From positions 186,001 through 250,000 of the forward strand of contig CAITNS010000043.1 in assembly GCA_903893815.1 (NCBI GenBank): a DNA stretch of 64,000 nt. The letters are read 5' to 3'. A program made the position numbers and the translations under genes. Shown here piece by piece: positions 1 to 64,000 of this stretch (positions within the stretch are counted from its first letter, which is position 1; the number at the start of each line of letters is the position of its first letter). The stretch is from an uncultured Bacteroidota bacterium (GTDB lineage Bacteria; Bacteroidota; Bacteroidia; B-17B0; Aurantibacillaceae). The notes beneath the pieces were generated by a model. It was not told the origin of the DNA, made no database searches, and saw nothing but the letters and a program-made list of their open reading frames with translations.

Positions 1-1133
1 TATTGTAATTTTTTATAAAATGTAAACTCATGATTTGGTAATAGAGTAGGTGAGAAGATAGCTATTAAATCTGCTAATACTTCATCTGGATTGGTAATAC
101 CCGTTTCCCAATAGTTGCTATAGCCCAAGGCATTTTGTGTTTTATTGTTATTATATAATTGATTGCTTTTGCAGGCTTTAAATAAACCATAACGTTCATC
201 ATAACTCAGTAATTCTTTTTTAGAGTTGAGGTTATATAAGTTAATCCAAATGTTGCAATCTTTTGCTTTCGCATAAACCGTTTCAAAAGATTGAGCAGAG
301 CTTCCTGTTTTAGCATCTTCTTTCCAAAAGTAATCCCCACCAGCATCTTCAATTAAATTCGCAATAAAACTTTTACCTGCTGGAATATACCAAGCATCAC
401 CATATTTGATTTCGGTTAGCACACTAGGTTTATTAAGGTTTGTTTTTGCAAGGTTTTTTAAATGCTTGTATTTTTTTTCAGTGATTTGAAATAGAGAATC
501 CGCTAAACTTTCTTTATTAAAAAAGCATGCAAAAAATTTAATCCATTCGGCGCGTGCTAAGGGTGTTTCTTCTAAATGGTCAATACTAACGGCTATAGGC
601 ATAGAAGATTGTACTAGCTTTTTATCTACATCATCTTTCGGACTTCCCATACCAAAGGTTAAAAATAAATCAGGTTTTAGAGCGATGGTTTTTTCAATAT
701 CAACTTGTGGACCTTTTGATAGTTCGATGATAGAGCCTTTTTTTACTTGCTCTTGAATAAATGGATTATTATAATAATCTACATTATCAATGGCTATGAT
801 TTTATCTTCGCATTTTAATTGCGCGATCATAGTTGTATATATTGAACTCATGGATGCTACGCGACTAATAGGTGTTTTAATGTAGTAAGCCTCTTTTGAG
901 TAATCAGGTTTTTGATGCTTGTATAACACAAAAGAAGCAGTAATAGCGCTATCATTTTTATTACCATGTAATTCGAGCACTGTAAAATCAACGGAAGTTT
1001 TAATAGTGAAACGTTTAGCGTAAGAAAGCGGAACGGTTGTCAATGTGCTTTTTGCTTGTTGATTTTCATTTGTTGACGAGCAAGAAAGCAGCAACAAAAG
1101 CGGTATAAAGAGAATTATTTTTTTTAGCATCAT
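1..1133 (-). CDS. Cobalamin/iron-type ABC transporter substrate-binding lipoprotein (BtuF/FecB-like), 3' end cut by window edge
   Basis: The reading frame is open from ATG at 1131-1133 (a second ATG lies at 1128-1130) down to position 1, about 377 codons, so only the last residues are missing. The N-terminus is a lipoprotein signal: MLKK, a Leu-rich core, then LLSC as lipobox. The mature part has features of type III periplasmic binding proteins: ISRVASMSS, KIIAIDN, an IEKTIALKPDLFLTFG segment, and DAWYIPAGKSFIANLIEDAGGDYFW near the C-terminus. Family knowledge: these proteins deliver vitamin B12, haem or siderophore-iron to a BtuCD/FecCD permease. The cobalamin riboswitch directly upstream argues for B12 or another corrinoid. 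The permease and ATPase genes are presumably beyond the left edge. Confidence 0.82.
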   Translation of the reverse strand, partial: MMLKKIILFIPLLLLLSCSSTNENQQAKSTLTTVPLSYAKRFTIKTSVDFTVLELHGNKNDSAITASFVLYKHQKPDYSKEAYYIKTPISRVASMSSIYTTMIAQLKCEDKIIAIDNVDYYNNPFIQEQVKKGSIIELSKGPQVDIEKTIALKPDLFLTFGMGSPKDDVDKKLVQSSMPIAVSIDHLEETPLARAEWIKFFACFFNKESLADSLFQITEKKYKHLKNLAKTNLNKPSVLTEIKYGDAWYIPAGKSFIANLIEDAGGDYFWKEDAKTGSSAQSFETVYAKAKDCNIWINLYNLNSKKELLSYDERYGLFKACKSNQLYNNNKTQNALGYSNYWETGITNPDEVLADLIAIFSPTLLPNHEFTFYKKLQ

Positions 1134-1195
1134 AAGCGTATGTATGTTGTTGGCGCTTTGCTTTATTTCGCAATGCTAAAAAATAAAAATAAAAG

Positions 1196-1240
1196 GAAGG
1201 AGAACGTGTTATAACAGAATGTTAATTCTTGTAGTTTAAC
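1196..1240 (-). terminator. Putative riboswitch expression-platform hairpin
   Basis: On the minus-strand RNA, GTGTTA pairs with TAACAC and encloses a second hairpin AGAAT-TAAC-ATTCT. A pyrimidine-rich run follows (CTCCTTCC, then mostly U). It lies between the cobalamin aptamer and the start codon at 1133. Whether it acts by termination or otherwise cannot be told from sequence. Confidence 0.4.
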
Positions 1241-1269
1241 ACATCAGGCCTGACTTGAGCTTCATTTCG

Positions 1270-1410
1270 CGAAAGCATTGTCAATTCGAAATAGGTAGGT
1301 TTCTGACTTGTAACATTTATTGTTACTTACAGTTGCGCGACAGTTCGTGATTTAAACACGATTCCCTTTTAATTTACAGCTAAGTAAAGCCATTTTCGGT
1401 TGATGAAGAA
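1270..1410 (-). ncRNA. Cobalamin riboswitch (AdoCbl/B12 aptamer), leader of the binding-protein gene
   Basis: Read on the minus strand, the segment shows the conserved cobalamin aptamer string: AAAAGGGAATCGTG, a short stem-loop (TCGTG...CACGA), then CTGTCGCGCAACTGTAAG (the B12 box), a hairpin GTAAC...GTTAC, and AGTCAGAAACCTACCTATT. This order and these core bases match the cobalamin riboswitch family (RF00174). The limits are approximate because the P1 helix was not resolved by eye. Downstream (1196-1260) two palindromic blocks (TTTCGCGAAA, TCAGGCCTGA) and a nested hairpin (GTGTTA...TAACAC enclosing AGAAT-TAAC-ATTCT) followed by U-rich sequence could form the expression platform. Confidence 0.88.
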
Positions 1411-1435
1411 ATATAGTAAAGAACTTTTTCGGTGA

Positions 1436-1443
1436 CAAATATA
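1436..1443 (-). promoter_or_regulatory. Promoter -7 element TATATTTG for the riboswitch transcript
   Basis: TATATTTG fits the Bacteroidota -7 consensus TAnnTTTG exactly and lies just 5' of the cobalamin aptamer, so the transcript would start near 1429. No clear -33 TTTG was found at the expected distance. Confidence 0.5.
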
Positions 1444-1483
1444 TCAATAAATTCTAAGACTGTGTTTTTGTTTAATTCGCTTC

Positions 1484-1503
1484 GTCCCGATAGCTATCGG
1501 GAC
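1484..1503. repeat. 20-bp perfect palindrome with CCCGATAGCTATCGGG core
   Basis: GTCCCGATAGCTATCGGGAC is its own reverse complement. It lies between the 3' end of the histidine kinase gene and the riboswitch promoter, both on the minus strand. It has no U-tract, so it is a poor intrinsic terminator. It shares the form CCCG-NN-AGCT-NN-CGGG with the palindrome at 24933-24948. Confidence 0.85.
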
Positions 1504-1519
1504 TCTCAGCTTGATATTG

Positions 1520-2479
1520 TTAAAACTGAATTTGAAAAACACTTCCTTTTGGTTGGTTATTACTGATTTTAATAGAGATTTGATGTAAATCACAAATGCT
1601 TTTTACAATAAATAAACCAATGCCTGTGCCTTTGGTTTTACGTGTGTTTTCGCTACCACTTCTAAAAAACTTTTGAAATACCTGTTCTTTTTCGTTATCA
1701 GAAATTCCACAACCTTGGTCTTTTATTTCTAATAGTGGTTTACTATTTATTGTTTTCAATATCACCTCAATTGCTATTGTGTCGAAAGAATATTTAATCG
1801 CATTTTCAATGAGGTTAATAATAATGGATGGGAGCAATTCTTTGTCGCCTTCATAGCTTATATTTTTTTCAATGTGTAATTGAATGATGTTGTTTTCAAG
1901 TTGGGTCGCAAAATAACGTTTCACCGTTGTTTTAACTAACTCGCTTAAATTCAAGTTTTCTTTTTGAATGCTCAAGTTGTTGTTTTCAATTTGATTGGCC
2001 ATTAAAACATTATCAACCAACTTGTGTAAGCGACCAGTTTCATTTAAAGCATTATTTAACAACTCTTTTTGTTTGTCCCTATCTAATTCGTGTTTCAACA
2101 AAGTTTGTAGTTGAAGTTTAGTAGCAGCAATAGGTGTTTTGAGTTCGTGCGACACACTTAAAATAAAATTACTTTGCTGATTGGCTAAGGCGGTTTCGCG
2201 TCGAATAGATTTCCTTACTTGGTATATCCCAAACAATAAGATTAGCAAAAACACAGTGCCTTCCCCTACAATCATGTATACTTGGGCAGCTTTTTTATGT
2301 TGCAGAGCATCAATGTCTCTTAAAATAATTTGATCGTCGCTAGAGGATAAGGCAGCTAAATTTTGTTTTAAGGAAATGATGTTATTGGATTGTCTTACCA
2401 ATAAAACTTCCCACCATAAAAATTGCAATACAATGTAGCCGACTAAAACAAAAAATATGAAACTCGTTCGTTTAGACAC
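1520..2479 (-). CDS. Sensor histidine kinase, two-TM, HATPase domain
   Basis: This is a membrane histidine kinase of 319 residues. TM1 is about residues 7-28, a short periplasmic loop (about 40 residues) follows, and TM2 is about 67-87. The HisKA box is SHELKTPI with the phospho-acceptor His near 111. The ATPase shows the N-box (NLIENAIKY, 222-230), G1 (DQGCGI, 254-259), an F-box (FQKFFRS) and G2 (GTGIGL). The loop is too short for a recognisable sensor fold, and no response regulator is present nearby, so it is an orphan here. The start is GTG; the preceding gene's TAG stop is only 5 bp upstream, indicating co-transcription with the two surface-protein genes. The signal and partner are unknown. 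Confidence 0.88.
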   Translation of the reverse strand: MSKRTSFIFFVLVGYIVLQFLWWEVLLVRQSNNIISLKQNLAALSSSDDQIILRDIDALQHKKAAQVYMIVGEGTVFLLILLFGIYQVRKSIRRETALANQQSNFILSVSHELKTPIAATKLQLQTLLKHELDRDKQKELLNNALNETGRLHKLVDNVLMANQIENNNLSIQKENLNLSELVKTTVKRYFATQLENNIIQLHIEKNISYEGDKELLPSIIINLIENAIKYSFDTIAIEVILKTINSKPLLEIKDQGCGISDNEKEQVFQKFFRSGSENTRKTKGTGIGLFIVKSICDLHQISIKISNNQPKGSVFQIQF

Positions 2480-2484
2480 AACAT

Positions 2485-5166
2485 CTATTTATTAAATATC
2501 TGTAAAAAGCCTTTTAAATCCCTTGTTACAATTCCTTTTACTCTTATTTCATTTACCTGACAGACATAAAAATACGTTCCTTCTGTTGCTTGTAATTTTG
2601 ATTGTATCACTTTACCATCCCATAAAAATGCTGGGTCGGTAGTTTCATAAACTAATGTTCCCCATCGGTTGTAAACTTTTAAATCAATGTCTTTGATGAA
2701 TTTATTTTTTATGGCTTTAAAGAAATCATTAGCACCATCACCATTTATTGTGATAACATTAGGGAGTTCGTATTCTGGGCAATTATCTACACATACTTTC
2801 GCGCTCTGACTACTTTCATTCGCGAACGAATCAACCGCCGTAATGGCATAACAACCAGCAATAGAAGTTAAGTTATCAAAGGCCAAAATAGTATCGCTTA
2901 GAGTTTTTACAGAGTCTATTAATTGTAATGCTTCATCTTCAGTTTCTGCAAAATAAATATGGTATTTCACAACGTCATCACTACAAGTATTATTTGGGTT
3001 ATTCCACGTCAGCATTAAACTAGGAATTAAACAATCCGAAACAATTTCTAATTTAGGAGCACAAGGAGGCGTTGTATCTTTTGGTTTATCACACACTTCT
3101 TGCGAAAAATTTAAAAGTGGATTAAAAATAGTTGGATCTGAATATTGCCCTTTAGATTGAACTTTGTAGCAATAAAGTGAACCATTTACTAAGCCAGTAT
3201 CATTGTAAGTTAAAAGATTAGTGCTATCTCTTAATGTAAACAACGTTTGAGAAGATGTTTTTCTGAAGATATAATATTTGTTGTTTGTCCATGGCACTTG
3301 TTGTTGCCAATTTAATTTCAATTGATTATCGCTTGCGGTTAAGGATAAAAATACAGAAGATGCTTTTTGACCATTACCAATAAATTGTCCGTTTGCATAA
3401 AACTCTATTTTATAAGTATTCGCAACACTTTGAGTGTTTATTGTATGAATAAATGTAGTATCAGACAATTGGTTTAATGCAGCAAAGTAAGTCTTAGTAA
3501 CAGAGTATACTTGTGCAAAAGTTCCAGCATAACCTGTATGGTGTGTTAATCTAAATTCGTACGGACCTGTAATGGTATTGGTGTCTAGATCGTTAATGCC
3601 TAGTAATGGTTTAATCCAACGAACAAAAATAGAACCTGTATTTACATCGGTAGTTTGCACGTCTACATTCACTAAAATGGGAACATCACGTTTTAGTTGA
3701 ATACAGTTAGTTTGGTTAGAGGCATAACTTTCTGAACCATCTAGATAAATGGCAACAACAACATAATTGTAATTTGTACCTTGTGATAAACCATTACCAC
3801 CATTTGTATCTAAAAACGTGGTGTCATTTAAACTGGCAGTGCAACCAACTTTTACATAACCTGTGGAAGCGGGTACACCTACTTCGCAATTGGCATGAGT
3901 CCATGGTGTACAATTTTCTTTACGATACACGCAGTACTTTAAAATTTTATTTCCAACACTTAATTGGCAGCTAGGTTTTGTCCAGGTTACTTTAATGCTT
4001 GTACCCAAAGGAACAGCAACTACATTTAACGGTGGGGGCGGAACTACAGTGATATTAAAGGTTTTAAAATCTACCAAACTAATAGAAGGGTCTGTATCTT
4101 TTACTTTTATAGTAACTTGATAAGGACTTTTGCGAATATGAGCACAAGTTGTTTGCCAATTAAATAAACCTGATACTGGCGAAAAAGCAGGTGGAGATGA
4201 AAATGTAGCAATAGTAGGAGACACATTAAATGGACCGCCATTTGCATCCATGGTTAAAAAATCATTGTCTGGATCGGTTGCTGTTATTGTTTTTGTGATT
4301 ATGCCCCCAGCTACAACACATGTATCGGTAATAGGGTTAATAACAGGTGGGTTATTACTACATGAACCAACATCTACCTGTAAATCTCTTAAAATGTAGC
4401 CAACTAAATAGTATACTCCTTCATCATCTTTTCTCCATTCTTTAATAATCATCGCTAAATTATATTCGCCTTGTAATTGAGGACTGCACCAGGTTAATGT
4501 GCCGGTAGTAGCATTTACATTGTAAGTTCCTCCGCCAGTTTGTGGGTAGGTGTAACCTCCAATTGGCAATCCTCCAAGTCCTCTGCACTGAGTTAATTCA
4601 TAAGATAGACTATCACCATCTAAATCAACAGCACCTGGATTGTGCAAAAAACATTTGTAAACGCATCCATCATCAATAGGAGGGAAAGTTAATATTGGAG
4701 AACTATTTTTTCCTGATCCAAAAGTAGGAATCACTAAAAACGATTCAATGTAAAATACTTGATTAACTGAATTTGGAAGATTAATAACTCCTGCATTTCT
4801 GTTTGGATCTGTCATGCTAATTTTATAATTGCCAGGTCCAGGATAAGTATGCGTAGTTACATATTCATTTAGTTTGATGTTTGAATTTAAAGGAACGCCA
4901 TTTAAAGCAGGAGGAGAACATAAACCTGAAACCCCATTGCTTCTTAAAACAACAGCTCTTGTTCCATCTCCAAAATAAACAGTGTCTTCACATCTATCAG
5001 CTAAGTTGGTTCCATTAATATTGGTGTAGGTTGTTACTTTTATTTCGTATGTTAAACCAAATAACCAACGATAGGTTATTTCTCCCGCACGATTGTGCGT
5101 AGCTTTTGAACTAAGGAAAAAGCCTAAGCATAAAGTAGTGAATAATAAATATCGATTCTTGAACAT
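2485..5166 (-). CDS. Large exported surface protein with FN3/Ig-like modules and type B T9SS (gliding motility-associated) C-terminal domain
   Basis: The 893-residue protein has a signal peptide (residues 1-22) and begins its mature part with THNRAGEITYRW. That N-terminal module (about 22-275) also occurs in the next gene upstream. An Ig/cadherin-like stretch and fibronectin type III-like repeats fill the middle (about 275-790; for example the Pro-rich boundary VPPPPLNVVAV near 375). Residues 800-893 are a gliding motility-associated C-terminal domain: LPNVITINGDGANDFF, VYNRWGTLVYE, FLWDGK, GTYFYV. In this family that domain directs T9SS export and surface attachment. The gap to the upstream gene is 8 bp and to the kinase gene 5 bp. 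Ligand or role is not known. Confidence 0.85.
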   Translation of the reverse strand: MFKNRYLLFTTLCLGFFLSSKATHNRAGEITYRWLFGLTYEIKVTTYTNINGTNLADRCEDTVYFGDGTRAVVLRSNGVSGLCSPPALNGVPLNSNIKLNEYVTTHTYPGPGNYKISMTDPNRNAGVINLPNSVNQVFYIESFLVIPTFGSGKNSSPILTFPPIDDGCVYKCFLHNPGAVDLDGDSLSYELTQCRGLGGLPIGGYTYPQTGGGTYNVNATTGTLTWCSPQLQGEYNLAMIIKEWRKDDEGVYYLVGYILRDLQVDVGSCSNNPPVINPITDTCVVAGGIITKTITATDPDNDFLTMDANGGPFNVSPTIATFSSPPAFSPVSGLFNWQTTCAHIRKSPYQVTIKVKDTDPSISLVDFKTFNITVVPPPPLNVVAVPLGTSIKVTWTKPSCQLSVGNKILKYCVYRKENCTPWTHANCEVGVPASTGYVKVGCTASLNDTTFLDTNGGNGLSQGTNYNYVVVAIYLDGSESYASNQTNCIQLKRDVPILVNVDVQTTDVNTGSIFVRWIKPLLGINDLDTNTITGPYEFRLTHHTGYAGTFAQVYSVTKTYFAALNQLSDTTFIHTINTQSVANTYKIEFYANGQFIGNGQKASSVFLSLTASDNQLKLNWQQQVPWTNNKYYIFRKTSSQTLFTLRDSTNLLTYNDTGLVNGSLYCYKVQSKGQYSDPTIFNPLLNFSQEVCDKPKDTTPPCAPKLEIVSDCLIPSLMLTWNNPNNTCSDDVVKYHIYFAETEDEALQLIDSVKTLSDTILAFDNLTSIAGCYAITAVDSFANESSQSAKVCVDNCPEYELPNVITINGDGANDFFKAIKNKFIKDIDLKVYNRWGTLVYETTDPAFLWDGKVIQSKLQATEGTYFYVCQVNEIRVKGIVTRDLKGFLQIFNK

Positions 5167-5174
5167 GATAAATT

Positions 5175-6269
5175 TTATTGTTTAATAATTTTTTTAGTTA
5201 TTGAGGTATTGTTACTGCCAATAAATTGAAGGAAGTAAATACCTATTTGAATAGTTTCTAAGTTTAGTACAAATTGATTTTCTTTTGAAAGCGATTCGTT
5301 ATTGGCGAATGTCTTAATCTTACACCCCGTTATATCAATGAGTTCAATAGTAAACAACTCTCCATTATTTTGGTTGAGTGTAACGGTAAGATTTTCGGTA
5401 ACTGGATTTGGGGAAACATTAATGGTGCTTTCAGCTCCGTTTAATTCATTAATACTAGTGCAGGTTGATATTATGAACTGAGCATCTCTCAAGACATAAC
5501 CAATTAAGAAATAATTTCCGCCACTATCTTTTCGCCATTCTTTAATTAATGTCGCTACATTATAGTCTCCTTGTAACTGAGGGTTACACCAAGTATGGAT
5601 ACCTGTAATTGAATCTAAGTGAAATATTCCGCCTGCCCCAGAACTAGGGTAACTATATCCAGCAGAATTAGAGCCAAACGAACCTCTACAATAGGTTAGT
5701 TCATAAGATATACTATCGCCATCAGTATCAGTGGCACTTGGATTATGGTAAAAACATTGATTAACGCATCCAGTGTCAAGGGGAATGTGACTCATCGTTG
5801 GAGAACTGTTTTGACTTGAACCAAATGTGGGAATTACTAAAAGTGATTCAAGATAAAATGTTTGATTAACGGAGTTGGGAATGTTAATTATCCCGGCTGT
5901 TCTGTTTGGATCTTCAGTACTTATTAAATAATTACCTGGTCCAGGGTAAGTGTGTGTAGTTATATACTCATTTAATTTAACGCTTGAAGATATTGGAACC
6001 CCGTTTAAAGCGGGAGGGGAACACAAGCCAGAAGCACCATTACTTCTTGAAACTAGTGCACTTGTTCCATCTCCAAAGTAAACAGTATCTTCACATCTGT
6101 CTGGCATATTTGTACCTGAAATCTCAGTAAATATGGTTACTTTAATTTGATAGGTGTAGCCGTTTAACCATAAATAAGTTATTTCTCCCGCACGATTGTG
6201 TGTAGCATTTGCATTGACACAAACTACAAAACATAATATGCTAAAAAATATAAAACGATACTTATTCAT
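5175..6269 (-). CDS. Exported surface protein with the same N-terminal module and a type A T9SS sorting domain
   Basis: The 364-residue protein starts with a signal peptide ending VNANA and the mature motif THNRAGEITYLW. Residues 22-275 closely resemble the N-terminus of the 893-residue neighbour, with the same CEDTVYFGDGT, SGLCSPPALNGVPI and YTYPGPGNY-type strings. The last 81 residues (NVSPNPVTENLTV...GIYFLQF...KKIIKQ) are a classical Por secretion (type A) sorting domain. It therefore lacks the FN3 region and carries a different sorting signal from its paralogue. It is probably the first gene of the unit that ends with the histidine kinase. Confidence 0.85.
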   Translation of the reverse strand: MNKYRFIFFSILCFVVCVNANATHNRAGEITYLWLNGYTYQIKVTIFTEISGTNMPDRCEDTVYFGDGTSALVSRSNGASGLCSPPALNGVPISSSVKLNEYITTHTYPGPGNYLISTEDPNRTAGIINIPNSVNQTFYLESLLVIPTFGSSQNSSPTMSHIPLDTGCVNQCFYHNPSATDTDGDSISYELTYCRGSFGSNSAGYSYPSSGAGGIFHLDSITGIHTWCNPQLQGDYNVATLIKEWRKDSGGNYFLIGYVLRDAQFIISTCTSINELNGAESTINVSPNPVTENLTVTLNQNNGELFTIELIDITGCKIKTFANNESLSKENQFVLNLETIQIGIYFLQFIGSNNTSITKKIIKQ

Positions 6270-6518
6270 TAACCTTTTATTTGATCATCATTTACAAGCT
6301 TAAAGTTGGCTATTAAGATTTCTTAGCAAACAAAAGATGAACACTAAAGATAGCCAAAAAAAATGAAAAAAGGCGAAAAAGAGTGTTTTTGCAAGTAAAC
6401 AGTTTTAGAATGAAAAAGGCAAATTAATTAACGTTTTTATTTTATAATTATTTCGTCGAAAATGTGCTTTAGCGTTTGTATTAGTAGTAATTTTACAATT
6501 CTTTAACAACCTATTTAA

Positions 6519-8474
6519 ATGAGCTCTCATCATCATGGTCAAATGAGCAAGGTTACTCTTGCAGGTCTAATTGTTACTCTCGGAATTATTTACGGCGATA
6601 TTGGTACTTCACCACTTTATGTAATGAGTGCCATTGTTGGAAAAGGCGCTATTGATGCTGATGTGGTTAAAGGGGGAATTTCATGTATTTTCTGGACCTT
6701 AACATTACAAACTACTATTAAGTACGTAATTTTAACCTTAAGAGCGGATAATAAAGGTGAAGGAGGAATATTCTCTCTATTTACTTTAGTGAAACGCACC
6801 AAATTTAAATGGTTATTGGTGCCAGCAATTATTGGTGGTAGCGCTTTATTAGCCGACGGTATTATTACCCCTCCAATTTCGGTTTCTTCAGCCATCGAAG
6901 GTTTAAAAGTATATAACCCCGAATTAAATACAGTGCCTATCGTTATTGGTATTTTATGCGCTTTATTTTTTATTCAACAGTTTGGAACTAGTTTTATTGG
7001 TAAGTTTTTTGGACCAATGATGTCGCTTTGGTTTGTAATGCTAGGTGTTTTAGGTATTTATCAAATGACAAGCGATTGGAGTGTACTGAGTTCTTTAAAT
7101 CCATACTATGCATACCATTTATTACAAATACATCCTTCAGGCTATTTGATTTTGGGAGCGGTTTTCCTTTGTACGACAGGTGCCGAAGCTTTATATTCAG
7201 ACTTAGGACATTGCGGAAAACAAAACATTCGTATTTCTTGGATTTTTGTAAAAACAACTTTAGTGTTAAACTATTTTGGGCAAGGTGCTTTTTTAATTGC
7301 GCACCAAGGACAAACTTTAGATTCATTTAAATCTAGCAACCCTTTTTACGCTATTATGCCCGAAAGCTTTTTGCCTTACGGAATTGTGATTGCTACGATG
7401 GCTGCAGTGATTGCTTCTCAGGCTTTAATTAGTGGTTCTTTTAGTTTAATTAATGAAGCCATGCGATTAAACTTATGGCCAAAAGTAGGAGTAAAGTATC
7501 CATCAGAAATGAAAGGACAATTATATATCCCGTCAACTAATTGGTTATTATTGGCTGGTTGTATTGGTGTTGTATTGTATTTCAGAGAATCAATTAATAT
7601 GGAGGCGGCTTATGGTTTAGCTATTGTATTGTGTATGTTAATGACAACAACCTTGTTGAATTTTTATATGCACATGAAACGCTATAATCCAATTTTTATA
7701 TATGTTGTTATTACAGTGTATTTACTTATTGAATTTGCGTTTATGGCAGCAAACTTAAGTAAGTTTACACACGGAGGTTGGATTACGTTATTGATAGCTT
7801 CTGTATTAATGTCGGTAATGACAATTTGGTATTTGGCAAAGAAAATTCGTAACCGCTATGCGGATGTGGTTAAGTTAGCAGATCATCAACAAAAATTAGT
7901 GGATTTAAGTAATGATGAATCTATTCCTAAATATGCAACGCATTTAGTTTATATGACTGGAGCTAATAACCCAGAAGAAATTGAATCGAAAGTTATTTAT
8001 TCTATTTTACAAAAACGCCCTAAGCGCGCCGATATTTATTGGTTTGTACATGTGGATGTTATGGATGAACCATATCGCATGGATTATAAAGTAACTCATG
8101 TGGCTGCCGACGATATTATTAGAGTTGATTTTAGATTAGGATTTAGAGTAGCACCAAGGGTAAACTTAATGTTTAGAAAAGTCGTAGAGGATTTAGTGAA
8201 AAACAAAGAAGTGGATATTACAAGTCGTTACGAATCGTTAAACAAAAACAATATTATTGGAGATTTTAAATTTGTAGTGATTGAAAAATTCTTGTCTTAC
8301 GAAAATGAGTTACCATTGTTTGAAAAAATCATTTTAAATGCTTATTTCTTCTTGAAACGCTTCAGTATAAGCGAAGCAAAAGCTTTTGGTTTGGATAGTA
8401 GTTCAGTGAAAATTGAAAAATTCCCAATGATTATTAATCCACCTAAGGATATTAATTTACATCGAATCAATTAA
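6519..8474 (+). CDS. kup: Low-affinity potassium uptake protein Kup
   Basis: The 651-residue K+/H+ symporter of the Kup/HAK/KT family has the signature GDIGTSPLY at residues 26-34, the following charged motif ADNKGEGGIFSLF, about twelve hydrophobic segments up to about residue 440 and a soluble C-terminal domain of about 200 residues. The length is normal for bacterial Kup. The N-terminus carries three His (SSHHHGQ) before the first membrane helix. Inner membrane location is inferred. It is a single gene: the next gene is convergent, 5 bp away. Confidence 0.95.
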   Translation: MSSHHHGQMSKVTLAGLIVTLGIIYGDIGTSPLYVMSAIVGKGAIDADVVKGGISCIFWTLTLQTTIKYVILTLRADNKGEGGIFSLFTLVKRTKFKWLLVPAIIGGSALLADGIITPPISVSSAIEGLKVYNPELNTVPIVIGILCALFFIQQFGTSFIGKFFGPMMSLWFVMLGVLGIYQMTSDWSVLSSLNPYYAYHLLQIHPSGYLILGAVFLCTTGAEALYSDLGHCGKQNIRISWIFVKTTLVLNYFGQGAFLIAHQGQTLDSFKSSNPFYAIMPESFLPYGIVIATMAAVIASQALISGSFSLINEAMRLNLWPKVGVKYPSEMKGQLYIPSTNWLLLAGCIGVVLYFRESINMEAAYGLAIVLCMLMTTTLLNFYMHMKRYNPIFIYVVITVYLLIEFAFMAANLSKFTHGGWITLLIASVLMSVMTIWYLAKKIRNRYADVVKLADHQQKLVDLSNDESIPKYATHLVYMTGANNPEEIESKVIYSILQKRPKRADIYWFVHVDVMDEPYRMDYKVTHVAADDIIRVDFRLGFRVAPRVNLMFRKVVEDLVKNKEVDITSRYESLNKNNIIGDFKFVVIEKFLSYENELPLFEKIILNAYFFLKRFSISEAKAFGLDSSSVKIEKFPMIINPPKDINLHRIN

Positions 8475-8479
8475 TTTCC

Positions 8480-9163
8480 TTAAAAGAAATTGACGGACAG
8501 TGAAATACTATGTGTCATTTTTCTGGAATCGTTAATCTTATTTTGTGAGGTAGAGGAGATGCTATAACATATTTCGGGCGCAAAGTTTTTGCCTTGAAAA
8601 ATATAGTTAATGCCGTAACCTAAAAATAAACCAAAAGTGAATTCGTTTTCAAAACCTTTTTTGATATAGCCTTTGTCGTATTTTTTTAAATTTATTTTTG
8701 GGCCAACTAATAAGTAAGGCTGTTTGCTTTGCAAGTAACAACTCATATTTCTGGCAACATAAATAACACCTTCTTTATCAGGTTTGCTTAACGCAATGAC
8801 AAAGCCATGCGATACACCTAAATCAAAAGAAGTTGCAAATACACAAGGGTTTTGCTTTAAACACGTATTAGAGAAAGAGCCTTCTACTTTTGGTTTAAAT
8901 ACAATCCCTTCATTTAATGGCATCCATAAAAATAAACCAAGTCCAAAACCATATTGTATTTCTGTAATTTTAGATTTGTTTTGCAACAGATGCCCTTCGC
9001 CAGTTGATACAGGATTATTAATTGACTTTTGAAAACACATACTACTGTACGTTGAATGCGTAATACCAAAACTTAAATCAGGAAATAAACCTTCGGTGTT
9101 TTGCGCCAACAAATTGGTGCCAACAAAAACGGGTATGATATATTTTTGAATCTTCATCTGCAT
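8480..9163 (-). CDS. Probable outer-membrane beta-barrel protein (porin/PorT-like family)
   Basis: The 227-residue protein has a signal peptide ending LLAQ, then alternating amphipathic strands rich in Gly and aromatics (YGFGLGLFLWMPL, FTFGLFLGYGINYIF), and ends in SISLSVNFF, a terminal-Phe beta-strand as expected for outer-membrane barrels. The layout resembles the OMP_b-brl_2/PorT-like family common in Bacteroidota, but no residue proves a role in type IX secretion. A second ATG two codons in is an equally good start. It is the last gene of a run that includes tatC and the CMD protein. Confidence 0.6.
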   Translation of the reverse strand: MQMKIQKYIIPVFVGTNLLAQNTEGLFPDLSFGITHSTYSSMCFQKSINNPVSTGEGHLLQNKSKITEIQYGFGLGLFLWMPLNEGIVFKPKVEGSFSNTCLKQNPCVFATSFDLGVSHGFVIALSKPDKEGVIYVARNMSCYLQSKQPYLLVGPKINLKKYDKGYIKKGFENEFTFGLFLGYGINYIFQGKNFAPEICYSISSTSQNKINDSRKMTHSISLSVNFF

Positions 9164-9198
9164 GGATAACGCAGATGTTAAAAAAAGTTACAGAGAAA

Positions 9199-9543
9199 TT
9201 ATTTCTTCACTAACTCTTCCCAAAACTCTGCGCCACGGCGTGTGTGAGGAATTACAATCGTTCCACCAACAATATTAGCTACAGCAAAAATTTCGTAAAC
9301 TTCTTCGGTAGTACAGCCTTGTTCGTGGCATTTCAGTAAATGGTATTTAATGCAATCATCGCAACGTAAAACCATGCTAGCCACTAAGCCTAACATTTCT
9401 TTTGTCTTCACATTTAAAGCACCGTCAGAATAAGTTTGCGTGTCTAAATTAAATAAACGTTTAATTACTAGGTTATCTTTACCTAAAATAACATCGTTCA
9501 TTTTCGAACGGTAATCGTTGAATTCTTTAACTTGATTTGACAT
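9199..9543 (-). CDS. Carboxymuconolactone decarboxylase/AhpD-like protein
   Basis: The 114-residue all-helical protein carries the CMD/AhpD signature CDDCIKYHLLKC: the CxxC redox pair is Cys61 and Cys64, with His68 behind it. It continues EGCTTEEVYEIFAVANIVGGTIVIPH, the typical second half of the domain. Family members act as alkylhydroperoxidase-type disulfide reductants or decarboxylases; the CxxC favours a peroxidase/redox role, but the substrate is unknown. It begins 1 bp after tatC ends, so the two are almost certainly co-transcribed. Confidence 0.88.
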   Translation of the reverse strand: MSNQVKEFNDYRSKMNDVILGKDNLVIKRLFNLDTQTYSDGALNVKTKEMLGLVASMVLRCDDCIKYHLLKCHEQGCTTEEVYEIFAVANIVGGTIVIPHTRRGAEFWEELVKK

Positions 9544-9544
9544 A

Positions 9545-10378
9545 TTATACTTCTAAATTATGTTTTTTAATCACGTAGGCACTCACAAAAATACTGATTT
9601 CGTATAGTAAATACATTGGCACAGCTACTACCATTTGCGATGTTACATCTGGCGAAGGCGTAATAACAGCAGCTGCAATTAAAATAATAACAACGGCATA
9701 TTTACGATACTTACGCATAAAATTAGGTGTTAATATGCCTAAGCGAGTTAAGAAATAAACCAACACTGGCAATTCAAATACTAAGCCTGAAACTAGCACC
9801 ATCGTTGAGATTAGAGAAATATAATCATCTAAAGTATTATTGGTTTGTACAATGCCACTATCAGATAATTGGTAATTGATTAAGAAATTATAGGACATAG
9901 GGAATAATAAAAAGTAACCAAAGAATATGCCGATTAAAAACAAAATAGAAGCAACAATCACAAACCATTTGGCGGGTTTAGATTCAGTGTCTTTAAGAGC
10001 AGGTTTAATAAACTTCCAAATCTCATACAGTACATAAGGAAATGCTAAAATAATTCCTCCTAATAAAGCAATCCACATGTGTGTGAAAAATTGTTCGGAT
10101 GCAGATAGCGTTTGTAAGTGAGGTTCTTTAACCGTCATGCACATCACATCGCCAGCACCTATTTTATAACCTAAAGAACATAGAGCTCGGTATGAAATAA
10201 AATCTTGTTTTAATGGCCCAAAAATAACGGTGTCGAATAAAAAATTATTAAACATAAATAACCCAACAGCAAAAATAAATATGGCAATAGCGCTGCGCAC
10301 TAAATGCCATCTTAATGCATCTAGGTGTTGCATAAACGACATTTGCATCGACATTTCTTCTGGTTGGTTATCTGCCAT
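9545..10378 (-). CDS. tatC: Twin-arginine translocase subunit TatC
   Basis: TatC is the signal-peptide receptor of the Tat exporter. About six membrane helices are visible. The N-terminal HLDALRWHLVR corresponds to the conserved HL-ELR cytoplasmic motif, and FPYVLYEIWKFIKPAL contains the conserved F-x-x-E region. The first periplasmic loop is long and has two Cys (ALCSLGYK..., DVMCMTV). ATG at 10376-10378 (MADNQPEE) is preferred over an in-frame TTG four codons upstream, giving 277 residues. No tatA/tatB gene is in the window. The gene lies 27 bp downstream of hisIE and 1 bp upstream of the CMD gene. Confidence 0.93.
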   Translation of the reverse strand: MADNQPEEMSMQMSFMQHLDALRWHLVRSAIAIFIFAVGLFMFNNFLFDTVIFGPLKQDFISYRALCSLGYKIGAGDVMCMTVKEPHLQTLSASEQFFTHMWIALLGGIILAFPYVLYEIWKFIKPALKDTESKPAKWFVIVASILFLIGIFFGYFLLFPMSYNFLINYQLSDSGIVQTNNTLDDYISLISTMVLVSGLVFELPVLVYFLTRLGILTPNFMRKYRKYAVVIILIAAAVITPSPDVTSQMVVAVPMYLLYEISIFVSAYVIKKHNLEV

Positions 10379-10405
10379 AATCGGGGGCAAATTTAAGCAT
10401 TATTA

Positions 10406-10996
10406 TTAATGCCTATCCTTTAAAACTTGAATAATATCGTTTAAAGTAAAGTTTTTTGCCTGTAATAATATTAGGTAGTGAAATAGTAAATCAGCCGCTT
10501 CTCCTTTAAACAGCTCGTCATTATTGTCTTTTGCTTCAATTACTACCTCCACAGCTTCTTCTCCAACTTTTTGAGCAATTTTATTAATACCTTTTGCAAA
10601 TAATGAGGCTGTATATGATTTATCAGTTGGGTTATTTTTTCTATCTCTTATAATCGTTTCTAGTTCTATTAAAAAATTAGGAGAGATATTTTTTTCGTTA
10701 AAGCAAGTATCGGAGCCTTTGTGACAAGTTGGTCCAGCAGGAGTGGCTTTTATTAATATGGTATCTTGGTCGCAATCAATTAAAAGTGAATTAACGTCTA
10801 AGAAATTGCCACTCTCTTCTCCTTTGGTCCATAATCTATTTTTGGAGCGTGAGAAAAATGTAACGCGGTTTTCTTGTTGTGTTTTATCAAATGCTTCTTG
10901 GTTCATATAGCCAAGCATTAATACTACGTTAGTAATGTTATCTTGTATAATTACAGGAATTAATCCGTCTGGTGATTTAGTAAAGTCTGGTTTCAT
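10406..10996 (-). CDS. hisIE: Bifunctional phosphoribosyl-AMP cyclohydrolase/phosphoribosyl-ATP pyrophosphatase
   Basis: This catalyses histidine synthesis steps 2 and 3. The HisI half (about 1-105) shows GYMNQEAF, FFSRSKNRLWTKGEESGN, the metal-binding DCDQD, and GPTCHKGSDTCF with its Zn cysteines. The HisE half (about 108-196) shows YTASLFAKGINKIAQKVGEEAVE and EAADLLFHYLILL, typical of the alpha-helical pyrophosphohydrolase. At 196 residues the fusion has normal length. It is the last his gene, 5 bp after hisF. Confidence 0.97.
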   Translation of the reverse strand: MKPDFTKSPDGLIPVIIQDNITNVVLMLGYMNQEAFDKTQQENRVTFFSRSKNRLWTKGEESGNFLDVNSLLIDCDQDTILIKATPAGPTCHKGSDTCFNEKNISPNFLIELETIIRDRKNNPTDKSYTASLFAKGINKIAQKVGEEAVEVVIEAKDNNDELFKGEAADLLFHYLILLQAKNFTLNDIIQVLKDRH

Positions 10997-11001
10997 ATTA
11001 T

Positions 11002-11757
11002 CTATAATCTAATTTCTATTTGGTTTGATTTTAAAAATCTTTTTAATTCTGGTATGGCAATTTCTTTATAATGAAAAACACTTGCTGCTAAAGCCGCATC
11101 TGCTTTTCCATTTTCAAAAATTTCTTTAAAGTGTTGCATAGTGCCTGCTCCACCACTTGCTATTACTGGAACATTTACGGCTTCTGAAATTTGTTTGGTG
11201 ATATCTAATGCAAAGCCATCTTTTGTTCCATCATTATTCATCGACGTTAATAATATTTCTCCGGCACCTAAAGCAACAGCTTGTTTTGCCCAGTCAAGTG
11301 TTTTTAATTCTGTTTTTACTCTACCTCCGTTTAAGTATACATACCAGTCATTATCTTCAAATTTAGTATCGATAGCTAGCACCACACATTGACTTCCAAA
11401 TTGACTGGCTAAATCTTTTATTAATTGAGGATTTTTAACAGCAGAGGTATTAACAGAGATTTTATCTGCACCAGCATTTAATAAAGCAGACACGTCCTCA
11501 ATTGAGCTAATTCCACCACCAACCGTAAATGGAATATTGATATGCTTGGCAATGCGAGTTACTAATTCCGACAATGTTTTTCGTTTTTCGTTAGTGGCTG
11601 TGATGTCTAAAAACACTAATTCATCAGCGCCTTGTTTGGCATATTCGATAGCAAGTTCAACTGGATCTCCAGCATCTCTAATGTTTTCAAAGTTGATGCC
11701 CTTTACTGTCCTTCCGTCTTTGATGTCCAGGCATGGAATTATTCTTTTTGTAATCAT
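11002..11757 (-). CDS. hisF: Imidazole glycerol phosphate synthase cyclase subunit HisF
   Basis: The 251-residue (beta/alpha)8 barrel has [18 protein letters not shown] with catalytic Asp11, [23 protein letters not shown] (second catalytic Asp) and [12 protein letters not shown]. It uses ammonia from HisH to convert PRFAR into IGP and AICAR. It lies 30 bp after a four-helix-bundle gene that separates it from hisA, and 5 bp before hisIE. Confidence 0.97.
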
Positions 11758-11787
11758 TTCTTTGATTTAGGATTTGCGAATGACGAG

Positions 11788-12153
11788 TTACGATTTTTGA
11801 TTTGCATTATTTCGAGCAGTTTTTAATGAAGCAACTATGATCGAAAGAATTTCATTCGCTTCTTTATGAATAACTTCTAATTCATTTTTATGTTCAGGAA
11901 GTAACTCCATAAAAATCTCTAAGAAATACATGGTTTCATCACATTCCTCTTCAACAATTTTTAGTTTATTTATGAAGTCAGGTGTTGATTTTGCTCTAGA
12001 TACCGCTCTATAATTTGCACCCAAAGATGAACTACATCTACTTATTTGATTAACTAATGCAAAGTAAGGTTGCTTATTTGGTGTTTTTTCAATAAATTTT
12101 AATACAGTAATAGCAAATTGTTTTGTTCTTAGTTTCAAGTCTTGTGGTTTCAT
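11788..12153 (-). CDS. Four-helix-bundle protein of the 23S rRNA intervening-sequence (S23) family, first copy in his operon
   Basis: The 121-residue helical protein has the family core ISRCSSSLGANYRAVSRAKS followed by FINKLKIVEEECDETMYFLE, matching the RSA-S-GANYREA / K-x-x-x-E-x-x-E-T-x-Y-W pattern of S23/IVP-like proteins. Family function is unclear; related folds include the Avd proteins of diversity-generating retroelements and ORFs in 23S rRNA insertions. It sits between hisA and hisF with 29 and 30 bp gaps, whereas true his neighbours are 1-5 bp apart. Its neighbouring spacers contain TTCGTAA-type strings in opposite orientation. It is probably an inserted cassette co-transcribed with his. 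Confidence 0.85.
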   Translation of the reverse strand: MKPQDLKLRTKQFAITVLKFIEKTPNKQPYFALVNQISRCSSSLGANYRAVSRAKSTPDFINKLKIVEEECDETMYFLEIFMELLPEHKNELEVIHKEANEILSIIVASLKTARNNANQKS

Positions 12154-12182
12154 AGTTAGAAATTTAATTATAAATCTAAGTT

Positions 12183-12914
12183 CTAAATTCGTAAGTCTTC
12201 AATTGCACTTCGTAATACGTCCATCGTAATTCTACCTTCGTAAATAGCTTTTCCAACAATAGTTGCAGAACAACCTATATTTTTTAATTCAATTAAATCA
12301 CTTAATTGAGAGACGCCACCACTGGCTGTTAAATTTAGTTTAGGAAATTTTGCAATCATGTTTTTATATAAATCAATCGATGGGCCTTGTAATAATCCAT
12401 CTTTCGAAATATCTGTACAGAAAACATTTTCAATTCCTTCGTTCAAATTTTCTTCAATGAAATCATAGATTGAAACATTGGTTGTTTCTAACCAACCACT
12501 TACAGCTATTTTTTCGTCCTTAACATCTGCCCCTAAAAATATTTTTTTTGCGCCATATTTTTTAATCCAAGAAAAAAATAGCGGTTTATTTTTTACTGCC
12601 AAACTCCCAATGGTTGCTAAGTCAGCCCCGTAATTGAAAACTGTTTCTATATCATCCTGTGTTTTAATCCCTCCTCCAAAATCAATTGACAATTTTGTTT
12701 TACTGGCGATACTCTCTAACACTTTATAATTGACTACTTTTCCTAATTTAGCCCCATCTAAATCCACTAAATGTAGTCGAGTAATTCCAATACTTTCAAA
12801 CTCCAAAGCGACTTCTAAAGGATTTTCATTATAAATTGTTTTTTGCGCATAATCGCCTTGTGTTAATCGCACACATTTACCATCTATGATATCAATTGCC
12901 GGAATGATTTCCAT
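12183..12914 (-). CDS. hisA: ProFAR isomerase HisA
   Basis: The 243-residue (beta/alpha)8 barrel isomerises the ProFAR aminoaldose to PRFAR. Motifs: IPAIDIIDGKCVRLTQGDY (catalytic Asp8), IDFGGGI, ATIGSLA, FCTDISKDGLLQG (second Asp) and LTASGGVS. It lies 3 bp after hisH. A four-helix-bundle gene follows 29 bp downstream. Confidence 0.97.
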   Translation of the reverse strand: MEIIPAIDIIDGKCVRLTQGDYAQKTIYNENPLEVALEFESIGITRLHLVDLDGAKLGKVVNYKVLESIASKTKLSIDFGGGIKTQDDIETVFNYGADLATIGSLAVKNKPLFFSWIKKYGAKKIFLGADVKDEKIAVSGWLETTNVSIYDFIEENLNEGIENVFCTDISKDGLLQGPSIDLYKNMIAKFPKLNLTASGGVSQLSDLIELKNIGCSATIVGKAIYEGRITMDVLRSAIEDLRI

Positions 12915-12917
12915 GTC

Positions 12918-13499
12918 TTATATTTTGATAAAGTTTTCTAATAGTTTTTGTCCTGCATCGCTTGATTTTTCAGGGTGAAATTGAACACCATAAAAATTAT
13001 TTTTTTGAAGTGAAGTACTATATTTTATTCCATAGTCTGTTTTAGAAATAGTATGATTGCTTATTTCAGCATAATAACTATGAACTAAATACATATATTC
13101 GTTTTCTTTAATTCCTTCAAATAAATTAGTCTTTAAATCATAGATAGTGTTCCATCCTATTTGAGGGACCTTAATATCACCTGTGAATAATTTAATTTGA
13201 TTGTCAAATATTCCCAAACACTCTGTGTTTCCTTCTTCTGAGGATTTACATAGGAGTTGCATCCCCAAACAAATGCCCAATACTGGTTGTTTTAAATTCA
13301 CAATCACTTCATCTAATTTCTTTTCTTTGAGGTATTGCATTGCTGAACTAGCTTCACCCACGCCTGGAAAGATAATCTTATCGGATGATTTTAAAATGCT
13401 AATATCATCTGTAACGTTGGCATTAACGCCAATCCGCTCTAAAGCAAATAAAACAGATTGCACATTACCCGCATTATATTTTATGATGGATACTTTCAT
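12918..13499 (-). CDS. hisH: Imidazole glycerol phosphate synthase glutaminase subunit HisH
   Basis: The class I glutamine amidotransferase has 193 residues. The nucleophile is Cys77 in GICLGMQLL, the oxyanion region is PGVGEA, and the catalytic His-Glu pair is in VQFHPEKS near 175. It supplies ammonia to HisF. It starts 49 bp after the second four-helix-bundle gene and ends 3 bp before hisA. Confidence 0.97.
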   Translation of the reverse strand: MKVSIIKYNAGNVQSVLFALERIGVNANVTDDISILKSSDKIIFPGVGEASSAMQYLKEKKLDEVIVNLKQPVLGICLGMQLLCKSSEEGNTECLGIFDNQIKLFTGDIKVPQIGWNTIYDLKTNLFEGIKENEYMYLVHSYYAEISNHTISKTDYGIKYSTSLQKNNFYGVQFHPEKSSDAGQKLLENFIKI

Positions 13500-13506
13500 A
13501 GTAAGT

Positions 13507-13966
13507 ATAAGTTGTAAGTTTTAAGAAGAAAGGCTGGGTAAAGTAAATTTAAATTTTGTTTATAGATACTGATTTAGAATATCCATGAATTAAACGTCTA
13601 ACTTCATCTGCTAAATTCTCAAGTTCATTTGCTGTTTTTTCGTTTATGTATTCTAAATCTTTTGAAAGAAGAATATAATATTTTACTTCTTCTAATGAGC
13701 CTTCTGATATATTTAAAAAATTTAATTTATTTGGAGTAGTTTTCTTTTTATAGCCTTCAGCAATATTTGCAGCTATAGATACAGCAGCTCTTCTAACTTG
13801 ATTTGTTAAAGCGTACACTTCTTCTTTTGGATAATTTTTAGTCACTTTGTAAATTGACAGTGCCAATAAATGTGCTTTTTGCCAAACTATTAATCCTTTA
13901 AATGAGGTTGTCTTTTCCATTTTTAATTATATAAATTATTTTTTAAATATACGCCTTACAACTTAT
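13507..13966. repeat. 12-bp perfect inverted repeats bracketing the second four-helix-bundle gene
   Basis: ATAAGTTGTAAG at 13507-13518 and its exact complement CTTACAACTTAT at 13955-13966 enclose the gene at 13549-13920. Further CTTACAAC sequence follows at 13976-13983 and GTAAG at 13501. The whole interval is 460 bp. Confidence 0.8.
13549..13920 (-). CDS. Four-helix-bundle protein of the S23 family, second copy in his operon
   Basis: The 123-residue helical protein has the other common sub-type core: QVRRAAVSIAANIAEGYKKKT, then FLNISEGSLEEVKYYILLSKDL. It differs strongly from the copy at 11788-12153, so this is not a recent tandem duplication. It lies between hisB and hisH with gaps of 56 and 49 bp. 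The gaps carry the perfect 12-bp inverted repeat described at 13507-13966. Biochemical role is unknown; a link to histidine synthesis is not implied by the family. Confidence 0.87.
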   Translation of the reverse strand: MEKTTSFKGLIVWQKAHLLALSIYKVTKNYPKEEVYALTNQVRRAAVSIAANIAEGYKKKTTPNKLNFLNISEGSLEEVKYYILLSKDLEYINEKTANELENLADEVRRLIHGYSKSVSINKI

Positions 13967-13976
13967 TTCTTTCTCC

Positions 13977-15086
13977 TTACAACATACCCTTAGTACTTGG
14001 TAAACTCATATTATTTGCATCTCTTTTTACTGCTATTTTAATAGCTTTAGCAAAAGCTTTAAAAATCGATTCTATTTTATGGTGTTCATTTTGTCCTTCT
14101 ACTTTAATATTTAAATTACATTTAGATGCATCACTAAATGATTTAAAAAAGTGATAAAACATTTCTGTTGGCATATCTCCAATTTTTTCTCTTTTAAATT
14201 CTGCTTGCCATTCAATCCAATTTCTACCTCCAAAATCTAAGGCTACTTGAGCTAAACAATCATCCATTGGTAAGCAAAAACCGTATCGTTCAATACCTCT
14301 TTTATCTCCTAATGCTTTTGCAAAAGCTTCACCTAATGTAATAGCGGTATCCTCAATGGTGTGGTGTTCATCAATATGTAAATCTCCTTTTGCATTGATG
14401 GATAAATCGATGTTACCGTGTTTAGCAATTTGTTCTAACATGTGATCAAAAAAAGCAAGCCCTGTTTTAATTTCTGCTTTGCCGCTACCATCTATATTAA
14501 TTGCGATAGTAATATCTGTTTCTTTTGTAGTTCTAGTGTGTGTAATATTTCTTTCAGGGAGTTTAAGGTAATTATAAATTTCCTCCCACGTCTCCACTAT
14601 CTTGTCAATCTCATTTTCAAATCCTGTTTCTTTATCATAGTTTTTGATGAAGATGGATTTGCTTCCTAAATTCTTAGCTAAATTAACATCAGTTAATCTA
14701 TCGCCAATAACAAACGAATTTGCTAAATCATAGTCGCCATTTACATATTTGGTTAGCATACCCGTGTTTGGCTTACGCGTTGGTTGATTATCTTTTTCAA
14801 ATGTTCTATCGATACATTGGTCTTCAAATGTTATGCCTTCATTCGCTAAAGTATCAACCATTAAATTATGAACTGGCCAAAATGTATTTTCAGGAAACGA
14901 ATCAGTTCCTAAGCCGTCTTGGTTTGTTACCATTACTAATTCATAATCTAATTCTCGAACTATTTTTCCTAACCAAGTAATAACGCCAGGTAAAAATTTA
15001 AATTTCTCAAAACTATCAATTTGAAAATCGGTGGGTGGTTCCCAAATCAAGGTCCCATCTCTATCAATAAATAATACTTTTTGCAT
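13977..15086 (-). CDS. hisB: Bifunctional histidinol-phosphatase/imidazoleglycerol-phosphate dehydratase
   Basis: This is a 369-residue fusion. The N-terminal HAD phosphatase (about 1-165) starts [13 protein letters not shown] (nucleophile Asp, general acid Asp) with VTNQDGLG and [17 protein letters not shown]. The C-terminal dehydratase (about 180-369) has [33 protein letters not shown] and [19 protein letters not shown], which hold the manganese-binding His clusters. It catalyses steps 6 and 8. It starts 1 bp after hisC. Confidence 0.97.
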
Positions 15087-15087
15087 G

Positions 15088-16140
15088 TTACTTATATTGT
15101 TTTAATGTGTCTATTAACTGTTTGTTTTCTTTTTCTGTTCCAACGCTTATGCGAATTCTATTTTCACAATTTAATAAGCTGGAACGGTTGCTGATTAAAA
15201 TAGTTTTTTTTAATAGATAGTTACAAATATCACTCGCGTTAGATACTTCAATTAAAAAATAATTTGCATCGCTTTCAAGAATGTTTTTCACAAAGGGCAA
15301 TTGTTGCAATTCGTTTTCTAAAACTATTTTTTGTTTTAAAATGCTATCTACTAATGTATCTTTTATTGCGGATTTATTCAAGGCTTTTAATATCAATTCT
15401 TGAGAGTTGGAGTTAATATTAAAAGGCGGACGAACTTTATTTAGAATTTCAATAATGGAAGGATTCCCGTAAGCGACTCCAACACGTAAAGCTGCTAATC
15501 CCCATGCTTTTGAAAAGGTTTGTAAAACCAAAATATTTTCAAATTCAGTAATTAAAGATAGGGCAGAGGCTTTTTCAGAGAAATCAATATAAGCTTCATC
15601 AACCACAACAATACCATTAAAATTTAAAGCAATTGTTTTTAATTGCTCTATCGAGATACTAGTGCCTGTTGGATTATTTGGAGTGCAAATAAAAACGAGT
15701 TTCGTTCTTAAGTTCGTAGTTTTTAAAATGACGTGTTCATCAAACAAAAAGCTTTCTTTTTTTAATGGTGCATTTAAAACTTCTACATTATTTAATTGGG
15801 CATATACTTTAAACATCCCAAAAGTTGGTTCGCAAATCAAGATATTATCTTGCTTAGGTTCACAAAAGCAACGAATCAGTATATCAATTAATTCATCGCT
15901 ACCATTACCAATAGCCACTTGATTTAAGTTTACTTTTTTATATGTTGCAATTGCTTGTTTTACTTTGCTTTGAGAAGAACAAGGGTAACGCTCATAACCT
16001 AAACCTATTGGCGAACCAAAATTATTTTCACAGTTATCTAAAAAAACAGCTTCACTATTATCCAAATAATCATCTCTCCAAACTTTGTAAGATTGAAGCG
16101 ATTTTATATTTTCTCTTGTTATAGCATCTAAATTGAACAT
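15088..16140 (-). CDS. hisC: Histidinol-phosphate aminotransferase
   Basis: The PLP-dependent fold-type I aminotransferase has 350 residues. Motifs: [36 protein letters not shown], and [16 protein letters not shown], which contains the Schiff-base Lys. It converts imidazole acetol-phosphate and glutamate to histidinol-phosphate. It follows hisD by 3 bp. Confidence 0.96.
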
Positions 16141-16143
16141 AAT

Positions 16144-17427
16144 TTATAAATTACTTTTTAATCTTAATGTTACTGCATTTTTGTGAGCTTGTAATCCTTC
16201 TGCTTCAGCCATCAATTCAATAGCTGGGCCGATAGTGTTTATACCTTCTTTACTTAATTTTTGGTAGGTAATTTTTTTCACGAAACTATCTAAACTTACT
16301 CCACTGTATGCTTTTGCGTATCCGTTGGTTGGCAAGGTATGATTAGTTCCCGAAGCATAATCGCCTGCACTTTCACAGGAATAATTTCCTAAAAATACTG
16401 AACCGGCATTTACAACTTGTTCTGCTAATTGTTCATCATTTTCACAAGCAATAATTAAATGCTCTGGGGCATATTCGTTTAATAAGTCAATAGCTTCTGT
16501 ATTTGTTTTTACTAAAATTGCCTTGCTGTTTTCAAGTGCTTTAGTTGCAAATTCTTTTCTTGGCAAAAGCGCTAATTGTTTTTTTAATTCAGTTTGAATG
16601 TTTTGGATTGCATCTTCATTGGTAGAAACTAAAATAACTTGAGAATCTGAACCATGCTCTGCCTGAGATAACAAATCTGCTGCAACAAATTCAGGAACAC
16701 ATGTATCATCAACTAACACGGCTACCTCTGATGGACCAGCTGGCATATCAATAGCCACGCCTTGTTTATTAACTAATTGTTTAGCGCAGGTTACATATTG
16801 ATTTCCTGGACCAAATATTTTATAAACTTGCGGAATGATTTCGGTACCATAAGTCATTCCTCCAATAGCTTGTACACCACCAACTTTAAAAACTTTAGTA
16901 ATTCCAATTAATTGTGCTGTATATAAAATGGCAGGATTAATATTTCCATTAGTATCTGGCGGAGTACACAAAATAATTTCTTCGCAGCCAGCTAACTTTG
17001 CAGGCACTCCTAACATTAAAATAGTTGAGAACAAGGGCGCGGTGCCACCAGGAATATACAATCCTACTTTTTGAATAGCGATGGATTTTCTCCAGCATTT
17101 CACGCCAGGCATCGTTTCAATAATTTTCACTTCTTCTTTTTGGGCAGAGTGAAATGTTTCAATATTTTTTTTAGCTAATTGAATGGCTTGTTTTAATTCT
17201 TTAGAAATCTGTTTCTCAGCTTCTATAAATTCTGAATCACTTACTAGGACATTTGAAATAGTTACTTTATCAAACTGTAAAGTGTACTTATTGACTGCTG
17301 ATTGCCTATTGGTTTTAATATCTGACAATACAGATTGTACAGTAGCTTCTAATGAAGTTGTATCAATTGCTGGACGTTTCAGTATGTCTTTCCAGATTTC
17401 TTTATTTGGATATTTAATTAGTTCCAT
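16144..17427 (-). CDS. hisD: Histidinol dehydrogenase
   Basis: The 427-residue Zn enzyme oxidises L-histidinol to histidine with two NAD+. Typical strings are YIPGGTAPLFSTILM, VGGVQAIGGMTYGTE, IFGPGNQYVTCAKQ, DMPAGPSEVAVL, LLSQAEHGSDSQ (Zn ligands) and GTNHTLPT. The length is usual. The 54-bp gap to hisG holds a repeat-like element (17446-17476) and is the largest gap between adjacent his genes apart from the four-helix-bundle insertions. Confidence 0.97.
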   Translation of the reverse strand: MELIKYPNKEIWKDILKRPAIDTTSLEATVQSVLSDIKTNRQSAVNKYTLQFDKVTISNVLVSDSEFIEAEKQISKELKQAIQLAKKNIETFHSAQKEEVKIIETMPGVKCWRKSIAIQKVGLYIPGGTAPLFSTILMLGVPAKLAGCEEIILCTPPDTNGNINPAILYTAQLIGITKVFKVGGVQAIGGMTYGTEIIPQVYKIFGPGNQYVTCAKQLVNKQGVAIDMPAGPSEVAVLVDDTCVPEFVAADLLSQAEHGSDSQVILVSTNEDAIQNIQTELKKQLALLPRKEFATKALENSKAILVKTNTEAIDLLNEYAPEHLIIACENDEQLAEQVVNAGSVFLGNYSCESAGDYASGTNHTLPTNGYAKAYSGVSLDSFVKKITYQKLSKEGINTIGPAIELMAEAEGLQAHKNAVTLRLKSNL

Positions 17428-17445
17428 GTTTTATTTATTATGTGC

Positions 17446-17476
17446 TTCTGTTCTCGACTGCGCTCGAACTGACAGC
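17446..17476. repeat. Imperfect palindromic intergenic element, TCTCGACTGCGCTCGAAC
   Basis: The hisG-hisD gap contains CTTCTGTTCTCGACTGCGCT followed by CGAACTGACAG, an imperfect inverted repeat that is GC-rich against an AT-rich background. I recall similar strings from spacers of other Bacteroidota genomes, but a database check is needed. Confidence 0.45.
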
Positions 17477-17481
17477 GTGTC

Positions 17482-18342
17482 TTAAAGTATCATTTTTTCA
17501 ATTGGTACAACTAATATTCCTTGTGCACCTTCTGCTTTCAATTTTTCAATAATTTCCCAAAACTGATTTTCTTCAACTACAGAGTGAACAGAACTCCAGC
17601 CTTTGTTTGCTAGTGGTAAAATAGTTGGGCTTTTCATACCTGGCAATATTTTGCAGATAGCTTCTAATTTACTGTTTGGAGCGTTTAATAAAATGTATTT
17701 AGTGTTTTTAGCTTTTCTAACAGCATTCATTCTAAACAACAGCTTATCTAAAATGTTTTGTTGTTCTTTTCCTAGTTTTTTGTTAGCCACTAAAACCGCT
17801 TCAGATTTTAAAATGATTTCTACTTCTTTTAGTCCATTAGTAAATAATGTGCTTCCAGAACTCACTAAGTCACAAATTGCATCTGCTAATCCAATGCTAG
17901 GGGCAATTTCAACCGACCCACTTATTTCGTGAATCTCTGCTTTTATTTTTTGAGATTTTAAATATTTAGACAAAATTGTAGAGTAAGTAGTAGCAATACG
18001 CTTACCATTTAAATCTTTAATGGATTTATAATTTTGTTCTTTCGGTATAGCTAAAGATAAACGACATTTCCCAAATCCTAGTTTGTCAACTACTTTTAGG
18101 TTTTTGTTTTTTTCTAGTAATACGTTTTCGCCAACAATGCCGATATCAGCAACACCATCTTCTACATATTGCGGAATATCATCATCTCTTAAAAAGAAAA
18201 CTTCAATTGGGAAATTAGAAGCTTCTGTTTTTAACTTATTTAATCCGTTATCGATATCGATCCCGCATTCTTTTAAAAGTTTCAGAGAGTTTTCGCTTAA
18301 GCGTCCTGATTTTTGAATGGCTATTTTTATTTTTTTTTGCAT
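17482..18342 (-). CDS. hisG: ATP phosphoribosyltransferase, long form
   Basis: The 286-residue protein catalyses the first, committed step from ATP and PRPP. It starts IKIAIQKSGRLSENSLKLLKEC, with GIVGENVL and DLVSSGSTLFTNGL in the catalytic domains and a C-terminal ACT-like regulatory domain (about 210-286, SPTILPLANKGWSSVHSVV...GILVVPIEKM). It is therefore the HisZ-independent, histidine-inhibited long form. It is the first structural gene after the leader and terminator at 18371-18506. Confidence 0.97.
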   Translation of the reverse strand: MQKKIKIAIQKSGRLSENSLKLLKECGIDIDNGLNKLKTEASNFPIEVFFLRDDDIPQYVEDGVADIGIVGENVLLEKNKNLKVVDKLGFGKCRLSLAIPKEQNYKSIKDLNGKRIATTYSTILSKYLKSQKIKAEIHEISGSVEIAPSIGLADAICDLVSSGSTLFTNGLKEVEIILKSEAVLVANKKLGKEQQNILDKLLFRMNAVRKAKNTKYILLNAPNSKLEAICKILPGMKSPTILPLANKGWSSVHSVVEENQFWEIIEKLKAEGAQGILVVPIEKMIL

Positions 18343-18370
18343 TTGTTTAGATTTTTGAAATTAATTTTTG

Positions 18371-18404
18371 AAAATAAAAAAGGCTTACCAATTGGTAAGC
18401 CTTT
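18371..18404 (-). terminator. his operon attenuator terminator
   Basis: A 26-bp perfect palindrome (18379-18404, arms AAAGGCTTACCAA / TTGGTAAGCCTTT) is followed on the minus strand by TTTTTATTTT. It lies between the leader peptide and hisG, inside the operon's own leader, so it is an attenuator rather than an end-of-operon terminator. The 5' arm contains CTTACC, complementary to GGTAAG in the leader reading frame (18454-18459). Confidence 0.88.
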
Positions 18405-18428
18405 AGATAATGATAGTATTTATATAAA

Positions 18429-18506
18429 TTACAAAATAGCATCAGCACCTACACTTACCTGTGCAGCATAAAAATGATGATGATGTATTTGATTAAAATT
18501 TTTCAT
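18429..18506 (-). CDS. hisL: Histidine leader peptide (25 residues, four consecutive His)
   Basis: The short frame ATG (18504-18506) to TAA (18429-18431) begins MKNFNQIHHHHFYAAQ. Four successive CAT codons (codons 8-11) lie 18-27 nt before GGTAAG (codons 16-18), which can pair with the 5' arm of the downstream terminator. This is the architecture of amino-acid leader attenuation: a ribosome stalled at the His codons leaves GGTAAG free to sequester CTTACC and prevent termination. A promoter with consensus elements lies immediately upstream. Function is inferred from sequence only. Confidence 0.85.
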   Translation of the reverse strand: MKNFNQIHHHHFYAAQVSVGADAIL

Positions 18507-18516
18507 TTTGTTCGGA

Positions 18517-18545
18517 CAAATGTAATTTAAAAAATTTGAAACAAA
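18517..18545 (-). promoter_or_regulatory. his operon promoter
   Basis: On the minus strand TTTG (18542-18545), 17 bp, then TACATTTG (18517-18524) matches the Bacteroidota -33/-7 consensus. Transcription would start near 18510, a few nucleotides before the leader ATG at 18506. Confidence 0.75.
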
Positions 18546-18599
18546 CAACTATTTTTTAAATTATTTTAAGTTTTCTTTATTTTACTAATGTTTAGAGGT

Positions 18600-19865
18600 T
18601 TACAATAATCTATTTAAAATTTCACCAAATCTATAAATATCTTCGAATGAATTATACATTGGAACAGGTGCACAACGAATTACATTTGGCTCTCTCCAAT
18701 CTGGTATCACGCCATTTTCAATTAATTTGTTGTATAATGCTTTTCCTTGTCCATGAGCTACAATACTAATTTGGCAACCTCTGTTTGCTTTAGGGGTAAT
18801 GATTTCTAAGCAATTATTTTTTTGTTTATTGATCTCTCCAACCAAAAATTCTAAATACTCCGTTAACACTTTACTTTTTTCGTTCAGCTTATCCATACCC
18901 ACTTCATCAAATATATCTAAAGATGCTTTGTAGGCTGCCATAGATAAAATTGGCGCATTACTTAATTGCCATCGTTCAACCGATTGAATAGGAACAAATT
19001 CTCTATCCATTTTAAAACGGGTTGCTTTATCATGTCCCCACCATCCTGCAAATAAAGGCATGTCGGTATTTTTATGATGTTGCTCGTGAACAAATGCGCC
19101 TGCCACACAACCAGGACCACCATTTAAATATTTGTAAGAACACCAGGCCGCAAAGTCAACATTCCAATCATGTAAGTGTAATTTCAAATTCCCAGCACCG
19201 TGAGCTAAATCAAAGCCAACAATAGCCCCAACTTTATGGCCTGCTTCCACAATTGCTTTCATGTCGAACACTTGTCCGCTAAAATAATTAACGCCGCCAA
19301 TCATAATTAAAGCTAATGAATCTTTATTATCTTCAATAGCTTTATAAATATCTTCATGACGAACTTCGTATTCTCCTTCGCGCGGCGCAATTTCAATTAG
19401 CGCATCATCAATACTAAATCCGTGAAATTTAACTTGCGATTGTAAAGCGTATTGATCACTTGGAAATGCTTTTGCTTCACATAAAATTTTGTAACGTTGT
19501 TTTGTTGGGCGGTAAAACGACACCATTAGTAAATGTAAGTTTACCGTAAGCTGATTCATCACAACAACTTCAGATGGTAAGGCACCAACTATTTTAGCGG
19601 TTTTATCCGTTAAAATCTCGTGATAGCTTAACCATGGATTTTTGGCTAAAAAGTGTCCTTCCACACCATAAGTAGCCCAATCGTTAAGTTCTTGTTGTAA
19701 ATAATCTTTGGTGGTTTTTGGTTGTAAACCTAATGAGTTACCAGTAAAATAAACCATATCATGCCCTTCGTGTTGAGGGATATGAAATTTATTTCTATAT
19801 GAACGCAATGAATCTTGAGAATCTAGTTGTTTAGCAAATTCGAGGCTATTAGTAAAATTTGTCAT
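18600..19865 (-). CDS. kynU: Kynureninase
   Basis: The 421-residue PLP enzyme cleaves kynurenine to anthranilate and alanine, or 3-hydroxykynurenine to 3-hydroxyanthranilate. Motifs: YFTGNSLGLQPK near the N-terminus, VVMNQLTVNLHLL, VGFDLAHGAGN, and AAWCSYKYLNGGPG with the PLP-binding Lys, then AGWWGH. The length is standard. No other kynurenine-pathway gene is nearby. It stands alone, upstream of the his promoter on the same strand and divergent from the radical SAM gene at 19928. Confidence 0.95.
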   Translation of the reverse strand: MTNFTNSLEFAKQLDSQDSLRSYRNKFHIPQHEGHDMVYFTGNSLGLQPKTTKDYLQQELNDWATYGVEGHFLAKNPWLSYHEILTDKTAKIVGALPSEVVVMNQLTVNLHLLMVSFYRPTKQRYKILCEAKAFPSDQYALQSQVKFHGFSIDDALIEIAPREGEYEVRHEDIYKAIEDNKDSLALIMIGGVNYFSGQVFDMKAIVEAGHKVGAIVGFDLAHGAGNLKLHLHDWNVDFAAWCSYKYLNGGPGCVAGAFVHEQHHKNTDMPLFAGWWGHDKATRFKMDREFVPIQSVERWQLSNAPILSMAAYKASLDIFDEVGMDKLNEKSKVLTEYLEFLVGEINKQKNNCLEIITPKANRGCQISIVAHGQGKALYNKLIENGVIPDWREPNVIRCAPVPMYNSFEDIYRFGEILNRLL

Positions 19866-19914
19866 AAGTGGTTGTAATAAAAACAGGTTAAATTTAATAA
19901 TAAATTATAATCTT

Positions 19915-19922
19915 TATCTTTG
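19915..19922 (+). promoter_or_regulatory. Promoter -7 element TATCTTTG before the radical SAM/SPASM gene
   Basis: TATCTTTG matches TAnnTTTG. Initiation is expected about 6 nt downstream, that is at or next to the GTG start codon (19928), which would make the mRNA nearly leaderless. The -33 region is weak. Confidence 0.45.
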
Positions 19923-19927
19923 AAATA

Positions 19928-20944
19928 GTGTCTTTGTCCAATAACATACAATTACTGAGAAAACTCAGCTTTAAAAAGCTATACAATGCGTTTAAAGTCT
20001 GGGCAAGCTATCACGTTTCAAAAAACACAAAAAAGTCATCGTCTATTAGTTTCCCTATTAGCATGGCCATTGAACCTACAACGAGTTGTAATTTGCGTTG
20101 TCCCGAATGCCCTAGTGGATTACGTCAATTTACAAGACCAATTGGTATGTTGGAACCAGCTTTTTTCAAAAAAACGATTGATGAAGTATATCAAGAATTA
20201 ATTTATTTGACGTTTTATTTTCAAGGAGAACCGTACTTGAATCCTAATTTTTTAGATATGGTGAGATATGCATCTGATAAAGGAATTTACACTTCTACAT
20301 CTACAAATGCTCATTATTTAAACAAAGAGCAAGCAAAAAAAACTGTTGAAAGTAAATTGGATCGTTTAATTATTTCGATTGACGGCACCACTCAAGAAAC
20401 CTATGAGCAATATCGTATTGGGGGACAACTTCAAAAAGTGATTGAGGGCACCAAAAACATTATAGAAGCAAAACAAGTATTAAAATCTAATACGCCGCAC
20501 ATAGTCTTTCAGTTTTTGGTAGTAAAACCAAACGAACATCAGTTGGAAGATGTTAAAAAATTGGCGCATGATTTAGGTGTGGATGAAGTAGTTTTTAAAA
20601 CAGCACAAGTTTATGATTTTGAAAAAGGCAATCCTTTAATTCCTGATAATATTAAATATAGTCGCTATAAAAAAAATGCGGATGGTACGTTTTCTATTAA
20701 AAATAAATTGCTAAATCAATGTTGGCGCATGTGGAGTAGTTGTGTAGTAACATGGGACGGAGTAGTGGTGCCTTGTTGTTTTGACAAAGATGCCAAGCAT
20801 CAGTTGGGAGATTTAAAAACACAATCGTTTAAGGAATTATGGAAGTCTAATAAATATCAAGGCTTTAGGCAGTCAATTTTAAAATCTCGCCAAGAAATAG
20901 ATATTTGTAAAAATTGTAGCGAAGGCACTAAAGTTTGGGCCTAG
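19928..20944 (+). CDS. Radical SAM/SPASM domain protein
   Basis: The 338-residue protein has a radical SAM [4Fe-4S] motif CNLRCPEC (CxxxCxxC) in AIEPTTSCNLRCPECPSG, a YFQGEPYLN segment, SIDGTTQETYEQYR, and a C-terminal SPASM-type Cys set (CWRMWSSCVVTWDGVVVPCC, then CKNC). SPASM proteins often modify peptides or act as anaerobic sulfatase maturases, but no precursor peptide is visible within about 200 bp. The start is uncertain: GTG at 19928 gives the full frame, TTG at 19934 is an alternative, and the first ATG is just before the cluster. Substrate is unknown. Confidence 0.85.
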   Translation: MSLSNNIQLLRKLSFKKLYNAFKVWASYHVSKNTKKSSSISFPISMAIEPTTSCNLRCPECPSGLRQFTRPIGMLEPAFFKKTIDEVYQELIYLTFYFQGEPYLNPNFLDMVRYASDKGIYTSTSTNAHYLNKEQAKKTVESKLDRLIISIDGTTQETYEQYRIGGQLQKVIEGTKNIIEAKQVLKSNTPHIVFQFLVVKPNEHQLEDVKKLAHDLGVDEVVFKTAQVYDFEKGNPLIPDNIKYSRYKKNADGTFSIKNKLLNQCWRMWSSCVVTWDGVVVPCCFDKDAKHQLGDLKTQSFKELWKSNKYQGFRQSILKSRQEIDICKNCSEGTKVWA

Positions 20945-21120
20945 TTCTTTGGTTTTAACAAATACATAGTATCTAATTTTTTTAGTTTTTAATTTTTTAG
21001 ACGGTTTGAATCTATTAATCAGATATTATTTTAATCCTACGAGCTTTTTTTATATATTTATATTCTAATCATATTAATTTTTTTGAATTAAGATGAAAAC
21101 TAAAACTAAATAAAAATAGG

Positions 21121-24100
21121 ATGAAGATGAACTCTACAAAATTATTAGTTGCTTTGTTTATAAGCAGTGTATTTACTTTAAAAGCTCAACAAAATTTAAA
21201 ACACGGTAATCATGATCACAAATGTGAGTTTAATGGTCAAATGATATTTGATAAGGACTCATTGGTTGGTTTTGATGAGATTTTGGAATGGCAAAAGGCG
21301 ATTTCAATGGGATTTGAAATCAAAGATCAAAAAATTGCGATAGCTAGAGCAAAGCGTAATTATATCGATTTTAAATATGGTTACAAACAAATGTACATGG
21401 GTGGTGCAAATAAAGTTCAATCTGGTTGTACTAATGTTGATTTTGAAGCTGGTAATGCAAGTGGTTGGACAATAGTTGAAGGAGATAATATAAATTCAAC
21501 TACTCATCAAATGGGAGCGCTCTCTAGTACTACTCAAACTCTTATTTGTAATCCAGGATATATAGATCCAAATGGGGTTCCTATCACAGGAAACTCTCCA
21601 CTAGGAGGAAATTTTTTACGTTTAGGAAAAACAGTTTCTGGTGGAACAGCTTATAAAGCATCACAAACATTTACGGTAACTGCCGCTAACTCTGTATTTA
21701 TTTATGCTTATGCCGTAGTTTTAGAAGATGGAAGTCATTCATGTGCACAACAACCTTATTTTAGTATTGCATTTAAAGATTGTGGGGGAAATCCAATCCC
21801 TTGTGGTCAGTACGACGTTATAGCTGGAGGTTCAGCTTGCAGTGGTGGCGCTGATCCTTCTTTTGTTACTTCGGGGGCATACAATTATAAACAATGGACA
21901 ACTGCTGCTTTTGATTTAACAGCTCTAATCGGCACTTGTGTAACGATTGATTTTCAAGTGGCAGGTTGTGTAATTGCACAAAGTGCGCATACTGGTTACG
22001 CTTATATAGATGCTTCTTGTCAACCAATGACATTAAACTTAAATGGAACTGAAATTCCAGTTGGACAAACAAATAATTCATTTTGCGGAGCTGCAACTAC
22101 CAATACGTTATGTGCCCCAGCTGGTTTTACCTATAGTTGGACTGGGCCTGGTGTTACAGGTCAAACTGGTCAATGTATAAATACGTCATCTGCCGGTACT
22201 TTTTCGGTTACATTGGGTCAAAGTGGAGCAAGTTGTTTTAGTCCATTATTATATTCAACGTTTAACTCTGTTCCAAATCCAACATTAACGTCATCCATAA
22301 CTCAGCCTATTTGTGCATTGCCAGCAGGTACCGCATCTATCACAGTTAATGGTGGAACGGCGCCATATACGTTCTCTTGGACTCCTGCTGCACCATCGTC
22401 TTCTGTTAATTCAAATTTACCTCCTAATACATCTTATACGGTAACTGCTGAAGATGATAATGGTTGTATTGGAACCACTACTTTTTCAATAAATAGTTTT
22501 GCTGGATCTCCATCTTATACTTTAAGTAATACAGGTCTAGTGTTATCTTGTACTACGCCGTCTACAACATTAACATTTGCTCAAACAAACACAAACACAA
22601 GCGTATCATGGGAGGGACCATCTGGAACAATTACAGGAACTAATGTGGTGGTCACATCACCAGGCGTATACACCTATACGGCTATTAATACTGTTAGTAC
22701 TTGTTCTGTAACAGGAACTGTAAGTGTGACTGGATCTTCAAATATTCCAGTTCTTACATCTACTCTTACTCAACCAAGTTGTTCATCTCCTATTGGAAGC
22801 TCATCAGTTAGTGTTTCTAATGGAACAGCGCCATACACTTATTCATGGTCACCAACGGTTGCTGCTCCTTCAGGTACAGTCAATTCTAATTTACCTCCGG
22901 GTACAAATTATACAGTCTCTGTTACTGACGCTTTAGGGTGCTCAGGATTAACCACATTCTCAATTAATTCATTTTCGGGTCCACCATCTTATACTTTAAC
23001 TAATACTGGATTAGTATTGTCTTGCCCTTCTCCAAGTACTTCCTTAACATTTGCTCCAACCAATACAAATACGAGTACATCTTGGAATAGCCCAACAGGA
23101 GCAATAACAGGAACAAATGTTGTGGTAACATTACCTGGGGTATACACATATACGGCTATAAATACAGTAAGTACTTGCTCTATAACTGGAACTGTAAATG
23201 TGACTGGTTCTGTAAATACCCCTGTTCTTACTTCTACACTTACTCAACCTAGTTGTTTATCTCCAGTTGGAAGCGCCTCAGTTAGTGCTTCTAATGGAAC
23301 GGCACCATACACTTATTCATGGTCGCCAACAGTAGCTTCGCCAACAGGTACAGTTAATTCTAATTTACCTCCAGGTACAAATTTTACTGTTTCTATTTTA
23401 GATGCGGTAGGATGTTCTGGAGTAACGACATTCTCGATTAATGCTTTTGCTGGTCCGCCATTATATAGCTTAAGTAATAACCCTTCATTATTAGTTTCTT
23501 GTATTTCTCCAAGCACGACGCTAACTTTTGCTCCAACAAATACTAATACTAGCACATCTTGGACTGGACCAGCAGGTATTATTTCTGGAACAACAACAGT
23601 TGTAACAGCTACTGCGGCTGGGACTTATTCTTATGTAGCTTTAAATACAGTAAGTACTTGTTCGGTTTTGGGTACAGTAGTAGTTACAACAGACACTGTA
23701 AAACCTTCTGCAACTTCTATTATAAGCTGTAATATTAATACATTTAGTTTAAGTGCTTCATCTACACCTAGTATTAATTTAGGTTGGATTGCTCCTGGCA
23801 CGCCTACTGCATCTATTGGTAATCCAGCTACTTCAACTGCAATTGGTGTTTATACTTTAGTGGCGGTTAATCCTAATAATGGTTGTGTACAAACTTACAC
23901 TTCGGCTACCTCTGTGCCGCAAATAAGCGTTGTATCTTCGCCAACAACAGGCTTATTAACTTGTTTAACAACAACTATTAACGCTACGGCTTCATCCACT
24001 CCTAGTGCTGCTATTACTTGGAACAACGGAACATCAACAGTAACTGCAAATCAACTGCCAATTACAGCAAGTGGTTCTTATACAGCTATTGCAACTAATA

Positions 24101-24912
24101 GTTTAGGTTGTACAAGTCAAAGTGTTATAACGGTTAGTACGAATACTTTTGCAAACGTTTCTGCAATCTCAAGTGGTATTATTCCATGTAATACTGGTTC
24201 AGTAAATATTATAGCATCAAGTACAGGTATTGGTTCTTATTCTTATTCTTGGCAACCAAGTTCTCCTTCGTTTACCGGTACTGTATTTACAGGAACAACT
24301 GCTGGTACATATACAGTGATTGCAACGAATGCCGTTAATGGATGTACGACTTCTGCTACTTCAACATTAATTTTTGATAATATTAATGCGTCTTTTGATG
24401 CTTCGGTATATAGTGGATTAATGCCATTACCGGTTACCTTTACAAATACTAGCTTTCCTAATCCAGTTGGAACAAATTATACTTGGAGTTTTGGAGATGG
24501 TAACAGTTTAAATTCAAATGATACAATCGTAAATCATCTTTATAATACTTCAGGAAATTTCCCTGTTATATTAACCGCAACAAACGGATTCTGCAGAGAT
24601 ACTGCTATGAGATATATTAAAGTGGATCTCATTTCTTTGTTTGAAGTACCAAATGTATTTACTCCAAATGGTGATGGTAAAAACGATGCGTTTACTTTTA
24701 ATGCGATTAATATGGGAGAAATTACTATTACAATCTTCGACCGTTGGGGGTTAAAAATGTTTGAAGCTACCGATATTGGCAACATTAGATGGGACGGAAA
24801 AAACAAATCAGGAAAAACGGTAACAGATGGCACTTATTTTTACATCCTAACTGCAACTGGTTTAGATGGAGTTAAATATGATAAACAAGGAACCATCAGC
24901 GTATTTCAATAA
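21121..24912 (+). CDS. Large repetitive adhesin with SprB-like repeats, PKD domain and type B T9SS C-terminal domain
   Basis: The 1263-residue exported protein has a signal peptide ending TLKAQ. Residues about 100-300 form a jelly-roll-like module, followed by Ser/Thr/Gly-rich Ig-like repeats. Three tandem units of 156-158 residues occur at 22288-23697, each with an SprB-type core (NGTAPYTYSW) and a CxxPSTxLTFAxTNTNTS block. A PKD domain (about 1093-1174, WSFGDGNS) precedes a gliding motility-associated C-terminal domain (1175-1263, EVPNVFTPNGDGKNDAF, FDRWGLKMF, RWDGK, GTYFY). Expected to be secreted by T9SS and to act at the cell surface. A second ATG two codons in is an alternative start. 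Confidence 0.87.
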   Translation: MKMNSTKLLVALFISSVFTLKAQQNLKHGNHDHKCEFNGQMIFDKDSLVGFDEILEWQKAISMGFEIKDQKIAIARAKRNYIDFKYGYKQMYMGGANKVQSGCTNVDFEAGNASGWTIVEGDNINSTTHQMGALSSTTQTLICNPGYIDPNGVPITGNSPLGGNFLRLGKTVSGGTAYKASQTFTVTAANSVFIYAYAVVLEDGSHSCAQQPYFSIAFKDCGGNPIPCGQYDVIAGGSACSGGADPSFVTSGAYNYKQWTTAAFDLTALIGTCVTIDFQVAGCVIAQSAHTGYAYIDASCQPMTLNLNGTEIPVGQTNNSFCGAATTNTLCAPAGFTYSWTGPGVTGQTGQCINTSSAGTFSVTLGQSGASCFSPLLYSTFNSVPNPTLTSSITQPICALPAGTASITVNGGTAPYTFSWTPAAPSSSVNSNLPPNTSYTVTAEDDNGCIGTTTFSINSFAGSPSYTLSNTGLVLSCTTPSTTLTFAQTNTNTSVSWEGPSGTITGTNVVVTSPGVYTYTAINTVSTCSVTGTVSVTGSSNIPVLTSTLTQPSCSSPIGSSSVSVSNGTAPYTYSWSPTVAAPSGTVNSNLPPGTNYTVSVTDALGCSGLTTFSINSFSGPPSYTLTNTGLVLSCPSPSTSLTFAPTNTNTSTSWNSPTGAITGTNVVVTLPGVYTYTAINTVSTCSITGTVNVTGSVNTPVLTSTLTQPSCLSPVGSASVSASNGTAPYTYSWSPTVASPTGTVNSNLPPGTNFTVSILDAVGCSGVTTFSINAFAGPPLYSLSNNPSLLVSCISPSTTLTFAPTNTNTSTSWTGPAGIISGTTTVVTATAAGTYSYVALNTVSTCSVLGTVVVTTDTVKPSATSIISCNINTFSLSASSTPSINLGWIAPGTPTASIGNPATSTAIGVYTLVAVNPNNGCVQTYTSATSVPQISVVSSPTTGLLTCLTTTINATASSTPSAAITWNNGTSTVTANQLPITASGSYTAIATNSLGCTSQSVITVSTNTFANVSAISSGIIPCNTGSVNIIASSTGIGSYSYSWQPSSPSFTGTVFTGTTAGTYTVIATNAVNGCTTSATSTLIFDNINASFDASVYSGLMPLPVTFTNTSFPNPVGTNYTWSFGDGNSLNSNDTIVNHLYNTSGNFPVILTATNGFCRDTAMRYIKVDLISLFEVPNVFTPNGDGKNDAFTFNAINMGEITITIFDRWGLKMFEATDIGNIRWDGKNKSGKTVTDGTYFYILTATGLDGVKYDKQGTISVFQ
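22288..23697 (+). repeat. Three tandem repeats of about 470 bp within the adhesin gene
   Basis: Units begin at 22288, 22756 and 23230 (spacing 468 and 474 bp), each opening with T-S-x-(I/L)-T-Q-P-x-C. Units 2 and 3 are more alike than unit 1. Many third-position differences show the duplications are not recent. Confidence 0.85.
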
Positions 24913-24924
24913 AATTTTAAAGCT

Positions 24925-24956
24925 AAAAGCCACCCGCCAGCTGGCGGGTGGCTTTT
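24925..24956. terminator. Bidirectional intrinsic terminator, 32-bp perfect palindrome
   Basis: Arms AAAAGCCACCCGCCAG / CTGGCGGGTGGCTTTT are followed by T-rich sequence on the plus strand and A-rich sequence on the left. It lies between the adhesin gene and the convergent folC. The centre CCCGCCAGCTGGCGGG is unusually GC-rich for this genome. Confidence 0.9.
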
Positions 24957-24972
24957 TTATTGATTTTATTTT

Positions 24973-26259
24973 TTAAAGAATGTCTGCTACGGTAAATGTG
25001 CTTCCTCCAACAAATATTAAATCAGCTGCCTTAGCCTGTTTTTTAGCTGCAATCAAGCCCTCTTCTGCTGTTTTAAAAGTTTTTCCAGATAAACCTTCTT
25101 TTTTTGCTTGTATACTTAGTTCTTTCTCATCTAGCGCTCTTGGAATGGATGCTTTGCAAAAATAGTAGGTAGCATCTTTTGGAAGCATTTTTAAAATGCT
25201 AGTAATATCTTTATCATTTACAACACCCAATACAAAGTGCAATTTTTTAAAATCGTAACGTTTTAAATTTTCTAACACTTCTTTGATGCCGTCTGGATTA
25301 TGCCCAGTATCAGCAATGACTAAAGGTTTGTTTTGTAAAATTTGCCATCTACCTTGCAAGCCAGTTAGTTTTTGAACCTGAGACAAAGCTTTATGAATCA
25401 CTTCCTCTTCAATTAAAAAGCCTTCTTCTTTTAATATTTCAATAGTGTTTAAAACACCCATCACATTTTTTATTTGATAGCTCCCTTGTAAATCGAGATT
25501 GTAAGTTTGCTTGGTGTTTGTTTTTTTATGAAGTAATTCAAGTGATAGAAAATTATTTTGGTGAGAAACTGAGGTTACTTTATAGTTTTTGTCAGCAAAC
25601 TCAATTGGAGCCTTTAGTTCTTTTGCTTTGTTATTAAATACAGATATGACTTGTAACTGTGTTTGACTAATGGTAACCGGAACTCTTGATTTAATAATAC
25701 CAGCTTTTTCTTCAGCTATTAATGGCAATGTATTCCCCAATAAATTCATGTGATCAAAACCAATGTTGGTGATTAAACTAGCTACTGGGTTGATTACATT
25801 GGTTGAATCTAATCGCCCACCAAGCCCAACTTCTATAATGGCGACATCTACTTCTTGTTTAGCAAAGTAATCAAAAGCTAGACCAACGGTCCACTCAAAA
25901 AAGGAAGGCTCAATATTTTCAAATACGATTTTGTTTTCTTCTACAAATTTTACGACTTCCGTTTTAGAGATTTCTTTTCCATTAATTTTAATTCGTTCTC
26001 TAAAATCGACTAAATGTGGTGATGTGTATAAACCTGTTTTATAGCCAGCTTGTTGCAATACAGCGGCTAACATATGTGACGAAGAACCTTTACCATTAGT
26101 GCCGGCCACGTGCACACATTTTATTTTTTTTTCGGGATTACCTAAAGCTTTGCAAATAGCAATGGTATTATTTAAATCGGCTTTATAAGCTGCTGCACCA
26201 ACACGTTGGTACATGGGCAGTTTTGTAAATAAATAGTCGAGGGTTTGTTGGTAGGTCAT
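24973..26259 (-). CDS. folC: Bifunctional folylpolyglutamate synthase/dihydrofolate synthase
   Basis: The 428-residue Mur-ligase-fold enzyme adds glutamate to dihydropteroate/folates. It has the ATP P-loop HVAGTNGKGSSSH, TSPHLVDFRERIKING, EVGLGGRLDSTNVI, ITNIGFDHMNLLGNT, the carbamylated-Lys region EKAGIIK and DTGHNPDGI. The length is typical. It lies about 50 bp after the TonB-like gene and is probably the last gene of the exbB-exbD-tonB unit. Confidence 0.95.
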   Translation of the reverse strand: MTYQQTLDYLFTKLPMYQRVGAAAYKADLNNTIAICKALGNPEKKIKCVHVAGTNGKGSSSHMLAAVLQQAGYKTGLYTSPHLVDFRERIKINGKEISKTEVVKFVEENKIVFENIEPSFFEWTVGLAFDYFAKQEVDVAIIEVGLGGRLDSTNVINPVASLITNIGFDHMNLLGNTLPLIAEEKAGIIKSRVPVTISQTQLQVISVFNNKAKELKAPIEFADKNYKVTSVSHQNNFLSLELLHKKTNTKQTYNLDLQGSYQIKNVMGVLNTIEILKEEGFLIEEEVIHKALSQVQKLTGLQGRWQILQNKPLVIADTGHNPDGIKEVLENLKRYDFKKLHFVLGVVNDKDITSILKMLPKDATYYFCKASIPRALDEKELSIQAKKEGLSGKTFKTAEEGLIAAKKQAKAADLIFVGGSTFTVADIL

Positions 26260-26309
26260 ACATCTTTTGGTATTAACGATTTATGACTTAGAGAAAAAAA
26301 CATAGAATT

Positions 26310-27164
26310 TTAAAAACTAAATATAATAGTGATGGTTCCTTTTTGTTCTTCAAATTCACCACTTACATTAAATTGTGTTGCCAAAGCCGCTTGCCTTGCT
26401 TTTGCTTTTAACATTGGGCTGCTGGTCGTTGTTCCACGTCCGTTAGGATCAGCTTTTATAACTTTACCATTTTTATCTACGGTAATTTCTACGACTACTT
26501 TCCCTTCCTCTTTAGTGTCTTTTGATAATACTGGAGGTGTCATAATGCTTCTACCTGATAAACTAAATCCATAACCTCCATTACCAGGACCTTTGCCTGG
26601 TCCTTTTCCAGGACCATCACCACCACCTTCGCCGCCGCCAGTTCCTCCATTGCCATGAGTATTTGGATTGCCATCAGGTCGCCCGTCATTACCAGCATGT
26701 CCGCTATTGCCATCACCGCCACCGCCGTTATTCCCTTTATTTTTTTCGAATTTTTCCTTCAATAATTCAGCAGCTGTTTTAACTTTTGGTTGAACAGGAA
26801 TAACAACAGTTTGATCAGTGGTGTTAGGTTTAGTTTCTGTTTTGGTGACATTAATATCAACTCCATTTTCAGAGGTTACAATTTCTTCAGCACTATTAGT
26901 TGGTGGAGTAGGAGTTACTTCTGTGCTTTCTACAACCTTAACAGCATCTCCAATCCCATTATTTTCTACATTTCCAGTACCTTCATTAAAATTACCGATA
27001 TTAAATTCAATTCCACCACCACCACCTGGTGCTTCAGGGAAAGGAGGATTGGGAGTAACGATGATATAAAGAATAAGAAATAATAGTAATAGAACAAATA
27101 TCAATAAGGAAATACCTATCGATATCAGTTTATTTTTATTTTCTTCGGCTTGCGAAAAAACCAT
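26310..27164 (-). CDS. TonB-family energy transducer with glycine-rich linker
   Basis: The 284-residue protein has an N-terminal membrane anchor (about 14-35), a periplasmic stretch and a Gly/Asn/Asp/Pro-rich linker (about 145-200, GGGDGNSGHAGND and GKGPGKGPGNGG). The TonB-like C-terminal domain (about 205-284) contains GKVVVEITVDKNGKVIKADPNGRGT and ends GTITIIFSF. Location next to exbD and exbB supports transfer of proton-motive force to outer-membrane receptors. The linker is glycine-rich rather than the usual Pro-Lys/Pro-Glu type. It starts 2 bp after exbD. Confidence 0.85.
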   Translation of the reverse strand: MVFSQAEENKNKLISIGISLLIFVLLLLFLILYIIVTPNPPFPEAPGGGGGIEFNIGNFNEGTGNVENNGIGDAVKVVESTEVTPTPPTNSAEEIVTSENGVDINVTKTETKPNTTDQTVVIPVQPKVKTAAELLKEKFEKNKGNNGGGGDGNSGHAGNDGRPDGNPNTHGNGGTGGGEGGGDGPGKGPGKGPGNGGYGFSLSGRSIMTPPVLSKDTKEEGKVVVEITVDKNGKVIKADPNGRGTTTSSPMLKAKARQAALATQFNVSGEFEEQKGTITIIFSF

Positions 27165-27166
27165 AA

Positions 27167-27577
27167 TTATTTTCCGTTAGAAGGTTTAGTTGCCCAAACC
27201 ATTTTGCATTTTAATTTATCTATGATAATCATTACATCAACGGCGTCTTGTATGCTTAAATCTTTATCCATTTGCAATACCACAGTTGGTTCAGGATTTC
27301 CAGCAATTTTTACAGATAAAACAGATTCTAAAACCGAAAAATCTACGGGGTCACTTTCTACAAAATAATGTCGATCGCTTGAAACGTTTAAGTGAATTGG
27401 TTTTTTCTTGTTTTCTACTGGAGTATTAGATTTTGCACTTGGTAAGTTTACTTTAATAGCATTAGGGCTTACCATGGTTGATAAGATAAGGAAAAACAAC
27501 AGCAAGAAGAACATGATGTCGTTTAATGACTCTGTGCTTACTTCTGCGTCTCTATGTGCTTTTTTACGTAATCCCAT
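27167..27577 (-). CDS. exbD: Biopolymer transporter ExbD
   Basis: The 136-residue inner-membrane protein has a cytoplasmic N-terminus, one membrane helix (SLNDIMFFLLLFFLILSTMV) with the conserved channel Asp at residue 20, and a periplasmic ExbD/TolR domain (KVNLPSAKSNT..., ending DKLKCKMVWATKP). It forms the proton channel with ExbB. It precedes the TonB-family gene by 2 bp and follows exbB by 74 bp. Confidence 0.92.
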   Translation of the reverse strand: MGLRKKAHRDAEVSTESLNDIMFFLLLFFLILSTMVSPNAIKVNLPSAKSNTPVENKKKPIHLNVSSDRHYFVESDPVDFSVLESVLSVKIAGNPEPTVVLQMDKDLSIQDAVDVMIIIDKLKCKMVWATKPSNGK

Positions 27578-27590
27578 GATTGGAAATTTT

Positions 27591-27617
27591 AAATGTTGAA
27601 TGAAAAATGTTGAATTT
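27591..27617. repeat. AT-rich direct repeats in the exbB-exbD spacer
   Basis: AAATGTTGAATG and AAAAATGTTGAATTT occur in tandem, and TCTAACATTTAGCATTT follows. This is low-complexity spacer DNA; I see no gene or regulatory signal in it. Confidence 0.5.
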
Positions 27618-27651
27618 ATATAATTTAAAATCTAACATTTAGCATTTATAA

Positions 27652-28386
27652 TTACTTAGAAGGTTCATTTAACATATCCAAAAACGCGATTTGTGTTTCT
27701 TCCATGCGATGAGCTAGTTTGTCAATTCGTGCATTTAACCAATGGTAAAATACGAAAGCTAAAACCCCTACTACTAAACCTCCACAAGAGGTAATCATCT
27801 TTTGGTATAAACCCGAAGAGATAACTTCAATTTCTACTGTTTTAGCAACAGATATATCATAGAAAATTTTAATAACCCCAATAATAGTTCCAATGAAACC
27901 AAACATAGGAGCAATACGACCTGTAATATTTAAAATACTCATATTTTTTTCTAATCGATTTAATTCAGAAGAACCCGCTTTATCCATGGCTTCTCTTATC
28001 TCTTGCATGCTTTGTCCAATACGAGAAATACCTTGCTCTAACATAATAGCCTCAGGTGTATTGACGCTTTTACACATATTACGAGCATTCGCTAAGTTAC
28101 CGCTGTTAATCATATCTTTCACGCTTGCTAATAAGGTGGCATTTTTCTTCGATGCTTTTGAAATTGTTAAAAAACGCTCAACCATGACATAAAGAGACAT
28201 TAGTAATAAAATGGCTAGGGGAATCATAATAACACCACCTTTGGCTACCATTTCAAATAATGATATTTCGTTTGGAGGAAGTTCGGTAGCGGTTTGTATG
28301 CCTGTTACAGCTGGTTGAATTGCCGCAGCTGTATCTGCAATTGCTCCTGCAACTGTAGGTGTTATTTGAAGAATGAATGACATCAT
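27652..28386 (-). CDS. exbB: MotA/TolQ/ExbB proton channel family protein
   Basis: The 244-residue protein has three membrane helices: about 48-68 (GGVIMIPLAILLLMSLYVMVER), about 150-172 (TGRIAPMFGFIGTIIGVIKIF) and about 195-215. The central segment with GRIAPMFGFIGTIIG matches the conserved ExbB/TolQ channel region. It energises the TonB-like transducer encoded downstream. It is the first gene of the exbB-exbD-tonB-folC run. Confidence 0.93.
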   Translation of the reverse strand: MMSFILQITPTVAGAIADTAAAIQPAVTGIQTATELPPNEISLFEMVAKGGVIMIPLAILLLMSLYVMVERFLTISKASKKNATLLASVKDMINSGNLANARNMCKSVNTPEAIMLEQGISRIGQSMQEIREAMDKAGSSELNRLEKNMSILNITGRIAPMFGFIGTIIGVIKIFYDISVAKTVEIEVISSGLYQKMITSCGGLVVGVLAFVFYHWLNARIDKLAHRMEETQIAFLDMLNEPSK

Positions 28387-28604
28387 AGAGCATGTTTTTT
28401 AATTATACGAAGTTACCTTAGAAAGAGACGAGTAAATTAAACCATAAGCGATGTTTTAAACAGATTTGTGTTAGTATAACAACATATTTTGTAATAAGAT
28501 ACAATATTGTGTCTTTTAAGTTAATATTATCATCATTATTTAGTAAGTATATCTTAATGAGATTGGGTGCAGTTGAATATATCTTTAGATAAAGATTATA
28601 ATTT

Positions 28605-29186
28605 ATGAAAAGCATAACTATATTTTGCGGCTCTTCCGATGGACTTGATAATTTGTATAAAACGCAGGCTTATGTATTAGGAAAAACTCTAGCAGAACAA
28701 AAAATTATTTTAGTATATGGCGGCGCTAAATATGGATTGATGGGGGCAGTTGCGGATGGTTCATTAACTAATGGAGGGAAAGTAATTGGAGTGCTACCAC
28801 ATTTTTTAATGAATAGAGAAGCAGCGCATCAACAGTTAACTGAATTAATTCTTGTTGATTCTATGCATGAAAGAAAGCAGGAAATGTTTGAATTATGCGA
28901 CGGGTTTATTATTATGCCTGGGGGTTTAGGTACTTTAGAGGAATTATTTGAAATATGGACATGGTCGCAATTAGGTTTGCATAAAAAGCCCATAGCTATT
29001 TTAAACTTAAACGGTTTTTATGATTCATTATTGAAATTAATTCAATCAATGGTACAAAATGGCTTTGTGAAAAAAGCTAGTCAAGATTTGGTGCTAATTG
29101 ACGACACAATAGAGGGTTTATTAATAAAAATGAGATCCTATAATTTTACTGAGTTAGATACAAATCTGTCAACAGAAAATATGTAA
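28605..29186 (+). CDS. LOG-family protein (cytokinin riboside 5'-monophosphate phosphoribohydrolase-like)
   Basis: The 193-residue Rossmann-fold protein has the family motifs VYGGAKYGLMGAVAD, SMHERKQEMFE and PGGLGTLEELFEIWTWSQLG. The last two hold the catalytic Arg and Glu of LOG enzymes. Members hydrolyse nucleoside 5'-monophosphates to free base and ribose phosphate; many are mislabelled lysine decarboxylase. The length is normal. It is a single gene, convergent with the tRNA. Confidence 0.93.
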   Translation: MKSITIFCGSSDGLDNLYKTQAYVLGKTLAEQKIILVYGGAKYGLMGAVADGSLTNGGKVIGVLPHFLMNREAAHQQLTELILVDSMHERKQEMFELCDGFIIMPGGLGTLEELFEIWTWSQLGLHKKPIAILNLNGFYDSLLKLIQSMVQNGFVKKASQDLVLIDDTIEGLLIKMRSYNFTELDTNLSTENM

Positions 29187-29191
29187 TTTCA

Positions 29192-29227
29192 AAACGGACC
29201 TCTCTATTTTTATAAAGAAGCCCGTTT
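29192..29227 (-). terminator. Terminator of tRNA-Leu
   Basis: The minus-strand RNA can form a 16-bp hairpin: AAACGGG, CUUCUUUAU, loop AAAA, AUAGAGAGG, UCCGUUU, then UUG. Three of the pairs are G-U wobbles valid only on the minus strand, so the structure belongs to the tRNA transcript. It starts 2 nt after the tRNA 3' end. Confidence 0.7.
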
Positions 29228-29228
29228 G

Positions 29229-29309
29229 TATCCAGGAGGAGACTCGAACTCCCATGTCTTGCGACATACGCACCTCAAGCGTACTTGTATACCATTCCAA
29301 CACCTGGAC
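29229..29309 (-). tRNA. tRNA-Leu (anticodon GAG)
   Basis: The 81-nt class II tRNA has acceptor GTCCAGG paired with CCTGGAT and discriminator A. The anticodon arm is TACGC-TTGAGGT-GCGTA (GAG), the long variable arm is TGTC-GCAA-GACA, and the T-loop is TTCGAGT. The long variable arm and GAG anticodon both indicate leucine (CUU/CUC codons). CCA is not encoded. The first acceptor pair is G-U. Confidence 0.95.
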
Positions 29310-29390
29310 ATTATACTTTTCGACATCAGCCGAAACAAACACTAGAGTAATTTAAAACACAAAAATGATAATTATTTCTTGATTATATAC

Positions 29391-29966
29391 TTATAATCCA
29401 ATATTAAATCCAATTTGAATAATTGGGTTTGGATATGGTGATAAAGGCGTTTGGTTCACATTATAAAATATAGCTGCTACAAAACTTCCGTTATCTGAAA
29501 ATTTTTGACGGTAACCACCACCAACTAAAATATTATCTACCCATGCTCTGCTATTAGGAACTGGGGATGTGTAATCCAAGACACTTAATCTTTCGGCCCC
29601 AACTTGAGCAAAGAAATTCTCAAAAACTAAATATCTACCAAAGACTCCAAAGCCATAAATGGTTGACACAAATTTTTGGCCATTATAAGTTTGGCTGAAG
29701 TAGTTGTATGTTCCTGTAACACCAAACGAGAGTTCTTTTGTAACCTTACAGCCAACCAAAGGGGAAATATTAATATAAGTGCTTGAGCCAAACCATGCCC
29801 CCACATTACCACCTACATATAGCCTTTCCTTAAAACTATTAAAGTCTTTTGGTGCAGCAGGTGATTGATTGTTTATTGGTGGAGGAGCAGGTGTTGGATT
29901 TTCTTGAGCATAATTTTTTAATGCAAGCATACAAAGTACGAGTATATATAAATAAGACTTTTGCAT
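29391..29966 (-). CDS. Probable outer-membrane beta-barrel protein
   Basis: The 191-residue protein has a signal peptide ending KNYAQ, a short Pro-rich linker (NPTPAPPPINNQSP), then barrel-like strands (LYVGGNVGAWFG, LSFGVTGTYNYF, YGFGVFGRYLVF, NILVGGGYRQKF) and a terminal strand IIQIGFNIGL. No enzymatic motif is seen. Its ATG overlaps the DUF4834 stop by one base (TAATG), so the two are translationally coupled. Confidence 0.7.
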   Translation of the reverse strand: MQKSYLYILVLCMLALKNYAQENPTPAPPPINNQSPAAPKDFNSFKERLYVGGNVGAWFGSSTYINISPLVGCKVTKELSFGVTGTYNYFSQTYNGQKFVSTIYGFGVFGRYLVFENFFAQVGAERLSVLDYTSPVPNSRAWVDNILVGGGYRQKFSDNGSFVAAIFYNVNQTPLSPYPNPIIQIGFNIGL

Positions 29967-30184
29967 TATTTTACCTCTTCGTAATCAACATATTCACCAT
30001 CATTGGGATTGAAATGAGATTTAAGATTTACGTTTTTTTCAATCTTTACCTCGCCTTCCTTTTGGTAGGATGTTTTGCTATTAAAGCCTTGAGTTTGTGT
30101 TTTTGATTTCGACATACTTTTAAAGGTATCGTAAATTTTCCAGATCAACCAAATCACAATTATTGTCCAAACTATATCGCGCAC
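29966..30184 (-). CDS. DUF4834 family small membrane protein
   Basis: The 72-residue protein has one N-terminal membrane helix (IVWTIIVIWLIWKIYDTF) and a charged C-terminal tail ending GEYVDYEEVK, the signature ending of DUF4834 proteins of Bacteroidota. The start is GTG. It is overlapped by one base by the barrel gene downstream. Function is unknown. Confidence 0.8.
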   Translation of the reverse strand: MRDIVWTIIVIWLIWKIYDTFKSMSKSKTQTQGFNSKTSYQKEGEVKIEKNVNLKSHFNPNDGEYVDYEEVK

Positions 30185-30206
30185 AATTTCTATTTTTTTT
30201 ACTATA

Positions 30207-30214
30207 CAAAATTA
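30207..30214 (-). promoter_or_regulatory. Promoter -7 element TAATTTTG upstream of the DUF4834 gene
   Basis: TAATTTTG fits TAnnTTTG and lies 23 bp before the GTG start. The -33 element is not clear. Confidence 0.45.
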
Positions 30215-30281
30215 CGTTATTTATTTTTGCTACTGCATTTGCAACGGTGAATTAACAAAATTTGATAAATCATTATTAAAC

Positions 30282-30316
30282 AAAAAAACCCTCTCAGATT
30301 TCTAAGAGGGTTTTTA
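30282..30316 (-). terminator. Terminator of the PorE-like gene
   Basis: Inverted repeat AAAACCCTCT...AAGAGGGTTTT is flanked by A-runs on the left and T-runs on the right. It lies just after the stop of the 30331-32406 gene and could also work in the other direction. Confidence 0.85.
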
Positions 30317-30330
30317 ATTATCTATTTAAA

Positions 30331-32406
30331 TTATTTTGTTTCGTTTGTCTCTACTTCTTCAGAGTTTTCTTCACCTTTAACTTGTGGTTTGAAAATCGGC
30401 TTGTCTGATTTAGGAGCATTTGGATCTACATAATCCCAGTTAATAATACGGAATACAGTACGACGATTTTTTTGGTGTAATGCTTCTTTTTCTTCTTTAG
30501 TTTTTGCTTTGTTAATTACTGCATCTTTAATCAATAATTTTCCTTCACCCCATCCTTTAGAAGTTAAACGAGCTAATGGAATTTTTTTCTCTTCGCTTAA
30601 GTAAACTACACAAGATTTAGCACGCTCTTCAGATAATTTTTGATTGTCTGTATTAGAACCACGGCTATCTGTATGAGATTGTAATTCGATTACAATAGTA
30701 GGGTTATCAATTAAAGTTTGGTATAAGAAGTTTAATGAATCTTTTGATTCAGGACGTAAAGTTGCTTTTCCTAAGTCATATAATACTGCAGGGAAACGAA
30801 TCTCAGCTTTAACAGGAGTTAATGCAAAGTCTTTTACAAAGTCTTTTGATTCGTTTTCATCAACAGTGGTTAATTTACCCATGTCCTTATTAGCTAAGAA
30901 ACCTAAAGTATAGCTTTTAGAAGCTGTAGTTTTTCCTGTAGCAACGGTTACTTCGTAAGACGTATTTTCTTTTAATTTAAAGTTATATTTTCCATCAGCA
31001 CCAGTATTAAACTCAAACATGTCTCCGTTTGAACCTTTTAAATGAATAGATGCATTTTGAACTGGCTCATTATTTTCATCACTTACAACTGTTCCTGTTA
31101 AGTTAAAGTTTAATGGTGGTAAAATGAAAGAATAAATATCATCACTTCCTTTTCCGCCTTCACGGTTTGAAGTAAAGTAACCTTTGATTTTTTTACCTTC
31201 GAAAATAATACCAAAATCATCACCTGCAGAGTTCATTGGTGATTTTAAGTTTTCAGGAGCTTTAGTGAATTTACCATCTGTTGCTTTTTCTGCTTTAAAA
31301 ATATCTAAACCACCCATACCTAAATGGTAGTTTGAAGAGAAGTACAAAGTTTTGTCATCATCAGCCATATATGGGTACATCTCATCACCAGAAGTATTAA
31401 TACTTGGCCCTAAGTTTACTGGTTGACCCCAAGTTTTATCTTTTTTGCTATAAGTACTCATCCAAATATCTTTTCCGCCGTAACCGCCAGCCAATTTAGA
31501 TGTAAAATATAAAACATCTCCAGCTACATTAATTGCTGGGTGAGCAAATGATACCGAATCAATATTAAATGGTAAAGGCTCAGGCTCTGCCCAAGATGGA
31601 CCTTGTTTTTTACAAACGTATAATTGACATTTTAAAACTTTTCCTTTTGCTTCTGGGCAACGAGTCATAAACATTACATCACCTTTTTTTGAAATTGAAA
31701 CAGAAGCTTCATTCATTTTAGATAAAATTGTTGTAGCTAAAGGTGCTGGCGTGCTCCATTTCCCGTTTTTATCTAATTTCGCTTCGTATAAATCAGAGTG
31801 GTTTTGACCATTTGTAACGTCAATCGATCCTGTTGCGCCTTGACGAGTAGAAGTAAAGATTAGTGAAGTGTATTTTTTATCAGCGTAAGCTGGGCTAAAA
31901 TCTGACTCTTTTGAATTTAGCAAATTCATTGGTTCTACCTTTAAACGAGTTTCAGGAGTGTTTTTTGCATCTTTCCATTGTTGAGCTAACTCACAAGATT
32001 TAACGCCGTTTTCTCCACGAACATCAGAAGGCATTTCTTTTTTGTAGTTATTGTATTCTACAATAGCTTCAGGGTATTTTTGTTGAGCCTTTAATACATC
32101 TGCTAAATTTAAGATAGCAATAGGATCAGAATATTTAGCTTTAATAGCCTTACTGTAATATGTTTCAGCACCTTTTAAATCATTAATTTGGTGGTAAGCA
32201 TCACCAGTTCTAAATAAAATTCTTGATTTAGCATCCGCTTTCTTTACTTTAGTATAAGCTTGTTTATAAAGCTCAATAGCATTAAAGTATTGATGATTTT
32301 CGTATGCCATATCAGCATCCTTTAAATAGTTTTTCTGCGCGCTCACAGAAAATACAAACGCCATAATAGCGATAGTGGTTAGTGCTAGTTTTTTTAAGTT
32401 TTTCAT
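30331..32406 (-). CDS. PorE-like OmpA-family protein: TPR, beta-propeller, carboxypeptidase-regulatory and OmpA domains
   Basis: The 691-residue exported protein has signal peptide MKNLKK...SVSAQ, TPR repeats at about 30-150 (NAIELYKQAY, AETYYSKAI, EAIVEYNNYKK), and PD40/WD40-like propeller repeats at about 165-430 (SLIFTSTRQG, VLYFTSKLAGGYGGKDIW, TLYFSSNYHLGMGGLDIF). A CarboxypepD_reg-like domain follows (about 435-515), then an OmpA_C peptidoglycan-binding domain at about 560-660 (IELQSHTDSRGSNTDNQKLSEERA). This order matches PorE of the type IX secretion system, and many Bacteroidota have several such proteins. No lipobox is evident, unlike PorE. Role in T9SS is an inference. Confidence 0.85.
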   Translation of the reverse strand: MKNLKKLALTTIAIMAFVFSVSAQKNYLKDADMAYENHQYFNAIELYKQAYTKVKKADAKSRILFRTGDAYHQINDLKGAETYYSKAIKAKYSDPIAILNLADVLKAQQKYPEAIVEYNNYKKEMPSDVRGENGVKSCELAQQWKDAKNTPETRLKVEPMNLLNSKESDFSPAYADKKYTSLIFTSTRQGATGSIDVTNGQNHSDLYEAKLDKNGKWSTPAPLATTILSKMNEASVSISKKGDVMFMTRCPEAKGKVLKCQLYVCKKQGPSWAEPEPLPFNIDSVSFAHPAINVAGDVLYFTSKLAGGYGGKDIWMSTYSKKDKTWGQPVNLGPSINTSGDEMYPYMADDDKTLYFSSNYHLGMGGLDIFKAEKATDGKFTKAPENLKSPMNSAGDDFGIIFEGKKIKGYFTSNREGGKGSDDIYSFILPPLNFNLTGTVVSDENNEPVQNASIHLKGSNGDMFEFNTGADGKYNFKLKENTSYEVTVATGKTTASKSYTLGFLANKDMGKLTTVDENESKDFVKDFALTPVKAEIRFPAVLYDLGKATLRPESKDSLNFLYQTLIDNPTIVIELQSHTDSRGSNTDNQKLSEERAKSCVVYLSEEKKIPLARLTSKGWGEGKLLIKDAVINKAKTKEEKEALHQKNRRTVFRIINWDYVDPNAPKSDKPIFKPQVKGEENSEEVETNETK

Positions 32407-32719
32407 AGGTAAATTAAACTTTATAAGTTGCTAAGATATATATTTTTTTAAAACTGCAAAAATTTTAAACATTATTTTGACCCATTTCGTCTAAAAGAAA
32501 CCCTATTTTTACAGATAATCATGTTGTTTTTTGCTCCAAAATACTATATTTTATCTAATTATTGGCAGGTTTTTGGTGCAAATCAGTTGTAAATAGTAAG
32601 CTTAACGCTGCTATAATGACCATTGTCAGTTTAAATGGGTTGCGTTAAACTAGAAAATCGGTAAAGTAAAAACCCTCAATTATAAAGTATAATTGAGGGT
32701 TTAAAAAATAAGAGGATTG
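32407..32719 (-). promoter_or_regulatory. Gene-free stretch: promoter for the PorE-like gene and terminator of glutamine synthetase
   Basis: On the minus strand TTTG, 18 bp, TATCTTAG lies about 30 bp upstream of the PorE-like start and is a plausible promoter. At 32670-32702 an inverted repeat AAACCCTCAATTAT / ATAATTGAGGGTTT ends the glutamine synthetase gene. The remaining sequence (about 32500-32665) shows no coding or structural signal to me. Confidence 0.5.
32670..32702 (-). terminator. Terminator of glutamine synthetase III
   Basis: A 14-bp perfect stem AAACCCTCAATTAT / ATAATTGAGGGTTT with a 5-nt loop lies 18 bp past the stop codon. A-rich sequence on its left gives a U-tract on the minus strand. 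Confidence 0.85.
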
Positions 32720-34909
32720 TTATCTCAAATATAACATTTCACGGTATTTTGGTAATGGCCAAGTAGCATCATCAACAATACCTTCTAATTTATCTACATT
32801 GTAACGCATCGATTCAAAATAAGGCTTTACTTTTTCACAATACGCATGAGCTTGTTTTTTAGCATTATCTAAATTATTTGCTTTTTTACGCTCTTCTGTC
32901 ATTAAATCAGCTTCTGTTTTGATGATGGTTACTTTTTCAGAAATTTCTTTTATCAATTCTAACTGACTTTTTGCAACCACTTTAAATTCTGCTGGCGATA
33001 AAATTTCTTTCATACCTCTTACTGATTCCACTAAACTTTTTTGATAGTTTAAAGCAGCTGGAATAATTTGATTACTAACCATATCAGCGATGATACGAGA
33101 TTCGATTTGAATTTTCTTCGTATAAGTTTCTAAAGCAATTTCATAACGCGCTTCTTGTTCGCGGTGATTTAAAATACCTTGAGATTCAAACATCGCTAAA
33201 GTTTTTTTAGAAATCATCGCCTCTAAAGCACCTGGTGTAGTTGGAATATTATTTAAGCCACGTTTTTTCGCTTCAGCTTTCCACGCATCTCCGTAACCAT
33301 TTCCTTCGAAACGAATTTTTTTACTTTCAATAATATATTTTTTCAATATTTGAAAAATAGCTTCGTCCTTCTCCACTTTTTTATTCATCAAAGCATCTAC
33401 ATCTTTTTTGAAAGTAACTAATTGCTCAGCCATAATAGAATTAAGCACAGTCATTGGTCCACCACAGTTAGCAGAAGAACCAACAGCACGGAATTCAAAT
33501 TTATTTCCTGTAAAGGCAAATGGAGACGTTCTGTTTCTATCGGTATTATCTAATAAAATATCTGGAATACGACCGATATTCATTTTCAAAGCTGTTTTTT
33601 CTTCTGGACTCATTTTGCCAGAGTGAACAGATTTTTCTAGTTCATCTAATACTTTTGATAATTGTTCTCCCAAGAAAACAGACATGATTGCTGGTGGCGC
33701 TTCGTTAGCACCTAAACGGTGATCGTTATTAGCAGAAGCGATAGATGCACGTAATAAATCACCATGCTCGTACACAGCTTTTACAGTATTAACAAAGAAA
33801 GTTAAGAATTGTAAGTTTGTTTTAGGCGTTTTACCTGGTGATAATAAGTTTTTACCCGTATTAGTTGCTAAACTCCAGTTATTGTGTTTGCCACTTCCAT
33901 TAACACCCGCATAAGGTTTTTCGTGCATTAATACGCGGAAGTTATGACGAATGGCTACTTTCTCCATTACATCCATTAATAATAAGTTGTGATCAACTGC
34001 TAAATTCGTTTCTTCAAAAACAGGAGCGCATTCAAATTGAGCAGGAGCAACTTCATTATGACGAGTACGAACCGGTATTCCTAATAAATGAGATTCATAT
34101 TCAAAATCGCGCATGTAAGCAGATACTCTTTCTGGAATTGAACCCCAGTAATGATCTTCTAATTGCTGGCCTTTTGCAGGTGCATGACCAAATAAAGTAC
34201 GACCAGTTTGTTGTAAATCGTAACGGATATTATATAAAGCTGAGTCCACTAAAAAGTATTCTTGCTCCCAACCTAAAGTAGCAATAACCTTTGTTACGTT
34301 TTTATCAAAGTATTGACAAACCTCTGTTGCCGCTTTATCTATGGTGTGTAAAGATTTTAATAAAGGCGTTTTAAAATCTAACGATTCGCCCGTATAAGAA
34401 ATAAAGATAGTAGGAATACATAAGGTCTCGCCCCAAATAAAAGCTGGTGATGTTGGATCCCAAGCTGTGTAGCCACGAGCTTCAAATGTATTACGAATTC
34501 CTCCGTTAGGAAAAGAAGAAGCATCTGGTTCTTGCTGCACTAAAGCATTTCCGCTGAAACGCTCAATAGCACGACCGCCTTCAATTGGTTCAAAAAAACC
34601 ATCATGTTTTTCGGCAGTAGCACCAGATAAAGGTTGAAACCAGTGTGTAAAGTGAGTTACTCCTTTGCTTTGAGCCCAAGCTTTCATACATGCTGCTACT
34701 TGATCAGCCATTTTACGTTCAACAATCGTTCCTTGGTGCATAGAGTTTTGAATACTATTAAAAGCTTCTTCTGAAAGGAATTCACGCATGGCGTCTAAGC
34801 CAAATACATTTGATCCGTAATATTGTGAAACTTGTTGATTGTTTTTGCTAAACTCAACTGGAGTTCTTTTTACAACATCTTGCATGGCTAAAATGCGTCT
34901 TGTGCTCAT
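32720..34909 (-). CDS. glnN: Glutamine synthetase type III
   Basis: The 729-residue enzyme has the length and motifs of GSIII, the form typical of Bacteroidota: TPVEFSKNNQQVSQYYGSNVFG near the N-terminus, THWFQPLSG, GWEQEYFLVD, RHNEVAPAQFECAPVFE, HEKPYAGVNGSGKHNNWS and NDHRLGANEAPPAI, followed by RNRTSPFAFTGNKFEFRAVG. It condenses glutamate and ammonia with ATP. Single gene with its own promoter and terminator. An AT inverted repeat upstream (35005-35027) is a candidate operator. Confidence 0.97.
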   Translation of the reverse strand: MSTRRILAMQDVVKRTPVEFSKNNQQVSQYYGSNVFGLDAMREFLSEEAFNSIQNSMHQGTIVERKMADQVAACMKAWAQSKGVTHFTHWFQPLSGATAEKHDGFFEPIEGGRAIERFSGNALVQQEPDASSFPNGGIRNTFEARGYTAWDPTSPAFIWGETLCIPTIFISYTGESLDFKTPLLKSLHTIDKAATEVCQYFDKNVTKVIATLGWEQEYFLVDSALYNIRYDLQQTGRTLFGHAPAKGQQLEDHYWGSIPERVSAYMRDFEYESHLLGIPVRTRHNEVAPAQFECAPVFEETNLAVDHNLLLMDVMEKVAIRHNFRVLMHEKPYAGVNGSGKHNNWSLATNTGKNLLSPGKTPKTNLQFLTFFVNTVKAVYEHGDLLRASIASANNDHRLGANEAPPAIMSVFLGEQLSKVLDELEKSVHSGKMSPEEKTALKMNIGRIPDILLDNTDRNRTSPFAFTGNKFEFRAVGSSANCGGPMTVLNSIMAEQLVTFKKDVDALMNKKVEKDEAIFQILKKYIIESKKIRFEGNGYGDAWKAEAKKRGLNNIPTTPGALEAMISKKTLAMFESQGILNHREQEARYEIALETYTKKIQIESRIIADMVSNQIIPAALNYQKSLVESVRGMKEILSPAEFKVVAKSQLELIKEISEKVTIIKTEADLMTEERKKANNLDNAKKQAHAYCEKVKPYFESMRYNVDKLEGIVDDATWPLPKYREMLYLR

Positions 34910-34958
34910 ATTGTTTTGGTTTTATAGGGGTATAAATTGAAAATTTGTAACTTTTCGC

Positions 34959-34989
34959 CAAAATTATATCAAAAAAAGGGGGGGTGCAA
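34959..34989 (-). promoter_or_regulatory. Glutamine synthetase promoter with C7T7 tract in the spacer
   Basis: TTG (34987-34989), 20 bp, then TAATTTTG (34959-34966) fits the Bacteroidota consensus. The spacer contains seven C followed by seven T on the coding strand. Confidence 0.6.
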
Positions 34990-35004
34990 GTAAAAAAGTC
35001 ACTT

Positions 35005-35027
35005 TTTTTGAAAAATATTTTCAAAAA
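35005..35027. promoter_or_regulatory. AT-only inverted repeat upstream of glutamine synthetase promoter
   Basis: Perfect 10-bp arms TTTTTGAAAA and TTTTCAAAAA are separated by ATA. It lies about 15 bp upstream of the -33 element. Could be a regulator site; low complexity makes this uncertain. Confidence 0.35.
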
Positions 35028-35079
35028 GAATGGAGGTAGTAATTTAATTATCGGATTTTGAGATTAAGAATAAATGTAA

Positions 35080-35112
35080 AAAAATCCCGATTTTTTTATA
35101 ATCAGGGTTTAC
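35080..35112 (-). terminator. Probable terminator of the choice-of-anchor L gene
   Basis: Inverted repeat AAATCCCGATT...AATCAGGGTTT with one mismatch lies 16 bp past the stop codon; the A-run on the left gives a minus-strand U-tract. Confidence 0.6.
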
Positions 35113-35127
35113 AGCCTTGATTTAAAA

Positions 35128-36183
35128 CTAGTCAATAATTACTTTTTTAATGATGGTATTTTGGTTGTTTGATAAACGAAGAAAATAAATTCCGCTCTCA
35201 AGGCCCCTGATAATAATAAATGAATTAGAAGAGTCTAAATTTATAGTATCCATTTTCTTTCCGGCAATCGTATATAATTCAGCTTTATCAGCTTTAAAAG
35301 TAGAGCTGCTGTAATATAGTTTATCATTTGCAGGAACAGGATAAATTGTAACGTCATCAATTGTTTTTTTAGCCTCTAAAATGCTAGTTGGGGTGCTTGG
35401 TAATGATTTGAATGAATTCGTTAGAAACATGACACTTGAATCAAAGATGCCGTCACCCGCATCTGCAATCGCAATTTTAAAATGGTAGGTTTGCCCCGGA
35501 ATTACAGGAACTAAACCTTGTAAGCCTGCTGTAAATGCATCATAAGCTACGGATGCTCCATTATAATTGTCAATAAAATAAGCGCAATTCATACAGGGGC
35601 CAACACTAGGTCCACTAGTATTACCATTATTAACGGTATTAATTGAAACAGGAATAGTTGTAGATGGAATTAAAGCAAAATTTACATTAGTGTAATTTCC
35701 TCCAGCCGGGTTAGCGCCAGAAACAAAAATGGCAAAAATATCATTTACGCCCGCATTCACAAATTCATTGTATTCCTCAGATCCAAATGAAAAATCAAAT
35801 AGTAAATTAGAATTAGTTGGAACACAGTCAAATTCTATACTACAAGCGTCGAATGTTGGAGCTCCAGAAATAACATCTAATAACGCATCACCTGGTTTCG
35901 AATTATCTGTGTTTAAAAAAACGGAAGCTGCACTGTTAATGGTTGAATCTACAATTCCGGTACTCATGATAACGCCGCTTCCAAAAGCCATATTTGAGGT
36001 GCCTGAATAGAAGCCATAAGCAGTAGGCGCGCCTGTTACTGTCATATTTGTTATTGTAAGTCCAATCCCTTGAAAATAATTGGTTAAATCAGTCATACTA
36101 GGTGTTACTGTAAATGTTAACTGGCTAAATCCATTTGATAAGGATATGACTGAAATTAAAAAAGTGAAGTATAGTTTTTTCAT
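35128..36183 (-). CDS. Choice-of-anchor L domain protein with type A T9SS sorting domain
   Basis: The 351-residue exported protein has a signal peptide ending NGFSQ. The N-terminal domain has GIGLTITNMTVTG, YGFYSG, GVIMSTG and FDFSFGSEEYNEFV...NDIFAIFVSG, the hallmark strings of the choice-of-anchor L family. The last about 75 residues (VTIYPVPANDKLYYSS...GIYFLRLSNNQNTIIKKVIID) are a Por secretion sorting domain. Predicted to be delivered to the surface by T9SS. The ligand is unknown. Confidence 0.88.
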   Translation of the reverse strand: MKKLYFTFLISVISLSNGFSQLTFTVTPSMTDLTNYFQGIGLTITNMTVTGAPTAYGFYSGTSNMAFGSGVIMSTGIVDSTINSAASVFLNTDNSKPGDALLDVISGAPTFDACSIEFDCVPTNSNLLFDFSFGSEEYNEFVNAGVNDIFAIFVSGANPAGGNYTNVNFALIPSTTIPVSINTVNNGNTSGPSVGPCMNCAYFIDNYNGASVAYDAFTAGLQGLVPVIPGQTYHFKIAIADAGDGIFDSSVMFLTNSFKSLPSTPTSILEAKKTIDDVTIYPVPANDKLYYSSSTFKADKAELYTIAGKKMDTINLDSSNSFIIIRGLESGIYFLRLSNNQNTIIKKVIID

Positions 36184-36306
36184 CGTATTTAATATTTAGA
36201 TAAATTTATTAATTAAGTCGGGCAGAGCAAAGAAATTTACCTTTTTAATAAGATTGACTTATTGAAATAGCTATAGTTATGAGTAAAAATGTTATTTTTA
36301 CAGCTG

Positions 36307-38355
36307 ATGAATTTTTTGTTTCCTACATTTTTAATCGGATTAGCAGCAATAGCCATTCCTATTATCATTCATCTTTTCAATTTTAGGAAATACAAAAAAG
36401 TGTATTTCACCAATGTTCAGTTTCTAAAAGAATTAAAACAAGAAAGCGATAGTAAATCTAAGCTAAAAGAATGGCTGATTTTAGCGATGCGTATTTTAGC
36501 AATCTCTTGTTTGGTGTTTGCTTTTGCTCAGCCTTTTATTCCTGGAAAAGTAAAAACAATCCAAGGTGAAAAAGCCATCAGTATTTATATTGATAATTCC
36601 TTTAGCATGGAAAGTACTAATAAAAAGGGAACGCTTTTAGAAAATTCTAAAACTTTGGCTACTGAGATTGTCAATACATTTAATGCAAGCGATAAATTTC
36701 AATTATTAACGAATGATTTTGAAGGAAAACATCAACGCTTTATTTCTAAAGAGGAATTTGTTGAGCAATTAAACGATGTAAAAATTTCTTCTGCAACAAA
36801 GAGTATAAGTGATGTGATAAAACGCCAACAAGATTTTTTACAAAACTCTTCTGCAAAAAATAAGCGCATTTTCTTATTAAGCGATTTTCAGAAAAACACA
36901 TCTGTTATTTCTAAAACCGATATTGACACTAATATTGCTATTAGTTGCATTCCAATTGCATCTTCGGAAGTTAACAATGTATATATCGACAGTGTTTGGT
37001 TTGAAACGCCTGTTCAGCAATATGAAACGCAACAAATCATTCATGCTATTGTCATTAACAAAAGCAACAAAGACATTGAAAATGCTAGTTTGAAGTTATA
37101 CATCAATGATGCGCAAGTTTCTTTAGCATCTTTTAATGTAAGTGCTGGTAACAAAAAAGATGTGAGTATTTCTTTTACCGTAAAAGTGAAAGGAATTAAT
37201 AAAGGGGTTTTAAAAATTGAAGATTATCCAATTACTTACGACGACAATTTTTTCTTTAGTTTTAATACACAAACAACTATTAAAGCGTTAGTTATTAATG
37301 GTAAAGATACCAAAACTGCTAGCAACTTTAAATCCTTAATGCAAAATGATAGTTTGTTTGTTTATAAAGAAAATAGTGATGCCTCGATTGATTATAGTGT
37401 ATTTTCAAAAACAAATATTATCGTTTTAAATGAGTTGAACACTATTACTTCTGGTTTAACTTCTGAATTGCAGAAGTTTGTAAATGCAGGGGGTAGCGTG
37501 GTAATTTTTCCGAATAAAAAATCCGATATAATATCTTATAACACCGCGTTTCAAACGCTACTATTGCCACAAATTATAAAACTAGATACTACTAATATTA
37601 AAACACAGAGCATTAATTTCGAGCAAGGCTTATATGAAGGCGTGTTTGATAAAATAGACCAACGTATGGATTTGCCAAAAGTGTTTGAGCATTTTGAATT
37701 CACTAAAACAACCAATAACAATTCGCAAGGTTTGGTGTTATTGCAAAATGGACAGTTTTTAATTTCGTTAAACACATTAGGAAACGGAAAAGTGTATGTG
37801 TTTTCTATTCCATCTGATGAAACAAGTTCTAATTTATTAAAGCACGCCTTGTTTGTTCCAACACTAATTAAAATGGCGATTTTGAGTTTAAAGCCATCTC
37901 CAGTATATTATAAAACGGCTCTAAATGAGATTATTGCCTTAAATAGTACATCCAATTTTTCTGATAAACCTTTGCATATTGTGAAAGACGACAAAAAAGT
38001 AGATGTGATTCCTGAGCATCGTTTGCTTAACAACACAACTGCATTGTATACACAAAATCAAATTACAGAAGCTGGTCATTATAATGTGGAAGAAAATAAT
38101 GTGATAATAAAAGACTTAGCTTTCAATTTTGATAGAAAAGAATCGGATATGAATTTTATGACTCAAGAAGATTTGCAAAAACAAATTGATGAAAAAGACT
38201 TAAAAAATGTATCCGTTATTGAATTAAATGAAAAATCATTAACAAATGCTTTACAAGAAGTGAACGATGGCAAAAAGTTATGGAAATTGTTTTTAATTTT
38301 AGCCTTAATGTTTTTAGCTGCAGAAATTTTGATTATCAGATTATTTAAAAATTAG
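36307..38355 (+). CDS. BatA-domain (aerotolerance regulator N-terminal) membrane protein with VWA-like region
   Basis: The N-terminus MNFLFPTFLIGLAAIAIPIIIHLFNFRKYKKVYFTN (start at 36307 preferred; an in-frame ATG lies six codons earlier) is the BatA domain: two membrane helices around a conserved HLFNFRK. Helix 2 is followed by a von Willebrand A-like region (ISIYIDNSFSM) and a long periplasmic part. A final helix precedes the C-terminus (LFLILALMFLAAEILIIRLF). Family members are linked to stress tolerance or surface assembly in Bacteroidota; the molecular role is not established. It is followed 134 bp later by the dihydroorotase-like gene. Confidence 0.85.
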   Translation: MNFLFPTFLIGLAAIAIPIIIHLFNFRKYKKVYFTNVQFLKELKQESDSKSKLKEWLILAMRILAISCLVFAFAQPFIPGKVKTIQGEKAISIYIDNSFSMESTNKKGTLLENSKTLATEIVNTFNASDKFQLLTNDFEGKHQRFISKEEFVEQLNDVKISSATKSISDVIKRQQDFLQNSSAKNKRIFLLSDFQKNTSVISKTDIDTNIAISCIPIASSEVNNVYIDSVWFETPVQQYETQQIIHAIVINKSNKDIENASLKLYINDAQVSLASFNVSAGNKKDVSISFTVKVKGINKGVLKIEDYPITYDDNFFFSFNTQTTIKALVINGKDTKTASNFKSLMQNDSLFVYKENSDASIDYSVFSKTNIIVLNELNTITSGLTSELQKFVNAGGSVVIFPNKKSDIISYNTAFQTLLLPQIIKLDTTNIKTQSINFEQGLYEGVFDKIDQRMDLPKVFEHFEFTKTTNNNSQGLVLLQNGQFLISLNTLGNGKVYVFSIPSDETSSNLLKHALFVPTLIKMAILSLKPSPVYYKTALNEIIALNSTSNFSDKPLHIVKDDKKVDVIPEHRLLNNTTALYTQNQITEAGHYNVEENNVIIKDLAFNFDRKESDMNFMTQEDLQKQIDEKDLKNVSVIELNEKSLTNALQEVNDGKKLWKLFLILALMFLAAEILIIRLFKN

Positions 38356-38357
38356 GG

Positions 38358-38480
38358 TCCCACAGATTTCGCAAATTTGCGCGGAAATAATTACAATTAG
38401 TTACATGATAATGAAACTATTAAAAAGAGTGAAATTTATAAACCATTTAAAATCTGCGTAGATCAGCGAAATCTGCGGGA
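38358..38480. repeat. 28-bp imperfect inverted repeat in the BatA-dihydroorotase spacer
   Basis: The left arm (38358-38385, starts TCCCACAGATTTCGC) and the complement of the right arm (38453-38480, starts TCCCGCAGATTTCGC) agree at 22 of 28 positions. The 67 bp between them are AT-rich. Similar AATCTGCGGGA phrases recur in intergenic DNA of Bacteroidota as far as I recall. Confidence 0.75.
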
Positions 38481-38489
38481 AAACTAAAT

Positions 38490-39752
38490 ATGAATATTTT
38501 AATTAAACAAGCAACTATAATAGATTCAACTAGCCAGTACAATGGCAGAGTTGTAGATATTTTAATTGAAAAAGGAGTCATTACTCAAATTAAAAAAACG
38601 ATTACTCCTGAAAAAGGAGTTAAGACTATTGAAGCTGAAGGCTTACACGTATCAGCAGGTTGGTTAGATATGCAGGTTAATTTTTGCGACCCAGGTTATG
38701 AGCATAAAGAAACTTTGAATAATGGTTTAAAAAGCGCTGCCAAAGGCGGATTTACAAGTGTGTGTTTAATGAGTGGAACTAATCCTCCTTTACATAACAA
38801 AGCGCAAATTGAATATGTAGCCAATAGAGCAAAAGATAATTTAGTAGAAGTATTAGCTATTGGAACATTAAGCCATAATCAAGAAGGTAAAGATTTGTCG
38901 GAAATGTATGACATGAAGTTATCTGGCGCGGTAGCTTTTAGCGATTATAAAAAGTCTACAAAAGACGCTGGATTAATTCTAAGAGCCTTACAATATTCTC
39001 AAAATATCAATAGCTTTATTATTACACATTGTGATGATAAAACTATTTCTCATGATGGATTAGTAAATGAAGGGGTAACCTCCACAAAATTAGGATTAAA
39101 GGGCATTCCTGCTTTAGCAGAAGAAATTATGTTGCAACGCAACATTCAAATTTTAGAATATACTGGTGGTAAAATGCATATCCCTACGATTAGTACTAAA
39201 GGAAGTGTTGAATTGATAAAAAAAGCAAAAGCTAAAAAATTAAATATTACTTGTGGAGTAGCGGCCTATAATTTATTATTAGATGATTCGGAACTAGAAG
39301 GATTTGACACCAATTATAAAGTAAATCCTCCGTTAAGAACAAAAGAAGATATTGATGCTTTGAAAAAAGGATTGGCGGATGGTGTTATAGATGTGATTGT
39401 GAGTGATCATGCACCACAAGATATTGAAAGCAAAGATTTAGAGTTTGATTTAGCTGATGATGGCATGGTTGGCTTAGAAAGTTGTTTTGGTGTTGTAAAT
39501 ACAGCTCTAGGTTCTAAGCTTTCATTAGAGATCATTATTGACACTTTAACAAAAAATCCTCGTTCTATTTTAGGACTTGATACTGTAAGTGTTAAAGAAG
39601 GCGCTGAGGCTAACTTAACCTTGTTCAATCCAACAAAAAAATACGTGTTTGGTAAATCACATATTGTTGCTGCGAATAAAAATTCAGGAATTATTGGTAA
39701 AGAATTAAAGGGTGTTGTGATTGCTGTAGTGAATAATAATCAGTATGCTTAA
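38490..39752 (+). CDS. Dihydroorotase-like protein lacking the HxH metal motif
   Basis: The 420-residue amidohydrolase-fold protein aligns with multifunctional-complex-type dihydroorotase, but the metal-binding H-x-H after strand 1 is replaced by Gln62-Val-Asn64 (GWLDMQVNFCDPG instead of G-x-x-D-x-H-x-H-x-R-x-P-G). Later ligands seem kept: VAFSDYKK, ITHCDD, GKMHIP and VSDHAPQ. It may therefore be a non-catalytic or weakly active homologue, like the pseudo-dihydroorotases that partner aspartate transcarbamoylase in other bacteria. A true PyrC should then exist elsewhere in the genome. A BatA-domain gene lies upstream. Confidence 0.82.
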   Translation: MNILIKQATIIDSTSQYNGRVVDILIEKGVITQIKKTITPEKGVKTIEAEGLHVSAGWLDMQVNFCDPGYEHKETLNNGLKSAAKGGFTSVCLMSGTNPPLHNKAQIEYVANRAKDNLVEVLAIGTLSHNQEGKDLSEMYDMKLSGAVAFSDYKKSTKDAGLILRALQYSQNINSFIITHCDDKTISHDGLVNEGVTSTKLGLKGIPALAEEIMLQRNIQILEYTGGKMHIPTISTKGSVELIKKAKAKKLNITCGVAAYNLLLDDSELEGFDTNYKVNPPLRTKEDIDALKKGLADGVIDVIVSDHAPQDIESKDLEFDLADDGMVGLESCFGVVNTALGSKLSLEIIIDTLTKNPRSILGLDTVSVKEGAEANLTLFNPTKKYVFGKSHIVAANKNSGIIGKELKGVVIAVVNNNQYA

Positions 39753-39755
39753 GCA

Positions 39756-41315
39756 TTGATTAAACAATTGATATATAGTAATAGTTACTTCACATCTGTA
39801 TTGTTCTTCGCAGCTGGATTGTGTTTGATTATTTTTACTCAAAACTATCCAGTTGGAGATTTTGGAAATTACTATTATGGTAGTAAACTATTTATAGATA
39901 GTAAATTCAGTGTACTAGATTATCAAAGTATCTCTCATTTCAATCAACAAATTTGCAGTTATGGCGAAAGCCATTTTTTTGAAAACTACACTCCTATCCC
40001 ACCTTTTAGCTTAATTGCTTATTTGCCATTCACCTTTTTCGGCTGTTTAAAAGCTAAATTGATTTTTAATTTGCTTAGTTTAATTTTTTTTTGTTTTTCA
40101 TTACAACGTCTACTTGGTTATTGCAGCATAGCCGTATGGAAGACTTATTTAATGCCTTTCATTTTTCTATACCCACTTTATAATTGTATTTATCAGGGCC
40201 AATCTTATTTGATAATTACAGCTTTTTTAATTGAATCGTTTTTGGCATCTGAAAAGTCTAGATATTGGCTTAGTGCTTTTTACTTGGCTCTGTGTATAAG
40301 CCTTAAGTTGTTTCCTGTATTTGTGATTGTTTATTTTGTTTTAAAAAAGGAATATAGGATTGTTATATATTCGATTTTACTAACCCTAATATTATTGTTA
40401 GTCACTCTAATTACAGGTACTGATATCGTGTTTTATTATATTGAGGAAGTAATACCGCGATTGCTAAATAACGATATTATAGGGCCCTATTATCATGGAA
40501 ATCAAAGCGTTTATACATTTTTGCTTAATTTGTTTTCTTTAGATGAAAGTCAAAATAATCACCCCGTTATAAATCTTCCTTGGTTAGTTCCTGTTATAGA
40601 AGGAGTGGCTATTACATTTTTTTTAATAGTCTTAATTAGTTTTAGAAAGCAATCGTCTATTTTAGTTTTTGGTTTTACTATTTTCTGCTCCATATTAATT
40701 GGTCGTTATAATACATCTTATGGAATGTTGATTCTTATACCCTTTTTGGTAGGCATTATTAGTGATAAAAATTTTACTAAGTTCCCTGTTATACTTTTTA
40801 TAGTATTTACTTTGGCTATTAGTGCTCCTGTTGGTTCTTTTTTAAATCAGCCAATGCTATTGCAATTTTCTCGTTTATTAGGATTGGTGCTTGTATTTTG
40901 CATCTTTTTGATATTGTATACACCCGTGATCTCCCTAAAGTATGCTTTTGTACTGGGAAGTATTATTATTTCATACAAGTGTCTATCTTTTTCCGTTAAG
41001 CCTATTCAATACTTTGCAATACAAAATTCTAAAGGTATTTTATACGACTATGCCATACAAAATGATTCTATTACTCTAATTAGCACTATGGGTGATACGG
41101 ATTTGGAAGAGACTTTTCCTATAAATGCTAATGTGCATTGGAGTGAAGAATTGTATGTAAAGGGAAAAGATATAATTTATAAAGGTCAAGTGATTTGCAG
41201 CACAAAGGATCACAAAATGAAACCATTTTTATATAAAGATACTTCTGTTGTATTTTTGAGTGATTTGAATCAGGCTATTGGTTTTTACAAATTAAGAATG
41301 ATATCTTTAAAATGA
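39756..41315 (+). CDS. Polytopic membrane protein, GT87 (DUF2029)-like mannosyltransferase family
   Basis: The 519-residue protein has about ten hydrophobic helices between residues 10 and 410 and a soluble tail of about 100 residues. The N-terminal loop NYPVGDFGNYYYGSKLFIDSKF, carrying an Asp soon after TM1, fits the GT-C type GT87 family, which use polyprenyl-phosphate sugars. It has a TTG start 3 bp after the dihydroorotase stop, the only start that keeps the first helix. It overlaps the acyltransferase by 4 bp. Acceptor is unknown. Confidence 0.7.
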   Translation: MIKQLIYSNSYFTSVLFFAAGLCLIIFTQNYPVGDFGNYYYGSKLFIDSKFSVLDYQSISHFNQQICSYGESHFFENYTPIPPFSLIAYLPFTFFGCLKAKLIFNLLSLIFFCFSLQRLLGYCSIAVWKTYLMPFIFLYPLYNCIYQGQSYLIITAFLIESFLASEKSRYWLSAFYLALCISLKLFPVFVIVYFVLKKEYRIVIYSILLTLILLLVTLITGTDIVFYYIEEVIPRLLNNDIIGPYYHGNQSVYTFLLNLFSLDESQNNHPVINLPWLVPVIEGVAITFFLIVLISFRKQSSILVFGFTIFCSILIGRYNTSYGMLILIPFLVGIISDKNFTKFPVILFIVFTLAISAPVGSFLNQPMLLQFSRLLGLVLVFCIFLILYTPVISLKYAFVLGSIIISYKCLSFSVKPIQYFAIQNSKGILYDYAIQNDSITLISTMGDTDLEETFPINANVHWSEELYVKGKDIIYKGQVICSTKDHKMKPFLYKDTSVVFLSDLNQAIGFYKLRMISLK

Positions 41316-42457
41316 GTCATGATGTATTAATACCAAAAGCTCTGTTTTTTAAAACGTCTGTTTATGATTCTAATAGAAATATTGGGTTGGATATTATTAG
41401 GGCAATATGTGTTATTGCTGTAGTATTGACACATACCAATAATTATCTTGGCGCCTATACTGGTATATACAAGATTGTTTTTCCTTTGGGTTATGTGTTT
41501 CAGGATTTGTTTTTTGCACTAAGTGGTTTTTTGGTTGGCAGGCAAATCATCCGCCACCTTAACACGCCTGGAAGTAATCTTAACCTGATTACTTTTTACA
41601 AAAACAGATGGATAAGAACCGTCCCATTTTATCTTATTTTTCTTTTGATTAACTTTCTTATTTTTCATATTATCTACCAACATGAAGATCTACTTCTTTT
41701 TAAGAAAACATCTTTTTCAATATTTAACTACCTTACCTTTACTCAAAATCTATATGTTCCTCATCCCACTTTTTTTCCTGAAATTTGGCCACTTCCTATC
41801 GAAGAATGGTCGTTTTTGTTTTTGCCAGTTCCAATTGTTTTAATTTCTGTCTTATTTAATAAAACATTAAATACTAAAAACTTGCTTACTGTATTGTTTA
41901 TAGAAATTATGATTGTAACGCTATACAGAGTATATTATATTATCCAATCTGACCCTGAATTGGATTGGGAATTGAGAAAGATTGTGGTTTATAGATTAGA
42001 CGCTTTATTGTACGGTTTTGTTATTAGAATTTTTTCAGATAACTATTCTCATATTTTAAATAAAAACAAATTTCGGCTTTTAATTATTGGAATCGTGTTG
42101 TCTTTCGGTTTTTACTTCTCAAAACCTTATTTACCGATGTTGCTATATAAAAGCTTATTTTTTACTGTTATTCCTATTGGAATGAGCCTTACTTTACCAT
42201 ATTTTTATTTTGTAAACTTTAATAAATTGTCACAATGGTTAAAATCTATTTTAACACATTTCAGTCTCACAAGTTATGCAGTTCTTTTATCGCATTTGTA
42301 TTTAATACAATTTGGGATGCTTTGTATTTACGTTCCATTAAATTTAAATGAGGCTCTTGTTTTTACTAGTGTGTATTTGGCTTTTGTCATTAGTTTTTCA
42401 ACATTGTTTTTTAATTATATTGAACGTCCTATTTTATTGTGGAGAAAAAAAATATGA
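41312..42457 (+). CDS. Acyltransferase 3 (OafA-like) membrane protein
   Basis: The 381-residue protein has about ten helices. The first contains the family motif GLDIIRAICVIAVVLTHTNNYLG with the essential His, followed by FFALSGFLVGRQIIR and FYKNRWIRTVPFY, all typical of O-acetyl/acyl transferases acting on surface glycans. The C-terminus ends FNYIERPIL, also characteristic. Its ATG overlaps the stop of the GT87-like gene (ATGA). Confidence 0.9.
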   Translation: MSHDVLIPKALFFKTSVYDSNRNIGLDIIRAICVIAVVLTHTNNYLGAYTGIYKIVFPLGYVFQDLFFALSGFLVGRQIIRHLNTPGSNLNLITFYKNRWIRTVPFYLIFLLINFLIFHIIYQHEDLLLFKKTSFSIFNYLTFTQNLYVPHPTFFPEIWPLPIEEWSFLFLPVPIVLISVLFNKTLNTKNLLTVLFIEIMIVTLYRVYYIIQSDPELDWELRKIVVYRLDALLYGFVIRIFSDNYSHILNKNKFRLLIIGIVLSFGFYFSKPYLPMLLYKSLFFTVIPIGMSLTLPYFYFVNFNKLSQWLKSILTHFSLTSYAVLLSHLYLIQFGMLCIYVPLNLNEALVFTSVYLAFVISFSTLFFNYIERPILLWRKKI

Positions 42458-42512
42458 AAATGCTATACAATATCTCGTCGGATAATCTTATATTTATTTA
42501 TACTTGTTTGGC

Positions 42513-43433
42513 ATGATAAAACATATTATTAACCTACTTAATAAAAATGATATTACTGAGCTAACTATTGCTGACGTTGGCGCAAAAGGCAGCGTAGAGT
42601 TTATAGAAGAACTTTCAGGAATTACTACTATTCATGCTTTTGAGCCAAACCCAGTTGAATGTAATAATCTTAAAATTCTCTATAAAGACTATCCTTTCAA
42701 AACTTTTCATCTCAATGAATTAGGCTTAGCAGAAAATTCAGGCGTAGCAACCTTCTATTTAACTAATCATAACTCTATGAGCAGTTTTTTAAAGCCTGAT
42801 ATTGAGAATTACGAAAAGCATTTTGGGTCATATAATGAATTTAGTTCATGGAAAAGTAATATTGATACTCAAGAAACCATTTCCATCAAAATTCAAAAAG
42901 CAGATGAGTATTTTAATGATAAAGACGTTGATTATTTAAAGCTTGATACACAGGGAAGTGAATTGTATATATTAAAAGGCGCTAAGAAACTTATACAAAA
43001 TAAAAAAATTCATGTCATTAAAGTAGAGGTGTCCACAATACCAATTTACAAAGATCAAGCTTTGTTTTCGGATATTGATTTGTTTCTTAGAGAAAACCAT
43101 TATGAGTTAATTGATTTTATTACATACCGTAATGAGAACACGTCTTTGTTAAATAGAGGTCAAGTTCATGCTCATTATGCTCCCTGCGGCGATGCTATCT
43201 ATGTTTTGGTTGATAACGAAGCCCTGAAATCTTGCAATATTAAAAAAGGAATTTTTTTATATTGGTTGGGATATACTAGTATTGCCAATTTCTTTTTCGA
43301 AAAAGCAGCTCTATCAGTTGATGATATTAATACATTAAAATCAATTAAAACTAGTAATCATAAATCTTTCTATTTGAGGTTTTTGAAGAATATAATTCCC
43401 CCTGTTCTATTTAAATTAATGAAACGAATTTAA
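42513..43433 (+). CDS. FkbM family SAM-dependent methyltransferase
   Basis: The 306-residue protein (ATG at 42513 preferred; in-frame TTG at 42504) has IADVGAKGSVEFIEEL as SAM motif I, IHAFEPNPVECNNL, a short GLAENSGVATFYLT segment, and DYLKLDTQGSELYILKGAKKLI, the FkbM signature. Such enzymes O-methylate sugars of surface glycans and glycolipids. It follows the acyltransferase by 55 bp and precedes an exported CxxCH protein by 4 bp. Confidence 0.88.
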   Translation: MIKHIINLLNKNDITELTIADVGAKGSVEFIEELSGITTIHAFEPNPVECNNLKILYKDYPFKTFHLNELGLAENSGVATFYLTNHNSMSSFLKPDIENYEKHFGSYNEFSSWKSNIDTQETISIKIQKADEYFNDKDVDYLKLDTQGSELYILKGAKKLIQNKKIHVIKVEVSTIPIYKDQALFSDIDLFLRENHYELIDFITYRNENTSLLNRGQVHAHYAPCGDAIYVLVDNEALKSCNIKKGIFLYWLGYTSIANFFFEKAALSVDDINTLKSIKTSNHKSFYLRFLKNIIPPVLFKLMKRI

Positions 43434-43437
43434 TAAT

Positions 43438-44580
43438 TTGAAAAAAATACCACTCATACTTTTCTCGCTTTTACTAATATTAATTTCATTTTCTTTTCTC
43501 CAAAAGGACAATGTCTCTATAAATTTATCATATAATTTAAATTATAAAAATGATAGCTGGCAAAAACAACGTACGGGTTTTTTATGGGCACTTTCGTATT
43601 TAGGAGCAGATTTGCCAAAAGGCTCCTTTGATAAAAATATGGAATGGATAGATAGTAGTAGTTTTAAAATTAATTTTAATTCACTTGGGTTTGATGAGCA
43701 TGCTTTAAATGAGCTTAAATCAATAACAGATAGCATTAAAAACACACCTTATTATATAAAGCATCATAGTATCGATGTAGGTCATTTTATTGCGTTAACA
43801 ATAGGCAGCAGCCCACATTATTATGCAATTACAAACATGCCAGCAAATTACAGCCAATTTTTAGCGTCCCATGAATTCGAAAATCCTATAGTATTTTCTG
43901 TCACTAAATCATCAGTTGCCAAGCATCATCGCGTTGTTAAGTGTAAAATAAATAAATCAGTTTTGAAGACTGCATTTATTGCAGAGGAGGGTGGTGGTGA
44001 GATAAATTCAAATTTCATTCCGGAGTTTTTTGAAACTATGGATATTATGAAAAATGGTCAACTACGTTTTGCAATTTATAATGCAAATGGGAGTTTAGTA
44101 AATGCAAGTCCTGTTGAGTTTGGGAATGCTGGCAAACCTGCTAAATGTTTATGGTGCCACGAAATTGTGATACAGCCGCTATTTGGTAAAACAGATTCTG
44201 TTGCAAATAGTATTAGTCCTATAGAGTTTCAAAAACTTGTTGAAAGTCAAAACATGATTCTCAATGTGTATCGTAAAACCTTAAACAGTGAAATTAATTT
44301 TAGTAATAGACAAGATCATACTTTGATGGAGCTTTTATACATTAGTTATATGGAGCCTTCGATTAAAAAATTATCCAAAGAATGGAGTATTCCAGAAAAA
44401 GAACTTAAAGCAATTTTAAATCAACAAACTACACACCCGCATTCGGAATTTAGTTTTTTTGATAGTATTTACTACAGAGCTAATATCGAAAAGTATGCTC
44501 CAAGTAAATGCATAAAAGTAGCTGATGACATCAGAGAGCCTTCTATTTATGAACCCATGTTTATAAAAGGAAAACAATAA
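43438..44580 (+). CDS. Exported protein with a single CxxCH haem-binding motif, family not recognised
   Basis: The 380-residue protein has an N-terminal hydrophobic signal (KKIPLILFSLLLILISFSF). The motif CLWCH at residues 237-241, in GKPAKCLWCHE, is what cytochrome c maturation recognises. An EEGGGEI stretch precedes it (183-189). No second motif and no cytochrome-fold Met ligand can be assigned by eye. The start is TTG, 4 bp after the FkbM gene. The stop overlaps the ATG of the decayed arylsulfotransferase-like gene (TAATG). The pairing suggests both were once one unit. Periplasmic or surface location is inferred. Confidence 0.7.
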   Translation: MKKIPLILFSLLLILISFSFLQKDNVSINLSYNLNYKNDSWQKQRTGFLWALSYLGADLPKGSFDKNMEWIDSSSFKINFNSLGFDEHALNELKSITDSIKNTPYYIKHHSIDVGHFIALTIGSSPHYYAITNMPANYSQFLASHEFENPIVFSVTKSSVAKHHRVVKCKINKSVLKTAFIAEEGGGEINSNFIPEFFETMDIMKNGQLRFAIYNANGSLVNASPVEFGNAGKPAKCLWCHEIVIQPLFGKTDSVANSISPIEFQKLVESQNMILNVYRKTLNSEINFSNRQDHTLMELLYISYMEPSIKKLSKEWSIPEKELKAILNQQTTHPHSEFSFFDSIYYRANIEKYAPSKCIKVADDIREPSIYEPMFIKGKQ

Positions 44581-44856
44581 TGATGAAAACGATTTTGTTT
44601 ACACTATTTCTCTACTTTGTTTTCTTACAAAAAAGCACAATTACCAGATGCAAAAATAATTTTTGATTAACCAAAAAAAAATTGAAGGTTACTTTTTTAT
44701 ATCACCGATTAGTGTTAACGGTTCTTCCACGAAAATAGCGCCTCTTAATAAAGCAACGGTTCTAAATGCAAAAGGGGATTTGTTTATTATTTTAATGTAT
44801 TTATTGGCAATGATTTTAAAATACAGTCTAGTGGTGTATTAACTGTATGGCATTAA
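44580..44856 (+). pseudogene. Decayed N-terminal fragment of an arylsulfotransferase (ASST)-like gene
   Basis: ATG at 44580 gives a signal-peptide-like start (MMKTILFTLFLYFVFLQKS) that stops at 44664-44666. Coherent protein continues in other frames: QLPDAKIIF; then KKKIEGYFFISPISVNGSS and TKIAPLNKATVLNAKGD; then VYYFNVFIGNDFKIQSSGVL ending TVWH and stop at 44856. Read together they resemble the start of secreted ASST-like proteins of Bacteroidota (GYFF-x-x-P, NG-x-VVYY, DFK-x-Q-x-x-G). At least two frame breaks and loss of the rest make it a pseudogene. Sequencing error seems unlikely because the C-terminal part is absent as well. Confidence 0.6.
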
Positions 44857-45461
44857 TCTCCTATCAGAATTAAGCGTATAGTTTTAAAAATAATTTTAAT
44901 GTCTAATCCTACACTCCATTTTTTAATATAAAATATATCCAATCTAACTCGGTTAGCAATCATCATTTTATTTTTGATTTCACCTCTATAGCCCATTACT
45001 TGAGAAAGCCCTGTGATGCCTGGTTTTACATGCAAGCGGTTCATGTAGTCATCAACAATTTCAGAGTAAGCTTCCGTATGAAACAGCATATGCGGACGTG
45101 GACCAATAATAGACATATCGCCATAAATAACATTAAAAAATTGGGGTAATTCATCAAGGCTAAATTTTCGTATAAATCTTCCAGCACTTGTAATTCGGCT
45201 ATCATTTTCTAAGGCTTGTTTACTGTGCGCATCATTATTAACATACATACTCCTTAGTTTAATGCAGTTAAAAGCTACTCCATTTTTTCCACTTCTTGAT
45301 TGAATAAAAAATACAGGACCAGGTGAGGTTATCTTTATAAATAATGCCAATAATGGTATAAGCCAAGATAATAACAATATGATTACTAATAAAGACACAA
45401 CCAAATCGCAGTTGCGTTTTAATTTCGCATTTATTTTATTCTCTAAAGGTGAAATGACCAT
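44853..45461 (-). CDS. Short-form initiating phosphoglycosyl transferase (bacterial sugar transferase)
   Basis: The 202-residue monotopic PGT has one N-terminal hydrophobic segment (20-42), GPVFFIQSRSGKNG, FNCIKLRSM, the catalytic Asp103-Glu104 in SLDELPQFFNV, and GDMSIIGPRPH with KPGITGLSQV. It lacks the N-terminal helices and CoA-binding-like domain of WcaJ/WbaP-type enzymes. It transfers a sugar phosphate to undecaprenyl phosphate, starting repeat-unit synthesis. It ends the minus-strand arm of the glycan locus. Confidence 0.93.
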   Translation of the reverse strand: MVISPLENKINAKLKRNCDLVVSLLVIILLLSWLIPLLALFIKITSPGPVFFIQSRSGKNGVAFNCIKLRSMYVNNDAHSKQALENDSRITSAGRFIRKFSLDELPQFFNVIYGDMSIIGPRPHMLFHTEAYSEIVDDYMNRLHVKPGITGLSQVMGYRGEIKNKMMIANRVRLDIFYIKKWSVGLDIKIIFKTIRLILIGD

Positions 45462-45509
45462 AATTAATTACAGTGTATAAATTTACTGTTTTGAATTGAT
45501 GAAATACAA

Positions 45510-46769
45510 CTAATTGTTTTCAGAATGTTTTGAATGAGTATTTATGTTGTAAAATAGTAATGTAAAGAATAAGAAAACGACAACACCCTTATTAACTGAA
45601 AGAACAGACTCTGTTATAAAGAAAAAAATAAATAGTAATATACACTGTAACGCAAGATAATTATTAGTTACCCACGCTTTTTTTAAATATAATATTAGCA
45701 GCATCAGAAATATAATTAATCCAATAATTCCGAGAGATAATAGCACTTCGATGTATTGATTATGTGGGCCATATCCAAGATACCCAGTGTCTTTAAGCTC
45801 TAGATTTCCGGTATAAATACCATTTCGCTTGTATTTTTCGTTGAGTAAGTCTTGAAAATCTCCAGTATGTGCGCCCATCAACCAACCCTTATTCTCTTTG
45901 ATAATTTCTTTTGAAAACCTCCAAAAAACTAAACGTAAAGATGTTCCGGTAAAAGGCGTGTCGTATCTAAACGTATCTTGTTTAATCACCGACATATTTG
46001 AATTAACTTCAAGAGCGATTCTTTCTTTCACTTTTGGAACACCAACTCCTACAAAAAACATACTAACTAGTATGATGGATGAAGCTAATAGGGCTTGAAG
46101 ACGACTCAGTTTTTTGAACGCAGAAATTATTAAACTTAAGCACAAGCACACAAGCATCATTTTTGAATTTAGCAAAACACAAAATATAATAAGTGAAATA
46201 CTTGCGGTTGCAATTAAGACTTTATGATACTCCTTTGAAAAGTATAATGCAATGTGCAAAGCTATAATACAGTATGAAGCCATATATACAGCATTCATAT
46301 TTAACACTGTAGTTAATTTCTGATAAAAAAATAGTTCTAACTCCCTACTATTAAATAAAACTTGATAGAACGCATATCCTATACATATTATAAAAGCTAG
46401 TAGTACTCCTAAAACAAAGAGTTTGCAAATTTTTTTAATTTCTGATGTTGAAACAGGGAAAGCAAAAATAAGTAAGGGTAGAATAATAAATGAAGCTTTC
46501 CGTTCTATAATAGCAAAGCCTTCGTGTTGATTTTTACTAAAGAAGGTACTAATTATGTATAATAAGAATAACAGCCATAATAATATTACATATAAGTTTT
46601 TCGAAGCATTTTGCACTGCTTTAATAAGAGACCCTTGAAATATTAAAAGTGCTATGCATAAGATAATTAATGTTGAATTCAGAATTATTGGAAACGGCAA
46701 TGTAAAGGCAATTAGCCCCAGCAGTAGGACGTGAATTTTTCGGTATCTATTTTCCTCAAAAAATTTCAT
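45510..46769 (-). CDS. O-antigen ligase/polymerase family membrane protein
   Basis: The 419-residue protein has about 11-12 helices and a large periplasmic loop (about 255-325), followed by YLGYGPHNQYIEVLLSLGIIGLIIFLMLL. The GPHNQYIE-x-x-x-x-x-G-I-x-G motif is characteristic of the WaaL/Wzy ligase family. It may ligate the finished polymer or polymerise repeats. A second such protein is at 49710-50957. It overlaps the upstream glycosyltransferase by 4 bp. Confidence 0.85.
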   Translation of the reverse strand: MKFFEENRYRKIHVLLLGLIAFTLPFPIILNSTLIILCIALLIFQGSLIKAVQNASKNLYVILLWLLFLLYIISTFFSKNQHEGFAIIERKASFIILPLLIFAFPVSTSEIKKICKLFVLGVLLAFIICIGYAFYQVLFNSRELELFFYQKLTTVLNMNAVYMASYCIIALHIALYFSKEYHKVLIATASISLIIFCVLLNSKMMLVCLCLSLIISAFKKLSRLQALLASSIILVSMFFVGVGVPKVKERIALEVNSNMSVIKQDTFRYDTPFTGTSLRLVFWRFSKEIIKENKGWLMGAHTGDFQDLLNEKYKRNGIYTGNLELKDTGYLGYGPHNQYIEVLLSLGIIGLIIFLMLLILYLKKAWVTNNYLALQCILLFIFFFITESVLSVNKGVVVFLFFTLLFYNINTHSKHSENN

Positions 46770-47848
46770 GTTTGCTCAAATACTTTTACATAGGCACTAC
46801 TGATGTTTTTCCAGCTATACACATTTTTTATTTTGACCTCGTTATTTTTTAAGGCAATATCTTTTTTTTCTGTAGGGATAAATTGCTGAATAACGCCCCG
46901 CACTTCTTTAGGTGTACTAAAATACAAGGCGTCGTTTTCTAAGACATATTCGTTGAACTCATTTCTGTGAGCGCAAATAAAAGCACCGGATGCCATTGCT
47001 TCGAGAAGAGACGGATTAGTTCCTCCCACAGAGTGTCCGTGAAAATATATGTTCGAATAAAAACGTAATTGATTTAATATATCTATATCATAAATGGACT
47101 CTAAAAACAAAATAGAGAAGTTGGTATATGTTTTTTTAAGATATTGACCAAAAGACGTTTTTGTTGAACCTATTATAACCAATGAGTTTTTTGAATTTGA
47201 CTCGAGATACCCTTTTATGATTGTTTCAATATTGTTTTCAGGTTCCATTCGGGCAATAACCAGGTAATAAGAAAAAGGTTCAAGATTGAATTTTGTTAAG
47301 ATACTTTTACCTGGCACATTAAAAACGTTTGCGCCGTAAGGTATGTAGGTCGATTCTTTTTTGTATTCATTTTTTAGATAATTTTGTATACCTTTTGAGT
47401 CAGCAACTAATATATCGCTATACTTAGCGGCCCATTTCTCGGCTTGTTTTAAAAATAATTTTGTAAATCTTCCATATTTACTGCGTTTCCATTCCAGACC
47501 ATCCATGTTTGTGACGATTTTCGATTTTTTTGGAAACAAGAAAGACCATACAGAGCTACTAGTATATCCTAGTTGTAAGATAATATCATATTGCTGTTTA
47601 CGGCAGTGTAAAATGCAATTTAAATCATAAATAAATTGCCCAGCAGTTCCTAATTTATTTTCAGGATCAGTACAGTGAACAATTTTGACATTATGAAATT
47701 TAGTTTCTTGATATGGATGTAATGATGAGTTGTATACCGTAATATCATAACCATCGTTCGATAAGATTACTGATAAGTATTCGGCCAGCTGTTCAAAACC
47801 ACCATAGTTATTGGGAATTCCACGTGTTCCAATGATTGCGATTTTCAT
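46766..47848 (-). CDS. Glycosyltransferase, DUF1972/GT4-type
   Basis: From the preferred ATG at 47846-47848 (MKIAIIGTRGIPNNYGGFEQ) the protein has about 360 residues; an in-frame TTG lies 13 codons upstream. The GTRGIP-x-x-YGGFE motif, NMDGLEWKRSKYGRFTK and HGHSVGGTNPSLLEAMASG, with the GT-B nucleotide-sugar Glu, mark the DUF1972/rhamnosyltransferase-like group. Predicted cytoplasmic sugar transfer to the lipid-linked repeat unit. Confidence 0.9.
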   Translation of the reverse strand: MKIAIIGTRGIPNNYGGFEQLAEYLSVILSNDGYDITVYNSSLHPYQETKFHNVKIVHCTDPENKLGTAGQFIYDLNCILHCRKQQYDIILQLGYTSSSVWSFLFPKKSKIVTNMDGLEWKRSKYGRFTKLFLKQAEKWAAKYSDILVADSKGIQNYLKNEYKKESTYIPYGANVFNVPGKSILTKFNLEPFSYYLVIARMEPENNIETIIKGYLESNSKNSLVIIGSTKTSFGQYLKKTYTNFSILFLESIYDIDILNQLRFYSNIYFHGHSVGGTNPSLLEAMASGAFICAHRNEFNEYVLENDALYFSTPKEVRGVIQQFIPTEKKDIALKNNEVKIKNVYSWKNISSAYVKVFEQT

Positions 47849-47858
47849 TTGTAAACAA

Positions 47859-48632
47859 CTATTGGTTTTTGGCTGTACCACTGCCAAATAATTTATTTTT
47901 AATTTTTACAGCTGGATCATAGATGCTTGCTAAAAATTGTTTAACAGGTTTCCCTTCTCCAACATGCCAATCGGTTGTACGTGGTTTTTCAACAATATAT
48001 TGATGTTTCATATAAGCGTAGGAGGCAATAGATGTTCTGAACATGCCATCTGGAAAATTTGTCACATCATACCCGTGCAGTGTGTAATTATTAGTTAACT
48101 GAATCACCATTCTATTAAAAGGTACTTCGATATCATTTGATTGGGAGGTTCGTAGATCTTGAATTTTTAAATGTCCGCCATATTCCGGCTTCCAGTCTTT
48201 ATTTAAGTACAATAATAAATTTAAATATCTGTACCAATTTTTATGTAATGAATGATAATTGAAATCAAGATGCATGTCGAGAAAACTTTTCTTTTTCCCT
48301 TGGTGAATTCCGCCACCATGAAACGCTTTATCAATAAATACTTCTTGGTTTGTTATATATTTTAAAAAAGATTTAAATTCTTCCGATAATAAATCGTTGT
48401 GTAGTTCTGCAAATAGAGGAGAGATTGCACTAAATTTAGATTTTTCGAATTTATTGGCTGCAAATACATAATCCCTGCTTTTGGTTTGTATTTCAGGAAG
48501 TTCTTTATGAAGCTGTTCTAATTTTTCTTTTTCGCAAAAATCATCTATTACTAGATGAGGAAAAGGCTTTGCTAATAAAAACTCTAGTCTATGCTTTTCC
48601 TTATTTTTTGTTAGCTCATCTAATCGTATCAT
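47859..48632 (-). CDS. 2OG-Fe(II) oxygenase superfamily protein
   Basis: The 257-residue double-stranded beta-helix protein has the facial triad His121-x-Asp123 (DMHLDFNYH) and His186 (NNYTLHGYD), and the 2-oxoglutarate-binding Arg199 (MFRTSIASYAY). This is the prolyl-4-hydroxylase-like arrangement. Its place between two glycosyltransferases suggests hydroxylation or oxidation of a glycan, glycolipid or related acceptor. It overlaps the upstream gene by 17 bp. Confidence 0.88.
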   Translation of the reverse strand: MIRLDELTKNKEKHRLEFLLAKPFPHLVIDDFCEKEKLEQLHKELPEIQTKSRDYVFAANKFEKSKFSAISPLFAELHNDLLSEEFKSFLKYITNQEVFIDKAFHGGGIHQGKKKSFLDMHLDFNYHSLHKNWYRYLNLLLYLNKDWKPEYGGHLKIQDLRTSQSNDIEVPFNRMVIQLTNNYTLHGYDVTNFPDGMFRTSIASYAYMKHQYIVEKPRTTDWHVGEGKPVKQFLASIYDPAVKIKNKLFGSGTAKNQ

Positions 48633-49713
48633 GATTTAAAATAGTTTGATAAGCCTCGTGCGTTATTTTTGCAGCGACTTTCCAAGTAAAGTTATTAAAA
48701 ATTTTGGATTGTAACGTTGAAGATGCATCTTTATTCCATGACTTTTCAACGGCAGTTCTTATTGATTGTAAATCGTCGGGTTCGCAATATTCAACCATAT
48801 TATCAAAATACTCTTCCACATCGCCACGGCGGCCAACTACTAAATTGCAACCCATTGCGCCTGCCTCCAAATTACTTAAGCCTGTGGTTTCAAACCAACT
48901 GGCAAGCACATGCACTTTAGCGCAGCTGTAATATTTAAGCAGTTGTTCCTGAGGGATAAAATCAATGAATTGCATGCGTGAATTAGCCTCCGCTTTACAC
49001 TGTTCGTAATAGCTTTTTTGATTTGGGGCAGAGGCACCAATAAAGATCACGTTATAGTTTGTCTCCTTTAAAGCTCTGATCACATTTAACTGATTCTTAT
49101 TACCCTCTATACGACCAACACAGATAATAAGATCTCGCTTTGTTTCTTCTTTTTGTTGAAATAAAGTTTCGTCAATAGCATTAGGAACAAACGTGTATTT
49201 TTTATAGATGCCATAATCTTTATACAACCTTCTGAATTCGCTGTTCGAATTTGGCAATAGTATTTCGGCATTTTTTAAGATATGAATAACCGAAGCTCTA
49301 TGGCCCTTTAGAAAGAATCGTCTAGAACTTACCTTTTCTCCTTTCAGAATAAATTTAGCGAGGGTTTTAAAATATTCAACAGCATCACGGCTAAATACCT
49401 TACTTAGTTTTCCAATCAGATCATTTCGGTGGTATTTATCATATTCCCTGTAATCAACATAAATGGGCGATAACACATAAGGTAATTTTGACTTGTATAG
49501 ATGTCCTAAAATATCTTCGGGATCAATAACATTAAAAAAGTGCAGTAAGTTATAATTATTATAATTGATAGTTCCTTCGGTATAAATATCAACTTCAATG
49601 TCTAGCTTTTTAAGATATTCAGCCGTTTTCATAATCTGAACCGTATCGCCGCCCCGAGCAGAATATAGATTAGGTCTTGTAATCATTAGCACTTTTATTC
49701 TGTCCGTCTTCAT
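48616..49713 (-). CDS. Glycosyltransferase family 4 protein
   Basis: The 365-residue GT-B enzyme has RPNLYSARGGDTVQIMKTAEYL at the N-terminus and the C-terminal donor-binding region with ICVGRIEGNKNQLNVIRAL and SWFETTGLSNLEAGAMGCNLVV, the ESFG/E-x7-E type motif of GT4. It overlaps the polymerase-like gene upstream by 4 bp and the oxygenase gene by 17 bp. Confidence 0.92.
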   Translation of the reverse strand: MKTDRIKVLMITRPNLYSARGGDTVQIMKTAEYLKKLDIEVDIYTEGTINYNNYNLLHFFNVIDPEDILGHLYKSKLPYVLSPIYVDYREYDKYHRNDLIGKLSKVFSRDAVEYFKTLAKFILKGEKVSSRRFFLKGHRASVIHILKNAEILLPNSNSEFRRLYKDYGIYKKYTFVPNAIDETLFQQKEETKRDLIICVGRIEGNKNQLNVIRALKETNYNVIFIGASAPNQKSYYEQCKAEANSRMQFIDFIPQEQLLKYYSCAKVHVLASWFETTGLSNLEAGAMGCNLVVGRRGDVEEYFDNMVEYCEPDDLQSIRTAVEKSWNKDASSTLQSKIFNNFTWKVAAKITHEAYQTILNHDTIR

Positions 49714-50957
49714 GTTTTAGGATTGGGTAACCGGTTAACATTAAACTCAGGAAAAATATTTGTAAACGCAAAGATCCAAATAACATATTCTACAATATTG
49801 GTAATATAACTTCCCGTAAACTGATAAATAAAAATGAATAGGAATAATGACAACTGTAAATAATTTTTATTGACTCCCGTTTTAAAAAATAAATAGAAAA
49901 TAACGGTAAACCTTACTATGATTCCCATAATTCCAAAAATAGCTAAGGTTTCGGCAAATGTATTTGGAATACGATATACGTCCAGTTTGCCCCAATAAGC
50001 GAAATGAGTGTGCATAATATCGGGCAGTAATAATTTTACCTGACCTAAGCCACAACCAAACCAAATGCTTTTTTTACAAGCTACTAGCCATGCAATTTGA
50101 AAAGCTTCAACGGTTCTGCCTCGCGAGGATGTATCATATCCCATGAAGATATTTGTAATTCTTACTACGGGAAGACTGGTTGGAAAGAAAATAAAAAGGA
50201 TAATTGCCGTTAAAACAGTAAGAACTATAATGGCAGCCATAAGATTAAATAGGGCACGGTGCTTTACAAAAAGGTGTCGGTTAAACCATGCCATGATTAC
50301 TGCTGTGATTATTGTGCCACCAAGAACGCCAAAAGAAAGAGATAACAAAAAAGGTAATATAACAATTAGCAAGATCATTCGTTTGTTCTTTAACTTTTTA
50401 TTAAAACCAATCTCAAATAAAAAATAATAGGCAATAGGTATTAACAGTAGCGCATAATAAGAGGATTCGAACGTAAGTAAGGATAAACGCGTAAAAGGAT
50501 TTTGGGTTGTGAACAGATTAGTATACCAGAATAATTTTTGATAGCTGTAATCCATGAAATAAAAAGGGATTGCTATAAGTATCAGAATAAAGTTAAAGAT
50601 CAGAATCTTTCGTATCAAATCTTTTAGACTGCTATACCTGGAAATGTAAATATAAGCACTGAGTACAAAAATAGTTGTACTTGCAAAAAGAATATGCGAA
50701 ATGACAAATGTTTTGAGATCAACTCCCATCATATAGTGAATGATGGAAAACGGTAAAACAATCAATAGGGGGTAAATCAAATAACGAATAAATCCCTTAT
50801 TATAAATCCAGACAAGAAAAAACGGACTAAGAATATTGGTATATAATAAGCCGCCTTTTAAACCAACTGAATTAAAGAAAAAATAAAGGTAGGCTACAAG
50901 TTTTTGTAACGACACCTTCAGAGAAAATCGTAAATTATCAGTCTTACTTGTTTCCAA
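49710..50957 (-). CDS. Wzy-like O-antigen polymerase/ligase membrane protein
   Basis: The 415-residue protein has about 10-12 helices. A periplasmic loop after TM8 holds GYDTSSRGRTVEAFQIAW and WFGCGLGQVKLLLPD, with PNTFAETLAIFGIMGIIVRF behind it, a Wzy/WaaL-like topology. Sequence alone does not decide polymerase versus ligase. Proximity to the flippase (14-bp overlap) favours polymerase, leaving 45510-46769 as ligase. Confidence 0.75.
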   Translation of the reverse strand: METSKTDNLRFSLKVSLQKLVAYLYFFFNSVGLKGGLLYTNILSPFFLVWIYNKGFIRYLIYPLLIVLPFSIIHYMMGVDLKTFVISHILFASTTIFVLSAYIYISRYSSLKDLIRKILIFNFILILIAIPFYFMDYSYQKLFWYTNLFTTQNPFTRLSLLTFESSYYALLLIPIAYYFLFEIGFNKKLKNKRMILLIVILPFLLSLSFGVLGGTIITAVIMAWFNRHLFVKHRALFNLMAAIIVLTVLTAIILFIFFPTSLPVVRITNIFMGYDTSSRGRTVEAFQIAWLVACKKSIWFGCGLGQVKLLLPDIMHTHFAYWGKLDVYRIPNTFAETLAIFGIMGIIVRFTVIFYLFFKTGVNKNYLQLSLFLFIFIYQFTGSYITNIVEYVIWIFAFTNIFPEFNVNRLPNPKT

Positions 50958-52383
50958 ATTTTAAAAAGGATGGTTTGTAATAGAACAGGTAAATACTTAT
51001 TGGCAGCATAACACATGCAATTATTTTTATCGGCAGGTTGCAATCCATAATAAACGGGATGAAACATAATGAAGGAACAATAACTTTAATTCCATTTAAT
51101 AAAGAGTGCATATTAAAAAAATATTTGTGAAAATAATAATATTGAAATATCATGATGAGCCCAGTAGAGATAATTAATCCCCACAATAAACCAATAATGC
51201 CAAAGAAATGAAAACCAAGCGGCATGGCCACCAAATGAAAGGTCCTTAGAACTCCTTCAAACAAAGAGTTATAATAGGGCTTGTTAGATGCATTGATGAA
51301 TTGATACGGAATAATTGTTAAAAGTAAAAATGCAATGTAAACCAGATATAGATTTATATATTCGATACTATTATTAAATTTTTCTTCGCCAAGCCACAAT
51401 TTAAAAACCAGGTCGCCAGATAGTAACAGAATAAATATAATAAACCATCCTGCAGAATTAATGACAAAGCGTGAGTTGTAATACAACTGCAAGGTATCTT
51501 TGTTAAGGCTTTGCTCATAAGCTACTTTTGGAAACATAAAACTTCCGAGTGCTGTCAGGGCGTTATGTATCTGGCTGCCGATCAACGAAGCAAGGGAATA
51601 TAAACCCAGTATTTTTAAATTGGTAAAATAACCAACTACTATCCTATCGCTTAAAAAACCAAGTAAGCCAATAACAGATTGAAGCCAGTACCAGAACTGA
51701 TCTTTACTTGCAACAGCTTTGTTTGTGCTTAAGCGAGGCATGAAATTAAGGAAAGAGAAATGTTTCTTTATAATAATAAGCTGTATTAAAACATGAATCA
51801 CATTGATTAAAACGGTACTCAAAAAAATAATATATAGCGGATAACCACAAGCTGCAAGCAAAATACTGACCAATACAACGCTATTTTTGGAAAACAAAGA
51901 AAGCTGCGCCGAAATATCAAAGCGCTCGTAACCTTTTAAAATGCTTAATAAGATCATCTCGCAAAATTTAACACCTGTTGATGTAAAAGCCAGGATCAAT
52001 ACCAAGCGGGTAGAATCAATCAAATGTTGAGGAATATGAAACCAATATTCCACAAATCCTGACCTGGAAATAGCAATGCCGAGAATAACAGCAAAGAGAA
52101 ATATCAGCAAAGCTTGCGACCAGTTTCGGTTTATTCTCTGCGTGATCAGGGATGTGTTTTGGAAAGCCCGATTACCGGAAATGATCTTTATAGTGGACTC
52201 ACCCAGCCCAAAATTCAGTACATACATGAACTGGTTGATAGTAGACACCATCATCCAAATACCATATTGTTCATATCCTAGATGTTTAATGAAAACCGGA
52301 GTAGCAAGAATCATCATCACTGGGTAAATGCCCAGATCTAATACGCTCCAAATGGTATTCTTTTTCAACTGCCGTGTAATCAC
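50944..52383 (-). CDS. Polysaccharide flippase (Wzx/PST family)
   Basis: The 479-residue protein has about 12-14 helices. It starts RQLKKNTIWSVLDLGIYPVMMILATPVFIKHLGYEQYGIWMMV, the recognisable N-terminus of O-antigen/teichoic-acid export proteins. It flips undecaprenyl-linked repeats across the inner membrane. It is the first gene of the minus-strand arm, divergent from the Wzz-like gene. Confidence 0.92.
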   Translation of the reverse strand: MITRQLKKNTIWSVLDLGIYPVMMILATPVFIKHLGYEQYGIWMMVSTINQFMYVLNFGLGESTIKIISGNRAFQNTSLITQRINRNWSQALLIFLFAVILGIAISRSGFVEYWFHIPQHLIDSTRLVLILAFTSTGVKFCEMILLSILKGYERFDISAQLSLFSKNSVVLVSILLAACGYPLYIIFLSTVLINVIHVLIQLIIIKKHFSFLNFMPRLSTNKAVASKDQFWYWLQSVIGLLGFLSDRIVVGYFTNLKILGLYSLASLIGSQIHNALTALGSFMFPKVAYEQSLNKDTLQLYYNSRFVINSAGWFIIFILLLSGDLVFKLWLGEEKFNNSIEYINLYLVYIAFLLLTIIPYQFINASNKPYYNSLFEGVLRTFHLVAMPLGFHFFGIIGLLWGLIISTGLIMIFQYYYFHKYFFNMHSLLNGIKVIVPSLCFIPFIMDCNLPIKIIACVMLPISIYLFYYKPSFLKFGNK

Positions 52384-52404
52384 TGGTATGGTTTAGGTAA
52401 CAAA

Positions 52405-52412
52405 CAAAAATA
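52405..52412 (-). promoter_or_regulatory. Promoter -7 element TATTTTTG upstream of the flippase gene
   Basis: TATTTTTG matches TAnnTTTG, 22 bp before the flippase start, in the 126-bp divergent region between the two arms of the glycan locus. The -33 box is poor. No clear consensus promoter was seen for the plus-strand arm. Confidence 0.4.
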
Positions 52413-52509
52413 TACATATTTATCTCAAATAATGAATAAATACTACTTCATTTATCAGTATATTTACCTAAATATCTTAACACTAAAAAAGATTTAAAAC
52501 CAGATTGCA

Positions 52510-53349
52510 ATGACGGAGCAAAAAGACGATATTATTGATTTTACAGCCATTATTAATCGGGTGAAATACCCTTTCGTTTTATTAAAAAAGCATTATAAAC
52601 TATCTTTGGTATATGTTTTTGTAGCGGTTACTCTTTCTCTTGTCTTAAAACTGACATTGCCGCCGGTATACTCAGGATCTTTTATTATTAAATCCAATGA
52701 AGATAAAGATTTGTACTTTTTAAATATGTTAATGGATCTTCAGTCATTAGTGAAAGATAATGATCATACCGGGACAGCAAGAGAGTTAAATGTGCCCGAA
52801 ATTGACGCTGCCCTTTTAAAAAAGATAACATTAGACCTTATTTTCAATTCGAGAGGTACTGATAGTAGCAAGGCCGTGGTTATTACCTTTAACATGAGTG
52901 AACAGAACAAGTTCATAGGATTACAAGACGCATTGATTTCTTACCTTGAAAATAATCCTCACTATCAAAAATTGAGGGGCATGCGAATCTCAAATATTGA
53001 CAACCTTTCGAAAAAAATAACACGAGATATCATAGAAATGGATAGTGTGAAAAAAATTATTATTGATAATATCAAACCTGCCGTCACAAGTGGAAATGGA
53101 TTGGTTTACAATGTGCCTGTGGACCCTTACAAAGCTTATGAAATCAACATGGCAAGGTATAAAGAGCAGTTAGGGCTAATTAACAAACAAAAAGATCAGA
53201 GCAGTTTTGAATTAATGAAAACATGTGTAGTTAGTAAAAAACCGATCTGGCCAAAGTTGAGTATGCTAGTATTACTACTTGTTCCTATCTCTTTACTAGT
53301 TTTTGCAATTCACGCTCATATAAAAGAGAATAATAATCTCATTAAATAA
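52510..53349 (+). CDS. Wzz-like chain-length determinant protein
   Basis: The 279-residue protein has two membrane helices (about 35-52 and 248-268) around a mostly periplasmic region with coiled-coil potential (ISNIDNLSKKITRDIIEMDSV). The LPPVYSGSFIIKS segment just after TM1 is typical of Wzz/PCP proteins. It lacks the cytoplasmic BY-kinase domain. It is the first gene of the plus-strand arm, 7 bp before the first radical SAM gene, so chain-length control and the radical SAM genes share an operon. Confidence 0.8.
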   Translation: MTEQKDDIIDFTAIINRVKYPFVLLKKHYKLSLVYVFVAVTLSLVLKLTLPPVYSGSFIIKSNEDKDLYFLNMLMDLQSLVKDNDHTGTARELNVPEIDAALLKKITLDLIFNSRGTDSSKAVVITFNMSEQNKFIGLQDALISYLENNPHYQKLRGMRISNIDNLSKKITRDIIEMDSVKKIIIDNIKPAVTSGNGLVYNVPVDPYKAYEINMARYKEQLGLINKQKDQSSFELMKTCVVSKKPIWPKLSMLVLLLVPISLLVFAIHAHIKENNNLIK

Positions 53350-53356
53350 ATTTTCA

Positions 53357-54862
53357 TTGAAAAAAGGCGTTTTATTATTTAACCCAAGAGCTACAAATTC
53401 TAATGCGCGTATACCCAACAGCATTTTACAAGTAGCAGCGAGTATTGATGATCAATATTCATGGGCGATAGTAGATGGTAACCTCGAAAAAGATCCTTGG
53501 AAAAAAATTGAAGCGTATTTATCTTCTGGAAATTACAATTATTTCGGATGTACTGTTATGCCTGGCCCGCAGCTTAAGGAAGCAATTCCTTTTTCAAAAA
53601 AAATAAGAGAATTGTTCCCGAATACCACCATAATTTGGGGAGGTTATTTTGCATCCAATCAATACAAAACATGCCTTCATTCTGGCTTCGTTGATTTCAT
53701 TATAAACGGACCTGGGGATCACAGTTTTCCAGCTTTACTTAATGCAATTGAAAACAAAAGTACGTTTAAGGACATTAAAAATCTCATTTACATAGATGAT
53801 GAAAGTAATATTGTAAAAACTGCAAAAGCAGAGTTGCTAGACTTGGATAAATTGCCGGCTTTACCTTATGATAAACTCAATGAATTTTATCCATTATCAA
53901 AATATTTGTGCAAAACATATTTAGGTAAAAAAACGATTGCTTATCATAGTAGTTTTGGATGCCCTTTTACCTGCTCGTTTTGCGCTGTAGTACCTATTTA
54001 TAATGCAAGATGGAAAGGTAAGTCTGCAAAAGGTATTTATGATGATATATTGCATATTAAACAAAAATATGGAGGCGACTCTTTAGAATTTCATGACAAT
54101 AATTTTTTTGTATCTGAAAAAAGGACAGTAGAATTTGCGAAATTGATTGCCCCTGAAAAAATTACTTGGTGGGGAGAGGCAAGGATTGACACCTTGAATA
54201 AATATACGGATGAGTCTCTAAAGATATTACGCGATGCTGGTTGTAAAATGATTTTCTTTGGAGCCGAAACCGGCAATGATGAGGTTTTAAAGCAAATGGA
54301 TAAAGGTGGTACGCAAACTGGAGCACAGATTATTGAGTTCGCAGAACGTTTAAAAAAGTTTGACATTATTCCTGAGTATTCATTTGTATTGGGAATGCCC
54401 GGTGATAATGAGCAAAAAGTGAACAAACAAATTGATGAAGATATTGAGTTCATTAAGAAAATAAAAAAAGTAAATCCTGATACTGAAATTATTATTTATA
54501 TATATAGCCCAGTTCCTACTGAAGGCTCAGAATTGTATGAGACCGTGATTTCATCAGGTTTTAAGTTTCCGGAAAAACTAGAAGACTGGATTAGTCCACA
54601 ATGGGAAAAGTTTGATTTGCGTAAAAACCCTTTAACGCCGTGGCTTAAGCCTTATATGATTGATAAGATTAGGAATTTTGAAACAGTATTGAATGGCAAA
54701 TATCCAAGTTGCTCTGATATACGATTAACACCTCTTAAACGTAAAATCATAAAAACCATTAGTTCTTGGCGTTATGAATCAGGTATTTATGCATTCCCAA
54801 AGGAAGTTAGATTCTTTCATCGAATTTGGAAATATCGTCAACCAGAAACCGAAGGCTTTTAA
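53357..54862 (+). CDS. B12-binding-type radical SAM protein, first of three
   Basis: The 501-residue protein has an N-terminal Rossmann-like B12-binding-type domain (about 1-150, IIWGGYFAS, GFVDFIINGPGDHSFPALL) and a radical SAM domain with Cys202, Cys206 and Cys209 (GCPFTCSFCA). WGEARIDTL and MIFFGAETGNDEVLKQMDKG follow. The cobalamin-ligating D-x-H-x-x-G motif is not evident, which is common in class B enzymes. It has a TTG start 7 bp after the Wzz-like gene. It is more divergent than the two other radical SAM proteins in this unit. Substrate is unknown. Confidence 0.87.
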   Translation: MKKGVLLFNPRATNSNARIPNSILQVAASIDDQYSWAIVDGNLEKDPWKKIEAYLSSGNYNYFGCTVMPGPQLKEAIPFSKKIRELFPNTTIIWGGYFASNQYKTCLHSGFVDFIINGPGDHSFPALLNAIENKSTFKDIKNLIYIDDESNIVKTAKAELLDLDKLPALPYDKLNEFYPLSKYLCKTYLGKKTIAYHSSFGCPFTCSFCAVVPIYNARWKGKSAKGIYDDILHIKQKYGGDSLEFHDNNFFVSEKRTVEFAKLIAPEKITWWGEARIDTLNKYTDESLKILRDAGCKMIFFGAETGNDEVLKQMDKGGTQTGAQIIEFAERLKKFDIIPEYSFVLGMPGDNEQKVNKQIDEDIEFIKKIKKVNPDTEIIIYIYSPVPTEGSELYETVISSGFKFPEKLEDWISPQWEKFDLRKNPLTPWLKPYMIDKIRNFETVLNGKYPSCSDIRLTPLKRKIIKTISSWRYESGIYAFPKEVRFFHRIWKYRQPETEGF

Positions 54863-55545
54863 TGTTAAGTAAGAGACTTACAGATATTTTTTTTAAACCG
54901 CTTATTAAGCAGTATTTAAAGTTTGATACAACATTTAGGTATAAAAACTTAAAATTAAAAATTGTTTCTGGTGTTTTCCATCCGAGTTTTTTCTTTAGTT
55001 CTAAATACCTTGCGGCTTTTATTGAACAATTGGATCTTCAAGGGAAATCATTTTGCGAACCTTGCGCAGGTAGTGGATTGATTAGCCTTATAGCATTCAA
55101 CAAAAAAGCAAGTGTGTGTTGTTTCGATATTGATTTAAAAGCAGTTGAGAATATCAAATTTAATTTGAAACAGAATTTTGAAACTGAAAACACAGATAGG
55201 TTTCATGTCATACAATCTGATGGATTTGAGAATGTGTCTGAGCAGTTATTTGATATTATTGCCATTAATCCTCCTTATTTTTTTAATTCTGTAGCAAATG
55301 AAAACCAGTATGCTTGGAATTGTGGGGAAAACGGCGAGTTTTTTATTAAGTTTTTTAAGAGTCTTCCTAGGTATTTAAAACCACATGGGAAATGCTACAT
55401 GGTACTTGCAGAAAATTGTGATTTAATACGCATTAGGCAAATAGCCGAAAAACATAATTGTGAGTTCCTTTTGATTAATGAAAAAAAGATTGCTTGGGAA
55501 AAAAACTATATATTTGAAATAACGCTAAAATCGTTTAATAATTAA
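54862..55545 (+). CDS. Class I SAM-dependent methyltransferase, HemK/Trm-like
   Basis: The 227-residue protein (ATG at 54862 overlapping the previous stop by one base, TAATG) has SAM motif I EPCAGSGLISLIAF, acidic motif CFDIDLKAVENIK, and NPPY at 136-139 (AINPPYFF), the catalytic motif of N-methyltransferases acting on amide or exocyclic amino groups. An extended frame begins at a TTG at 54826 but the ATG is preferred. The genomic partner suggests a small-molecule or glycan-linked substrate rather than a release factor, but this is open. Confidence 0.85.
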   Translation: MLSKRLTDIFFKPLIKQYLKFDTTFRYKNLKLKIVSGVFHPSFFFSSKYLAAFIEQLDLQGKSFCEPCAGSGLISLIAFNKKASVCCFDIDLKAVENIKFNLKQNFETENTDRFHVIQSDGFENVSEQLFDIIAINPPYFFNSVANENQYAWNCGENGEFFIKFFKSLPRYLKPHGKCYMVLAENCDLIRIRQIAEKHNCEFLLINEKKIAWEKNYIFEITLKSFNN

Positions 55546-55554
55546 GACAATAAA

Positions 55555-56487
55555 TTGACTGCTACAATTCTCATTACAGATATCCAAAAGGAAATATTAA
55601 AAACACTTCTATATTTTGATGTGTTTAGTTATCCCTTAACATCTCGTGAGATTTATGAAAACATGGCTGTTTCAGCTACACACGAAACAATTGAACATGA
55701 ACTACGAACACTTTTGAGTATTGGAATTGTTAAGCAATCAAGTAATTTTTACTCTACATGCGATTCAATAATTACGAACACCGAAAGAAGAATGAAAGGA
55801 AACAAGCAAGCAAAAAAAATGCTTGTAAAGGCAAATGAGATAAGTAAAAAAATCTCTAATTTTCCATTTGTTTCTGGAGTTTGCATTTCTGGAGGTTTAT
55901 CAAAAAATTATTTTGATGAGAATAGTGACTTCGATTTCTTTATAATCACAAAACCAAATCGATTGTGGATTAGTCGTACATTATACATTTTATTATTCAA
56001 ATTGTTTTCTAAAGAAAAACAAAAATTATATTGTTTAAATTACTTTATATCAGAAGCAGATTTGACAATTAATGATCAAAATCTTTTTGTAGCAACAGAA
56101 TTAGCATATCTTATTCCTACCTTTAATCACCCACTTTATAAAAAGTTACTTCAAACTAATTTTTGGTATAAGGAGTATTTTATGAATAAAAATGAAGCGA
56201 TGCGTATTTCAGATTCGGAGATTCAAGAGTCTAGACTAAAAAAATTGATTGAATTCTTTTTTGCAGGAAAGTTTGGTAACTGGATGGATTCTGTATTTCT
56301 GAACACGACATTAAATCGTTGGAGAAAAAAATACCCAGATATGAGTCATGAAGATTTTGAACTTCAGTTTCGTTCAAGAAAGCATGTATGTAAAAGACAT
56401 ACATATGGTTTCCAAAATAAGGTATTGCAAATGTTTTCAGAAAAAATAAGGGATTTCGAATTAAAATTTCAACTAATATTAAAGTAA
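55555..56487 (+). CDS. Nucleotidyltransferase-fold protein with N-terminal winged-helix-like region
   Basis: The 310-residue protein has a helix-rich winged-helix-like part (about 8-75, LLYFDVFSYPLTSREIYENM, IEHELRTLLSIGIVKQ). A nucleotidyltransferase core follows: ISGGLSKNYFDENSDFDFFIIT, with Gly113-Gly114 and the metal-binding Asp125-x-Asp127. The C-terminal third is helical and basic. It has a TTG start 9 bp after the methyltransferase. Family members of this fold adenylylate or otherwise nucleotidylate diverse targets; the substrate is unknown. The next gene's TTG start follows the stop directly. Confidence 0.75.
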   Translation: MTATILITDIQKEILKTLLYFDVFSYPLTSREIYENMAVSATHETIEHELRTLLSIGIVKQSSNFYSTCDSIITNTERRMKGNKQAKKMLVKANEISKKISNFPFVSGVCISGGLSKNYFDENSDFDFFIITKPNRLWISRTLYILLFKLFSKEKQKLYCLNYFISEADLTINDQNLFVATELAYLIPTFNHPLYKKLLQTNFWYKEYFMNKNEAMRISDSEIQESRLKKLIEFFFAGKFGNWMDSVFLNTTLNRWRKKYPDMSHEDFELQFRSRKHVCKRHTYGFQNKVLQMFSEKIRDFELKFQLILK

Positions 56488-57948
56488 TTGAAAATCCTTT
56501 TCACACATAGCTATTTATTAAAATTTGACGCCAAGCAATTTAAAACGGCGATGCCTTACCCGCCTTTGGGAACGTTATACGCGATGTCATATTTACGCGA
56601 ACATGGTTTTGACGTTAGATTATTTGACACAATGTTTAGTAATTCAGCAAAAGATATTCAAAAAACAATAGATGATTTTAAGCCCGATGTTTTTGTGAGT
56701 TACGATGATGGCTTTAATTACCTCACTAAAATGTGTTTAACAAATATGCGTGAAGCATGTTTTGATATGCAGGCTTATGCAAAATCAAAAGGATGCAAAG
56801 TCATTGTATCTAGTTCGGATGCTACTGATCATATAGAAGATTATTTAACACATGGTGCTGATGTAGTTGTTATTGGTGAAGCAGAACAAACAGTTTTGGA
56901 ATTGTGCAATGCGTTTAAGAATCAGATGAATATTAATTCCATTCAAGGAATCGCAATTGCGAATAATCATGAAATTTTGAAATCTAATCCACGAACCGTA
57001 TTAAAAGATTTAGACGTTCTTCCTTCACCAGCATGGGATTTGCTGGATATTGCTCAGTACAAAAAAATGTGGTTGGATAACCACGGTTATTTTTCCCTAA
57101 ATTTTGTAACTACGCGCGGTTGCCCTTATAAATGTAATTGGTGTGCGAAACCGATTTATGGTAATCGTTATAATTCTCATAGTCCCGAAAATATCGTATT
57201 AGAAATTAAAAAATGGCAGCAGCAATTTGGATTTACTCACATTTGGTTTGCTGATGATATTTTTGGATTGAAGCCTAATTGGTTAAAAGATTTTGAATAT
57301 TATATCAAAAAGGAAAATGTTAAGGTTAGCTATAAGATACAAAGTCGCGCTGATTTATTATTAGAAGAAGATAATATTAAACACTTAGCTAATAGTGGTT
57401 GCACCATGGTTTGGATGGGCGCAGAAAGTGGTTCTCAAAAAATATTAGATGCCATGGATAAAGGTACAAAGGTTGAACAGATTTATGAAGCCACTCGTTT
57501 ATTGAAAAAAAATAAAGTTCAAGTTTCTCTGTTTTTGCAAATAGGTTATTTAGAAGAAACAATGGATGATATTAAACTAACTGTTAAAATGGTGGAAGAT
57601 TTATTGCCAGATGGTATCGGTATTTCAGTTTCTTACCCTTTGCCCGGAACAGCATTTTATGATAAAGTAAAAGAACAATTAAAGGTTAAGAGCAATTGGA
57701 CTGATAGTGATGATTTGGATATGATGTTTAAAAACACCTATAAGCCCGAGTTTTATAAACAGTTGCAACGTTATATCCATCGCCGTTATAGAAAACAAAT
57801 TGGTTATGAATCCGCTAGAAAGTTATTTTCTCAGCCGACTGGATTAAATTTAAAAAACACTCTATCGTTAATTAAAATAATTCCACAAGAATTTATCGAG
57901 AAACTTAAACTGAAACAAATTGAGCCAAATGCAACAGCAAAATTTTGA
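56488..57948 (+). CDS. B12-binding-type radical SAM protein, second of three
   Basis: The 486-residue protein has a B12-binding-type N-terminus (MPYPPLGTLYAMSYLREHGFDVRLFD, then HGADVVVIGEAEQTVLELC). The radical SAM cluster is Cys212, Cys216, Cys219 (RGCPYKCNWCA), followed by FADDIFGLKPNWL and WMGAESGSQKILDAMDKG. The C-terminal about 100 residues are basic and helical. It is a clear paralogue of the protein at 58731: same N-terminal pattern and identical Cys positions. It has a TTG start directly after the preceding TAA and overlaps the next gene by 20 bp. Confidence 0.9.
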   Translation: MKILFTHSYLLKFDAKQFKTAMPYPPLGTLYAMSYLREHGFDVRLFDTMFSNSAKDIQKTIDDFKPDVFVSYDDGFNYLTKMCLTNMREACFDMQAYAKSKGCKVIVSSSDATDHIEDYLTHGADVVVIGEAEQTVLELCNAFKNQMNINSIQGIAIANNHEILKSNPRTVLKDLDVLPSPAWDLLDIAQYKKMWLDNHGYFSLNFVTTRGCPYKCNWCAKPIYGNRYNSHSPENIVLEIKKWQQQFGFTHIWFADDIFGLKPNWLKDFEYYIKKENVKVSYKIQSRADLLLEEDNIKHLANSGCTMVWMGAESGSQKILDAMDKGTKVEQIYEATRLLKKNKVQVSLFLQIGYLEETMDDIKLTVKMVEDLLPDGIGISVSYPLPGTAFYDKVKEQLKVKSNWTDSDDLDMMFKNTYKPEFYKQLQRYIHRRYRKQIGYESARKLFSQPTGLNLKNTLSLIKIIPQEFIEKLKLKQIEPNATAKF

Positions 57949-58711
57949 CACCTACGCTCAAAGCTATGACAATCATTTCACTAATTCTCTAATTGGTAAG
58001 GCACAACGCTTGCAAGTATATCAGAAACTATTATTACTTATAGGGTTACATAATAAATCTGTGCTCGAAATAAATTGCGGTACAGGAGCAGATGCATTGT
58101 GGCTAGCAAAGAAAGCTGCAACAGTTTTAGCAACTGATATTTCTCAAGGCATGATTGACGTGGCTAAAAACAAAACTTATACCAATGCAGTTGATTTTAG
58201 GCAATTGCCAGCACAAAATATTTCAGCTCTAGCTCCGAATAGATACAATATCATTTTTTCAAATTTTGGAGGATTAAATTGTTTAAATAACGAGGAACTC
58301 CAAAAATTTAAAAACGGTTGTGAGCAAGTTCAAAAATCTTCTGATCAATTGGCTTTTGTTATTATGGGAACTAATTGTAAATGGGAAACCTTTTTCTTTA
58401 GATATAAAAATGATAGGATAAAAGCAAGCCGTCGTAGAAATAAAGACGGTGTTGAAGCGATTATCAATGGTAATCCCTTTAAAACTTATTATTACAGTCC
58501 TGACGACATGAAACTGTTGTTTAAAGAAAATTACAATTATATTTCTGCTAAACCTGTTGGCCTATTTGTGCCACCGTCTTATCTGGAATCTTATTTTATA
58601 AAAAGAAAAGGACTGTTTGGTTTTTTGAAATTATTAGATAAATTGTTTGGTAATTTTGCATTTTTGTCAAACTATGCCGATCATTACTTAATTGTTTTTA
58701 AGAAGAAATAA
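57929..58711 (+). CDS. Class I SAM-dependent methyltransferase (Methyltransf_11/25-like)
   Basis: The 260-residue protein begins with FDTYAQSYDNHF, typical of small-molecule methyltransferases. Motif I is VLEINCGTGADALWLAKK, then ATDISQGMIDVAK (motif II) and FSNFGGLNCLNN (motif IV/post). The basic C-terminal part is longer than the core fold. ATG at 57929 is preferred over TTG at 57920; it overlaps the upstream radical SAM gene by 20 bp, implying coupled translation. Target unknown. Confidence 0.88.
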   Translation: MQQQNFDTYAQSYDNHFTNSLIGKAQRLQVYQKLLLLIGLHNKSVLEINCGTGADALWLAKKAATVLATDISQGMIDVAKNKTYTNAVDFRQLPAQNISALAPNRYNIIFSNFGGLNCLNNEELQKFKNGCEQVQKSSDQLAFVIMGTNCKWETFFFRYKNDRIKASRRRNKDGVEAIINGNPFKTYYYSPDDMKLLFKENYNYISAKPVGLFVPPSYLESYFIKRKGLFGFLKLLDKLFGNFAFLSNYADHYLIVFKKK

Positions 58712-58730
58712 AGACGTATTTTTATAACAA

Positions 58731-60125
58731 ATGAAAATTCTTTTTACACACGGTTATTTTTTGAGTGAAGATCCAAAGGAACTACAAATCATGAGGCCTT
58801 ATGTGCCTTTGGGAATTTTGTATATTTCTGCTTTTCTCGAAAAACATGGTTATGAGAACGACGTATTTGATTCTACTTTTTCTACCTTAGAAAAATTAAA
58901 AGAACAATTAATTGAAACGTCGCCAAATGTTGTAGCTATTTATACTAATTTAATGACGAAGTTGAATGTGCTTAAAATTATTAAGTACATAAAAACTGAA
59001 CCGTTACTAAGAAATACAAAAATAATTCTTGGCGGACCAGAAGTTAGAAATCACACACAGAACTTTTTGAATTATGGCGCCGACTTTATTATTATTGGTG
59101 AAGGTGAAGAAACAACTTTGGAATTAATAAATGCGATAAAAATTGCAGATGCTCCAACTCAACTAAGCATGACAATCTCTAGTATCAAAGGCCTCGCTTA
59201 TATAGAAAATGGAAAAGTAATCACCACACCTGAGCGTTCTTTAATAAAAGATATAAATGTTTTACCTTTTCCTGCTAGAGAAAAAATTGATTTCAAGCCT
59301 TATTTAAATGGTTGGAAAATCCATCATGGCTATAGTATGATGAGTGTAAATACCATGCGTGGTTGTCCGTATACTTGTAAGTGGTGTAGCAGAGCGGTTT
59401 ATGGTGGAACTTATCGCAGACGCTCTCCGCAGTTGGTTGCTCAAGAAATGAAACACATTAAAGACACTTACAATCCTGATATGATTTGGTTTGTAGATGA
59501 TGTGTTTACAATTCATCATAAGTGGCTAACAGAATTTGCTGCAGAAGTTAAAAAACAGGATGCTATTATTCCTTATGAAATTATTTCACGAGCAGATAGA
59601 TTAAATGAAGAAGTGATTAATACTTTAAAAGCCAGCGGTTGTTTCAGAGTGTGGGTTGGAGCTGAAAGTGGATCTCAAAAAATTATTGACGCCATGGATA
59701 GGAGGGTAGATGTAATGCAAACACGAGAAATGATTCGCTTAGCCAAGAAACATGGTTTGGAAGCGGGAACATTTATTATGTTGGGTTATCCTGGAGAAAC
59801 TAAACAAGATATTAAAGAAACGATTGAGCATTTGGTGCAATCTAATCCTTCCCAGTATACGATTACTATTGCCTATCCTATTAAAGGAACGGAACTTTAT
59901 AATGAAGTAAAAAATGAATTTTTAGAGCAGAGTTTAGAATGGGAAACATCCACCGACAGAGACATTGATTTTAAAAGAACTCATCCCAAGCAATATTACC
60001 AATATGCTATTCAATGGGTGATGAATGAAGTGTATTTAAAAACAAAAAATAGAAATGTTTTAAAGATTCCGTACTTGAAATTAAAATCATTGAAGTATCA
60101 GTTACAGATGGAATTAAGCAAATAA
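58731..60125 (+). CDS. B12-binding-type radical SAM protein, third of three
   Basis: The 464-residue protein starts MKILFTHGYFLSEDPKELQ (compare MKILFTHSYLLKFDAKQF in the 56488 protein). It has MRPYVPLGILYISAFLEKHGYENDVFD, YGADFIIIGEGEETTLELI, cluster Cys212, Cys216, Cys219 (RGCPYTCKWCS), VDDVFTIHHKWL and WVGAESGSQKIIDAMDRR. The ancestral duplication preserved the spacing exactly. It has an ATG start 19 bp after the methyltransferase. It is the last gene of the seven-gene plus-strand unit. Reaction unknown. Confidence 0.9.
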   Translation: MKILFTHGYFLSEDPKELQIMRPYVPLGILYISAFLEKHGYENDVFDSTFSTLEKLKEQLIETSPNVVAIYTNLMTKLNVLKIIKYIKTEPLLRNTKIILGGPEVRNHTQNFLNYGADFIIIGEGEETTLELINAIKIADAPTQLSMTISSIKGLAYIENGKVITTPERSLIKDINVLPFPAREKIDFKPYLNGWKIHHGYSMMSVNTMRGCPYTCKWCSRAVYGGTYRRRSPQLVAQEMKHIKDTYNPDMIWFVDDVFTIHHKWLTEFAAEVKKQDAIIPYEIISRADRLNEEVINTLKASGCFRVWVGAESGSQKIIDAMDRRVDVMQTREMIRLAKKHGLEAGTFIMLGYPGETKQDIKETIEHLVQSNPSQYTITIAYPIKGTELYNEVKNEFLEQSLEWETSTDRDIDFKRTHPKQYYQYAIQWVMNEVYLKTKNRNVLKIPYLKLKSLKYQLQMELSK

Positions 60126-60175
60126 TTTTTCGCGTCATAGTAGCGTAATATTTTAATTAAACTGCAAAATAATTT

Positions 60176-60215
60176 CTCTGCGACCTTTGAAAAAAACTTT
60201 GCGCACTTTGCGGTT
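60176..60215. repeat. Intergenic element with repeated CTTTGCG phrases
   Basis: CTCTGCGACCTTTG..., then AACTTTGCGCACTTTGCGGTT. Comparable phrases are, to my recollection, frequent in spacers of Bacteroidota. It lies between the last radical SAM gene and a convergent barrel gene; no clear hairpin with U-tract. Confidence 0.5.
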
Positions 60216-60222
60216 AGATGTG

Positions 60223-60777
60223 CTAAAAACTAACTCCCAAACTCACCCCAGCCCAAAACTGAAAATAATTAGAGTGAAATCCTTCAGCATCACTACTCAT
60301 AAAAATGGGTGTTAATGCAGCTCTCACAAAAAAACCATCGTCTTGTTTTTGGTAGCGATAGCCACAGCGGGCAACTCCAAATACAATACTTTCCCAAAAG
60401 TAATTATCAATTTGATTTGGTCGTTCATTATATCTTCGCTGCATGGTCGCTCCGAGTCCCAATTCTAAATGGTGTGGGTTTTTAAAGAGAATAAAATTAT
60501 TTTCTAAAACATAGATTTGTTCTATATACAAGCCGTTAAAATGTGGTGCAAAACCCAGTCGGGCACCTACCTTCAGTTTTTCTTTATAAATGTATATTCT
60601 GTCAATATTTAAGCAAAATAATCCTGCATTTCCACCTAATTCTATAAATGCAGCAGTTTTGGCAGGTTTTTTAATATAATCTCTGGCTTTTGGACCAGTA
60701 TAATCATCTTGCCCCTTAATTAATAAGGTACAAAACATTAGAAGTGTAGAAAACAGGTTATTTTTATAAGTAAGCAC
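60223..60777 (-). CDS. Probable outer-membrane protein, family not recognised
   Basis: The 184-residue protein has a signal-like N-terminus (LFSTLLMFCTLLIKGQ). It shows alternating strands (AAFIELGGNAGLFCLNIDRIY, VGARLGFAPHF, LELGLGATMQRRY, FFVRAALTPIFM) and ends FWAGVSLGVSF with a terminal Phe, all fitting an outer-membrane barrel. The start is GTG. No partner genes. Confidence 0.6.
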   Translation of the reverse strand: MLTYKNNLFSTLLMFCTLLIKGQDDYTGPKARDYIKKPAKTAAFIELGGNAGLFCLNIDRIYIYKEKLKVGARLGFAPHFNGLYIEQIYVLENNFILFKNPHHLELGLGATMQRRYNERPNQIDNYFWESIVFGVARCGYRYQKQDDGFFVRAALTPIFMSSDAEGFHSNYFQFWAGVSLGVSF

Positions 60778-60898
60778 TATTCAAACTTACGAATTAAAAT
60801 AAAACGGCACTTTATTAATTAAATGTTAAAATCTTAATAGGTCTAAAGTCTATCAAAGCAGTATCTTTACCAAGTTTGTTTTTTCCAATAGTTAGGAA

Positions 60899-61002
60899 AG
60901 TTATAAAGTTAAAAAGTTTAGAAAGTTAAAACAATTTTCTATTACTAAATTAGCGTATATACTTTCAAAACTTTAACAACTAACAAACTTTCAAAACTTA
61001 AC
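60899..61002. repeat. AAAGTT-rich spacer upstream of carB
   Basis: About five AAAGTT copies in one orientation (60899-60930) and about four in the complementary orientation (60961-61000, CTTTCAAAACTT type) form a loose inverted array with AT-rich DNA between. It could fold in the carB leader. A TATCTTTA at 60861-60868 is a weak -7 candidate. Confidence 0.45.
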
Positions 61003-61003
61003 T

Positions 61004-63814
61004 ATGAAAGATACATCTATAAAATCCGTTTTAATTATTGGTTCTGGTCCTATCATTATCGGTCAAGCTTGCGAGTTTGATTATTCAGGTTCACAGTCAG
61101 CAAAAAGTCTTCGCGAAGAAGGAATTGAAGTTACTTTGATTAATTCCAATCCAGCAACAATCATGACGGATAAGGTAACTGCTGATCACATTTACTTGCT
61201 ACCATTAGAAGTAAAGTCAATTATAAAAATATTAGAAGAACGTCAAATTGATGCCGTATTGCCAACAATGGGCGGACAAACGGCACTAAACTTAGCTTTA
61301 AAATGCGATGATTTAGGGATTTGGAAAAAGTACAATGTAAAAATGATTGGCGTTGATATCGACGCTATAAAAGTTACAGAAGATCGTGATTTATTTAGAA
61401 TAAGAATGAATGAAATTGGAGTTGCAATGGCTCCATCAAAAATCGCCAAATCTTTTTTAGAAGGGAAATCAGTTGCGCAGGAATTTGGTTTTCCATTAGT
61501 TATTCGCCCTTCGTTTACACTTGGTGGCAGCGGCGGTTCAGTAGTTTATAAAAAAGAAGATTACGATCATTTATTAAATAGAGGCTTACAAACTTCACCA
61601 ATACATGAAGTATTAATTGATAAAGCGGTATTGGGTTGGAAAGAATATGAATTAGAATTGTTACGCGATAAAAATGATAACGTTGCGATTATTTGTTCTA
61701 TTGAAAACTTTGATCCAATGGGTGTTCATACTGGAGATAGTATTACGGTTGCTCCTGCTCAAACCCTAAGCGATAGTACGTATCAAAAAATGCGAACCAC
61801 GGCTATAAAGATGATGCGCAGTATTGGTAATTTTTCGGGAGGTTGTAACGTACAGTTTGCCGTAAGTGATGATGAAGAAGAAAAAATCATTGCTATTGAA
61901 ATTAATCCACGTGTATCACGTTCTTCGGCCTTAGCTAGTAAAGCTACCGGTTATCCAATTGCTCGAATTGCCAGCAAATTGGCTATTGGTTATACATTAG
62001 ATGAATTACAAAATCAAATCACCAAACAAACATCTGCTTATTTTGAGCCAACTTTAGATTATGTTATAGTAAAAATTCCTCGCTGGAATTTTGATAAATT
62101 TAAGGGTTGTAATCGCGAATTAGGTTTTCAAATGAAATCTGTTGGAGAGGTAATGGCTATTGGTCGTTCGTTTCAAGAGGCTTTACAAAAAGCCTGTCAA
62201 TCCTTAGAAATTAAGCGCAACGGGTTAGGAGCTGATGGAAAAGAAAACACCAATCAAGCAGAGTTACTAGCAGGATTAGAGCGTCCAAGTTGGAACCGTT
62301 TGTTTATGATTTATGATGCTATGAAATTAGGTATCTCTATCAAAACCATTCAAAAATTAACACGTATTGATATGTGGTTCTTGGAACAAATCGAACAAAT
62401 GATTGCTTTAGAACACGAAGTAAGTAAATACAGATTAGCGGATATTCCAAGAGACTTATTGTATGAGGTAAAACAAATGGGTTACGCTGATAGACAAGTT
62501 GCTCATTTATTACGTTGTTTGGAAAGTGAAGTGTATAATAAGCGCAAGGAAATGAACATTAACCGTGTATTTAAAATGGTTGATACTTGTGCAGCAGAGT
62601 TTGAAGCTAAAACACCGTATTATTATTCAACCTTTGAAGATGAAAACGAAAGTATTCGCACTGATAAAAAGAAAGTAATTATTTTAGGTTCTGGTCCTAA
62701 CCGTATTGGGCAAGGTATTGAATTTGATTACAGTTGTGTCCATGGTGTTTTAGCAGCTAAAGAAATGGGTTACGAAACCATTATGATTAACTGTAACCCC
62801 GAAACCGTTAGTACAGATTTTAGTACTGCTGATAAATTATATTTTGAACCCGTGTTTTGGGAACATATTTACGATATCATTTTACATGAAAAACCGGAAG
62901 GTGTTATCGTTCAGTTAGGTGGACAAACGGCTTTGAAGTTAGCGGAAAAATTAGAACGTTATGGAATCAAAATTATTGGAACTGATTATAAATCATTGGA
63001 TTTAGCGGAAGACAGAGGTCGATTCTCGAACTTATTAAAAGAAAATAATATTCCTTATCCAAAATTTGGAGTAATTACGGATGCAGAAGAAGCAATTACT
63101 TTATCTAAAGAATTAGGCTTCCCTTTATTGGTTCGTCCTAGTTATGTATTAGGCGGACAATCCATGAAGATTGTGATTAACGAAGAAGAATTAGAACAAC
63201 ATGTGGTAAAATTATTACATGACTTACCCGGTAATCAGGTGTTATTAGATCATTTTTTACAAAATGCTATTGAAGCAGAGTCTGACTCTATTTGCGATGG
63301 AAAAGATGTGTACATCATTGGGATGATGGAGCATATTGAGCCTGCGGGTATTCATAGTGGCGATAGTTATGCGGTGCTTCCAACTTTCGATTTATCTGAA
63401 AATGTTTTGAAACAGATGGAACAACATACCAAAACTATTGCAGTTGCTCTTAAAACTGTTGGATTGTTAAATATCCAATTTGCCATAAAAGATGAAGTAG
63501 TATATATTATTGAAGCAAACCCAAGAGCCTCTCGTACGGTTCCATTTATTGCTAAAGCATACGATGAGCCTTATGTAAATTATGCCACTAAAGTGATGTT
63601 AGGCGCTAAAGTAAAAGATTTTACATTCGCCCCTAAGAAAAAAGGATATGCGATCAAAATCCCTGTATTTAGTTATGAGAAGTTTCCTGAAATTCAAAAA
63701 GAATTGGGGCCTGAAATGAAATCAACAGGTGAGGCAATTTACTTCATCGATGATTTATATGATGAGTACTTCCAAAATATTTATAGCGAACGAAATTTGT
63801 ATTTAAGTAAATAG
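61004..63814 (+). CDS. carB: Carbamoyl-phosphate synthase large subunit, without MGS domain
   Basis: The 936-residue protein has both ATP-grasp halves (about 1-545 and 546-936). Half 1: LIIGSGPIIIGQACEFDYSG, RPSFTLGGSGG, EINPRVSRSSALASKATGYPIA. Half 2: ILGSGPNRIGQGIEFDYSCVH, RPSYVLGGQSM, IEANPRASRTVPFIAKA. It stops at MKSTGEAIYFIDDLYDEY..., so the C-terminal methylglyoxal-synthase-like domain of about 130 residues, which binds UMP, IMP and ornithine in E. coli, is missing. Catalysis should be intact; allosteric control must differ. carA is not in the window. Confidence 0.95.
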   Translation: MKDTSIKSVLIIGSGPIIIGQACEFDYSGSQSAKSLREEGIEVTLINSNPATIMTDKVTADHIYLLPLEVKSIIKILEERQIDAVLPTMGGQTALNLALKCDDLGIWKKYNVKMIGVDIDAIKVTEDRDLFRIRMNEIGVAMAPSKIAKSFLEGKSVAQEFGFPLVIRPSFTLGGSGGSVVYKKEDYDHLLNRGLQTSPIHEVLIDKAVLGWKEYELELLRDKNDNVAIICSIENFDPMGVHTGDSITVAPAQTLSDSTYQKMRTTAIKMMRSIGNFSGGCNVQFAVSDDEEEKIIAIEINPRVSRSSALASKATGYPIARIASKLAIGYTLDELQNQITKQTSAYFEPTLDYVIVKIPRWNFDKFKGCNRELGFQMKSVGEVMAIGRSFQEALQKACQSLEIKRNGLGADGKENTNQAELLAGLERPSWNRLFMIYDAMKLGISIKTIQKLTRIDMWFLEQIEQMIALEHEVSKYRLADIPRDLLYEVKQMGYADRQVAHLLRCLESEVYNKRKEMNINRVFKMVDTCAAEFEAKTPYYYSTFEDENESIRTDKKKVIILGSGPNRIGQGIEFDYSCVHGVLAAKEMGYETIMINCNPETVSTDFSTADKLYFEPVFWEHIYDIILHEKPEGVIVQLGGQTALKLAEKLERYGIKIIGTDYKSLDLAEDRGRFSNLLKENNIPYPKFGVITDAEEAITLSKELGFPLLVRPSYVLGGQSMKIVINEEELEQHVVKLLHDLPGNQVLLDHFLQNAIEAESDSICDGKDVYIIGMMEHIEPAGIHSGDSYAVLPTFDLSENVLKQMEQHTKTIAVALKTVGLLNIQFAIKDEVVYIIEANPRASRTVPFIAKAYDEPYVNYATKVMLGAKVKDFTFAPKKKGYAIKIPVFSYEKFPEIQKELGPEMKSTGEAIYFIDDLYDEYFQNIYSERNLYLSK

Positions 63815-63826
63815 CATGTATATCAA

Positions 63827-64000
63827 ATGAAAGATAAAGTAAAAAACATTATATGGATTCTTTTTTTTGTCTTTACTTCATTGCTAGTAGAAGCGCAGAT
63901 TTATCCAACCGATAAATTAGTTCTTCGGCATACTCAAATTATGTTTGCGTATCCTCAGGTTAGAGGTGCTCAGGTATACGAAATTGAAATAGCTGACTGT
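63827..64000 (+). CDS. Exported protein, only the first 58 codons in window
   Basis: ATG at 63827, 12 bp after carB. The frame is open to the window end. The N-terminus is a signal peptide (VKNIIWILFFVFTSLLVEAQ). The mature part begins IYPTDKLVLRHTQIMFAYPQ, with no recognisable domain in the visible part. Same strand as carB and possibly co-transcribed. Confidence 0.7.
   Translation, partial: MKDKVKNIIWILFFVFTSLLVEAQIYPTDKLVLRHTQIMFAYPQVRGAQVYEIEIADC

What the first reader, a model, noticed from the sequence alone, without database searches (positions are those of the whole stretch)
13507..13966. Perfect 12-bp inverted repeat around the second four-helix-bundle gene
ATAAGTTGTAAG and CTTACAACTTAT bracket the gene symmetrically, giving a 460-bp unit with no transposase, like a MITE-sized cassette whose cargo is the four-helix protein. 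More CTTACAAC sequence occurs just outside the right arm. The first copy (11788-12153) has only a weak match (TCGTAA-type strings in opposite orientation in its two spacers).
Basis: partly seen in the sequence, partly recalled or inferred. Interest (0 to 1): 0.6.

Follow-up and report, generated by a model that had tools for sequence, protein, structure and literature searches.

The report
Mobile four-helix gene with heptad ends
The inverted repeat around this small gene is one example of a mobile gene cassette whose two ends are mirror-image strings of 7-letter repeats and which slips between the genes of bacterial operons; how it moves is not known.

Summary
The 12-bp inverted repeat is real (13507-13518 / 13955-13966). 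Alone it is unremarkable in AT-rich DNA, but it is part of a pattern that is not. The host genome has ten genes of this family (PF05635, four-helix "23S rRNA IVP"). All ten sit between co-oriented genes, and together they pair with their own partner flanks far better than with each other's (0 of 100,000 permutations). Four locus sets repeat this: own genome plus relatives, named genomes of many phyla, a 40-locus hold-out, and cyanobacterial plasmids. About half of the loci have strong arms. These are degenerate 7-nt repeats with "AG" once per heptad, read inward from both ends, and they differ from locus to locus. Empty and filled alleles in Nostocales plasmids, and in the his, nuo and suf operons of the genus, show that gene plus arms insert as one unit at stop/start junctions. 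Arms partly travel with the protein. Arm mismatches show no G-U preference, so nothing indicates selection for RNA pairing. I read it as a minimal mobile cassette related to rRNA intervening-sequence elements. That the four-helix protein acts on the heptads is inference. Nine literature searches found no paper linking this gene family to inverted heptad repeats.

The parts
13549..13920 (-). four-helix-bundle (23S rRNA IVP, PF05635) gene, 123 aa, copy 2
   Evidence: PF05635 133 bits, TIGR02436 123.7 bits; PDB relative 2gsc E 4e-15
13955..13998 (-). upstream arm (in transcription direction): perfect 12-mer 13955-13966 plus a second GTTGTAAG word 21 nt further out, running over the hisB stop codon
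   Evidence: extended alignment 13969-13998
13503..13532 (-). downstream arm; its reverse complement reads TAAGTTG-TAAGTTT-TAAGAAG, AG every 7 nt
13500..13976 (-). inserted interval between hisB stop and hisH start (477 nt); in L200 the two genes overlap as TAATG
11788..12153 (-). four-helix-bundle gene, 121 aa, copy 1
   Evidence: PF05635 52 bits
12182..12215 (-). upstream arm of copy 1, running into the hisA 3' end
11767..11800 (-). downstream arm of copy 1
11758..12182 (-). inserted interval between hisA stop and hisF start (425 nt); hisA and hisF abut or overlap in L201, L202, L205, L206, L207
11002..11757 (-). hisF (host operon)
   Evidence: His_biosynth 286 bits
12183..12914 (-). hisA (host operon)
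   Evidence: His_biosynth 242 bits
12918..13499 (-). hisH (host operon)
   Evidence: GATase 74 bits
13977..15086 (-). hisB, bifunctional (host operon)
   Evidence: IGPD 215 bits

Best explanation
It is a minimal mobile DNA cassette: one four-helix-bundle (IVP) gene between two arms that are inverted copies of a degenerate heptad array with AG once per 7 nt, read inward from each end. Shown: the cassette inserts as a unit at the stop/start junction of adjacent co-oriented genes, mostly in the sense orientation, and lets the host's stop and start codons survive or supplies them itself. The arms differ between loci, change together within a locus, and partly travel with their protein. Inferred: the protein, pentameric in its solved relative, binds the AG-heptad strand of both ends and brings them together; insertion is guided by AG-rich microhomology at gene ends and finished by host replication or repair enzymes; the cassette is transcribed by the host operon. 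These inferred steps are not shown.
For: IR pairing: own genome 0 of 100,000 permutations; own genome plus relatives, 60 of 104 loci score >=14 against 1.6% of cross-pairs, and 35 of 60 non-redundant sites against 0.85 expected; named genomes 41 of 77 (18 of 39 Bacteroidota, 23 of 38 others) against about 2 expected; hold-out 19 of 40 against 0.97. Heptads: lag-7 identity 0.58-0.67 against about 0.33 in shuffled arms, AG profile with total information 1.8 against 0.5 shuffled, same in both arms. Orientation: both neighbours co-oriented in 54 of 60 and 63 of 74 loci against 176 of 349 background genes. Empty/filled alleles at base resolution. Arms travel with the protein: different-site pairs of >=60% identity have arm similarity 20.8 against 15.0 overall.
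Against: About half of the loci have no strong arm pair (44 of 104; 36 of 77; 21 of 40). Heptad arrays also occur without a four-helix gene (6 hits in 464 kb of the own genome, none next to one). No transposase, nuclease or joining activity is known to me for the family (recalled). The link between protein and heptads is by association only. The Mantel correlation of arm and protein similarity is weak (r 0.086, 16 of 2000 permutations). A clear target-site duplication is seen at only one of the sites examined.
Confidence: 0.55

Rival explanations
1. RNA-level intervening sequence, as in 23S rRNA: the arms pair in the transcript, the stem is cut (RNase III) and the four-helix segment is removed from the operon mRNA; the inverted repeat is kept for RNA pairing.
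For: Same protein family as the rRNA elements, which are bordered by complementary sequences and cut by RNase III (PMC4990558, abstract and introduction read). Sense orientation inside operons. In predicted folds the two flanks pair more than with swapped flanks: 28.6 against 16.8 pairs on average, 45 against 36 of 60 loci with at least 10.
Against: RNA tolerates G-U but not A-C, so selection for pairing should leave an excess of G-U-compatible mismatches. There is none: 61 against 72, and 65 against 91, 79 against 103, 152 against 173 in the larger set. Close alleles show uncompensated changes and unequal heptad numbers in the two arms (L354/L356/L358, L349/L362).
Confidence: 0.22
2. The arms are ordinary slippage-prone heptamer repeats (like the STRR of cyanobacteria) that invade gene junctions by themselves; the four-helix gene is a passenger.
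For: Heptamer arrays without the gene are known in Xanthomonas, Nostoc and Beggiatoaceae (PMC4692102, PMC4679880, passages read) and occur in the own genome.
Against: Arrays are about 23-fold denser beside four-helix genes than elsewhere in the same loci (1.82 against 0.078 per kb), come as inverted pairs whose partners match each other, and at the Nostocales sites examined appear only together with the gene or, in L360, at the same insertion point without it.
Confidence: 0.13
3. A MITE family with a fixed 12-bp terminal repeat mobilised by an unrelated transposase.
For: Small size, inverted ends, no transposase in the unit.
Against: The 12-mer pair is unique in the genome and the other nine copies have different ends.
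Confidence: 0.03
4. Fixed, domesticated operon genes: the four-helix proteins do a host job and are inherited vertically, with a structured mRNA spacer.
For: Some sites are shared by several species of the genus and beyond (one junction, by inspection miaB and a sigma-54 regulator, in 11 loci), and close orthologues keep the same arms.
Against: Patchy presence in one genus (hisB-hisH 1 of 9 loci, nuoJ-nuoK 4 of 19 loci, sufC-sufD 5 of 20 plus a remnant), reciprocal empty sites on sister plasmids, and related proteins with similar arms in MAGs of three phyla.
Confidence: 0.07

Closest known systems
23S rRNA intervening sequences (IVS) encoding S23p/IVP
   Same: Same protein family; element of about 430 nt bordered by complementary sequences; patchy, called selfish (PMC4990558).
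   Different: Here the element lies between protein genes of operons, its ends are inverted AG-heptad arrays, and mismatches show no G-U preference. I examined no rRNA-embedded copy, so whether those have heptad ends is open.
Heptamer tandem repeats: STRR of cyanobacteria, GGGAATC of Xanthomonas, TAACTGA of Beggiatoaceae
   Same: 7-nt units, intergenic; Xanthomonas has 70 (Xcc) and 75 (Xac) convergent inverted pairs (PMC4692102, section 10 read). Units such as TTGTCAG in Nostoc (PMC2408588, passage) fit the AG-heptad pattern.
   Different: In the passages I read none of these papers connects the repeats with this protein family or with cassette insertion; PMC4679880 says no mechanism of horizontal transmission is evident.
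REPIN/RAYT systems
   Same: Inverted repeat pairs beside one small protein gene, many gene-less pairs (PMC3116915, passages).
   Different: RAYTs are tyrosine transposases associated with a repeat class; here the protein has no known catalytic fold (recalled) and the ends vary by locus.
MITEs
   Same: Small size, inverted ends, no transposase.
   Different: No fixed terminal sequence; carries an intact gene.
Avd of diversity-generating retroelements
   Same: Related four-helix fold (bAvd-like PF22296 at 43.9 bits).
   Different: Far below the Avd model cut-off (38.2 against 80 bits).

Membership tests
PF05635 / TIGR02436 four-helix-bundle (23S rRNA IVP) proteins | score above the curated cut-off | tested here: met
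   copy 2: 133 and 123.7 bits; copy 1: 52 and 75 bits; cut-offs 33.8 and 24
23S rRNA IVS element | lies inside an rRNA gene | tested here: not met
   lies in the his operon; no Rfam match in window 11000-15100
23S rRNA IVS element | bordered by complementary sequences | tested here: met
23S rRNA IVS element | post-transcriptional excision by RNase III | not testable with these tools
   no RNA data; G-U test gives no support for selected pairing
MITE | terminal inverted repeats shared by the copies of a genome | tested here: not met
   ten copies with different flank pairs; 12-mer pair unique
MITE | target-site duplication | tested here: inconclusive
   6-7 bp direct repeat at plasmid site S2, 3 bp at S1, none evident at the his and int sites
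DGR accessory protein Avd | equivalog model cut-off (NF033474) | tested here: not met
   38.2 bits against 80
DGR accessory protein Avd | reverse transcriptase and template repeat nearby | not tested
   -
heptamer tandem repeats (STRR type) | tandem 7-nt units | tested here: met
   lag 7/14/21 identity 0.54-0.57 in 72 arms; in the window copy AG at 7-nt steps in the downstream arm
REPIN/RAYT | RAYT tyrosine transposase gene in the unit | tested here: not met
   the only ORF listed within the unit is the PF05635 protein

The most novel reading that the evidence does not exclude
A previously unrecognised, very widespread class of mobile element: a nuclease-free, ring-forming four-helix protein that recognises AG-heptad strands and moves its own gene between inverted heptad arrays into gene junctions. 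It would also be the source of many orphan heptamer repeats in bacteria, and would explain IVP genes reported in rRNA genes, CRISPR-cas operons and near DGRs as insertions rather than functional partners.
Probability: 0.4. Interest if true: 0.88.

Novelty: new variant of a known kind. Interest (0 to 1): 0.75.

Why it matters
PF05635 genes are in 232 of 296 sampled Bacteroidota genomes, often several per genome, with no agreed function. A defined unit with mapped ends turns "what does the four-helix protein do" into a binding and mobility experiment. It offers a possible carrier for heptamer repeats whose horizontal spread was suggested without a mechanism (PMC4679880). It also warns gene-neighbourhood surveys: IVP genes reported in cas loci (PMC3936711, PMC10910872) may be insertions, as in two cyanobacterial plasmids where the gene sits between cas6 and cas4 (one of these two has heptad arms, the other not).

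Tried and rejected
Long RNAduplex pairing of whole flanks was too noisy: own pairs were best in their row for only 2 of 10 loci; replaced by local alignment. Idea that arms are copied from the target gene end: host nt -15 to -3 resemble the downstream arm weakly (mean z 0.65, p 9e-5, n = 91), but arms also resemble each other in related cassettes at different sites and run into host gene ends, so this is not pursued. RNA pairing as the reason for the repeat: no G-U excess. Collinearity of arms beyond shared heptads (39 of 52) is biased, because the segments were chosen by that alignment. Phage carriage: 0 of 50,697 phage records; plasmids 34 of 72,556. Rfam: no match in 20 loci and in the window stretch. 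Structure prediction was not run; solved relatives exist.

Rows dropped: of 118 loci from own genome plus relatives, 10 clipped, 1 unparsed (L034, internal stop) and 3 with ORFs of 180 aa or more were left out of the 104; of 80 named loci, 3 did not parse. GxxExxY and GIY-YIG: 30 loci each fetched, 25 and 22 used. Of 34 plasmid records with the gene I read 7 loci first and 12 further regions found through three of them.

Full report
WHAT IS THERE. The window lies in a 3.69-Mb draft genome; the closest named matches of its four-helix family in the scan are Bacteroidota. The finding sits in a histidine operon on the minus strand: hisB (13977-15086), four-helix gene (13549-13920), hisH, hisA, four-helix gene (11788-12153), hisF. 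Its length alone proves nothing: neighbouring AT-rich DNA has perfect inverted repeats of 13 and 14 bp.

A GENOME-WIDE PATTERN. The genome has ten PF05635 genes. All ten lie between co-oriented genes. By inspection of the translations (names partly recalled, only his checked by Pfam) the sites are his twice, nuoJ-nuoK, nuoL-nuoM, bat, miaB and a sigma-54 regulator, an efflux-pump operon, homogentisate dioxygenase, a sugar aminotransferase and one unknown. Scoring inverted matches between each gene's upstream and downstream flank gave 13.7 on average for own pairs and 8.4 for cross pairs; none of 100,000 permutations reached the own sum. Each locus has its own sequence; two of the ten (L003, L004) score low (7.5) in that test, and L004 rises to 12.5 with a wider window.

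CONTROLS. In 464 kb of the same genome, 135 middle genes of co-oriented triples averaged 9.2; 6 reached 14, one of them the four-helix gene of the window itself. The top hits were other small genes, by their sequence GxxExxY and GIY-YIG type (names recalled; places listed by the family searches). GxxExxY loci are also mostly co-oriented (21 of 25) and GIY-YIG loci are not (10 of 22); 9 of 25 and 10 of 22 reach 14. These appear to be other cassette types; GxxExxY arms show no 7-nt period.

REPLICATION. Relatives: 39 of 41 genomes have the family. Of 104 usable loci 60 reach 14 against 1.6% of cross pairs; after removing shared sites, 35 of 60 against 0.85 expected. Named genomes, 80 loci fetched by one scan, 77 usable: Bacteroidota 18 of 39 (1.5 expected), other phyla 23 of 38 (0.5 expected), among them Planctomycetota, Acidobacteria, candidate phyla and one archaeal MAG. 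Hold-out of 40 loci from 40 further genomes, threshold unchanged: 19 of 40 against 0.97, 0 of 20,000 permutations. Cyanobacterial plasmids: 6 of 7 loci score 18 or more. About half of the loci therefore lack a strong pair; I do not know whether their arms are lost or lie further out.

THE ARMS ARE HEPTAD ARRAYS. In 72 arms, identity at lags 7, 14 and 21 is 0.565, 0.541 and 0.551 against 0.33 shuffled; upstream arms have 22% G and 6% C, downstream arms the reverse. In 77 non-redundant loci with arms (74 long enough) an unsupervised fit finds one heptad phase with A 0.78 and G 0.72 (upstream) and A 0.69 and G 0.78 (reverse complement of downstream), total information 1.8 against 0.5 for shuffled arms. 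In the hold-out 36 of 73 AG dinucleotides are followed by another AG exactly 7 nt on, against 8% shuffled. The window copy conforms: the downstream arm, reverse complemented, has AG at 7-nt steps, and the two GTTGTAAG words of the upstream arm are 21 nt apart (D16).

CONCERTED CHANGE, AND ARMS THAT TRAVEL. Within groups of loci at the same site, own pairs beat pairs between orthologues (0 of 20,000 permutations); the excess comes from the more diverged groups, while close orthologues share arms. At different sites, arm similarity rises with protein identity (20.8 for 37 pairs of 60% or more, 15.0 overall; Mantel r 0.086, 16 of 2000). One group with 63-65% identical proteins and shared GGCACAAAG-type arms comes from MAGs assigned to Deltaproteobacteria, Planctomycetota and Verrucomicrobia. 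MAG misassignment could not be excluded.

EMPTY SITES. In the genus, the hisB-hisH junction holds the gene in 1 of 9 loci; in L200 (HisH 96% identical) the genes overlap as TAATG. hisA-hisF is filled in L199 and L200, abutting or overlapping in five loci, and out of reach in two. nuoJ-nuoK is filled in 4 of 19 loci, one further locus being cut before the junction; in the filled ones NuoJ ends earlier and the cassette supplies the stop. sufC-sufD is filled in 5 of 20, and one more locus carries a decayed remnant. Best resolved are Nostocales plasmids. Two plasmids of one strain carry the same three genes A-B-C, with a cassette between B and C in one and between A and B in the other, so each is the other's empty site; A and B are 93% and 91% identical and the first 600 nt of C 98%. 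With further plasmids: A|B filled in 3, empty in 4; B|C filled in 1, empty in 6; integrase junction filled in 2, empty in 3; TraM junction filled in 2, empty in 1, and one plasmid (L360) has arms at the same point without the gene. At A|B a direct repeat of 6-7 bp flanks the insert; at B|C the ATG is present on both sides; elsewhere no clear duplication.

ORIENTATION. Both neighbours are co-oriented in 54 of 60 non-redundant relatives' sites, 63 of 74 named loci and 33 of 40 hold-out loci (one lacks a neighbour); background 176 of 349 genes. Both opposite: 1 of 60, 1 of 74 and 3 of 40 against 29 of 349. The gene thus seems to depend on host transcription (inference).

RNA OR DNA. The family is known from intervening sequences of 23S rRNA that are bordered by complementary sequences and cut out by RNase III (PMC4990558, abstract and introduction read). 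I therefore expected RNA pairing. Predicted folds do pair the arms, but mismatches are not biased to G-U: 61 against 72 A-C type, 65 against 91 in the larger set, if anything the other way. This speaks for ends kept at the DNA level, or for arms that match through descent and exchange rather than RNA pairing. It does not exclude that the transcript is cut.

MECHANISM, MARKED. Shown: a discrete unit, heptad ends, mostly sense insertion at gene junctions, empty sites, a gene-less derivative. Inferred: protein binding to heptads (the Xanthomonas relative is a homopentamer, as stated in PMC4990558), synapsis of ends, AG-rich microhomology at stop codons as target, host enzymes for joining. Not known: strand, donor form, copy or cut.

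LITERATURE. Nine searches found no paper joining PF05635/S23/four-helix genes with inverted heptad repeats; subscription journals and preprints are largely outside the library. Heptamers are described alone (PMC4692102, section 10 and passages; PMC4679880 and PMC2408588, passages), IVP genes in cas loci (PMC3936711, PMC10910872, passages), near DGRs (PMC10053308, passages) and in CPR rRNA insertions (PMC11270868, passages). PMC5524665 (passages) merely lists four-helix genes in a phage-region table.

VERDICT. Observation confirmed, interpretation partly right, and the local 12-mer is the visible tip of a widespread element type whose mechanism is open.

Noticed in passing
L131:9246-9647, L138:16756-17169 (own genome): Small GxxExxY-type (PF13366) genes also bracketed by inverted words (CACATAG type and others); 21 of 25 such loci co-oriented with both neighbours, 9 of 25 with strong arms, no 7-nt period.
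   Followed up: partly
L125:11995-12363 (own genome) and L204, L205 hisB-hisH junctions: GIY-YIG type genes with TGTCA-CTGAGCGGAGTCGAAG inverted ends; a similar gene-less sequence sits at the hisB-hisH junction of relatives.
   Followed up: partly
L352 and L353 (cyanobacterial plasmids): Four-helix gene between cas6 and cas4; L352 has heptad arms, L353 none found.
   Followed up: partly
L360 (Nostoc plasmid pNsp_c): Gene-less derivative: heptad arms at the same TraM-side insertion point without a four-helix ORF.
   Followed up: partly
L320 (sufC-sufD of G012): Decayed remnant of a four-helix gene between sufC and sufD.
   Followed up: no
G033:C2:45151-50602: Three four-helix genes and one GxxExxY gene listed within about 5.5 kb, possibly a nest of cassettes.
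   Followed up: no
L099, L105, L109 (all from G032): PF05635 matches inside longer ORFs of 220, 406 and 225 aa; left out of all counts.
   Followed up: no
window 27619-27653 and L129:7722-7756: Heptad arrays at gene junctions without a four-helix gene; the L129 array lies between two genes that look like parA and parB (name recalled).
   Followed up: no
G031: 19 GxxExxY (PF13366) matches in one genome.
   Followed up: no

Follow-up and report, generated by a model that had tools for sequence, protein, structure and literature searches.

How is the histidine operon in this stretch of Bacteroidota DNA controlled? The window, as we call the whole 64,000-nucleotide stretch analysed, belongs to a 3.69-Mb genome in 86 contigs, and its closest named records are uncultured Bacteroidetes bacteria, followed by Chitinophaga and its relatives. 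On its minus strand lies a complete hisGDCB-HA-F-IE operon, which begins with hisG (17482..18342; TIGR00070, 206 bits, cut-off 75.75) and continues with hisD, hisC and hisB (13977..17427; TIGR00069, TIGR01141 and NF003937) and with hisH, hisA, hisF and hisIE (10406..13499). Two genes of the four-helix-bundle family TIGR02436 are interspersed, one between hisB and hisH (13549-13920, minus strand) and one between hisA and hisF (11788-12153, minus strand). Upstream, a kynureninase gene (18600-19865) on the same strand ends 93 nt before a short His-rich leader ORF. The region from this ORF to hisG very likely constitutes a ribosome-mediated transcription attenuator for histidine. This reading, which depends in part on modelling, draws directly on the anatomy of the element, its conservation, the coordinated change of two of its segments (termed B and D below) and the dependence of its modelled fold on the position of the ribosome.

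All features of the attenuator lie on the minus strand of the window, a point that the earlier note left unsaid. Its putative promoter comprises a -33 element, TTGTTTG (18542..18548), recognised from the sequence and from a pattern in the leaders of relatives, and a -7 element, TACATTTG (18517..18524), which fits TAnnTTTG, given as the -7 box consensus of Bacteroidota in a transcriptome study (PMC9723704). The earlier note had called this a consensus promoter; a promoter-like sequence is indeed present, but it is of the Bacteroidota TAnnTTTG type and not the sigma-70 consensus, and a sigma-70 scan of the window did not pick it up. Of 205 leaders, 136 have TAnnTTTG no more than 45 nt from their start (3% in shuffles), with a median distance of 10 nt to the start codon, and 115 of these 136 also carry TTG 17-23 nt further up. 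The histidine leader peptide ORF (18429..18506) comprises 25 codons, MKNFNQIHHHHFYAAQVSVGADAIL, and its codons 8-11 are four consecutive CAT codons, CATCATCATCAT (18474..18485), the putative regulatory His codons, just as first described. A comparable run, with at least four His among eight codons of a short ORF, arose in none of 400 dinucleotide shuffles of the window's upstream region. Between the leader ORF and hisG lies an intrinsic terminator, and the palindrome noted earlier is confirmed as perfect over 26 nt, AAAGGCTTACC-AATT-GGTAAGCCTTT (18404-18379), with an 11-bp stem and an energy of -15.8 kcal/mol, followed by the U tract TTTATTTT (18371..18378). We refer to its 5' arm, AAAGGCTTACC (18394..18404), which lies within the consensus terminator of 43 relatives, as segment D and to its 3' arm, GGTAAGCCTTT (18379..18389), as D'. 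The terminator sequence occurs only once in the genome, even with up to three mismatches allowed.

The same arrangement recurs far beyond the window. We surveyed 226 hisG upstream regions from the window's family, from the phylum and from named genomes; the genome sources overlap and near-duplicates are present, so the counts are not fully independent. A His-rich ORF precedes hisG in 206 of these regions and is absent from 20 of the 226, and 184 (81%) contain at least four His in eight codons, compared with 0.27% of dinucleotide shuffles. Both CAT and CAC are used in 139 of the 206 leaders, and this interchange indicates that the amino acid histidine is kept, not a triplet repeat. The C-terminus of the leader peptide varies in sequence and length, while RNA segment B is retained at a tight distance from the His codons (median 15 nt, interquartile range 11-17). 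Our initial terminator detector recorded 154 leaders with a terminator, a lower bound because it missed stems running into the U tract; a second detector found 10 more, which brings the leaders with an intrinsic terminator and U tract to 164 of 206, the window's among them. RNAalifold, applied to 43 leaders, recovered the terminator as the sole structure, because the alternative helices are incompatible with it and leader lengths vary. The comparison with relatives that the earlier note had called for found the His codons and both complementary segments kept, and not the loss that it had named as the contrary outcome. Judged from sequence, His-leader attenuation appears to be how histidine synthesis is usually controlled in nearly the whole phylum Bacteroidota. 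Separately, some genomes of the window's own family (L045-L048) combine a leader of the CGTYTGAG class with a more divergent HisG, at 64-67% identity; operon and attenuator may have been replaced there as a unit by horizontal transfer.

Segment B (GGTAAGT, 18453..18459) would provide the 5' strand of the antiterminator from inside the leader ORF, its GGTAAG (18459-18454) falling on codons 16-18. In the window, GGTAAG:CTTACC is the best duplex of the leader with the terminator 5' arm (-10.9 kcal/mol, p=0.05), and among the 154 sequences in which a terminator was detected, 122 have a B:D duplex that beats shuffles (p≤0.05). The terminators fall into five classes, in which the leader segment and the terminator arm are GGTARGC and GGCTTACC, CTCAAGCG and CGTTTGAG, GGCGCCGG and CCGGCGC, GGCAGG and CTTGCC, and CAGGTAG and CCTACCTG, respectively. 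When leader segments and arms were crossed between classes, each of the five classes of arm formed its strongest pairing with the leader segment of its own class; the one exception involved the related classes GGCTTACC and CTTGCC. The antiterminator would compete for the terminator 5' arm, and the pairing of GGTAAG with CTTACC put forward earlier is well supported, both partners having been swapped jointly in other lineages. Within the GGCTTACC class, B:D is 99.3% paired in nearly invariant columns with zero two-sided changes, and the evidence for covariation therefore comes only from differences between classes; the covariation check suggested for these two segments accordingly yields coordinated, compensating change between classes but none on both sides inside this class. 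We set aside a ranking in which each leader was compared for pairing with its own D arm and with those of the other classes (57 of 149), as it is confounded by the long CTTGCC arms.

Further segments make the fold more elaborate than the simple two-state one that had been supposed. Segment C (18432..18449) is predicted to pair either with the His-codon segment A (18476..18491), in a protector, or with segment C2 (18405..18423), in the antiterminator, and with two alternative partners for C the fold is not a simple two-state switch. The A:C duplex reaches -11.6 kcal/mol in the window (p=0.03 versus shuffles) and beats dinucleotide shuffles (p≤0.05) in 68 of 153 sequences, with a mean of -11.1 versus -7.2 kcal/mol. 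In many relatives, a segment C located just after B pairs with A; in many, B pairs with a CTTACC copy that lies between it and the His codons and encodes C-termini of the form ..LPxR or ..LPxG. In place of such a copy, the window's fold contains a small hairpin sequestering B, in which segment B' (CTGCAC, 18461..18466) pairs with GTGTAG (18449-18454). In the window's genus, the antiterminator is lengthened by C2: the C:C2 hairpin places B beside D, so that the whole antiterminator reaches -20.5 kcal/mol (truncated MFE), and it shows two-sided change at 3 of 21 consensus pairs (six relatives). C:C2 may also explain why the leader continues for seven codons past GGTAAG.

The response of these alternatives to translation was modelled by folding the leader up to, and without, the terminator 3' arm, with the ribosome footprint kept single-stranded. 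Among 154 leaders, the median probability of B:D pairing is 0.16 with no ribosome, 0.95 with the first His codon in the A site, 0.92 with the last His codon and 0.00 with the stop codon, and these medians are stable to other temperatures and footprint sizes. On a similar measure, the Escherichia coli K-12 hisL control gives 0.09 with no ribosome, 0.76-0.78 on the His codons and 0.15 at the stop codon; the claim that the element follows the logic of the enterobacterial his leader is thus borne out in silico. In the window itself, the probability is 0.90 both without a ribosome and on every His codon, two states that the model does not separate, 0.00 with codons 15-23 in the A site, and anywhere from 0.07 to 0.82 at the stop codon, depending on the model settings. 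GGTAAG is covered in the window while codons ~15-24 are read, but 22 nt separate it from UAA, which places it upstream of the trailing edge of a ribosome at the stop codon and hence uncovered. The idea that a ribosome reaching the stop would cover GGTAAG therefore fails here, although it would hold in most relatives, where the stop lies ~2 nt from segment B. The model predicts instead that what keeps the window's operon off is a ribosome in transit across B and C. It further predicts that untranslated RNA of the window antiterminates, unlike that of most relatives, in which termination without a ribosome (superattenuation) is favoured (median 0.16, compared with 0.90 in the window); this may be either a peculiarity of the genus or a shortcoming of the model. 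Once the 3' arm is included, equilibrium folding lets the terminator win in all states in both the window and E. coli hisL and does not discriminate between these states. Since the E. coli terminator likewise wins, this result is not decisive against attenuation, and antitermination must then be kinetic.

In the mechanism we propose, RNA polymerase would start a short distance before the leader ORF. With ample charged tRNA-His, the ribosome would traverse the four CAT codons and cover B (codons ~15-24); B and C would afterwards refold with the leader, D would pair with D', and transcription would stop before hisG. Under histidine shortage, the ribosome would stall at codons 8-11, blocking A and leaving B and C free. 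Free B (GGTAAGT) could then pair with D (GGCTTACC), helped in the window's genus by C:C2, and if B:D held for long enough, the polymerase would pass the U tract into hisGDCB-HA-F-IE. We infer that in vivo the promoter is used, the leader is translated, the ribosome stalls and antitermination is kinetic.

Could the terminator merely end transcription of the upstream kynureninase gene, the His run being due to chance or to an unrelated short ORF? The gene has the orientation and proximity that this would demand, as it lies on the same strand and ends close to the leader, but a promoter-like sequence and the leader intervene between gene and terminator. Moreover, kynureninase adjoins the hisG leader in few relatives only, and relatives without a nearby kynureninase keep leader and terminator at hisG, with which the leader stays. 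Taken with a His run far beyond chance and the joint change of B and D, this renders the explanation highly unlikely. We find it scarcely credible that the leader is foremost a functional His-rich small protein, for instance a metal-binding one, with regulation secondary: although a His-rich peptide is conserved phylum-wide, the His codons alone are kept in it, and segment B is retained as RNA while the encoded C-terminus varies.

A different objection concerns the output, as leader translation might act on hisG through Rho-dependent termination or through the initiation of translation, leaving the hairpin an accessory role. Indeed, in at least two other Bacteroidota families the His leaders at hisG lack an intrinsic terminator; against this stand the terminator and U tract found in the large majority of leaders, including the window's, and the complementarity of the terminator to a leader segment, and we consider such an output very improbable here. 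For the window, we therefore retain ribosome-mediated attenuation at the intrinsic terminator as the preferred reading.

The terminator-less variant elsewhere in the phylum is the more open matter. An intrinsic terminator was not found in 42 of the 206 His leaders, even with the second detector. It is missing from all 21 sampled members of one family, f24 (L057-L062, L067, L069, L072, L075, L080, L166, L168, L169, L171, L173, L174, L176, L186, L192 and L210), in which the 70 nt after the leader consist of 25% C and 7% G. Conserved hairpins lie in or next to the leader of this family, GATGTCC..GGACATC in the His run and, in one subgroup, GYAGC..GCTRC after the leader. Rho needs a C-rich, G-poor unstructured stretch, and Rho-dependent his attenuation is therefore a reasonable guess for f24, whose base composition suggests a candidate case of Rho-dependent histidine control. 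The seven sampled members of a second family, f2 (L187, L195, L197, L205, L207, L230 and L240), have no terminator before hisG and keep the leader hairpin, which involves the His codons and changes from CATCGCC/GGCGATA to CACCAC/GTGGTG; their output could be translational or Rho-dependent. We tentatively entertain, with some doubt, the broader idea that the His leader is a phylum-wide but sequence-plastic device in which the sensor (the His codons) is kept and the output exchanged, the paired segments being swapped and the terminator gone in f24 and f2, with the C-rich, G-poor stretch of f24 suggesting Rho in its place.

The attenuation mechanism proposed for the window is that of the enterobacterial his leader. 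As in hisL (Rfam RF00514), hisG is preceded by a short ORF with consecutive His codons and by a terminator, a mutually exclusive antiterminator would be freed by a ribosome stalled on the His codons, and the response in the same folding model is alike. In contrast to hisL, the window has four His codons instead of seven, its antiterminator strand lies inside the leader ORF, with the stop codon far downstream of that strand in the genus, and its mRNA is near-leaderless and preceded by a Bacteroidota promoter. Nor is there a relation at the level of Rfam: the RF00514 covariance model matched neither the window nor 16 relatives at gathering score, and no Rfam family matched the leader element at gathering or relaxed thresholds. 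A weak Phe_leader hit (31 bits) is under its cut-off of 55, and Bacteroid-trp (RF01692) reaches 22.6 bits where the cut-off is 49, the window's leader having no Trp codon. Bacteroid-trp, listed as cis-regulatory in PMC2864571, resembles the window's element as a leader-peptide RNA of the same phylum and differs from it in its amino acid, Trp in place of His. No RF01692 element was found in the window's genome, whose only trpE-like gene, considered for a sister trp attenuator, is a 377-aa ORF without an upstream Trp leader and is probably of the pabB type.

Teaching usually presents leader-peptide attenuation as a device of Proteobacteria. In 2004, Vitreschak and colleagues reportedly predicted amino-acid leader-peptide attenuators by comparative analysis, and their abstract is said to include Bacteroidetes/Chlorobi, as the first extension of such attenuators to this group. 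A 2010 survey described attenuation as known only from Proteobacteria and Actinobacteria, with Firmicutes then added (PMC2965389). For Flavobacterium psychrophilum, the accessible part of a transcriptome study describes a transcribed structured 5' region before hisG, which is conserved in Flavobacteriaceae and has no Rfam hit, as well as strong indications that amino-acid operons are attenuated through leader peptides; for hisG itself, that part gives no leader peptide, antiterminator or mechanism (PMC9723704). This hisG element is very probably of the same kind as the window's. Attenuation of his operons is thus a known mechanism, already suspected in Flavobacteriaceae; what is new here, within the literature searched, is the count across the phylum, the finding that both antiterminator strands are exchanged together, and C:C2 as an additional element. 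A Bacteroidota his attenuator, for which there is no Rfam family, would make it possible to annotate how his genes are regulated in many genomes, and its variants offer a natural series for attenuator evolution, including lineages with the sensor kept and the terminator lost. Elsewhere in the window, a Cobalamin riboswitch (RF00174; 1277-1409, minus strand; 61.4 bits) is the sole Rfam match at gathering score.
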